A stretch of 33,384 nt of DNA from Desulfurococcales archaeon (GTDB taxonomy: Archaea > Thermoproteota > Thermoprotei_A > Sulfolobales > NBVN01), in assembly GCA_027083115.1 (NCBI GenBank), contig JALWQN010000162.1:1-33384 (forward strand), in the 5' to 3' direction. This document shows positions 1 through 33,384 of the stretch, one piece after another. The first letter of the stretch is position 1. Each line of letters begins with the position of its first letter. A program made the position numbers and the translations under genes. The notes beneath the pieces are model-generated. The model was not told the DNA's origin and made no database searches. It worked only from the letters and a program-made list of their open reading frames with translations.

Positions 1-120
1 CACACCAATATACTTAATCACCTGAACTATGCTTAAGCGCTTAACGGGCGGTGGACCTGACTCCTTACTTGCCTCGACCTTAGGCTCCTCCTTAACTTGT
101 TGAGTAACCTCCGCGCCCAC
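1..120 (-). CDS. Partial CDS running off the left edge (element gene, unknown function), GTG start at 120
   Basis: Open frame on the minus strand: GTG GGC GCG GAG GTT ACT CAA CAA GTT AAG GAG GAG CCT..., overlapping the 3' end of the upstream ORF in a different frame. Confidence 0.45.
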   Translation of the reverse strand, partial: MGAEVTQQVKEEPKVEASKESGPPPVKRLSIVQVIKYIGV

Positions 121-472
121 GGTCTATCACCTCCTTAACTTCTTTAAGAAAGTCAGGCGAGCTGAGAGCTAACTTAATGAGCTCATGCTTGACGACATAT
201 TTCCTAGGGCGCGCTCTCTTAGAGATCCAGACAAGCCCCGCCCTAGCTAGCTGGTTCAGCAACCAACCAAATTCAGTTTTGGCTCCCACGGAGCTGAGGC
301 CATATGCTTCAAGGTCCCTGACCCTAATCGTGGTTTGTTTATTCCATGGTGCTCGCGCGACCCTCTCAAGGATCATTTTTCTAAGTACCTGAAGAAGAAA
401 GGATTCATCAAGGAGGATGGATTCATCAGAAAAAACCAGCCTTTTCGGTTTGGGGGTTGTTATTTCTGTCAT
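92..472 (-). CDS. Small probable winged-helix protein of the left integrated element
   Basis: ORF of 126 aa; pattern 'RVRDLEAYGLSSVGAKTEFGWLLNQLARAGLVWISKRARPRKYVV' resembles wHTH; tightly packed with neighbouring minus-strand ORFs. Confidence 0.55.
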   Translation of the reverse strand: MTEITTPKPKRLVFSDESILLDESFLLQVLRKMILERVARAPWNKQTTIRVRDLEAYGLSSVGAKTEFGWLLNQLARAGLVWISKRARPRKYVVKHELIKLALSSPDFLKEVKEVIDRGRGGYSTS

Positions 473-483
473 TTCGTTCGCCC

Positions 484-765
484 CTAGAACCCAAGAAGGT
501 CATATAGGTCTTCAGAATCGCCTTCATTCTCAGGCTCGTTAAAGTGATGGCGCTCAACTCTACTTAATGCGTCATGAAGGAGCCGAGCGTAACCCACGTT
601 AACCCTATGGACACCTACCAATTCGATCAGGTTCTTGCGGGTTGCCCAACCAACCAATTTAGTGGCTGTGAAGCCCGGTCTTAACTTAACGATAATTATG
701 TATGACGGCCATAAGGTGGCGTCAATCTGATCGCTCGTTTTCTGTGTTGCTGCTTGCGTGGTCAT
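484..765 (-). CDS. Hypothetical protein (93 aa) of the left element
   Basis: Co-directional, closely spaced with flanking element ORFs. Confidence 0.55.
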   Translation of the reverse strand: MTTQAATQKTSDQIDATLWPSYIIIVKLRPGFTATKLVGWATRKNLIELVGVHRVNVGYARLLHDALSRVERHHFNEPENEGDSEDLYDLLGF

Positions 766-774
766 TCCTCACCG

Positions 775-1065
775 TCACCCGAACAGTGATTCTACGCCTG
801 CCTCAACTGCCTCATCAGCCCCTTCATCCGCGGCCTGATCGCTCGTGAGCTTAGGCTCGACATCAATTACTTCATATGGTGGTAGGTTCTTGTCAAGGTA
901 GGCGGTCACTATTTCAGAGATCAGTTTCTCGGCCGTCGGCTTTATTTCTGAATACCATGCGTCATCAGGCACCAGTGGCTTCAGAATGACCACAATCTCT
1001 TTTATTTTATTGATGTATGGTTCGATTTCCGTTAGGCGGACCTGGTTAGACTTAGACCTATTCAT
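775..1065 (-). CDS. Element-conserved hypothetical protein (96 aa), paralogue of the ORF at 33125..33379
   Basis: 'VRLTEIEPYINKIKEIVVILKPLVPDDAWYSEIKPTAEKLISEIVTAYLDKNLPPYEVID' aligns with 'VRLKELEPILNEIKRAILKVKPLITKEEWESNVRPTAEQLLGGIVSAYLDAHLPSYEIME' of the right element. Confidence 0.75.
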   Translation of the reverse strand: MNRSKSNQVRLTEIEPYINKIKEIVVILKPLVPDDAWYSEIKPTAEKLISEIVTAYLDKNLPPYEVIDVEPKLTSDQAADEGADEAVEAGVESLFG

Positions 1066-1076
1066 TTTGTTTCACC

Positions 1077-1126
1077 ACTAGTTACTAGTTTCAGAATTAA
1101 TAAATATTTCTCACTAGTTACTAGTG
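1077..1126. promoter_or_regulatory. Tandem palindromic operator candidate (two copies of ACTAGTTACTAGT) in the divergent promoter region
   Basis: ACTAGTTACTAGT at 1077-1089 and CACTAGTTACTAGTG at 1112-1126, between divergent ORFs 775..1065(-) and 1176..1406(+). Confidence 0.7.
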
Positions 1127-1175
1127 TTATAGAGTTTTTTAAACTAGAAGAAAAGAATATAGTAGGTAAGTTAAA

Positions 1176-1406
1176 ATGGCGGGGAAACGAATTATTAAGA
1201 CCGTGCGCGTCACTAAGAAGCGGGCGGCCTACGTTTATAAGCCGAGCGGTAAGGTCACCATATCCGAGAGTTATTCGGTCTCGATCCCTAAGCCAATAGC
1301 TGAGGAATACGGTATTAAGGGGGGAGAAACACTTAACGTTACTGTCGCGGAAGTCAATATCGAGGGAAGAAAGGTTAAGGCCATCATCTACTATAGGCCT
1401 TCCTAA
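1176..1406 (+). CDS. AbrB/SpoVT-AbrB-like DNA-binding regulator (left element)
   Basis: 76 aa, 'SYSVSIPKPIAEEYGIKGGETLNVTVAEVNIEGRKVKAIIYYRPS' swapped-hairpin pattern; paralogous to 32787..33008. Confidence 0.75.
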   Translation: MAGKRIIKTVRVTKKRAAYVYKPSGKVTISESYSVSIPKPIAEEYGIKGGETLNVTVAEVNIEGRKVKAIIYYRPS

Positions 1407-1478
1407 GAGTTTTTGAATCCTGGAGCGATATTTTTCTCGATCAGTCCCAACCAACCTATCATTCACCTCTTTCTTTCT

Positions 1479-2648
1479 TTATTTTCTTCTCACACCCCTC
1501 AGGACCTCGAATAGCACGAGGAAGACTTCAGGAGCAAAAACCGCGATTATTATTAGGCCCGCAAGCAGTGTAAGGAACCAGGTGAATGGATTAGTGAGGA
1601 CGTTATGCACTAAGTTATTTACTGTGTCAGTAAGCCATCCTCCGAGCGGGTTCGGTGTCCTGTTGTAGTGCTCGGGCAGTTGCTGAATGTCCTTAACAAT
1701 CCACTCACCAACCACGAATGTGTGGACGTCAAAACCGTAGGTTATTATGTCTCCCTGGACCTTCGGAGGTATTGCTAGGCCGTTAACGTTCGCCCCAAAA
1801 TTAAATAATGAAATATGCACGTATGCTTCCTTCCTGAAGACTTCGGGATTAAGTATTGCGCCCTTATACCGAAGTATTTGCTTCTCCCCCTCGAACTTCT
1901 GTCCGCCCTCAATAGGTAGGTTAGTGTAGAGCGCCAGTATGGAGTTAGTTGATTCAGGATACACATCAACACTCGAGGGATCCATTGAAGTAACCTTAAT
2001 GTTGGTAAGAATTACCTTAGCAATCCCGAAATAAACGTTAGTCGCATTATTGAAGTACCACATATTATTCATGCTTATCTTGAACCACACTTCAGTATTG
2101 TGGTACCTCACTGGATTAAGGGAGAAAACGCCAAGAGTATAATATTCGGCATTACTGTCGCCACCATACTCTATGCTGACGAACCATTTGAGGACCCACT
2201 CCTCCATAACGTACTGATGGATTCTTCCATTACTGTCGTTAACCCTCCATTCATAGGTTCTTATCGGGTTCTTCATGTACTGAAGACCATTAACCCATTC
2301 CTTAGGCACCCAATCAGGCACGCTAAGTAGATTGCTTGATGAAGGCACAAAAATCGAGGTCATTTCGCCCTCTAAATTACCCATGCCATCACTAGGGCCG
2401 TCAGGATCGAAAGCTAATGAAGTATCGAACCTACATAAGGAACCCCCGTGGCAGTCACCCTGAGTATACCATTGATTATTGTAGTATACTGCAGCAAACG
2501 AGGGCTTAGGCCCCTGATAAGTTGTAGGCATAAATGAAAGAGGCAGGCCCCCGAGGCCCGCCAACACTACCGCAGCAACTGCAGCAATAACGATAACCTT
2601 AATGAGGCTTTGATTTTGCATCATCAACACCCTCCAGAACCTTAACAA
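1479..2648 (-). CDS. Large membrane-anchored secreted protein of the left element (N-terminal signal/TM, ectodomain of about 330 aa, C-terminal TM and basic tail)
   Basis: N-terminal 'SLIKVIVIAAVAAVVLAGLGGLPLSF' and C-terminal 'WFLTLLAGLIIIAVFAPEVFLVLFEVLRGVRRK'; likely true start is an internal Met (MMQNQSLIK), just inside the 3' end of the upstream ORF. Confidence 0.7.
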   Translation of the reverse strand: MLRFWRVLMMQNQSLIKVIVIAAVAAVVLAGLGGLPLSFMPTTYQGPKPSFAAVYYNNQWYTQGDCHGGSLCRFDTSLAFDPDGPSDGMGNLEGEMTSIFVPSSSNLLSVPDWVPKEWVNGLQYMKNPIRTYEWRVNDSNGRIHQYVMEEWVLKWFVSIEYGGDSNAEYYTLGVFSLNPVRYHNTEVWFKISMNNMWYFNNATNVYFGIAKVILTNIKVTSMDPSSVDVYPESTNSILALYTNLPIEGGQKFEGEKQILRYKGAILNPEVFRKEAYVHISLFNFGANVNGLAIPPKVQGDIITYGFDVHTFVVGEWIVKDIQQLPEHYNRTPNPLGGWLTDTVNNLVHNVLTNPFTWFLTLLAGLIIIAVFAPEVFLVLFEVLRGVRRK

Positions 2649-2784
2649 TCAGTATGACTTTCCTACCTACAAGGCCCCTGAAATCTCTCCCTAAGTAAAC
2701 TATGGGCACGTGCCCTGCTTCGCTTACCTTTCGCGGGCCTACCACAAACTCACCAATTATTTTAGGGAAGGATTGCACGTTCAT
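2599..2784 (-). CDS. AbrB/SpoVT-like regulator 2 (left element)
   Basis: 61 aa 'VGPRKVSEAGHVPIVYLGRDFRGLVGRKVILIVKVLEG' matches the right-element 'VGPRKITRVGGTPAVYLPREFLQYRGMKALITIEILNE'. Confidence 0.65.
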   Translation of the reverse strand: MNVQSFPKIIGEFVVGPRKVSEAGHVPIVYLGRDFRGLVGRKVILIVKVLEGVDDAKSKPH

Positions 2785-2818
2785 TACCGAAGAAGGGGGC
2801 GTAACGAAATCTTTTAAC

Positions 2819-2852
2819 TATGTTCAAAATGTTTAAGTTATGTTAAAACATA
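2819..2852. promoter_or_regulatory. Operator candidate upstream of AbrB-like regulator 2: TATGTT repeats plus inverted AACATA
   Basis: TATGTT at 2819-2824 and 2839-2844 (20 bp period), inverted AACATA at 2847-2852, upstream of the minus-strand start at 2784. Confidence 0.45.
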
Positions 2853-2890
2853 GTTTAAACAAACTACTTAATGAAAAAGATTGATTTCCT

Positions 2891-3025
2891 TTAGTCCCAC
2901 CAGTGTTTTCTTTCTTTCTGCCTCCATAGTTGGGGTACTGTCTTCCTCTTATTCCTTATATATATTATTAGCATAATCAGTAAGGCAGCAATAACTATTA
3001 TGGCCGTGATTACCTTATCGCTCAT
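2891..3025 (-). CDS. 44-aa single-pass membrane miniprotein, translationally coupled to the integrase gene
   Basis: MSDKVITAIIVIAALLIMLIIYIRNKRKTVPQLWRQKERKHWWD*; its ATG overlaps the integrase TGA (ATGA). Not in the supplied ORF list because of the length cutoff. Confidence 0.55.
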   Translation of the reverse strand: MSDKVITAIIVIAALLIMLIIYIRNKRKTVPQLWRQKERKHWWD

Positions 3026-3768
3026 TCCTTCATCCACCCCCTCAACCAATCAATATATTTTGGGTACTGCTGTAGCGCTAGAGCATATAGGTTTAGGTAG
3101 TGTTTGCTTAGTATGCTTCGGGGGGTCCTGCCCTGCATGAAGTCAATCACCTCGGAGGGGATACCGAGTGAAGCCATTCTTGTAGCCACCCACTTCCTGA
3201 TGTACTTAGGCCTAACGATATCGTGTATTCTAGCAAGCCTTGACGCGTGGTCCTCACTTAACTTAATCCGCTTCAGGACCGAAGCATGGAATACGTAGAA
3301 GGACTTCTTGCTCTTAGTTATCTTACCTAAGTCATAGACGTAGAAACCGCCTGACTGCTGCTTATCCTTACTCACATCATAATTATTCAGCACCTGAAGG
3401 ACCTCAGTAAGCCTAGATCCTGACTCAATAAGCAACCTATACGTAAGGCATAATGCCTCAGAATAACCGCATGCTTCCCTAAGCGATTCCCTAACCTCAT
3501 CACTTGATGGGATGCTTAAGTCAATGCCTGACCGCCTGCCCTTAGGCAGTCCTGAAGGGTCCCACCCCCTAAACCTATAATATAGTCTGTATGCCTTAAT
3601 GCTGTGGTCATTACTCGGGTTAAGTGGCTTCCTGAGGTAGTTCGCCCTATCCCTACACGTCTGCTCCGTGTTCCCTAACTCATCAATGCACCAGTTATAG
3701 AACATTACAACCAGGTTTTCAGGGGGTATCTCGGCCTTTGGGTTGTAACTTCCTGCGTGAGGATTCAC
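3022..3768 (-). CDS. SSV-type archaeal tyrosine recombinase/integrase (left element)
   Basis: 'ESGSRLTEVL', 'KYIRKWVATRMASLGIPSEVIDFMQGRTPRSILSKHYLNLYALALQQYPKYIDWL' (R...H/K-x-x-R...Y arrangement). The reading frame stays open upstream of the GTG through the tRNA-Val 5' half. Confidence 0.85.
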   Translation of the reverse strand: MNPHAGSYNPKAEIPPENLVVMFYNWCIDELGNTEQTCRDRANYLRKPLNPSNDHSIKAYRLYYRFRGWDPSGLPKGRRSGIDLSIPSSDEVRESLREACGYSEALCLTYRLLIESGSRLTEVLQVLNNYDVSKDKQQSGGFYVYDLGKITKSKKSFYVFHASVLKRIKLSEDHASRLARIHDIVRPKYIRKWVATRMASLGIPSEVIDFMQGRTPRSILSKHYLNLYALALQQYPKYIDWLRGWMKE

Positions 3769-3789
3769 GCGTGAACTTGAAGCGTGAGG
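3755..3789. repeat. Integrase att-region repeats: GCGTGAGG x2 flanking the palindrome TTCACGCGTGAA
   Basis: GCGTGAGG at 3755-3762 and 3782-3789; TTCACGCGTGAA at 3764-3775; GCGTGA therefore occurs at 3755, 3769 and 3782. Confidence 0.6.
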
Positions 3790-3821
3790 GCGGCGTCCTA
3801 ACCGGGCTAGACGACGGGCCC
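3782..3821 (-). tRNA. 5' half of tRNA-Val (anticodon CAC), positions 1-38 only, interrupted at the end of the anticodon loop
   Basis: Minus strand GGGCCCG TC GTCTAGCCCGGTTAGGAC G CCGCC CTCACGC, then non-tRNA TTCAAGTTCACGCGTGAATCC...; TATA-like TTAAAAA at 3844-3850, about 25-29 nt upstream. Confidence 0.8.
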
Positions 3822-3846
3822 CTAAATTGGTTTTTGAAGCCGGTTT

Positions 3847-4311
3847 TTAAGTGTTGGTTTGATTCCTCATGAATTTTTCCAGGTCCTTTATTAGGCCTAG
3901 GTCTGAAAGGACTCCCGGCAGTCCTGGGGCCCCCTCTATTTGTTCCTTAGTTACTCTGTATCTTCCTGCTTTTGTCTGTGTGAGTTCTTCTGCCTTAATG
4001 AATTTCCACCCTTTCCTAGGGATTTTCACGGCTATGTAGCTTATTCCTCCTGCTCTTTCCGCAAACGTCCTCAGCTTCTTTATTTGCTCGTTCTCCAAGT
4101 ATATTGGGCCGGTCTTCTTCCTTGATTTGACCTCGAACACGGCTACTTTGCCGTTCTTTATCGCGACAATGTCTGGGTAGTCTGCCTTCCTTATTTTTGC
4201 CCCGCTTGCTGGTGCACGCATTACTGCGAAACCCAGCCTCCATAATGTGGTAACTAATTCTCTCTCTGCCCTGTAGCCTCTCTGCCTTGATCTCTTTCCT
4301 GAGGAACTCAA
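3847..4311 (-). CDS. hjc: Hjc-family Holliday junction resolvase
   Basis: 'RQRGYRAERELVTTLWRLGFAVMRAPASG...YPDIVAIKNGKVAVFEVKSRKK' nuclease core. Confidence 0.85.
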   Translation of the reverse strand: MSSSGKRSRQRGYRAERELVTTLWRLGFAVMRAPASGAKIRKADYPDIVAIKNGKVAVFEVKSRKKTGPIYLENEQIKKLRTFAERAGGISYIAVKIPRKGWKFIKAEELTQTKAGRYRVTKEQIEGAPGLPGVLSDLGLIKDLEKFMRNQTNT

Positions 4312-4419
4312 ACCCCTAGCCCCTTCCCTATTATTGGTGGCTTTAGTGGCTTTTAATTGGTTTTTAACTGTATTAAAGAGTTTATTACTCCCTCAACTCA
4401 CTATTCAGTGGTGGAGTGT

Positions 4420-5214
4420 GTGAATATATTCGAGATTTCATTGCTGTTCATCATTATAGTTATTGTTCTCCCCATACTTGCGGCAGCAATCAAGATCGTT
4501 AAGGAGTACGAGAGGGCAGTGATATTTAGGTTAGGTAGGTTATTGGGTGCTAAGGGACCCGGCCTCTTCTTCATAATACCCTTCGTTGATTCGTTCATGA
4601 AGATAGACTTACGTGTAGTTACTGTTGACGTACCTAAGCAGGACATAATCACTAAGGATAATGTGAGCGTAAGCGTTGATGCCGTAGTTTACTATAGGGT
4701 TGTGGACCCGATCTCCGCGGTGATTAAGGTAGCTAACTACAACTACGCAATAACCATGCTTGGACAGACTGTTCTTAGGGATGTTGTGGGTCAGGCAGAG
4801 CTTGATGACTTGCTTCAGAGGAGAGAAGACATAAACAAGAAAATACAGTCAATTCTTGACGAAATAACGATGCCTTGGGGCATTAAGGTGGTTTCAGTAA
4901 CCATTAAGTCCGTTGAGTTACCTGAGAACATGACTAGAGCAATGGCTAAGCAGGCTGAGGCAGAGCGCTGGAGGAGAGCAAGGATTATTGAGGCTGAGGG
5001 TGAGAGGCAGGCAGCCGACAGGTTAGGTGAGGCAGCACTCGTGTACGAGAAGCATCCTGCCGCAATGAGGTTAAGGGAGCTCCAAACCTTAGTTGAGATA
5101 GCTAGGGAGAAGTCCTTAGTTGTCGTGACTGAGAAAGGATCCTCAATAATTGGTGAGACAGCGGCAGTAACTAAAGAAATAAGCGAGAAGATTAAGAAGG
5201 GCGGAGAAAGTTAA
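4420..5214 (+). CDS. Stomatin/prohibitin (SPFH) family protein
   Basis: 'EYERAVIFRLGRLLGAKGPGLFFIIPFVD...VVYYRVVDP...'; ORF open from 4357, GTG at 4420 is the more likely start. Confidence 0.9.
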   Translation: MNIFEISLLFIIIVIVLPILAAAIKIVKEYERAVIFRLGRLLGAKGPGLFFIIPFVDSFMKIDLRVVTVDVPKQDIITKDNVSVSVDAVVYYRVVDPISAVIKVANYNYAITMLGQTVLRDVVGQAELDDLLQRREDINKKIQSILDEITMPWGIKVVSVTIKSVELPENMTRAMAKQAEAERWRRARIIEAEGERQAADRLGEAALVYEKHPAAMRLRELQTLVEIAREKSLVVVTEKGSSIIGETAAVTKEISEKIKKGGES

Positions 5215-5247
5215 TTTTTAAAGATAAGTCAATTAAGGGATTAATTA

Positions 5248-6639
5248 ATGCTTAAGGCCTCAGCAAGAGCTAAGGAGGTTGCGGAGGTCATTACCCTCAC
5301 AATATTAGTTGTGTCGCTCCTTCAGACAGCCTACGGGGTCATCGCTCAACCCCCAGTAAGTTATGGTGGTGAAGTAATTCATTCAGCAATATCCGTTCGT
5401 ATAGCGCCCCCATGGGACACGATAGACGATGGCGTTAAGGAGTGCGTGCTGAACGCGTTAAGCCTTGCGGAATCAAGGAATGAGGCCTTAATAGTGGAGA
5501 TAAATAGTTATGGGGGCCTTCTTGCTGCAGGCTTCGCCATAGGTGACGCTTTCGCCTCATCTAAGGTCCCAGTAATAGCTTACGTCTACAGCGGGAACGC
5601 CTTCAGCGCAGCAACCCTAATCATGCTTCCAGCTAACGTGATTGCTGTCTCACCTAACGCGGTAATTGGGGACATGCAGCCTGTGGAGTACAACCCAATG
5701 ACCGGGCAAGTAACCTACGTTAACGCATCAAAAATAATTAATGCCGTAGTCACTAAGGCAGACTCCTACGCTAAATTAAGGGGCAGGAACATTACTTTGG
5801 TTGAGGAGTTCGTCAGGAACGCTAAAGCAATAACCGCTGATAAGGCAGTTAAGTGGCATGTTGCTGACTTCATAGCTACGGACACGAACGACTTACTTAA
5901 TAAGCTCAAGGGCCGGGAAGTAAGGACCTCCTCAGGCAACTACACCCTAGAAATAACTGAAGTTACACCTTACCACTGCAGCCTCAGGTCAAGAACAATC
6001 TCTGTTTTCGAGAACCCCATAGTGTCGAGCATAATGATGACCATAGGTGTTTTAGGTACCCTATTCGCTTTACTCTCAGGTAAGTTGCCTGTCTTACCAC
6101 TAGCCCTCCTATTCCTCCTGTTAGGGATTCTTGGTTCGGGCTTCAGCCCTAACTTAATGGCTCTAGCCTTCCTGACTTTGGGCGCAATACTTCTTTTCGT
6201 TGAGTTATTCATAACTCCTGGCTTCGGGATATTAGGTGTTTCAGGAATTACGCTAATAGCTTTAGGCATAGCCCTATCCCCGGTAACTATTCCTGTAGGG
6301 ACAAGCCCTCCGCCAGGCTACGTAAGTAACTTAAGGGTTATTGCCTTAACCATCGGTGGTTTCTTAGGTGCTTTCACTGGCTTCGTCCTTTACAAGATTA
6401 TTGAGGCAAAAAGAAGTAAGCCGAAGCCCTTCACCCCTGTCGGGGTTGTGGGTGTCGCGGTCGATGAAATAGCTCCCGAAAGGCCTGGCTTCATTAAGGT
6501 TGGGGGGGAGTACTGGAAGGCAGTGTCTGATGAGGTGATTAAGCCAGGCACTAAGGTCAAGATATTATCTCTTGAGGGCACTCACCTGAGGGTTAAGGCC
6601 TTAAGTGAGGAGAAAGATTCATCCTTCCCGAAACAGTAA
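5248..6639 (+). CDS. NfeD-like membrane serine protease (ClpP-class), stomatin partner
   Basis: ClpP-like N-terminal domain 'NSYGGLLAAGFAIGDAFASSKVPVIAYVYSGNAFSAATLIML', TM segments, C-terminal OB-like domain; follows the stomatin gene. Confidence 0.88.
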   Translation: MLKASARAKEVAEVITLTILVVSLLQTAYGVIAQPPVSYGGEVIHSAISVRIAPPWDTIDDGVKECVLNALSLAESRNEALIVEINSYGGLLAAGFAIGDAFASSKVPVIAYVYSGNAFSAATLIMLPANVIAVSPNAVIGDMQPVEYNPMTGQVTYVNASKIINAVVTKADSYAKLRGRNITLVEEFVRNAKAITADKAVKWHVADFIATDTNDLLNKLKGREVRTSSGNYTLEITEVTPYHCSLRSRTISVFENPIVSSIMMTIGVLGTLFALLSGKLPVLPLALLFLLLGILGSGFSPNLMALAFLTLGAILLFVELFITPGFGILGVSGITLIALGIALSPVTIPVGTSPPPGYVSNLRVIALTIGGFLGAFTGFVLYKIIEAKRSKPKPFTPVGVVGVAVDEIAPERPGFIKVGGEYWKAVSDEVIKPGTKVKILSLEGTHLRVKALSEEKDSSFPKQ

Positions 6640-6657
6640 GTTATTTAGGGGAGGAGC

Positions 6658-7818
6658 TTGGGCATTACTGGCTACGCTGACTTACCTCTGCATTCAGGGC
6701 ACGTACCGCCGTGGTTGCTGAAGTACATGATGCGTTTAGGTAAGGCAGTGCTTGAGATCATGCTTATGGAGTTAGGGCCTACTCAGGTACTTAAGAGATT
6801 CTCTAATCCTCTATGGTTTCAGGCATTCAATAACGTGATAGGTATGGATTGGGACAGCAGCGGATCAACAACAGTAACGACAGCAGTGATTAGGGAAGCC
6901 CTTAACGGGTTGAACGCTGATATCAGGGTGGCTGGAGGTAAAGGTAAGGCATCCTTAAAGACTCCGGAGGAATTAAGAATGCTTTCTGAGGCCTTAGGCC
7001 TATCGTCCTCCTTAACGGAATCCTTAATTAGGGTCTCCAGATTAGGTGCTAAGGCAGATAATGACTTGCTTCAGGACGGCTTCCGCCTATATCATCATGC
7101 AGTAGCGATTAATTCTAGGGGCGAGTGGGTGATTATTCAGCAAGGAATGAATCCAGAAACCAGGTTTGCGAGACGTTACCACCTGGCATGGTTTGTTTCG
7201 GAGGAAGTTACTCTGGAGCCTCACTCCGGAGTGGCTTCGGACATGGGTGGGAGACCCCTTAACTTAACGGCTAGGTCCTCCTTAAGCTCAAGGAAGGTAA
7301 TGCTTGACCTAATGAATGAGTCGCCGAAGAAGGTCTTCAGGGAGTTGGCCGTCGTTAACGCCTACCTTAAAGGTCAGAGAATACTGTTTGGAGAGGAAGT
7401 TAAGCCACCTAGGGAAATAATTAAGATACCTTACTATAGACCAATACGCTTATCTTCAGGCCTCCTTAAGGTCCTTAACAGCGTGTACGAAATTAGGCCC
7501 TCACGCCTTGAGGAAGCCCTACTGCTGAAGGGCATCGGTCCTGAAGTCCTTAGGGCCTTAGCGCTTATTTCAGAACTAATATATAGGGAACCCCCTTCCC
7601 TTAAGGATCCAGTAACACATCCATTCAGCCCACTCAAGTACTCCTATGCTGTAGGAGGTAAGGACGGTATCCCTTACCCTGTAAGGGAGGATGTCGTGAA
7701 GTCAGTAATTAATGAATTAACTCAAGTGATTCAGGACGCTAAATTAGGGAGTAAGGAAAGGTTGAGGGCTCTTAAGGCCCTGAAGGCACTAGCGCCTCCT
7801 GACTTAGGAAGTGTTTAG
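6658..7818 (+). CDS. DUF763 family protein
   Basis: 'GYADLPLHSGHVPPWLLKYMMRLGKAVLEIMLMELGPTQVLKRFSNPLWFQAFNNVIGMDWDSSGSTT' typical DUF763 N-terminus. Confidence 0.85.
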   Translation: MGITGYADLPLHSGHVPPWLLKYMMRLGKAVLEIMLMELGPTQVLKRFSNPLWFQAFNNVIGMDWDSSGSTTVTTAVIREALNGLNADIRVAGGKGKASLKTPEELRMLSEALGLSSSLTESLIRVSRLGAKADNDLLQDGFRLYHHAVAINSRGEWVIIQQGMNPETRFARRYHLAWFVSEEVTLEPHSGVASDMGGRPLNLTARSSLSSRKVMLDLMNESPKKVFRELAVVNAYLKGQRILFGEEVKPPREIIKIPYYRPIRLSSGLLKVLNSVYEIRPSRLEEALLLKGIGPEVLRALALISELIYREPPSLKDPVTHPFSPLKYSYAVGGKDGIPYPVREDVVKSVINELTQVIQDAKLGSKERLRALKALKALAPPDLGSV

Positions 7819-7872
7819 GAGCGAAAGAGAATTATAATCGTTTAAAACCTCACCCTTAATATTAAGGGTTAG

Positions 7873-8892
7873 GTGAATCTATTGCCTACTGGCGAGCTTG
7901 CCCCTTACCTTTCGAGGAAGTTCGGTGGTGTTCTTCACCACACGTTCCTCATACCTTCAGCAATCGTTGGTGGCTACGGGAACCCAAACACAATCAGTGA
8001 GGAAGTAAGTATTGATGATGTGCTGGATCACGCTTTACTGGCCTTAGTTCTTTCAGGGAACGAATTAAGGTATAGGGGATTCATGTGGAAAGTGAGTTTT
8101 GGAAGGGTTACCCTAACTAGGGAGTTTAAGCCTCAGTCAATCGTTAATGCAGGAAGCACTTCCCAAGCCATAATGGTTTTCGATGTTTCAGCCTTAACGA
8201 GGTCTACGGGAAGATATGAGGTGAAGGTTTCCTGTGAGTCAGCAACACCTGTGAGGGTGGAGAGCATAAGCGTCATCGGTTTATCCCCTCTGGAGGGTTC
8301 TGAAGCAGAAATAACTTACTGGGGAGGGCCAGTAGTCCTCCAATCTGGTGAGGAGGTGGTTCTGGAGCTCCCTAATGATGGGTCTGGGGAGGCCGAATTA
8401 ACTCTCTCGGCCACGATGCCTTCAAGGAACTCAAAACTAGTGGTGAAGGCAGGGAAAGAATTCAGTGAGGTGTTGGAGGGTTTCGTAGCTACTGACTTCA
8501 GGAGGGTGAGGATCCCCTTAAGGAAGGGCCTAAAGAACGTAACCCTTAAACTAGTTGATGAAGAAGGCCTTAGTAGGAAGGCATTCATTAATGAAGTAAT
8601 TTTCTATAAGCCAGTGAAGCCAGGACCATTACTGAGGCTTGAGGCAGTTAAGGAAGGGGGAACCGTTAAGTTAGCGGTTAAGAACGTAGGTACTTCACCA
8701 GTAAGGAACGCCCTGTTAGTAGGTATCTCTACCGGGCAACTGGTGTTTAGGGAATCGATCAGGGAGTTAAGGCCTGGCGAGTTAAGGGTGTTTAGGGTCT
8801 TACCTGAAGCGAATGCTGGTAACCCAGTAATCTATAGGTTAATCTATAGTAGTGTTTGGGGACAAGCTATTGAGGCAGTTCAGGTTAAGTAA
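7873..8892 (+). CDS. Hypothetical beta-rich protein, no TM or signal recognised
   Basis: 339-aa ORF; C-terminal CARDB-like pattern 'VKLAVKNVGTSPVRNALLVGISTG'. Confidence 0.7.
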   Translation: MNLLPTGELAPYLSRKFGGVLHHTFLIPSAIVGGYGNPNTISEEVSIDDVLDHALLALVLSGNELRYRGFMWKVSFGRVTLTREFKPQSIVNAGSTSQAIMVFDVSALTRSTGRYEVKVSCESATPVRVESISVIGLSPLEGSEAEITYWGGPVVLQSGEEVVLELPNDGSGEAELTLSATMPSRNSKLVVKAGKEFSEVLEGFVATDFRRVRIPLRKGLKNVTLKLVDEEGLSRKAFINEVIFYKPVKPGPLLRLEAVKEGGTVKLAVKNVGTSPVRNALLVGISTGQLVFRESIRELRPGELRVFRVLPEANAGNPVIYRLIYSSVWGQAIEAVQVK

Positions 8893-9785
8893 CTGCTAAT
8901 TGCTCGAACCAGTAAATCAAGGAAGAAGGCAAACGATCCCGTAAATATCGCTACCTTAAGAACGGACCTAAGCTTACCTGCAATAACCTCAACCCCCGTT
9001 CTTGACGGTATCCTAATTAACTTGATGACTGAGTAGAGAAGCAACGCATCTGTTAGTATTGCTAAGGAAAGATAAATGATTCCGTAGCCGGTGAAGTAAG
9101 GGAGTGGAGATATTGCTGTCACGGCAGCCAGTAACCCAGCACTCAAGTAGGATGCGGGCTTAACCCCGAAGAGCCTAGGTATTGACTTAACTTTCCTAGC
9201 TTCGTCAGCCCTATAATCCTCTATTGTCTTAACTACTTCCCTACCTAATAATAGGAGGAAAGCGTATAGGGATGGTACTGCAGAAACGTAGGTTAAGCCT
9301 AAACTACCGCTGAACTCTAATGCAGCCACAGCACCGTAAATTATTGATGAAGCCCCTTCATACGCGACAACCAAATTACCGATGAATCCAAGCTCCTTGA
9401 GCTTATAGGAGTACAGGTAAATCAGTACGCCATTACCTAAAGCAAATAAGGTCGTGATGGGTCCTGAAGGTAATGCTAGAAGAACTCCTGAAGCACCTAA
9501 GACAAGGCTGAAGGCTAAAGCCCCATTACGGCTAACGGCCCCTGAAGGTATGGGTCTGTAGGGCTTATTAATTAAGTCAACCTCATAATCGAAGTAATCG
9601 TTAATCACGTATCCTCCAGCAGCAACCAGGAGCACAGTCCCTATAGGGTATAAGGGATTAATGAGTTGTTGGGTTGGGAGGTACGCAGCAACAGCTAACC
9701 AACCTATTAAGGTAGTCACAACTAATGCAGCTAGGTTATGGGGTCTGGTAAGCAATATATAGCCTTTAATTCTTTGGGTGGCCAA
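8880..9785 (-). CDS. UbiA-family prenyltransferase, likely digeranylgeranylglyceryl phosphate synthase-like
   Basis: 'GGYVINDYFDYEVDLINKPYRPIPSGAVSR' (NDxxDxxxD) and 'REVVKTIEDYRADEA'. Confidence 0.85.
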   Translation of the reverse strand: MATQRIKGYILLTRPHNLAALVVTTLIGWLAVAAYLPTQQLINPLYPIGTVLLVAAGGYVINDYFDYEVDLINKPYRPIPSGAVSRNGALAFSLVLGASGVLLALPSGPITTLFALGNGVLIYLYSYKLKELGFIGNLVVAYEGASSIIYGAVAALEFSGSLGLTYVSAVPSLYAFLLLLGREVVKTIEDYRADEARKVKSIPRLFGVKPASYLSAGLLAAVTAISPLPYFTGYGIIYLSLAILTDALLLYSVIKLIRIPSRTGVEVIAGKLRSVLKVAIFTGSFAFFLDLLVRAISSYLT

Positions 9786-9795
9786 AACTACCTAC

Positions 9796-10083
9796 CTACC
9801 TACCAGTTGCTTGCTTGAGTGCCTTAATCACTTCAGGCCGTATGTTGTAGCAACCTATGCCTCTCTCAAGCAACCCTAACTCAAGCAACCTACTCAATAC
9901 CTTAAGTGGGTCCTTTATTCTGTACAGGCCTCTTAACTCCCTCACGGCAAGCAATTCCCCAACCGATTTATTCTGGACGAAATACTTTAGGGTCTGCAGT
10001 GAGTCACGATCTAATCCCTCAATCACCTTACGTATGGCACCAGAATCTTTATTCATGCTTTCGTTGCTGCTCAAGACATTCAC
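9796..10083 (-). CDS. Small winged-helix-like protein
   Basis: 95 aa with 'DPLKVLSRLLELGLLERGIGCYNIRPEVIKAL'. Confidence 0.5.
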   Translation of the reverse strand: MNVLSSNESMNKDSGAIRKVIEGLDRDSLQTLKYFVQNKSVGELLAVRELRGLYRIKDPLKVLSRLLELGLLERGIGCYNIRPEVIKALKQATGR

Positions 10084-10108
10084 CGACCCTACATGATGGA
10101 TTAAGCCC

Positions 10109-11140
10109 TCAGTAATAATAGGTGTTCCTGTAGTTATGCTCGGTTAGGAACCTGTTTTCAGGAGGGCAGACCTCCCTCAGGAGGCACCCGTCACTACATA
10201 ATCTCAGCTCCCTGCACTTACCTCCACACCCGCTGACGCATACGGGTCTCTTGAACGTGCAGCAGTGTCTGCCGAAAAGCCAGAGTAAGTCATCAAGGAT
10301 CAAGGGATCGGTATTGATAAGCTTCGAAAGTAGTTTGAAGGCCTTCCTTACAGCTAATCTTAAGGAAATATCTTCTTCCCACGTGAAGGGGGCTCCAGAG
10401 ACGAGCTTATTCCTTAGGCTACCCTCAACAGAAACTATACCTAGCCGTAAAGCTATTCTTGTTAGGTGGTTATCTACAGGTACCTCAGAGTTCTCCGGGT
10501 CTAAGTAATTAAATAGCTTCCTTCTGGAGATGAACTTAATGAAGAGGTAGCTCTTCTTTTCGACAGGGTCTGAGTAAGGAAGGAAGGACCTCATGTAATC
10601 TATTATGCCTAAGCCTGAAGGTTCTTTAAGCCTGTTTCGAGCCAGGTTTATTAGGTTAGTGACTTCACCACCAAATAACTTCAGGAGGCGCTTACCTAAG
10701 TCCCTCAGTAACTTAACCCTTACTTCAGGATCCCAAACGCTCCTCACCCTGCCGTCGAGTCCTATAACGCTCAACCACGAATTAAGTTCGTTAAGCGTTA
10801 ACTCAGCCATATGCTCAGGACTGAAGAATTCAGGGTTCTCGTAATACTTAGTTATCCCTAACCTATAGAGTAAGTCAGCGCCGTGGAAGAACTCGCCATC
10901 CACTAAACCCTCGAAGCTGTTGTCTAGGCTTGTCCTATGATCTATAGCCACCATAAATATGAAGTACCTCAAGATATCTTCCTCGCTCTCATTAGGTGGT
11001 GGGTAATATCTTGGGTCAGTGAATGTGTCAATACCCAGTAAATTAAGTAGTTTCTTGATGTAGGGAGCTACAGCACCGACTCGGTCCTCACGCACCTCTA
11101 TGCTGCAGCTCATGCAGTCATTCATTAACGTTTTCACCAA
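10109..11140 (-). CDS. HhH-GPD-like (DNA glycosylase-fold) protein with Cys-rich, putative Fe-S C-terminus
   Basis: 'VPVDNHLTRIALRLGIV' resembles the HhH-GPD helix motif; C-terminus CCTFKRPVCVSGCGGKCRELRLCSDGCLLREVC. Confidence 0.55.
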   Translation of the reverse strand: MVKTLMNDCMSCSIEVREDRVGAVAPYIKKLLNLLGIDTFTDPRYYPPPNESEEDILRYFIFMVAIDHRTSLDNSFEGLVDGEFFHGADLLYRLGITKYYENPEFFSPEHMAELTLNELNSWLSVIGLDGRVRSVWDPEVRVKLLRDLGKRLLKLFGGEVTNLINLARNRLKEPSGLGIIDYMRSFLPYSDPVEKKSYLFIKFISRRKLFNYLDPENSEVPVDNHLTRIALRLGIVSVEGSLRNKLVSGAPFTWEEDISLRLAVRKAFKLLSKLINTDPLILDDLLWLFGRHCCTFKRPVCVSGCGGKCRELRLCSDGCLLREVCPPENRFLTEHNYRNTYYY

Positions 11141-11624
11141 TGTAAGACCCAGAATATAGTTTCTTGGGGGAGGAAATTAACTTAATGAAAACTAACTGAG
11201 CTATTCTTGCTTCACTACAGATTAAGCAACCGTTAGGGTTAAGAACACTCAATAGTGCCTCCCCCCTACCTACGTAACCGGGATCCCATAAAGCGCATCT
11301 CACATCAATCCCTGACCTCAGTAAGCTAGACCTTGGCAGGCAAATACCTACTGCATCAGCAGGTACCTCAACAATTTCCGAGAACCTAACCTTATATTCT
11401 CCCGGACCTAATTCCCAGCAGCCATCACTCCCTTTAGGTAACTCCCTAACTTCAGGGAGTTCCTTACCCCTAAAGGATATCTTACCTTTAGACAGGAACG
11501 TGAAGATTTTCTTAACTCTTAAATCAATCCCGGCGGGCTGAACCTGAATTTCTGGATCAAGTAACTCCCTCACATACTTAGTGAGTAAGTGTCCAGGGAG
11601 CGCCAACCTAACACCCACTAACAT
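11118..11624 (-). CDS. dcd: dCTP deaminase / dUTPase family protein
   Basis: 'IQVQPAGIDLRV', 'PRSSLLRSGIDVRCALWDPGYVGRGEALLSVLNP', 'RIAQLVF'. Confidence 0.85.
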   Translation of the reverse strand: MLVGVRLALPGHLLTKYVRELLDPEIQVQPAGIDLRVKKIFTFLSKGKISFRGKELPEVRELPKGSDGCWELGPGEYKVRFSEIVEVPADAVGICLPRSSLLRSGIDVRCALWDPGYVGRGEALLSVLNPNGCLICSEARIAQLVFIKLISSPKKLYSGSYIGENVNE

Positions 11625-11679
11625 ATGTTGGACCTAGCGAAAAAAGATAGTTTTAGGGGGGTACATTTTTAAGCAAAAT

Positions 11680-11699
11680 ACCCCCTTAATTAAGGGGGT
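11680..11699. repeat. Perfect 20-bp inverted repeat ACCCCCTTAATTAAGGGGGT upstream of speD
   Basis: Read directly; flanked by further G6 tracts on both sides. Confidence 0.75.
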
Positions 11700-11707
11700 T
11701 GGGGGGT

Positions 11708-12100
11708 ATGGCTGAGGTTAGAATTATTAAGAAGGATGCTGAGGCCTTAACTTACAGGGTCTTCGGTAAGCACATCTACGGTAACTTATATGGGTGTGAC
11801 CCAAAGCTTCTTTCCGATTCCGAATATTTGAGGGGGGTTGTTAAGGAGGCTGCTAAGAAAGGTAATATGACCTTACTCGATATAAAGATATGGAGGATTT
11901 ATCCGGGCGTAAGTATTGTTGGTGTTGTTCTGGAGTCCCACATAACGATCCATACCTGGCCTGAGCACTCCTTTGCTGCAGTCGATGTTTATTCTTGCGG
12001 GGAACACACAAACCCTGAAGTAGCATTCAAATACATAGTTAAGGCCTTAAAAGCAAGAAGGTATGAGTACGGCATAGCTGACAGGTCATATATTGAGTGA
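11708..12100 (+). CDS. speD: S-adenosylmethionine/arginine decarboxylase proenzyme (SpeD family)
   Basis: '[19 protein letters not shown]' and '[35 protein letters not shown]' with the ESHxxxHTWPE signature; ORF listed from 11699, ATG at 11708. Confidence 0.93.
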
Positions 12101-12196
12101 TTTTTACCGAATATGATTCGTAAGTACTTGAGATATGGCTAAATTTATTGTCAGAAGGGTTTATTACCCCCGAATAATGGTTAATTTATGGGAGGC

Positions 12197-12249
12197 AATA
12201 AGCCCCCAACCCCCTCCTAGGCGGCACCCCGCCTAGGGGTAGGCTTATT
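12197..12249. other. Nested hairpin (candidate structured RNA or terminator-like element) between speD and the GGR gene
   Basis: Outer stem AATAAGCC (12197-12204)/GGCTTATT (12242-12249); inner 9-bp stem CCTAGGCGG-CACC-CCGCCTAGG (12216-12237). Confidence 0.6.
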
Positions 12250-12304
12250 CTATCTTCAGGGTTACTTAATTACTTCCTGACTAACAAACATTACGGGCTT
12301 AGGT

Positions 12305-13420
12305 TTGGGTGATGTAGTGAGGGTGGGTGTGGTCGGTGGAGGACCTGCTGGACTGCTGTCGTCCATAGTGCTGTCTAGGGCTGGTGTTTTTGTGGACGTG
12401 TTTGAGGAACATCCGCAGGTGGGGTTACCAAGGCACTGCACAGGATTACTTAGTTCTGAAACCATAAATTCTATGCAGAAAATTGCTGGGGGCCTAAGTA
12501 AAGACTTTATCCTTCGTTCCTTCAGGGAGTACGTCGTTAGGGTAGCTGGGAGCAGCAAATCATTAACCCTGAAAATACCTGGTAAGGTTTACGTTACTGA
12601 TAGGGTTCTTCTTGAGCAAGAACTTACGGATGTAGCTACTTCCGAAGGGGTTAATGTCTTGCTTAAGTCAAGAGTTAATGGTTTATCTAGTGATGGTCAG
12701 TTAATGGCTTCAGGGGATGTAGGCCCTAGAAAATATGATTTAGTGATCCTTTCTGAGGGTTCAGCAATGAATTACTCAACCGCGTTGAGAATGTGTGAGG
12801 GGAGGGAGTATTTAAGGGCTCTACAATCCGTAATTAGGGTTAAGGGGCATGTTCCTGGGCACCCATTAGTTTATGTTGGCAGGGAAGTGAGCTCCAGCTT
12901 TTTTGGTTGGGCAGTTCCTTACAGAGATAATGGAGTCATTGTGGGTTACGCAGATGAGAAAGCGTCCCTCACCAAATTAAGGAAGTTAGTTAGGACATAC
13001 CTTACTGATGCAGGAACCGTAGGTGAGGAAAAGAGCTTCTTCGGGGGCCTGATTCCTTCAGTAAAGCCCTGTAAACCGGCCTCAGGGAAAGTTGTTGGTG
13101 TAGGGGACGCGATAGCTTCTGTTAAGCCCCTGACTGGCGGGGGATTATACCCGATAGTTAAGGAGGTTGAGGCTATCCCTGCAGTGATTAATTCAGCAGA
13201 CATTATGGAGTACGTTAGGAGAGTTAATCCGGTTCTGAATAAATTAAGGAAGCAGTATCTTCTGAAGAAGAGCCTGAAGCTGTTTGGGGGTTATGCAGGT
13301 ATTGTGAGGGTTTTCTGGGAGCTAGGCATTAGGGAGTTAACAGTCAGTGACTACGACTCACTTAGGTTTAGGTTGTGGTTCCCGAAGAATCACGGAGGTT
13401 TCGGTTCCTTTCTAACGTAG
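12305..13420 (+). CDS. Geranylgeranyl reductase family FAD-dependent oxidoreductase
   Basis: 'VGVVGGGPAGLLSSIVLSRAGVFVDVFEEHPQVGLPRHCTGLLS' FAD-binding, GGR-type 'GDAIASVKPLTGGGLYPIV'. Confidence 0.88.
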   Translation: MGDVVRVGVVGGGPAGLLSSIVLSRAGVFVDVFEEHPQVGLPRHCTGLLSSETINSMQKIAGGLSKDFILRSFREYVVRVAGSSKSLTLKIPGKVYVTDRVLLEQELTDVATSEGVNVLLKSRVNGLSSDGQLMASGDVGPRKYDLVILSEGSAMNYSTALRMCEGREYLRALQSVIRVKGHVPGHPLVYVGREVSSSFFGWAVPYRDNGVIVGYADEKASLTKLRKLVRTYLTDAGTVGEEKSFFGGLIPSVKPCKPASGKVVGVGDAIASVKPLTGGGLYPIVKEVEAIPAVINSADIMEYVRRVNPVLNKLRKQYLLKKSLKLFGGYAGIVRVFWELGIRELTVSDYDSLRFRLWFPKNHGGFGSFLT

Positions 13421-13423
13421 CCT

Positions 13424-13642
13424 CTACTTCTTAAGGGACTTAATAATTTCTTTCAGTGTTCGGATATTCCACTCATGCTTGCTTCTCCTTCTGAGGTCTA
13501 CAGGAATTCCTGCCTTCAGGGCTTCCTTAATCGTTAAGCCGGCTTCAGCAAGCTCAAGCTTACTGAACCCTCTCCCGAACCTCAAGCCCCTCTCAATCCC
13601 TCTCTCCTTAATTTGCCTTGGCTTCCTAACTAACGCCTTCAT
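13424..13642 (-). CDS. rpl13e: Ribosomal protein L13e (eL13)
   Basis: 'GRGFSKLELAEAGLTIKEALKAGIPVDLRRRSKHEWNIRTLKEII'. Confidence 0.8.
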   Translation of the reverse strand: MKALVRKPRQIKERGIERGLRFGRGFSKLELAEAGLTIKEALKAGIPVDLRRRSKHEWNIRTLKEIIKSLKK

Positions 13643-13708
13643 ACATATCCCAGAATCCTAAGTTGATTAGGCTTTAAAACTTAACTAAGTTAAACCCTTA
13701 GTGCATTT

Positions 13709-14731
13709 GTGAAGCATGAGGTCATGATGTTGTTGCAGAAGTCAGGAGTTAGGTGTAGCGAGTGCGGCAAGGAAGCCGTAGTTTTTCAGCGGCATACGGG
13801 GAGGGCCTTATGTAGGGAGTGCTTCATTAATGATGTTGTTTCTAGGGTAAGGAATGAGGTCAATAGATTCAGTATGTTTGGGGCTAAGGATAACGTGTTG
13901 GTGGGTGTTTCGGGAGGAAAAGACAGTTATGTTTTGATTGATGTCTTGTTTAAGATTCATGATCCAGGAAGAATGGGTTTTGTGCTGATTGAGGAAGGGA
14001 TCCCTGATTACGGGAGACTTGAGCAGGCAGGTTGGGTTAAGGAGTTGGCGAAGGATTCTGGGGTGGACCTATACGTAATTAGTTTTAAAGAGTATGTTGG
14101 TTACAGCCTGAAGGAACTGGTTGATCTCTCACGAAGGAGGGGTCTTAAGGTAAGTCCATGCACTTACTGCGGAATCACCCGCAGGAGAATCATGAATCAA
14201 TTGGCTAGGGAGTTAGGCTTCAGGAGAGTTCTCACAGCCCACACGCTTGATGATGAGGCCCAGACAGCATTAATGAATATTTTGAGGGGAGATCTCTTGA
14301 GGCTCGTCCAGGGTCATCCAGCCGGCCCCTTATTAAGCCCGTTATTCGTTAGGAGAGTTAAGCCATTAAGGAAGGTTTATGAGGTTGAGGTAGCTACTTA
14401 CGCTTACTTAAAGGGTTTCGTCTTTCAGGAGAGGGAATGCCCTTACATTCAGGAAATGCCCTCGCTCAGAGCCCAACTGAGGAAGTACCTCTACAGGCTC
14501 GAGATGGAGGCACCTGGTTCATTGCTTAGGTTTCTTGAGCGAGTTGATGAGTTGGTTCATGGATTGATACCTAAGTACTCTTCCTTACCGGAATTACCTA
14601 GGTGCGTGCGTTGCGGTGAACCAACAGCTTACGGAAGGAAATACTGTAAGCTATGCGAACTACTTATGGAGTTAGGCATAAATAAAGTACCTGGGCTAAG
14701 GGAGGAGTTCACGCTCAAGCACACTCAGTAA
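13709..14731 (+). CDS. ttuA: TtuA/Ncs6-family tRNA 2-thiolation PP-loop enzyme
   Basis: Zn-finger CxxC pairs at both ends, 'VGVSGGKDSYVLIDVL', 'CTYCGITRRRIMN'. Confidence 0.88.
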   Translation: MKHEVMMLLQKSGVRCSECGKEAVVFQRHTGRALCRECFINDVVSRVRNEVNRFSMFGAKDNVLVGVSGGKDSYVLIDVLFKIHDPGRMGFVLIEEGIPDYGRLEQAGWVKELAKDSGVDLYVISFKEYVGYSLKELVDLSRRRGLKVSPCTYCGITRRRIMNQLARELGFRRVLTAHTLDDEAQTALMNILRGDLLRLVQGHPAGPLLSPLFVRRVKPLRKVYEVEVATYAYLKGFVFQERECPYIQEMPSLRAQLRKYLYRLEMEAPGSLLRFLERVDELVHGLIPKYSSLPELPRCVRCGEPTAYGRKYCKLCELLMELGINKVPGLREEFTLKHTQ

Positions 14732-14774
14732 CGTATTTAGGCGTATACCCCCCATATTAGTTGGTGTTCTCTTA

Positions 14775-15497
14775 ATGGGCTTAATTCATTTAAGGGATGT
14801 GAGGGGGGGAGACATTGCCGAGAGAGTGATTATTGCCGGGGACCCTTCTAGGGTAGAGCAAGTCAGCGGCTTGCTGGAGTCCCCTAAACTAGTTAACAGG
14901 AACCGGGGGTTAATAGCTTACTCGGGGAAATACGGGGGTGTTCCAGTATCTATAGTGACTCACGGTATGGGGGTTCCTTCAGCCTTAATAGTCGCTGAAG
15001 AACTCATTAAGGCGGGGGCTAAGGCAATCATTAGGTTAGGCTCCTGCGGGGCCTTCTATAGAGGTTCCAGAATTGGTGACTTAGTTATACCTACGGGATG
15101 TGTTTATTATCCTGGAGGAGCATACTACCAATACCTGAATGAGCCCGTGTGTGGACCTACGTCCCCGGATTATGAACTAACCTCAAACCTTGTTCAGGCA
15201 GCTAAGGAATCGGGTCTCAGACATAAGTTAGGTCCTGTGCTAACGAGCGACGCATTCTATGCTGAGAGCAAGGACTTCGCGGAGAAATGGTGGGGGAGGG
15301 GTGTGGTGGCTGTTGAGATGGAGTGCGCGGGTCTTTTCCTCCTAGGTAATTTAAGGAGGGTGAAGACATCGGCGCTCCTGATGGTTAGCGATTCCCTAAT
15401 AGAGGACATAGGGTTCGCTAGTGCTGAGGAACTGAAGGACTACGCAAACAAGGCTGCTGAGGTAGCGCTTAAGGCTCTCCTCAGACTTAAGCCTTAA
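14775..15497 (+). CDS. Uridine/purine nucleoside phosphorylase
   Basis: 'VIIAGDPSRVEQV', 'THGMGVPSALIVAEELI', 'AVEMECAGLF'. Confidence 0.9.
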   Translation: MGLIHLRDVRGGDIAERVIIAGDPSRVEQVSGLLESPKLVNRNRGLIAYSGKYGGVPVSIVTHGMGVPSALIVAEELIKAGAKAIIRLGSCGAFYRGSRIGDLVIPTGCVYYPGGAYYQYLNEPVCGPTSPDYELTSNLVQAAKESGLRHKLGPVLTSDAFYAESKDFAEKWWGRGVVAVEMECAGLFLLGNLRRVKTSALLMVSDSLIEDIGFASAEELKDYANKAAEVALKALLRLKP

Positions 15498-15607
15498 GGA
15501 ACTTCACTTTCACCTTTCTTTAAGAAATAAGTTTTGTTGCCCCTAGCTTACGGAGAAAGTATTTAACGTATTACATCCCCTATTATTATTAGGTAAGATG
15601 AAAGAAA

Positions 15608-16858
15608 ATGAGGGAGATCGATGAGTTAATTGAAAGTGAGATTTCAAGGCCTTCGGTCTTTATTGATGAGTCAGTGCTTTACCCCGAATACGTTCCTTCA
15701 AACATCAGGCACAGAGACCAGCAGTTCAAGCAGTTGGCTAGGGTCTTCAAGCCGATGCTCATTAAGCCAGGCTCAGTGAGCGCTAAGGTACTTCTGATAG
15801 GTGCTGTGGGTACGGGAAAGACAGTGACGGCAATGGCTTTCGGTAGGGCAGTAACTACTGCCGCAAACAAGAAGGGCTTAAGCCTGCATTACGCTCACAT
15901 AAATTGCTCAAGATCAAATAACGCGGCAAGCATCTTCAGAGACCTCAAAAACCAGTTAGGTCTCCCCATACCTGATAGGGGTTTGTCAGTTCATGAAATG
16001 ATTTCAGCAATTCTTGAGGTGATGGAGCGTGAGGACCTCTACGCTCTTGTGACGTTAGATGAGTTCGATTACTTCATTAATGCCTCCAGCCCGGAAGACA
16101 GGTACTTAGTGCTCAGGTTCTATGATGTGTTTAAGATGAGCGCTAAGAGATTGAGCTTCATGTATGTGGTTAGGGGTTCCCCAACCCACATACTTTCTAA
16201 GTTAGATAGCTTTACAGGCAGTTACTTAATGAAGAACGTGGTTACATTCGACCCGTATAAGGCAAGCGAGCTTTACGACATACTTAGTGATAGGGTTGAG
16301 TTAGCTTTCTATCCAGGCGTTGTTGGTGAGGAAGTAATTGATTACATAGCTCACTTAACGGGCTATGATACTGGAGGAGACGGGAATGCTAGGAAGGCCT
16401 TAGCGATACTTCATGCTGCTGGAAAACTGGCGGATAAAGACATGATTGAGGGTAGGGCAAACAGGGTAACGTTAGATCACGTTAGGGCGGTCGTCGCGCA
16501 GGAATACCCTGCCTTAATAGATGTTTTGGACACAATTCATTACTTGCCTCTCCACGAGCTGCTGGTGCTTAAGGCCATAGCCATAGCTCTGACTGTCTCC
16601 GAAACCGACTACGTAACTACTGGGGAGGTCGAGGAAATTTACCGGAAGCTTTGTTTAGAGCTAGGCGAATCACCTCGAGGACACACTAAGGTATATATGT
16701 ATATTATTGACCTCCGTCAGAGAGGGATAATAATGACTAAGTCGTCAGTTAAGGGTAAGCGAGGGAGAAGCACCTACATAGGTTTTGGTGCTGTACCGCT
16801 TAATGTCCTCATTCAGAGGCTTGATAACGTGATAAGGAACAAGAAATTGCTTAGGTGA
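15608..16858 (+). CDS. cdc6: Orc1/Cdc6 replication initiator
   Basis: AAA+ 'IGAVGTGKTVTAMAFG', 'TLDEFDYF', C-terminal winged helix. Confidence 0.85.
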   Translation: MREIDELIESEISRPSVFIDESVLYPEYVPSNIRHRDQQFKQLARVFKPMLIKPGSVSAKVLLIGAVGTGKTVTAMAFGRAVTTAANKKGLSLHYAHINCSRSNNAASIFRDLKNQLGLPIPDRGLSVHEMISAILEVMEREDLYALVTLDEFDYFINASSPEDRYLVLRFYDVFKMSAKRLSFMYVVRGSPTHILSKLDSFTGSYLMKNVVTFDPYKASELYDILSDRVELAFYPGVVGEEVIDYIAHLTGYDTGGDGNARKALAILHAAGKLADKDMIEGRANRVTLDHVRAVVAQEYPALIDVLDTIHYLPLHELLVLKAIAIALTVSETDYVTTGEVEEIYRKLCLELGESPRGHTKVYMYIIDLRQRGIIMTKSSVKGKRGRSTYIGFGAVPLNVLIQRLDNVIRNKKLLR

Positions 16859-17136
16859 TGATCATGCCATCCAATAATGCGTTCGAGGAGCTCTTCTCAA
16901 GTAAGGGTAGGGCTAAGGTACTGAAGGAACTGTTGAGTGAGGGAGAAATGAACTTGACGCAACTGATTAAGGCCACTGGACTTAATTATGTCACGACCGT
17001 CAAGCACCTTAATTACTTAGTTAATGCAGGAATTATTGAGGAGATTAAGGTAGGGAGAGTCAAGATCTACAGACCTAATTGGATGAACCCTAAAGTCAGG
17101 TTACTTGAGGAAGTGGTTAGGGACTTAAGTGAATGA
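16855..17136 (+). CDS. ArsR-like winged-helix transcriptional regulator
   Basis: 'GRAKVLKELLSEGEMNLTQLIKATGLNYVTTVKHLNYLVNAGIIEEIKVGRVKIY'; overlaps the cdc6 stop. Confidence 0.75.
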   Translation: MMIMPSNNAFEELFSSKGRAKVLKELLSEGEMNLTQLIKATGLNYVTTVKHLNYLVNAGIIEEIKVGRVKIYRPNWMNPKVRLLEEVVRDLSE

Positions 17137-17137
17137 A

Positions 17138-18538
17138 TTATTTCTGAATGAACTCTTCTAGCCCCCCACCGGACTTCCTTTTCTTTCTCTTGCCTGAGGT
17201 CCTCTTCCTCCCCTTAACTTCCTTTTTCTCCACCTCCTTAGTTCCTGCTTCCTTAGCGAGTTCCTCTCTCAACTTCCTTGCCGCAGAAATTATGGTTTTA
17301 TGATTTGCTGGAGTTAAGTACTTAACGTACTCTTCTGGCATATTTAATCCGACCACTAACTTAGCGGCCAGCTCTGGATTATTGTCGAATATTACCTTCA
17401 TGTAAGGCAGCACGTCATTCTTTACTTTCCTTCTTGATGCGTGAATATGCTCGCCTATAAGAAGGGCCAGCGACTCCCTAATTTGTCTGGCTTCCTTAGT
17501 TCTATACATCATTAAGATCCTTTGAGGAAACCTATACCTGGTCCACCTGTACTTAGCTTTAACGTCCTTCTTTATAGATAGTGAGACGCCAGCCGTCATT
17601 AACTCTATGGCGTAAGGAAGCAGGTCCCAAGAGCCTGACTTAACTATCCTGCCGAAATACACGTCAGCCTTAGATAGCTTGTCGTAAGCCCTCCACAGGT
17701 CCTCAGGCTCCTGTATCTGTATGGGCAGGTTTTCGTTAATCCATTGCTTAAGGTCATCAGGCGTTAAGTCAGTCTGGCTGGTTGCCTGCCTAGCCTGCCA
17801 GGCATACTTAGAGATAAATATTTTTCTCACAACATCGAAGGGAGTGAAGACCCTATCTCTAGGTCTAAGCAAAGCCTTAACGAGCTCTAAGGTTACTTCC
17901 CCGTAGCCTTCGGCCACGGCCTCCAGGTCATTTATTGCTGACCTCAGGTCTCCTGAGGCTTTATCAGCTATGTAATTGATTGCGTCCTCCCTGCAGTTAA
18001 GTCTCTCCAGCTCACAGAGCCTTCGCAGAACCTTCTTAACGTCTGTCTTAGTTAATCTTCTGAACCCGATCATTAATACAGCATCCCTAAGAGGCCTTAA
18101 CTTCTGGTTCCAGGGATCATTAGCGGTCATAACTATCGGGTTCCTTGCCCTATTAACTAGGTCCAGTATTGCCTGAATAGCCCCCTCATCAGCTAAGCCA
18201 GAAAGGCCGTCAACCTCATCAAGCACAATAAGCTTTCCTCTACCGAATAGCCCCTTCTGTGTTGCCGCCATGACCGCAATCCTCTGGATGTCTGAGGCCC
18301 TCCTATAGTCGCTCGCGTTCATTTCTAAATACTCAAAACCGTATTCCCTGGCTAACGCCTCAGCCAACGATGTTTTCCCGCTTCCCGGAGGGCCGTAAAA
18401 AAGTGCAGCCTTCTTAACCGGGTTTCCTGATATCCAGCCCTTAATCCACTTAATGGCTAGTGCCTTAGCTTGAGCTTGGTTAATTACGTCATCAACCCTT
18501 TTAGGCCTGTACTTAATAACCCAAGGAAGCCTGTACAT
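17138..18538 (-). CDS. rfcL: Replication factor C large subunit
   Basis: 'FYGPPGSGKTSLAEALAREYGFEYLEMNASDYR', KR-rich C-terminus ending 'GGLEEFIQK' (PIP-like). Confidence 0.93.
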   Translation of the reverse strand: MYRLPWVIKYRPKRVDDVINQAQAKALAIKWIKGWISGNPVKKAALFYGPPGSGKTSLAEALAREYGFEYLEMNASDYRRASDIQRIAVMAATQKGLFGRGKLIVLDEVDGLSGLADEGAIQAILDLVNRARNPIVMTANDPWNQKLRPLRDAVLMIGFRRLTKTDVKKVLRRLCELERLNCREDAINYIADKASGDLRSAINDLEAVAEGYGEVTLELVKALLRPRDRVFTPFDVVRKIFISKYAWQARQATSQTDLTPDDLKQWINENLPIQIQEPEDLWRAYDKLSKADVYFGRIVKSGSWDLLPYAIELMTAGVSLSIKKDVKAKYRWTRYRFPQRILMMYRTKEARQIRESLALLIGEHIHASRRKVKNDVLPYMKVIFDNNPELAAKLVVGLNMPEEYVKYLTPANHKTIISAARKLREELAKEAGTKEVEKKEVKGRKRTSGKRKKRKSGGGLEEFIQK

Positions 18539-18548
18539 GTCGCCACAC

Positions 18549-20087
18549 TTACTTCCTTGACTTCCTTAAGGAGCTGCCGGCCAACGCGAACCTAGCTAGT
18601 AACGCATTAAGCTGTATCTCGTCATCAGCGCCCTCAACAATCCTGAACTGTATTTCACCAACGTAATCAGCTAACTCAACCCTCATATCTTCAGGCAGCT
18701 CTACCTCACTGCTGAATAGCTCCCTATGTATTTGCTTAACTATGTCGGTTCCAGAGAGCCCGTAGGTGGTCATCAGGCTCCTCAGCATATCCCTTGCCTT
18801 AAGGAAGTCACCGGATAGCACCGTATTTATCATTTGCCTAACCTCACGGGGATGAGCTAAACCAACAACCTTATACACGTTAGATACTGTGACAGCACCC
18901 AAAGCTCCCGCAGACTGAAGTATGTTTATCGCTTTCCTCATGTCTCCCTCAGAGATCTCGTAAATCGTTTCTAGGGCATCGTCATTGCACTTCACCCCCT
19001 CCTGCTCACAAATCCAAGAGAGCCTAGCTACTATGTCCTCTTTCTTCAGTGGTGTAAACCTAAATACTGCGCACCTGGACTGAATGGGTTCAATGATTTT
19101 GCTGGGGTAGTTGGCAATAAGAACGAACCTAGTTACCGCAACATACATCTCCATAAGCCTTCTCAGTGCTTGCTGAGCATCAGCCGTCATGTTATCGGCC
19201 TCATCAAGCAACACTAGCTTGAAAGGCACGTTAGCGGGTAACTTACTCCGGGCGAACTCCTTAACCTTAGTCCTTATTACGTCAATACCTCTCTCGTCAG
19301 AATTATGTAGAAGAACAGGGGTTACCCCGGCAAAGAAAGTTTCGTTATTAGGTACTGAAACATCATAAACTAGGTTCCCGTACTCCTCGACGCTAATGTC
19401 TTCAACCCTAGACACCTTAAGGTACTTCCTCAGCTCCTTAGGTGCTGAAGGTTGCCTTAGTGGTGTTGTTAAAACAATTAACTCGTCACCCACCCTCAGT
19501 TCGGAGGCTTTCTTAACAATAAGGTTGCCATTAGGAGCTAATGTAATGATTGAGTGATTTCCTGTGAGCTCAATATTGCCTGCGTCCCTAACCCTAACTT
19601 TAAGCACGTAAGGAACTTCATGCCTTATTAAGTACTTAACCTTACCCCAAATTACGGATTTAGTTCTTCTGCTTAATGTCAAAACCTCTAAGTTATTCAC
19701 CCGAACGTACTCGCCACCACCTAACTTCATAACTCTTGACTTGTTTCTGAAGAATTCCTCACCTAATTCCTCAAAAGTTATCCAACCATAGTCGCCTTCG
19801 ATCCCGGCAGCTAACGGGGTTTCCTGAGCTACTGAAGCGTTAAGCTCAAGCATGTACATCCTGTAGTCCTCCCCATACAGGTCATGAGCTAGGGCGTGAG
19901 CTGATGTAGTCTTGCCTGTTCCGGGGGGGCCAGCGAATAGAAGGTTAGGCATGTTTTTCTCCTTAACGAATAACTTTAGTCTGCTGACAATGTCTTCCTG
20001 ATTGACTATTTCGTCAAGGCTTCTAGGCCTGTATTTTTCTGCCCAAAGAAGTTCCTCATAAACGCTCCCAGAGGATTTATTGCTCAA
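18549..20087 (-). CDS. rfcS: Replication factor C small subunit, interrupted by an in-frame intein
   Basis: Extein 'FAGPPGTGKTTSAHALAHDLYGEDYRMYMLELNA' ... 'SDERGIDVIRTKVKEFARSKLPANVPFKLVLLDEADNMT'. Confidence 0.95.
   Translation of the reverse strand: MSNKSSGSVYEELLWAEKYRPRSLDEIVNQEDIVSRLKLFVKEKNMPNLLFAGPPGTGKTTSAHALAHDLYGEDYRMYMLELNASVAQETPLAAGIEGDYGWITFEELGEEFFRNKSRVMKLGGGEYVRVNNLEVLTLSRRTKSVIWGKVKYLIRHEVPYVLKVRVRDAGNIELTGNHSIITLAPNGNLIVKKASELRVGDELIVLTTPLRQPSAPKELRKYLKVSRVEDISVEEYGNLVYDVSVPNNETFFAGVTPVLLHNSDERGIDVIRTKVKEFARSKLPANVPFKLVLLDEADNMTADAQQALRRLMEMYVAVTRFVLIANYPSKIIEPIQSRCAVFRFTPLKKEDIVARLSWICEQEGVKCNDDALETIYEISEGDMRKAINILQSAGALGAVTVSNVYKVVGLAHPREVRQMINTVLSGDFLKARDMLRSLMTTYGLSGTDIVKQIHRELFSSEVELPEDMRVELADYVGEIQFRIVEGADDEIQLNALLARFALAGSSLRKSRK
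19302..19835 (-). mobile_element. Mini-intein of about 178 aa in RfcS, between ELNA and SDERGID
   Basis: Block A-like 'SVAQETPL', Block B 'TGNHSI', Block F 'VYDVSVPNNETFFAG', Block G 'VLLHN' followed by Ser(+1); too short for, and lacking, a recognisable LAGLIDADG domain. Confidence 0.9.
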
Positions 20088-20137
20088 GCATTAATCACCT
20101 ATTAGAAATTACGGTGAGGCAAAAATACCTTCATTAA

Positions 20138-20434
20138 TTACCTCTTAGGTTCCGCTAACCTCTCAGTAACGGCAACATACACTTCATTATCTAAGACCTT
20201 AACTACCCTGACCCTGACTTTCTCTCCAGGAACGGCCCTAGGTATTATGATTTTCTTATTATGTCTGTAGCTTATTCCGCGCCCCTCACTATCCATCTCC
20301 TCCACAAGCGTCACGAATTCGTCACCTAACTGTAGCTCTCTCCTCTTCTTTTTTTGGGCACCGTAAATACTGTATCGTTGAACGTCTATGCTATAAGGGT
20401 TAGAATATTTTTTGTACCTACTCATGCAGTACAC
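20138..20434 (-). CDS. TRAM-domain RNA-binding protein
   Basis: 'EMDSEGRGISYRHNKKIIIPRAVPGEKVRVRVVKVLDNEVYVAV'. Confidence 0.75.
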   Translation of the reverse strand: MYCMSRYKKYSNPYSIDVQRYSIYGAQKKKRRELQLGDEFVTLVEEMDSEGRGISYRHNKKIIIPRAVPGEKVRVRVVKVLDNEVYVAVTERLAEPKR

Positions 20435-20537
20435 CTGAGTTCACGAACATATTAAACCAACGATGCTTTAGTTGCGGTAAACTTAAAAAGTTATTCCCTT
20501 CACTTTTAAAACCTGTGGTTAATTAACTAAACCAGGT

Positions 20538-20723
20538 GTGAAGGTGGCTGGTGCCTTAATAGTTCATTTCTCCGGCGGTAGGATGTTGGTCTCGAGATAC
20601 GGTAGTGACGGGAAACTAGTGAGTGAGGGAATTAAGGAGTACGTTGATGTTAAGTGTTCCGGTTCAGTCAGGATATCTAGGTACGAGTTCGGGGATGGTG
20701 CATTAATAGTTATTGAGGGTTAG
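20538..20723 (+). CDS. Hypothetical small protein
   Basis: 61-aa ORF in a co-directional run. Confidence 0.4.
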   Translation: MKVAGALIVHFSGGRMLVSRYGSDGKLVSEGIKEYVDVKCSGSVRISRYEFGDGALIVIEG

Positions 20724-21156
20724 GTGTGTAGGGTTGGGGAAGGTTAAGGTATGCACTGAGAACTCACGCAGTAAGTCAGGCCTACATAAGAGGAGAACAA
20801 TATTTTTTGTTTTGGGGAAGGGTTGCGATTTCGTGGATCCTCCAGTAATTAAGAAATACGGTGCTGAACCAACGTACGTTAACGGAAGTGCTGAGTGCTT
20901 CGTTATTAACGTCCCTGCCGACACGTACGTCGTGCTTGCGGACTTCAGGATGAATCCGAAAACCATAATTAAGGGTGATTTGAGGGTTCTTGATTGGGAT
21001 GGTGTTGAGGTGGGGAGAGCTGTCTACAGAAAGCTTAAGGTTCGAGTCACTCAAGCAATTAGTGAGGAGGTGCTCGATTTTATTAAGTGTGTTTTCCGTA
21101 AGCTTAAGTTACCGGTGAAGCGTTATGGCATCATCCATGGAGGAATTAAGGGCTAG
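20713..21156 (+). CDS. Hypothetical protein (possible RNA-binding)
   Basis: 147-aa ORF in a co-directional run leading to pth2-truD. Confidence 0.5.
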   Translation: MRVRCVGLGKVKVCTENSRSKSGLHKRRTIFFVLGKGCDFVDPPVIKKYGAEPTYVNGSAECFVINVPADTYVVLADFRMNPKTIIKGDLRVLDWDGVEVGRAVYRKLKVRVTQAISEEVLDFIKCVFRKLKLPVKRYGIIHGGIKG

Positions 21157-21454
21157 GATGTATGAAGCCTTCAGTAAGGAGGGTTTCTTCATATTCAGTA
21201 GGGGTGAGTATGGGAACGTCAGTAAATTACTTAGTTCGCTGAAGCTACACAGGATCCTCAGGGTTAGGGTCCTCGGCAGAAGAGGTCCTTACGGTGTTGT
21301 TGAGATCGATGAGAGGGTTTATGAGATGGAGTGCAGGAATGGATGCATGCGTGACCATATACTTGATGAGAGGTGTTATCTTGAGTGCAAGCAGTCTAAA
21401 AGGAGTGCCTTACTTAATGAGGTCCTTAAGGAATTAGAGAAGAACGGTGGTTGA
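21125..21454 (+). CDS. Hypothetical small Cys-containing protein
   Basis: 109-aa ORF with '[22 protein letters not shown]'; overlaps both neighbours. Confidence 0.5.
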
Positions 21455-21818
21455 GGAAATAAAGTTGACGTTCAAGCAATCCATTGTTGTTCGTGCCGAT
21501 ATTAGGATGGGGAAAGGAAAGCTTGCTTCCCAAGTAGCTCATGCAGCTGTTTCAGCAGCCCTGGAGGCACTAAGGAGTAGGGAGGAGTGGCTGTGGGCGT
21601 GGGTTGAGGAAGGACAGAAGAAGGTTGTGCTTAAAGTGAATTCTGAGAAGGAACTCATTAATCTTTATGGGGAGGCGATTGAGTTAGGGATCCCTGCATC
21701 CTTAATCAGGGATGCGGGCCTAACTCAATTACCTCCAGGAACGTTAACTGCTTTAGGTGTTGGGCCAGCACCCGAGAACCTGGTGGATAAGGTCACTGGC
21801 TCCCTAAAGCTCCTTTAA
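21447..21818 (+). CDS. pth2: Peptidyl-tRNA hydrolase Pth2
   Basis: '[29 protein letters not shown]...GLPTQ-like [33 protein letters not shown]'. Confidence 0.92.
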
Positions 21819-21830
21819 GGTGAGTGAATT

Positions 21831-23036
21831 ATGGTTGAAGTATCTAGGAGTTGGTTAGATAATTATGTTGGGATGCTAGTGTATGGTAGGGTTGAGGCAT
21901 ACGTTAATCGGGGTCTAAGGTATTCTCCCTCACCCACTAACTTCCATGTTTATGAGATAGGGATCGATGGTGAGATAGCTAAGCCAAGGGACGTGAGTGC
22001 TGAAAGGGCCTACAGATGTAGGGGTTCAGAATTCGTTAAGTTCGTTATGTGTAAGATAGGTACCTCAACAAAACGGGCTATTGAGGAGGTTGAGAGGACC
22101 TTAGGGAGTAAGGTAGGTTATGCAGGACTTAAGGACGCTAATGCATATACCTGCCAATTCATTACAGCAAAATGTAGGGAGGGCAGAACCTTCAAACCAG
22201 AATACACGGTACTTGATGGTAGTGTGAGGCTCTATTTCTACGGTACTGAAGTCCTGGCCCTAAGGAGAGGTGATTTGGAAGGCAATTTCTTTGAGGTTAT
22301 TATGGAGAACCTCACTAAGGAAGATAGGAGCGAGCTGAGCAGAATTATAAATGATGTTGTTGCGGTTAAGCCCTTCCCTAACTACTACGGTTACCAGAGG
22401 TTCGGCTCTAGGAGACCGGTAACTCACTTAATCGGTAAGTGCGTTGTTAAGGGCGACTACAGTAAGGCCGTTGAGTGGTTATTGGGGCACCCTTTCCCAA
22501 ACGAGTCATTAAGGGCTCAGGAAGCAAGGAAGCTATTTGATGAGGGGCGCTTAAGGGAGGCCCTAAAGAAATACCCTCATTCCTTAAGGCTTGAGACATT
22601 AGTTGCTCGGAACCTGATGAGGGGGAAGTCCCCTGAAGCTTCCCTTAAGTCATTAGGGAGGTGGTACATTAACTTCTTCGTTGAGGCATACCAATCCTAC
22701 CTCTTCAATCTGTCGCTAAGTAAGGCCTTAATTCATGAAGGCAGTGTTGAGGCCTTAAGTAACGCTTGCGCGGTTCTACCTATACCTCACCCAACACTCA
22801 GTGAGAGGGGGGATTGCGACACTTACTCGAAAGAAGTTATTAGGGAGGAAGGGATCTCCCAAGACTCTCTCGGAGTTAAGTACATGCAGCACGGTGTTAG
22901 GGACTCATGCTTCAGGACAATTAATGCGAAGGTTTTTGAGGTAGGTGAAGTCCTTACTTTCTCTTTTGCCTTAAGGCCCTCAACCTATGCTACAGTTGTA
23001 TTACGGGAGGTCTTTAGGGAGAACCTGAAGCTGTGA
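21831..23036 (+). CDS. truD: tRNA pseudouridine(13) synthase TruD family
   Basis: 'VGYAGLKDANAYTCQFITAK', 'PNYYGYQRFGSRRPVTHLIGKCVVKGDYSKAV'. Confidence 0.92.
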   Translation: MVEVSRSWLDNYVGMLVYGRVEAYVNRGLRYSPSPTNFHVYEIGIDGEIAKPRDVSAERAYRCRGSEFVKFVMCKIGTSTKRAIEEVERTLGSKVGYAGLKDANAYTCQFITAKCREGRTFKPEYTVLDGSVRLYFYGTEVLALRRGDLEGNFFEVIMENLTKEDRSELSRIINDVVAVKPFPNYYGYQRFGSRRPVTHLIGKCVVKGDYSKAVEWLLGHPFPNESLRAQEARKLFDEGRLREALKKYPHSLRLETLVARNLMRGKSPEASLKSLGRWYINFFVEAYQSYLFNLSLSKALIHEGSVEALSNACAVLPIPHPTLSERGDCDTYSKEVIREEGISQDSLGVKYMQHGVRDSCFRTINAKVFEVGEVLTFSFALRPSTYATVVLREVFRENLKL

Positions 23037-23052
23037 GTGAGTTAACCCTCGA

Positions 23053-23577
23053 TCAGTACTCAACACGTATCCTTACGCTCATGCCAGTTATTTTAGACAG
23101 AACCTCCTCTAAGGAAGCCATTCTTGCGGGCAAGTACCTTAAGTCCCCCTTAGGTATCCTAACAATGTGTTCAACGCTGCCGTCAGGAAGCCATAGGGTG
23201 TTGACGCCAGCAACCCTTGCAGGGTAAATTAATTGTCTTGCGAGCTCCCTTATGTTCCCGGTCACCCTATTAATTACTCTCACCTTAACGTTTAGCTTAC
23301 TGCTGAGCATCCTACCTAATCTACCGAGGTCCTTTGGCCTGACGTCCGGGTCCTTGACCTCTACGATCAGTATCATCACGTCATTTAGTTTCAGTGCCTT
23401 AACGTAGGTGGAGTCCTTCAGGTACTTGAAGTCTGGCCTGTCCTCAAGCTCAAGCAAGGCCCTCATTACTGGAACCTCATAGCCTTTGACGACGCCAGTA
23501 TCGACTAACCTCTGGCACCTTGGGCATAACACGCCTGTCTTCACGCAGAGGTAGTCAAGAGGTATCTTCACTCGCAC
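23053..23577 (-). CDS. Archaeal NusA-like / KH-domain protein with N-terminal CxxC
   Basis: 'GVLCPRCQRLVDTG', KH-like 'KLNVKVRVINRVTGNIRELARQLIYPARVAGVNTLWLPDGS'. Confidence 0.6.
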   Translation of the reverse strand: MRVKIPLDYLCVKTGVLCPRCQRLVDTGVVKGYEVPVMRALLELEDRPDFKYLKDSTYVKALKLNDVMILIVEVKDPDVRPKDLGRLGRMLSSKLNVKVRVINRVTGNIRELARQLIYPARVAGVNTLWLPDGSVEHIVRIPKGDLRYLPARMASLEEVLSKITGMSVRIRVEY

Positions 23578-23695
23578 TCATCTCACTATTAACGCTCTGA
23601 CTAACCAAACTAATTAGTGCCTATAAATATTTCGTGATTACTTCTTCAGGTAACATTTATTACCTAATTACCTATCAGTGCTAAGGTGGTGGAGA

Positions 23696-23863
23696 ATGCC
23701 AGTAACGGATCCAGAACTCCTTAAGATCGTTGAGCGTAGAGTGCTTGATAAGATGGTTTGCAGGAAGTGCGGCGCGCTAAACCCCCCGGGAGCAACTAAA
23801 TGCAGGAGATGCGGGAGCAAGAACTTGAGGCCTAAAAGAAAGAGATTAGGCAGTAAGAGGTAA
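23696..23863 (+). CDS. rpl40e: Ribosomal protein L40e (eL40)
   Basis: '[55 protein letters not shown]'; ORF listed from 23678, ATG of MPVTD at 23696. Confidence 0.93.
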
Positions 23864-23871
23864 TGAATTCA

Positions 23872-24453
23872 TTACTTAATGATTCCTGCCTCCCTCAAAC
23901 GCTTCTTAATTAGTTTAGCGTCATCATAATCAAAGAGCTTTATGTGCTCCTGAATCAGTCCCTTACTGATCTTGAGCTTCCTACTCTTCAGCAAGTCACT
24001 AATGAACCACAAGCTCTCTAGGTCCTTGCTTCTGCCTCCCTTAGCCTTAAGAAGCAAGTAATCCTCAAGCAGTATTGCCTTCCCCTCATAGTCGCCTAAC
24101 CTCACTTTTCTGGCAGAATCAATGATTTCTTGAGGTACATAGAAGTCATAAAGGTTCTCAAAAAACTCAATACTTAATTCCTCATCCCTTAATGGACACC
24201 TAAGCTGAGGCATCCCCCAATCGTTTTGCCCAACGAAGCAATCGAGTTCTTCAGCAGCCTGAAGCAATACGTCCTCATCAAAGGAAGGAGAGAAAGAGGT
24301 TGCGAAAACATCAACATCATCCTCAAGCTCCCTCCACTTAAGCAAGATCTGATAGACTGTGGACCCAATAATTACTCCCCCAACACCCCTCCTCTCCAGC
24401 TCCATAAGTAAGCTACCGACATCAACCCAACTAAAGCCCAACTCAAGCACCAA
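23872..24453 (-). CDS. Nucleotidyltransferase-fold protein
   Basis: 'GVIIGSTVYQILLKWRELEDDVDVF' (GS...DxD) pattern, 'LLLKAKGGRSKDLES'. Confidence 0.65.
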   Translation of the reverse strand: MVLELGFSWVDVGSLLMELERRGVGGVIIGSTVYQILLKWRELEDDVDVFATSFSPSFDEDVLLQAAEELDCFVGQNDWGMPQLRCPLRDEELSIEFFENLYDFYVPQEIIDSARKVRLGDYEGKAILLEDYLLLKAKGGRSKDLESLWFISDLLKSRKLKISKGLIQEHIKLFDYDDAKLIKKRLREAGIIK

Positions 24454-24515
24454 CGTATGAGGTACCTAAAGAAACAAATTAAACTTTATAGGTAACAAAA
24501 ACTCAAAACAACTGG

Positions 24516-24614
24516 GCCGGGGTGGCCGAGCGGTCTAAGGCGGCGGGCTGCAGTGGGCAAGAAATCCGCCAGTCACCCGCTCTCTCGCGGGTTCGAATCC
24601 CGCCCCCGGCTCCA
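24516..24614 (+). tRNA. tRNA-Cys (GCA) with a predicted 21-nt canonical-position intron (24554..24574)
   Basis: GCCGGGG acceptor/CCCCGGC+T+CCA; T-arm GCGGG-TTCGAAT-CCCGC; anticodon stem GCGGG/CCCGC; loop CTGCAG[TGGGCAAGAAATCCGCCAGTC]A; U73 fits Cys. Confidence 0.75.
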
Positions 24615-24864
24615 AAATCCGAAAACAAGGAAGAGATTCGAAATTAGGTTTTGGTTTGGTTTTAAGGTAAGATCGAGGGGGATTTTCTATAAGCTCAAGA
24701 GGCTGCTGAGTGTTGTGGTTTAGGAGCAAAGCTAGCCTAAGCTTGTTATTTAGACCCTCTATTAGACCCATATAGTAGCTTCCCTGTTATGACTCTGTAT
24801 TCCCTGTATACGAGTAAGGTGAGCGAAATATATACACCCATACCAAATATAGGGGTCAAGTCCC

Positions 24865-25140
24865 CTAGAGTAGAATAAAGCCGGTCTGCATATGCAAGCA
24901 GGAAATAGTTTGACCAAAAACTATGTTCACCACTTGAAGTAGGAGATATACCATAGATTTAGAGAAGCCTTCAGAAACCTCGATAAATGATTTGTTTTTG
25001 GTCATATATGACGCTATAGCGGCATTAGTTCTGATGTCAAGTTCTAGTTTCATAACTAGTCCAAGGACTATGGAGAAAAATACTGCTACAAATGTTAAAC
25101 AACTATTTAATACGTAGTAGTAATAAGGAGGAACATTCAT
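24865..25140 (-). CDS. Possible small membrane protein
   Basis: 91-aa ORF with hydrophobic 'SCLTFVAVFFSIVLGLVM' in an AT-rich intergenic region; weak. Confidence 0.3.
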   Translation of the reverse strand: MNVPPYYYYVLNSCLTFVAVFFSIVLGLVMKLELDIRTNAAIASYMTKNKSFIEVSEGFSKSMVYLLLQVVNIVFGQTISCLHMQTGFILL

Positions 25141-25479
25141 TATCTCACCTATGAGGACTATTGGGCATTTTCTGATTAATTTAGTGCTATTACTTACTTA
25201 GCTTTTTAAACTAAAATCATGTATTCTTTGCGTAAACATCGTTTCTTCCTTAATTTTTAATAAACGCTTCATCCGGGCTCCATATTTACTTCAGACTGTT
25301 CCTTAACTTCGTTGAGATCGAGTAAGTAGATATGCAGGTAATGATTGCTGAAATTTCGGATTTGATGAAATTTTTGGAATATTTTGATAGTGTGGTCTTG
25401 AAGTTATTAATTGGTTTATGTTTTCTTTCCATGCGAAAGCCGTATTAATTGATAATATATATCTTTAACGGCGATAAGG

Positions 25480-26889
25480 TTGAGAGTGCTGCTGACTCTG
25501 CCGCCCAGCATTTACGACCTTGAGATCTATAAGATTACTGGCATTAATGCACCTCCTCTTGGATTAGCTACTATCGCTGCTGTTCTTGAGAACGCTGGGC
25601 ATAAGGTTAGGGTCATTGACACTCCAACCTTAAAGATGGATTTCCCTGAGTGGTTATCTGAGGTTAAGGCCTGGAAGCCTGATGTTGTTGGTCTCTCCAT
25701 GCTTACTCCTGCTGCGCCGAAGGGTTATGAGGCCGCCAAGCTTGTTAAGAGGGAATTAGGTGATGGTGTAGTAGTTATTGCTGGAGGAACTCACGTTACG
25801 CCCATGTATGAGGAGGCCCTCCGCAACGGCATAGACGTTGTCGTTAGGGGTGAAGGCGAGTTAACCACTCTTGACTTGATTAGGGTTTTAGAGAATAATG
25901 GGTTAAGCGCTTCCGAGCTTAAGAAGGTTAGGGGTATTGCCTTTAAGGAGGATGGGAAGACAGTAATCACGCCCACAAGGCCCTTCATAAGGAACTTAGA
26001 TGAGCTTCCGTGGCCGGCAAGGCACTTGCTTCCTATGGATAAGTACACATTGTTTAATAAGCCAATCCCTTTAGCTCACGTCATGGCCAGTAGGGGATGC
26101 CCTTACGGTTGCGTGTACTGCATAACGAGTTACTTCTGGGGTAGGAGAATAAGGTTCAGGAGCGCTAAGAACGTGGCTGACGAAGTCCAGTACCTGGTTG
26201 AGAAGTATGGGGCTAAGCAGGTTGTTTTTTCGGATGATGAGCTAGCCGTGAACAGGAAGTTCGTTTATGATTTCGTTAAGGAACTTAAGGAGAGAGGCCT
26301 TGACGTTCCCTTCTCCTGCGGTTCAAGAGTCGATCACGTGGATAAGGACTACCTTAAGTTCCTCTACGAGAACGGGTGTAACGCCATATACTTCGGTGTT
26401 GAGTCAGGTTCTCAAGCAACTATCGATAAGATAGGGAAGAAAATAACTTTGGAGCAGGCTGAGAAGGCATTCAGGTGGGTTAAGGAATTAGGTGGTTTCG
26501 CTAGCGGCGCGTTCATTCTGGGCTTCCCGTGGGAGACCATTGATGATATGAAGAGAACTGTTGATTTCGCCATCAGGTTAGACCCCAGCTACGCTCAATT
26601 CACTGTATTAACCCCCTATCCCGGCACCCCACTCTATAATTACGCGTTGCAGCATAACCTCATTGAAGACTGGAACTGGGAGCACTACACGACTGTGAAG
26701 CCAGTTATGAGGGGATTTCACTTCACGAAGGAGCAGGCCGGTAAGATGCTTACTTACGCCTACAGGAAGTTCTACGTTAGGTTTGGCTTCATAGCTAGGG
26801 AAATAAGGGCTGGGAGATTCAAGGACATAGCCAGCATCATCACTAAGGAGCTTTTCTCATGGATTAAGGACTTCGTTTTAGGTAGGTGA
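25480..26889 (+). CDS. B12-binding-domain radical SAM protein
   Basis: N-terminal cobalamin-binding-like domain, 'ASRGCPYGCVYCITSYFWGRRIRFRS' CxxxCxxC. Confidence 0.9.
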   Translation: MRVLLTLPPSIYDLEIYKITGINAPPLGLATIAAVLENAGHKVRVIDTPTLKMDFPEWLSEVKAWKPDVVGLSMLTPAAPKGYEAAKLVKRELGDGVVVIAGGTHVTPMYEEALRNGIDVVVRGEGELTTLDLIRVLENNGLSASELKKVRGIAFKEDGKTVITPTRPFIRNLDELPWPARHLLPMDKYTLFNKPIPLAHVMASRGCPYGCVYCITSYFWGRRIRFRSAKNVADEVQYLVEKYGAKQVVFSDDELAVNRKFVYDFVKELKERGLDVPFSCGSRVDHVDKDYLKFLYENGCNAIYFGVESGSQATIDKIGKKITLEQAEKAFRWVKELGGFASGAFILGFPWETIDDMKRTVDFAIRLDPSYAQFTVLTPYPGTPLYNYALQHNLIEDWNWEHYTTVKPVMRGFHFTKEQAGKMLTYAYRKFYVRFGFIAREIRAGRFKDIASIITKELFSWIKDFVLGR

Positions 26890-28406
26890 TAATCATGGGT
26901 GAAGGAAATTCAGGTAAGAAAGGAGGGATGGGGGCCCTTCTAGCCAGCATCAGGATACTCTTCAATAACCCTCTAGTTAGGTCATTCCTTAAGCTCTCAT
27001 CCCTTGACTCAACCTGCATTCAGGACGGGAGAAAAGTAACTGCGCCTATCGTGTATCACGCCCTATCGAGGTTTGCAGGAGAGAGTATGGAGTGCCCGCT
27101 CACAACGAGGTTCCTATCTACAGTAATAGATTCGGTGATTGATGTAGGGATTAAGTTGATGAGGGGGAAGGAGGAGGAAGCTATTGAGGCCTTAAGAGAT
27201 CCTGCAGTTAGGAGGGGTGTTTCCTTAGTTATGAAGGGCTTAGGGCTCTACGGCGTGACAGTACCTCAGGAGATGCCGGCCCCCTTCCTGATAGTTTGGA
27301 ACTTCACGAACATGTGTAACTTAAGGTGTAAGCACTGCTACCAGAGAGCGGATAAGCCATTGCCTGACGAACTCACCCTTAAGGAGAAGATCATGGTCGT
27401 GGATCAGCTAGATAAGGCGGGGGTTGCAGCCATAGCCTTAAGTGGTGGTGAACCGACAATGCACCCTGACTTCCTAAGGGTCGTTAATGAGATAGCGAAT
27501 AGGGGTATGTACGCTGCTGTAGCAACCAACGGGTGGTTCTTCGCTGATAAGGAGAGATTAATTAAGGCTAAGAAAGCGGGGTTAAGGTATGTTGAGGTCT
27601 CATTAGATAGTGCAGACCCTAAAAAGCACGACTGGTTTAGGGGTGTTCCGGGAGCTTGGGAGAGGGCAGTTAAGGCACTGAAGAACGCTGTTGAGTTAGG
27701 TATGAGTCATGCTATGGCAGTAACCGTAACTAAAGCAAACCTCCATGAGGTTGAGGACATACTTGAACTGGCTGAGTCCATAGGTGTTCAGAGGGTCGTG
27801 TTCTTTAACTTCGTTCCTGTCGGGAGAGGTAAGGACAACATATGGTTAGATCTGAATCCTTTGGAGAGGGAGGAGCTATTGAGGACTCTATATAAAGAGA
27901 TGAAGAAAAGGAATATGCAGATAGTGAGCACAGCTCCCCAGTACGGTAGGGTATCTCTCCAATTAAGCGGTGGTGAGGAAGTAGCGCCCACACACTTCTA
28001 CGTGGGGGATGACCCAGTAGTTAAGGCTGTCGCTGAATTCGTTGGTGGTTGTGGTGCTGGAAGGATTTACGCAGGAATACAGCCTAACGGAGACCTAATC
28101 CCGTGCGTGTTCCTGCCGATTAAGGTGGGGAACCTAAGGGAAAGGACATTCTGGGATCTTTGGGAGAACGCACCACTCTTCAGGAGGTTAAGGGACAGAA
28201 GCAAATTGGAGGGATACTGCAGTAAATGCCCATTTAAGAACGTTTGCGGAGGATGTCGTGCCAGAGGATACGCTTACTTCGGCGACCCTATGGCTCCGGA
28301 CCCAGGTTGCATATATAACCTGAAGTACTGGAACCAGATAGTTAGTGACTTAAGGAAGGAGCTGGGCGAGAAAGTCAGAATAACGGTGAAGGTTCCTAGC
28401 AAGTGA
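26886..28406 (+). CDS. Radical SAM/SPASM domain protein with N-terminal extension
   Basis: 'WNFTNMCNLRCKHCYQR', 'ALSGGEPTMHPDF', SPASM 'GCGAG...NGDLIPCVFLP...CSKCPFKNVCGGCRARGYA'; overlaps the previous stop by 4 nt. Confidence 0.92.
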   Translation: MIIMGEGNSGKKGGMGALLASIRILFNNPLVRSFLKLSSLDSTCIQDGRKVTAPIVYHALSRFAGESMECPLTTRFLSTVIDSVIDVGIKLMRGKEEEAIEALRDPAVRRGVSLVMKGLGLYGVTVPQEMPAPFLIVWNFTNMCNLRCKHCYQRADKPLPDELTLKEKIMVVDQLDKAGVAAIALSGGEPTMHPDFLRVVNEIANRGMYAAVATNGWFFADKERLIKAKKAGLRYVEVSLDSADPKKHDWFRGVPGAWERAVKALKNAVELGMSHAMAVTVTKANLHEVEDILELAESIGVQRVVFFNFVPVGRGKDNIWLDLNPLEREELLRTLYKEMKKRNMQIVSTAPQYGRVSLQLSGGEEVAPTHFYVGDDPVVKAVAEFVGGCGAGRIYAGIQPNGDLIPCVFLPIKVGNLRERTFWDLWENAPLFRRLRDRSKLEGYCSKCPFKNVCGGCRARGYAYFGDPMAPDPGCIYNLKYWNQIVSDLRKELGEKVRITVKVPSK

Positions 28407-28441
28407 GTTGGAATAGCTGATTAAGTGGCTTAAACACGTTT

Positions 28442-29128
28442 TCAGGGTTCATCTTGTCTCTTTTGGTTGCTTAAAGCACCATACGTTAACGTAATTATTG
28501 GTGCAGCAAGAGATAACGTGATTAGCCCTAAGGATAACTCGATAAACCACACGTTACGGGTGATTAGGGTTAGCTCCCCAGCAAGTAAGTCGGTTGCTGA
28601 ATGAATAAATATTGCTTCAGCCAAGAACCATTTATTTTTCTTTATTATCCCGTGACCTATGAGGAAAGTTAGGGTTAGGTGAAGAATTATTGCGGTGTTT
28701 CTTTCTATGGAACCAGCCAATAAGCTACTTAAGGAAACAGTTCTTAAGCCGGTGATTAAGGGTGTTTGGATCCCGAAAACAATTAGTGCCTCAGTTAACC
28801 CCCACCCAGTCCCGAAGGACTCCACAAACTTCCTCACCTCACCAACCCCTTCAGCCCTACTTAACCTGTCCTTAAGTAGGAAGTACCTAACGCTTTCCTC
28901 AAGGAATCCCGCAAGCAAAGCAAGCGCTAGCATACTCCAGTCACGCGATAATCCCTTCAGCAGGGGAAAAGCAGGAGTCCTTAATATGAAGGCTAGGAAC
29001 CAGCCCGACCCGCCTATTAATGCAGTCATCCAGCACTTGCCTGACGCTTTAGAAACGTATGTGAGGTAAGCTAGTCCAGGACCCAAAGCAATCAGTATAG
29101 CCAAAAGCGCTTCGTTAACTGGATTCAT
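28442..29128 (-). CDS. Putative PrsW/YhfC-type intramembrane protease
   Basis: Multi-TM with 'EESVRYFLL' and 'HLTLTFLIGHG', 'HSATDLLAG'. Confidence 0.6.
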   Translation of the reverse strand: MNPVNEALLAILIALGPGLAYLTYVSKASGKCWMTALIGGSGWFLAFILRTPAFPLLKGLSRDWSMLALALLAGFLEESVRYFLLKDRLSRAEGVGEVRKFVESFGTGWGLTEALIVFGIQTPLITGLRTVSLSSLLAGSIERNTAIILHLTLTFLIGHGIIKKNKWFLAEAIFIHSATDLLAGELTLITRNVWFIELSLGLITLSLAAPIITLTYGALSNQKRQDEP

Positions 29129-29193
29129 TGCTTACTTTCCTTGAGAGAATAAAAATAAAGCTAACGCGTAATTAATTATTCATGGTTTAAGGA

Positions 29194-29730
29194 ATGGTTG
29201 AAAGCAAGTACGTTCTTTATGGCGTGATTTCAGGCTTAATTTCTGGTGCCTTGGGAGGTGCTTTAATAGCCTTGGTCTCTGGAAGCTCATTTAAGGATTT
29301 TATGTATTCCCTCACATATTATCAATTAAGTTCTGCTGGAATACATCAGGAAAACGCATCAGCCATAGCTAAATCGGTATCTACTAGCTTAGGGGTGTTT
29401 AACTGGCTAATTCCTTTAGGAGCTATAATAAATATGCTTTTCTTAGGCGCATTACTGGGGGTTCTTATGGATTATTTAGTAGGTAAGGGGCTGAGGCCGT
29501 TGGTATCTGCATTAACAGTTGGTGGTGTTCTGATATTTGGGCTTCAGCTAGCACCCCTTTATTTGCTAAATTTATATTACGGTAGTTGGTTCCTTAAAAT
29601 CTTTGAGAAATACATAGGGCTCTGGGTTCTTCTAGCACCTTCAATAGTTTTCACAGTAACGTTGGCCTTACTTACTTGCCTTAAAGGCCCGTGGGTAAAG
29701 CTAGAGGAATCTAAGCCAGAAATATATTGA
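29194..29730 (+). CDS. Multi-pass hypothetical membrane protein
   Basis: 178 aa, about 4 TM segments. Confidence 0.65.
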   Translation: MVESKYVLYGVISGLISGALGGALIALVSGSSFKDFMYSLTYYQLSSAGIHQENASAIAKSVSTSLGVFNWLIPLGAIINMLFLGALLGVLMDYLVGKGLRPLVSALTVGGVLIFGLQLAPLYLLNLYYGSWFLKIFEKYIGLWVLLAPSIVFTVTLALLTCLKGPWVKLEESKPEIY

Positions 29731-30051
29731 CTGTTCCCTACTGAGTGTTCGTTCCAATAGATTTATGTGGTTTATTATTTCACCTGACAGGTTCCACCTC
29801 ACCTAGGCTCACATTCAGGGTTCTCAGTGAGGTCAGGAGTAGCTGTAAAAGACAGCGGCATCAGGTTTCCATCAACGATACGTCCTGCGGGTTTTCGTTT
29901 ATCTTTATGCCCTCACAAGACATTCATCCCTACCTATTAAATAGTCTTGAAATGCTAACCAATATTAAATTTCCTATCCAACAACCAAAATGCTTTCTAT
30001 CCCTCTATTTTTCAGGTTTATTAGCTGCCTCAAAACAATTCCTCGGTACGT

Positions 30052-30723
30052 ATGGGTAGGTTAAGAGCTGAGCTCGTCAGGTTTTCCTTAAGGCTCTCGC
30101 ATAAGCTACTGCCTAAATACGTGAGGTACTTCAGGTTCATGGGTCTAGATCTCTTCATACCTTCGGGAGTTTTTAACCCTACCTACACGTTATCCACTAA
30201 ACTAATCATAGGTCATGTCAGGCCTGAAGGCAAAGTAACTGAGTTAGGCAGTGGGTCTGGAGCCATAGCTACGTACGTAGCTAAAAACCCTAAGGTAAAG
30301 AAAGTGATTGTTTACGACATAAACCCTAAAGCAATAGCTACATCATTAATTAATGCTGAACTAAATAACGTAGCCAGAAAAGTTAAGGCAGTATATAGCG
30401 AGAAAGAGCTACTTACTGCAGAAAAACAGGATTACATCATAGTTAATCCCCCTTACCTTCCTTTAGAACCAAGAGATAGGCTAGATATTGGGTGGTGTGG
30501 AGGGGAGGACCTAAGGCTACTAAAGAAGGTGATTAAAGAAGGTTACGAGATACTTAAGGATGGCGGTGTTCTTGTACTTACCGTATCATCAATCTCAGGC
30601 TTAAATCAAGTAATGAATTATCTTAAATCCTTAGGTCTTAAACCACACATAATTGCATCAACTAAGTCGCTAATAGACACAATATACCTAATATTTGCTC
30701 TAAAGCAAGGAAATAATGAATAA
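30052..30723 (+). CDS. HemK/PrmC-like class I SAM methyltransferase
   Basis: 'GSGSGAIATYVAKNPKVKKVIVYDINPKAI', 'IIVNPPYLPLEPRD' (NPPY). Confidence 0.88.
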   Translation: MGRLRAELVRFSLRLSHKLLPKYVRYFRFMGLDLFIPSGVFNPTYTLSTKLIIGHVRPEGKVTELGSGSGAIATYVAKNPKVKKVIVYDINPKAIATSLINAELNNVARKVKAVYSEKELLTAEKQDYIIVNPPYLPLEPRDRLDIGWCGGEDLRLLKKVIKEGYEILKDGGVLVLTVSSISGLNQVMNYLKSLGLKPHIIASTKSLIDTIYLIFALKQGNNE

Positions 30724-30734
30724 CCACGAGTTTA

Positions 30735-30781
30735 TGGTGGGCCCGCGGGGATTCGAACCCCGGGCCTCCGCCGCGTCAGGG
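30735..30781 (-). tRNA. 3' half of tRNA-Val (anticodon loop CTGACGC, GAC) with encoded CCA; attachment-site fragment
   Basis: Minus strand CCCTGACGC GGCGG AGGCC CGGGG TTCGAAT CCCCG CGGGCCC A CCA; no matching 5' half is present on the right side of the window. Confidence 0.85.
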
Positions 30782-30845
30782 TTACTTAACGCGTGATTCG
30801 GGGAGGAAAAGCAGGAATAAAGTTATCCAAGCACCATTAGTTTGT

Positions 30846-31649
30846 TTGGAGATAACTGAGGACCTCCTTAATGGATTCAGGGACTGGTTGCTTGGTGAGG
30901 GAGTGAGTGAGGGGACCGTAAAGAACTACTTAAGTCACTTAAGGAGTGTTGTGGGCCTAAGACTATGTGGTAAGGGTGACGTTAGTAAGGTTTTCGAGGG
31001 TATGGGTGGGGTGAATGATAAGACGCGTAAGGCATTCAGCAGGCTCCTGACTTATGTGGAGAGGAAGGTTGACGGGTATGATGAGCTAGTGATTAAGTTG
31101 AGGAAGGCCTTACCTAAGAGGCCTAAGTCAAGGGAAGACACTTACGTGCCTCCCGACTCACTAATTAAGGCAGTTGGTGAGGGGGTTAAGGAATTAGGCC
31201 CCCCATACGTTATGCTCTATAACGTGCTGGTATCCACGGGCTGCCGAGGTACTGAAGCCATATACCTTATTAATAATATAGGTAGGTTGAAAGCTGTTGA
31301 CTTAGGTCCTTACGTTAGGGTGCATGTCGACCTCCAGAGGGGAAGCAAGAACGAGTTCGTCATGTACCTACCGAAGGAAGTATATCAGCAGCTCAAGGAA
31401 TTCAGGCAGGGACTACCTCATGAGGACACTTTAGGGAAGGGCCTCAAGGAAGCGGGCCTAAGCATAAAGTACTTCAGGAAGTGGTGGCGTCAAACCCTCA
31501 AGAAGCTAGGCATAGATAGCGAGGATATTGAGGCATTCCAGGGTAGGGTAACAACTATTGGCGGGAGACACTATACTGACTGGATACCATTACTAGATAA
31601 TGATTACGGGAGAGTGCTCCCACACATAAAGAAATACCTGGTGTTTTAG
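30846..31649 (+). CDS. Archaeal tyrosine recombinase/integrase (right element, different subgroup from the left one)
   Basis: 'VLVSTGCRGTEAIYL', 'KYFRKWWRQTLKKLGIDSEDIEAFQGRVTTIGGRHYTDWIPLLDNDYGRVLPHIKKYL'; TTG start; adjacent to the tRNA-Val fragment. Confidence 0.85.
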   Translation: MEITEDLLNGFRDWLLGEGVSEGTVKNYLSHLRSVVGLRLCGKGDVSKVFEGMGGVNDKTRKAFSRLLTYVERKVDGYDELVIKLRKALPKRPKSREDTYVPPDSLIKAVGEGVKELGPPYVMLYNVLVSTGCRGTEAIYLINNIGRLKAVDLGPYVRVHVDLQRGSKNEFVMYLPKEVYQQLKEFRQGLPHEDTLGKGLKEAGLSIKYFRKWWRQTLKKLGIDSEDIEAFQGRVTTIGGRHYTDWIPLLDNDYGRVLPHIKKYLVF

Positions 31650-32408
31650 GTCCTGCAGAAATGGCCCTCCTTTAAAGCCATAAGTAAATCCATGAATTTT
31701 TTGAAATCCTCCCTAAAGTTAGGATTGTATTCTCTAAGTATTGACTCTATCAGATCGTCTGAAGGTAAGAACTTACTCGCTTCCGATAATTTCTCACTTA
31801 TTTGGAGTCCTTCGCTCCTTAAGTATTCCCTGCACTTAGGGAGTTTTTCAATCATGTCTTTGTACGGGCGATAAACACTCATTAAGAGGTAGGGAGCCAC
31901 ATCCTTCTCTACCTCTTCATCCAAATGTGCTTCAGCCAATGCAACAACAACTAAAGTTAATAGCTTCTCGTAAGCGAAGGTTGTCATTCTACAGTAATCC
32001 TCACTCTGAAATAGGTTCATAACTTCGCTTATGTTGAAGTTAGGGGCATATCTCTTAAGAAGGAAAGCACTCTTTCTTAAGACCTCTATGGTTTCGTTAA
32101 TCCCTCCCCAACTCTTGTTTAATTCACCTAATGACTTAGCTGCCAAAAGAATAACTCCCAAACAAGTTGGTTTGTTTAGGGTTCTTTTCCTGCTTTCTTC
32201 ACCCACCACTTTCCTCATAATAAACCCATATTTCTGGAGCTTAGGTAGGACCTTCTTGAAGAACCTAGTCCTATCTCTAAAGGCCCCCTCCTCATATACT
32301 GCGTCAAATAATTTGTTAGCAGTAACCCCTTCAGGCATATTTTTGGTTAAGCTGTAAAGGATTTCTAGGACACGGAGCTCTTTATTATCCAACACCACCT
32401 TAATCACC
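31646..32408 (-). CDS. Element protein with N-terminal winged-helix-like region and helical C-terminus, unknown function
   Basis: ORF listed to 32503, but the repeat array at 32414-32439 suggests the start is the GTG near 32408 (VIKVVLDNKELRVLEILYSLTKNMPEGVTANKLFDAVYEEGAFRDRTRFFKKVLPKLQKYGFIMRKV). Confidence 0.6.
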
Positions 32409-32413
32409 AACCA

Positions 32414-32439
32414 GTATTGAATATCAATACCAGTATTGA
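32414..32439. promoter_or_regulatory. Operator candidate: GTATTGA-ATA-TCAATAC plus a third half-site GTATTGA
   Basis: GTATTGA at 32414 and 32433 (19 bp period) with inverted TCAATAC at 32424-32430; between divergent genes; TATA-like TTTATAAATA at about 32456. Confidence 0.55.
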
Positions 32440-32488
32440 TATATCCTACTACTACTTTATAAATATTTATGCTGAGGTAGGAAAGGGT

Positions 32489-32697
32489 ATGATAAAACGT
32501 CACTCGAGGTAATCGCTACTTTCAAGGTTGGGCCTAGAAAGATTACGCGCGTCGGCGGGACCCCAGCAGTTTACTTACCGCGGGAATTCCTGCAATATAG
32601 GGGCATGAAGGCCCTAATTACCATAGAAATTCTGAACGAAACAGAAAGCGACCCACAGAATGAGAATGAGGAGAGGAATGTGAAGGTAATCATGTGA
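32489..32697 (+). pseudogene. AbrB/SpoVT-like regulator 2 of the right element, apparently frame-broken by -1 in ATGATAAAACG (or needing frameshift or non-canonical start)
   Basis: Open frame ...EVIATFKVGPRKITRVGGTPAVYLPREFLQYRGMKALITIEILNETESDPQNENEERNVKVIM* has no ATG/GTG/TTG start; the promoter-proximal ATG (32489) joins it only if one extra A is read in the A4 run. Confidence 0.6.
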
Positions 32698-32786
32698 TGC
32701 CAGAATAAAAGAATTTATTCAAAAAGGAGGGGAGTAAGTTGGTGGTTCAAGAACATAACTACTTCATGCCTCAAAAACACTACCTA

Positions 32787-33008
32787 TTAAGGTTTATAGA
32801 AGAAAACTCCTTTAACTCTCTTGCCGTCAACTTCAGCCTCAAGCAGTTTGGCGAGGATAGGATCTCCTGGATTTATTCGGAGCTCTTCAGCAAGGGCTTT
32901 AGGTATGGTTACGGCTATGGAGAAGCTCTCACCTGCTCCCTTCTTCTTTGTGGCCGTAACATGGTAGAGTGGCTTAAGCTTCCTTCCCTTAGATCTTTCT
33001 TCAGGCAT
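32787..33008 (-). CDS. AbrB/SpoVT-like regulator (right element)
   Basis: 'ATKKKGAGESFSIAVTIPKALAEELRINPGDPILAKLLEAEVDGKRVKGVFFYKP', paralogue of 1176..1406. Confidence 0.75.
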   Translation of the reverse strand: MPEERSKGRKLKPLYHVTATKKKGAGESFSIAVTIPKALAEELRINPGDPILAKLLEAEVDGKRVKGVFFYKP

Positions 33009-33022
33009 AAAGCACTCCCAAT

Positions 33023-33116
33023 ACTAATAGTGCTATTTAGAATAAAAAACACTAGTAGCACTATTAGTATTATTAGGCAAACATTTATTAACTATGTAAC
33101 TAATAGCACTATTGGT
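33023..33116. promoter_or_regulatory. Three-copy palindromic operator array, consensus ACTAATAG-NN-CTATTAGT
   Basis: ACTAATAGTGCTATTTAG (33023-33040), ACTAGTAGCACTATTAGT (33051-33068), ACTAATAGCACTATTGGT (33099-33116). Confidence 0.75.
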
Positions 33117-33124
33117 GAAATAAA

Positions 33125-33379
33125 ATGAGTGGAATAGTTCGCCTGAAGGAGTTGGAGCCTATTCTGAATGAGATTAAGAGGGCTATCCTCAAAGTCAAAC
33201 CACTAATAACTAAAGAGGAATGGGAATCGAATGTTAGGCCTACTGCAGAGCAGCTTCTAGGTGGAATTGTGAGTGCATATCTTGACGCCCACTTACCTAG
33301 TTACGAAATAATGGAGACTCTCGCAACTGAGGAAGCACAGAGAGAAATCTCCATGAACGAGGAGGAGAGAGATGAGTAA
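33125..33379 (+). CDS. Element-conserved hypothetical protein (84 aa), paralogue of 775..1065
   Basis: Alignment given for 775..1065; a following ORF begins at the overlapping ATG 33372 and runs off the window. Confidence 0.75.
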   Translation: MSGIVRLKELEPILNEIKRAILKVKPLITKEEWESNVRPTAEQLLGGIVSAYLDAHLPSYEIMETLATEEAQREISMNEEERDE

Positions 33380-33384
33380 GGCAT

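What the first reader, a model, noticed from the sequence alone, without database searches (positions are those of the whole stretch)
3755..3850. tRNA-Val(CAC) gene cut at the anticodon loop, with native promoter but no 3' half adjacent
The minus strand shows a well-formed tRNA-Val 5' half (acceptor, D-arm, anticodon stem 5' strand, full loop CTCACGC) with a TATA-like box at the right distance, then element DNA. In the usual archaeal tRNA integration the attP supplies a 3' half, so the tRNA is intact at the promoter side. Here it is not. Either the element uses a reversed (5'-half) attP, or the tRNA is really disrupted, or it is expressed as a split half. The integrase frame also stays open through the tRNA half.
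Basis: partly seen in the sequence, partly recalled or inferred. Interest (0 to 1): 0.75.

Follow-up and report, generated by a model that had tools for sequence, protein, structure and literature searches.

The report
Virus-type element spliced into tRNA's front half
A spindle-virus-type mobile element sits in the middle of an archaeal valine tRNA gene in the opposite sense to nearly all its relatives, leaving the original front half and promoter stranded beside a cut integrase gene; most likely the element carries its own replacement front half (as known for Thermococcus plasmid pTN3), but its far end is missing, so a truly broken tRNA is not excluded.

Summary
Window 3782-3821 (-) is a 40-nt tRNA-Val(CAC) 5' half with its promoter, ending exactly at the end of the anticodon loop. 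Synteny (stomatin gene, hjc, tRNA-Val) in eight relatives shows it is the host locus; G002, same genus, has the intact tRNA there. What abuts it is an SSV/fusellovirus-type integrase lacking its N-terminal ~115 residues, i.e. int(C), the mark of 'suicidal' integration. A second element at the window's right end is an ordinary SSV-type attR with a tRNA-Val(GAC) 3' half. The two junctions are in the same register (7-nt loop, then ACGCGTGA 9 nt on), so the left one looks integrase-made. Its polarity is unusual: 30 of 31 related int(C) loci have an antisense 3' half there; none has a sense 5' half. Best reading: a 5'-half attP, as in Thermococcus pTN3/TKV4, used by an SSV-family enzyme, the tRNA being rebuilt at the unseen end. 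The overlap matches a sense attP 6-7/7 and the reversed alternative 0-1/7, and tRNA-Val(CAC) is kept in all 12 relatives >=92% complete. A real disruption by reversed integration remains possible. A working split tRNA is unsupported: no splice motif forms with either 3' half in the assembly.

The parts
3782..3821 (-). tRNA-Val(CAC) 5' half (acceptor strand to end of anticodon loop), host side of the integration junction
   Evidence: Identity to intact tRNA-Val(CAC) in G002; synteny with hjc in relatives
3782..3788 (-). 7-nt anticodon loop CTCACGC = inferred crossover overlap
   Evidence: Same register as the second element's junction
3844..3852 (-). TATA-like promoter box of the tRNA (ACTTAAAAA)
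   Evidence: Sequence and alignment with relatives
3762..3772 (-). ACGCGTGAATC, probable integrase-binding motif 9 nt after the overlap; ACGCGTGATTC at the same distance in element 2
   Evidence: function inferred
3022..3768 (-). int(C): C-terminal part of an SSV-type tyrosine integrase, catalytic domain intact, N-terminal ~115 residues missing
   Evidence: PF16795 E 2.6e-41; phrog_5127 profile 116-354 of 355; PDB SSV1 integrase 3uxu/3vcf/4dks E 4e-33
92..2648 (-). Element 1 genes of unknown function (389, 134, 96, 93 and 126 aa) and an opposing AbrB/MazE-like gene at 1176-1406 (+); contig ends inside the element
   Evidence: homologs in element 2
3847..4311 (-). Host hjc (Holliday junction resolvase) directly upstream of the tRNA
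   Evidence: PF01870 E 3e-32; synteny
4420..5214 (+). Host stomatin/SPFH gene, part of the conserved neighbourhood
   Evidence: PF01145; synteny
30739..30772 (-). tRNA-Val(GAC) 3' half, remnant of ordinary SSV-type integration of element 2 (comparison)
30846..31649 (+). Element 2 int(C), reading away from the 3' half (normal polarity; comparison)
   Evidence: PF16795 E 6e-18; phrog_5127 profile 117-353

Best explanation
The window's left end is one end of an integrated, fusellovirus-like element whose SSV-type integrase gene contains its own attachment site. Shown: the host tRNA-Val(CAC) is cut exactly at the end of the anticodon loop and followed, in the same reading direction, by int(C). Inferred: in the free element the int gene reads int(N) - tRNA-Val 5' half (sense) - loop - int(C). 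The integrase cut at the two edges of the 7-nt anticodon loop and exchanged strands; the host's promoter and 5' half were left beside int(C), and at the far end, outside this contig, the element's own 5' half was joined to the host's 3' half, rebuilding an intact tRNA-Val(CAC) expressed from the element's (int) promoter. This is the pTN3/TKV4 mode of integration, here carried out by a crenarchaeal SSV-family enzyme. The orphan tRNA promoter may now drive int(C) (inferred).
For: Host locus and cut point: synteny and intact homologs. Integrase-made junction: same register as element 2, overlap then ACGCGTGA 9 nt later. Partitioned integrase: only profile positions ~113-354 present. Polarity: int(C) in the direction of the tRNA after a sense 5' half, whereas 28 of 29 related int(C) loci of the order, plus elements 2 and 3 of this genome, have an antisense 3' half. 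Overlap homology: observed CTCACGC equals a sense attP 6-7/7 but the antisense form only 0-1/7. The tRNA is kept: intact tRNA-Val(CAC) in all 12 family genomes of >=92% completeness; both A37 and G37 loops occur naturally. Literature: pTN3-like integrases use the 5' half and rebuild the tRNA away from its original promoter; tRNA-Val(CAC) is among the most used archaeal sites (PMC8371274 section 18, PMC5495485).
Against: The other end, the int(N) and an intact tRNA-Val(CAC) are not in the 89%-complete assembly; the ordinary element 2's intact tRNA is missing too, so absence is uninformative. No SSV-family integrase with a 5'-half attP was seen in the sample of loci and free viruses, so the proposed attP has no direct relative. 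The open frame through the half is expected by chance about half the time.
Confidence: 0.55

Rival explanations
1. Reversed integration or later integrase-mediated inversion of an ordinary SSV-type element. The anticodon stem is a perfect inverted repeat (CCGCC/GGCGG), so the enzyme joined the wrong half. The tRNA-Val(CAC) is then really disrupted, and the far end is a palindrome, antisense 3' half - loop - 3' half.
For: Nearly all relatives have an antisense 3' half next to int(C), and element 2 has the same CCGCC arm there. An archaeal integrase related to SSV's can invert DNA between tRNA sites (PMC5495485). SSV5 and SSV6 show that the att segment of SSV int genes can flip. GUG could be read by tRNA-Val(UAC), which is intact at C149.
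Against: Needs strand exchange with 0-1 of 7 overlap bases matching. tRNA-Val(CAC) is kept in all 12 near-complete relatives.
Confidence: 0.25
2. A functional split tRNA: the 5' half is transcribed from its own promoter and trans-spliced to a 3' half elsewhere (C149:16249 or window 30739).
For: Native promoter kept; a 3' half with the matching loop CTCACGC exists at C149:16249-16282; the flank of this half and of the window's other 3' half are complementary (-30.8 kcal/mol against -17.7 +/- 3.5 for shuffles).
Against: Both flanks end in directly repeated, not complementary, loop sequence, so no bulge-helix-bulge forms; for C149 the duplex is no better than shuffles; the other complementarity is explained by the two int(C) genes being homologous and in opposite sense.
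Confidence: 0.04
3. An assembly chimera or a minority population structure rather than a chromosome arrangement.
For: Fragmented assembly, 163 contigs; no reads available.
Against: The join falls exactly on the integrase cut position and register; only 12 nt (CCGCCCTCACGC) could have been shared; the element side continues for 3.7 kb as a coherent element.
Confidence: 0.1

Closest known systems
pTN3/TKV4-like suicidal integration in Thermococcales (5'-half attB in tRNA-Leu)
   Same: Integrase gene partitioned at an attP inside it; tRNA 5' half and original promoter left next to int(C), int in the sense of the tRNA
   Different: Here the enzyme is SSV-family (crenarchaeal, fusellovirus-like) and the target is tRNA-Val(CAC); restoration at the far end not seen
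SSV-type integration of fuselloviruses (SSV1, SSV2, SSVRH, SSV5)
   Same: Integrase family, partition of int, crossover at the anticodon loop, catalytic domain
   Different: Those carry a tRNA 3' half (mostly antisense in int); here a sense 5' half abuts int(C)
Caldiarchaeum tRNA-Thr(GGU) fragment beside a mobile element (PMC3293823)
   Same: 5' fragment of a tRNA stranded beside a recombinase gene in a natural archaeal population
   Different: There the cut is at position 27, the element is pNOB8-like and the tRNA is rebuilt with an intron; here an SSV-type int(C) and an anticodon-loop cut
Recently split tRNAs of Desulfurococcales (PMC3218864)
   Same: Crenarchaeal tRNA separated into halves, mobile elements suspected
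   Different: Those have a splice motif; none is found here

Membership tests
SSV-type (suicidal) integrase element | Integrase of the SSV family | tested here: met
   PF16795, phrog_5127, PDB SSV1 integrase; tree places it with fuselloviral integrases, 99/99 support for that group of 21, on a long branch
SSV-type (suicidal) integrase element | int gene partitioned at the tRNA | tested here: met
   Only profile 113/116-354 of 355 present, starting at the tRNA junction
SSV-type (suicidal) integrase element | tRNA 3' half (usually antisense) next to int(C) | tested here: not met
   Sense 5' half instead
SSV-type (suicidal) integrase element | int(N) with intact tRNA at the other end | not testable with these tools
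   Contig ends inside the element; no overlapping contig
pTN3-like integration | Host promoter and 5' half left beside int(C), int in the sense of the tRNA | tested here: met
pTN3-like integration | tRNA rebuilt at the far end from an element-borne 5' half | not testable with these tools
   Far end absent from the assembly
pTN3-like integration | Integrase belongs to the pTN3 family | tested here: inconclusive
   Nearest relatives are fuselloviral (34-48%); the hit shown from a Thermococcus virus is 28%; pTN3 and TKV4 themselves were not compared
Split tRNA gene | Bulge-helix-bulge between the two halves | tested here: not met
   Neither 3' half in the genome can form it
Split tRNA gene | Joined mature tRNA | not testable with these tools
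   Needs RNA data

The most novel reading that the evidence does not exclude
An SSV-type element inserted backwards through the symmetric anticodon stem and really cut tRNA-Val(CAC), leaving a promoter-bearing 5' half whose flank is complementary to the flank of another valine 3' half left by a related element: a natural first step toward a split tRNA gene.
Probability: 0.15. Interest if true: 0.75.

Novelty: new variant of a known kind. Interest (0 to 1): 0.45.

Why it matters
The 5'-half mode was described as unique to pTN3-like integrases (PMC8371274). Finding its geometry with a crenarchaeal SSV-family integrase would show that this polarity can arise more than once, probably because the anticodon stem is symmetric, and gives a concrete locus for testing how mobile elements fragment tRNA genes. 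If the tRNA is truly broken, it is a fresh example of the proposed route to split tRNAs.

Tried and rejected
Trans-splicing with C149 or window 30739 halves: no splice motif. C149:16249 as the far end of element 1: its upstream DNA is a toxin-antitoxin pair and tRNA-Val(TAC), not int(N). C106:14440 int(N)-like remnant as the far end: the upstream genes look like host genes, not this element. DUF1177 as the host gene once downstream of the tRNA: not near any relative's hjc-tRNA-Val. SSV5/SSV6-like flipped att segment: would put a 3' half between 5' half and int(C), not seen. Contigs overlapping window base 1: none. Viral-contig scans never worked; the search machine gave no answer. A first 3'-half pattern was mis-spaced and a family-wide 5'-half pattern as well; both were redone.

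Full report
Observation. Reading the minus strand from 3852 down: a TATA-like ACTTAAAAA (3844-3852), then at 3821 GGGCCCGTCGTCTAGCCCGGTTAGGACGCCGCC-CTCACGC ending at 3782, then TTCAAGTTCACGCGTGAATCC and an integrase gene. 43 nt (the tRNA as far as CTCAC plus 5 nt of leader) match an intact tRNA-Val(CAC) in a congener at 100%. No 3' half follows.

It is the host's tRNA locus. The window lies in a fragmented genome (163 contigs, 89% complete). The gene order stomatin, hjc, tRNA-Val is kept in eight other genomes of the family that I could place (L059, L073-L078, L082; a ninth, L098, by hjc alone), with anticodon GAC or CAC; in G002 and G030 it is CAC and intact. The A/T-rich box upstream recurs in most of the five aligned. 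So the right side is chromosome and the left side is the insert.

What is inserted. The abutting gene is an SSV-type tyrosine integrase (PF16795, 2.6e-41; phrog_5127, 1e-76), but only from profile position 113/116 on; about 115 N-terminal residues are missing. The catalytic domain aligns with the solved SSV1 integrase and keeps the arginines and the tyrosine by eye. A gene cut in this way at a tRNA is the mark of SSV-type, 'suicidal' integration (PMC8371274). The element's other genes have no known family apart from an AbrB/MazE-like one; several have homologs in a second element at the window's right end.

The second element is the built-in control. At 30739-30772 (-) lies a tRNA-Val(GAC) 3' half, and int(C) of a distant relative (30846-31649) reads away from it. 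In the reading direction of int the junction is CCGCC-GCGTCAG-GGTTACTTA-ACGCGTGATTC; in element 1 it is CCGCC-CTCACGC-TTCAAGTTC-ACGCGTGAATC. Stem arm, 7-nt overlap and the 11-nt motif are in the same register, so the left junction looks integrase-made. The difference is the tRNA half: antisense 3' half in element 2, sense 5' half in element 1.

How unusual. Related int(C) genes were found in 36 of 216 genomes of the order. Of 29 loci read, 28 have an antisense T-arm just before int(C) and one (L127) has no recognisable half; elements 2 and 3 of this genome are also antisense. Among free viruses and plasmids read, twelve are antisense, SSV5 and SSV6 carry a sense 3' half, and SMF1 has no recognisable half. 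int(N) fragments found near tRNAs in these loci all lie antisense, downstream of the tRNA. The screen was a T-arm motif plus reading the sequences, not a model of 5' halves. Element 1 alone shows a sense 5' half before int(C).

Mechanism. A review states that pTN3-like integrases are unique in archaea in using the 5' half, and that the tRNA they rebuild is expressed from the integrase promoter (PMC8371274 section 18; PMC5495485). That geometry, host promoter plus 5' half left next to int(C), is what is seen here. Two points favour it over a reversed insertion of an ordinary element. First, tyrosine recombinases exchange strands in a short identical overlap (established knowledge; PMC8371274): CTCACGC matches the sense loop 6-7/7 and the antisense loop 0-1/7. 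Second, tRNA-Val(CAC) is intact in all 12 relatives of at least 92% completeness; both A37 and G37 loops occur in intact genes, so the G37 here is not damage. Against: the attP itself and the far end were not seen. Absence of an intact copy in the assembly means little, since element 2's intact tRNA-Val(GAC) is missing as well.

Rivals. Reversed integration or inversion through the symmetric anticodon stem would truly break the tRNA; an SSV-related integrase is known to invert DNA between tRNA sites (PMC5495485). GUG codons could then be read by tRNA-Val(UAC), intact at C149 (the wobble reading is general knowledge). A split tRNA is unlikely: the flanks of the halves end in direct repeats of the loop and cannot form the splice motif; the strong duplex with the window's own 3' half (-30.8 kcal/mol) follows from the two homologous int(C) genes lying in opposite sense. 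A 3' half with loop CTCACGC at C149:16249 is not the far end of this element, because no int(N) precedes it.

The tree of int(C) places element 1 with fuselloviral integrases (99/99 for a group of 21 rows) on a long branch, so this is a polarity change within that family or an old separate line of it, not a Thermococcus-type enzyme as far as tested; pTN3 itself was not in the comparison.

Precedents for fragments. A tRNA-Thr 5' fragment beside a recombinase was found in a Caldiarchaeum population and proposed as a route to split tRNAs (PMC3293823); recently split tRNAs are known in Desulfurococcales (PMC3218864). Verdict: real, integrase-made, unusual in polarity, probably harmless to the tRNA; the far end decides.

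Noticed in passing
window 30739-33384: Second SSV-type element, integrated normally in tRNA-Val(GAC): antisense 3' half plus int(C), with homologs of element 1's 96-aa and AbrB/MazE-like genes.
   Followed up: yes
L047 (G000:C149:16249-16282): A tRNA-Val 3' half with loop CTCACGC 0.8 kb downstream of intact tRNA-Val(TAC), after an antitoxin/PemK pair and before a DUF1177 gene; not explained, perhaps an old attR.
   Followed up: partly
L110 (G000:C150:5101-5898) and L050 (G000:C127:1-63): Third SSV-type int(C) with a tRNA-Ala(TGC) 3' half; the matching tRNA-Ala(TGC) is cut by a contig edge at C127.
   Followed up: partly
L146 (SSV5) and L161 (SSV6): The tRNA att segment inside their int genes is in sense orientation, inverted relative to close relatives such as SSV11 (L158).
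   Followed up: partly
L112, L114, L155 (G000:C125, C56, C98), L154 (G002:C48): int(N) remnants antisense at the 3' ends of tRNA-Ala(GGC), tRNA-Asn, tRNA-Ala(CGC) and tRNA-Phe: traces of repeated SSV-type integration in this genus.
   Followed up: partly
window 3742-3781: In element 1 the frame PPSRFKFTRESSRRKLQ resembles element 2's PPRQGYLTRDSGRKSRN, but int(C) continues in another frame; possible frameshift next to the att site.
   Followed up: no
hjc locus in family genomes (L059, L073-L078, L082): The same tRNA-Val locus carries anticodon GAC in most genera and CAC in others with nearly identical bodies; integration in the anticodon loop could have swapped anticodons.
   Followed up: no
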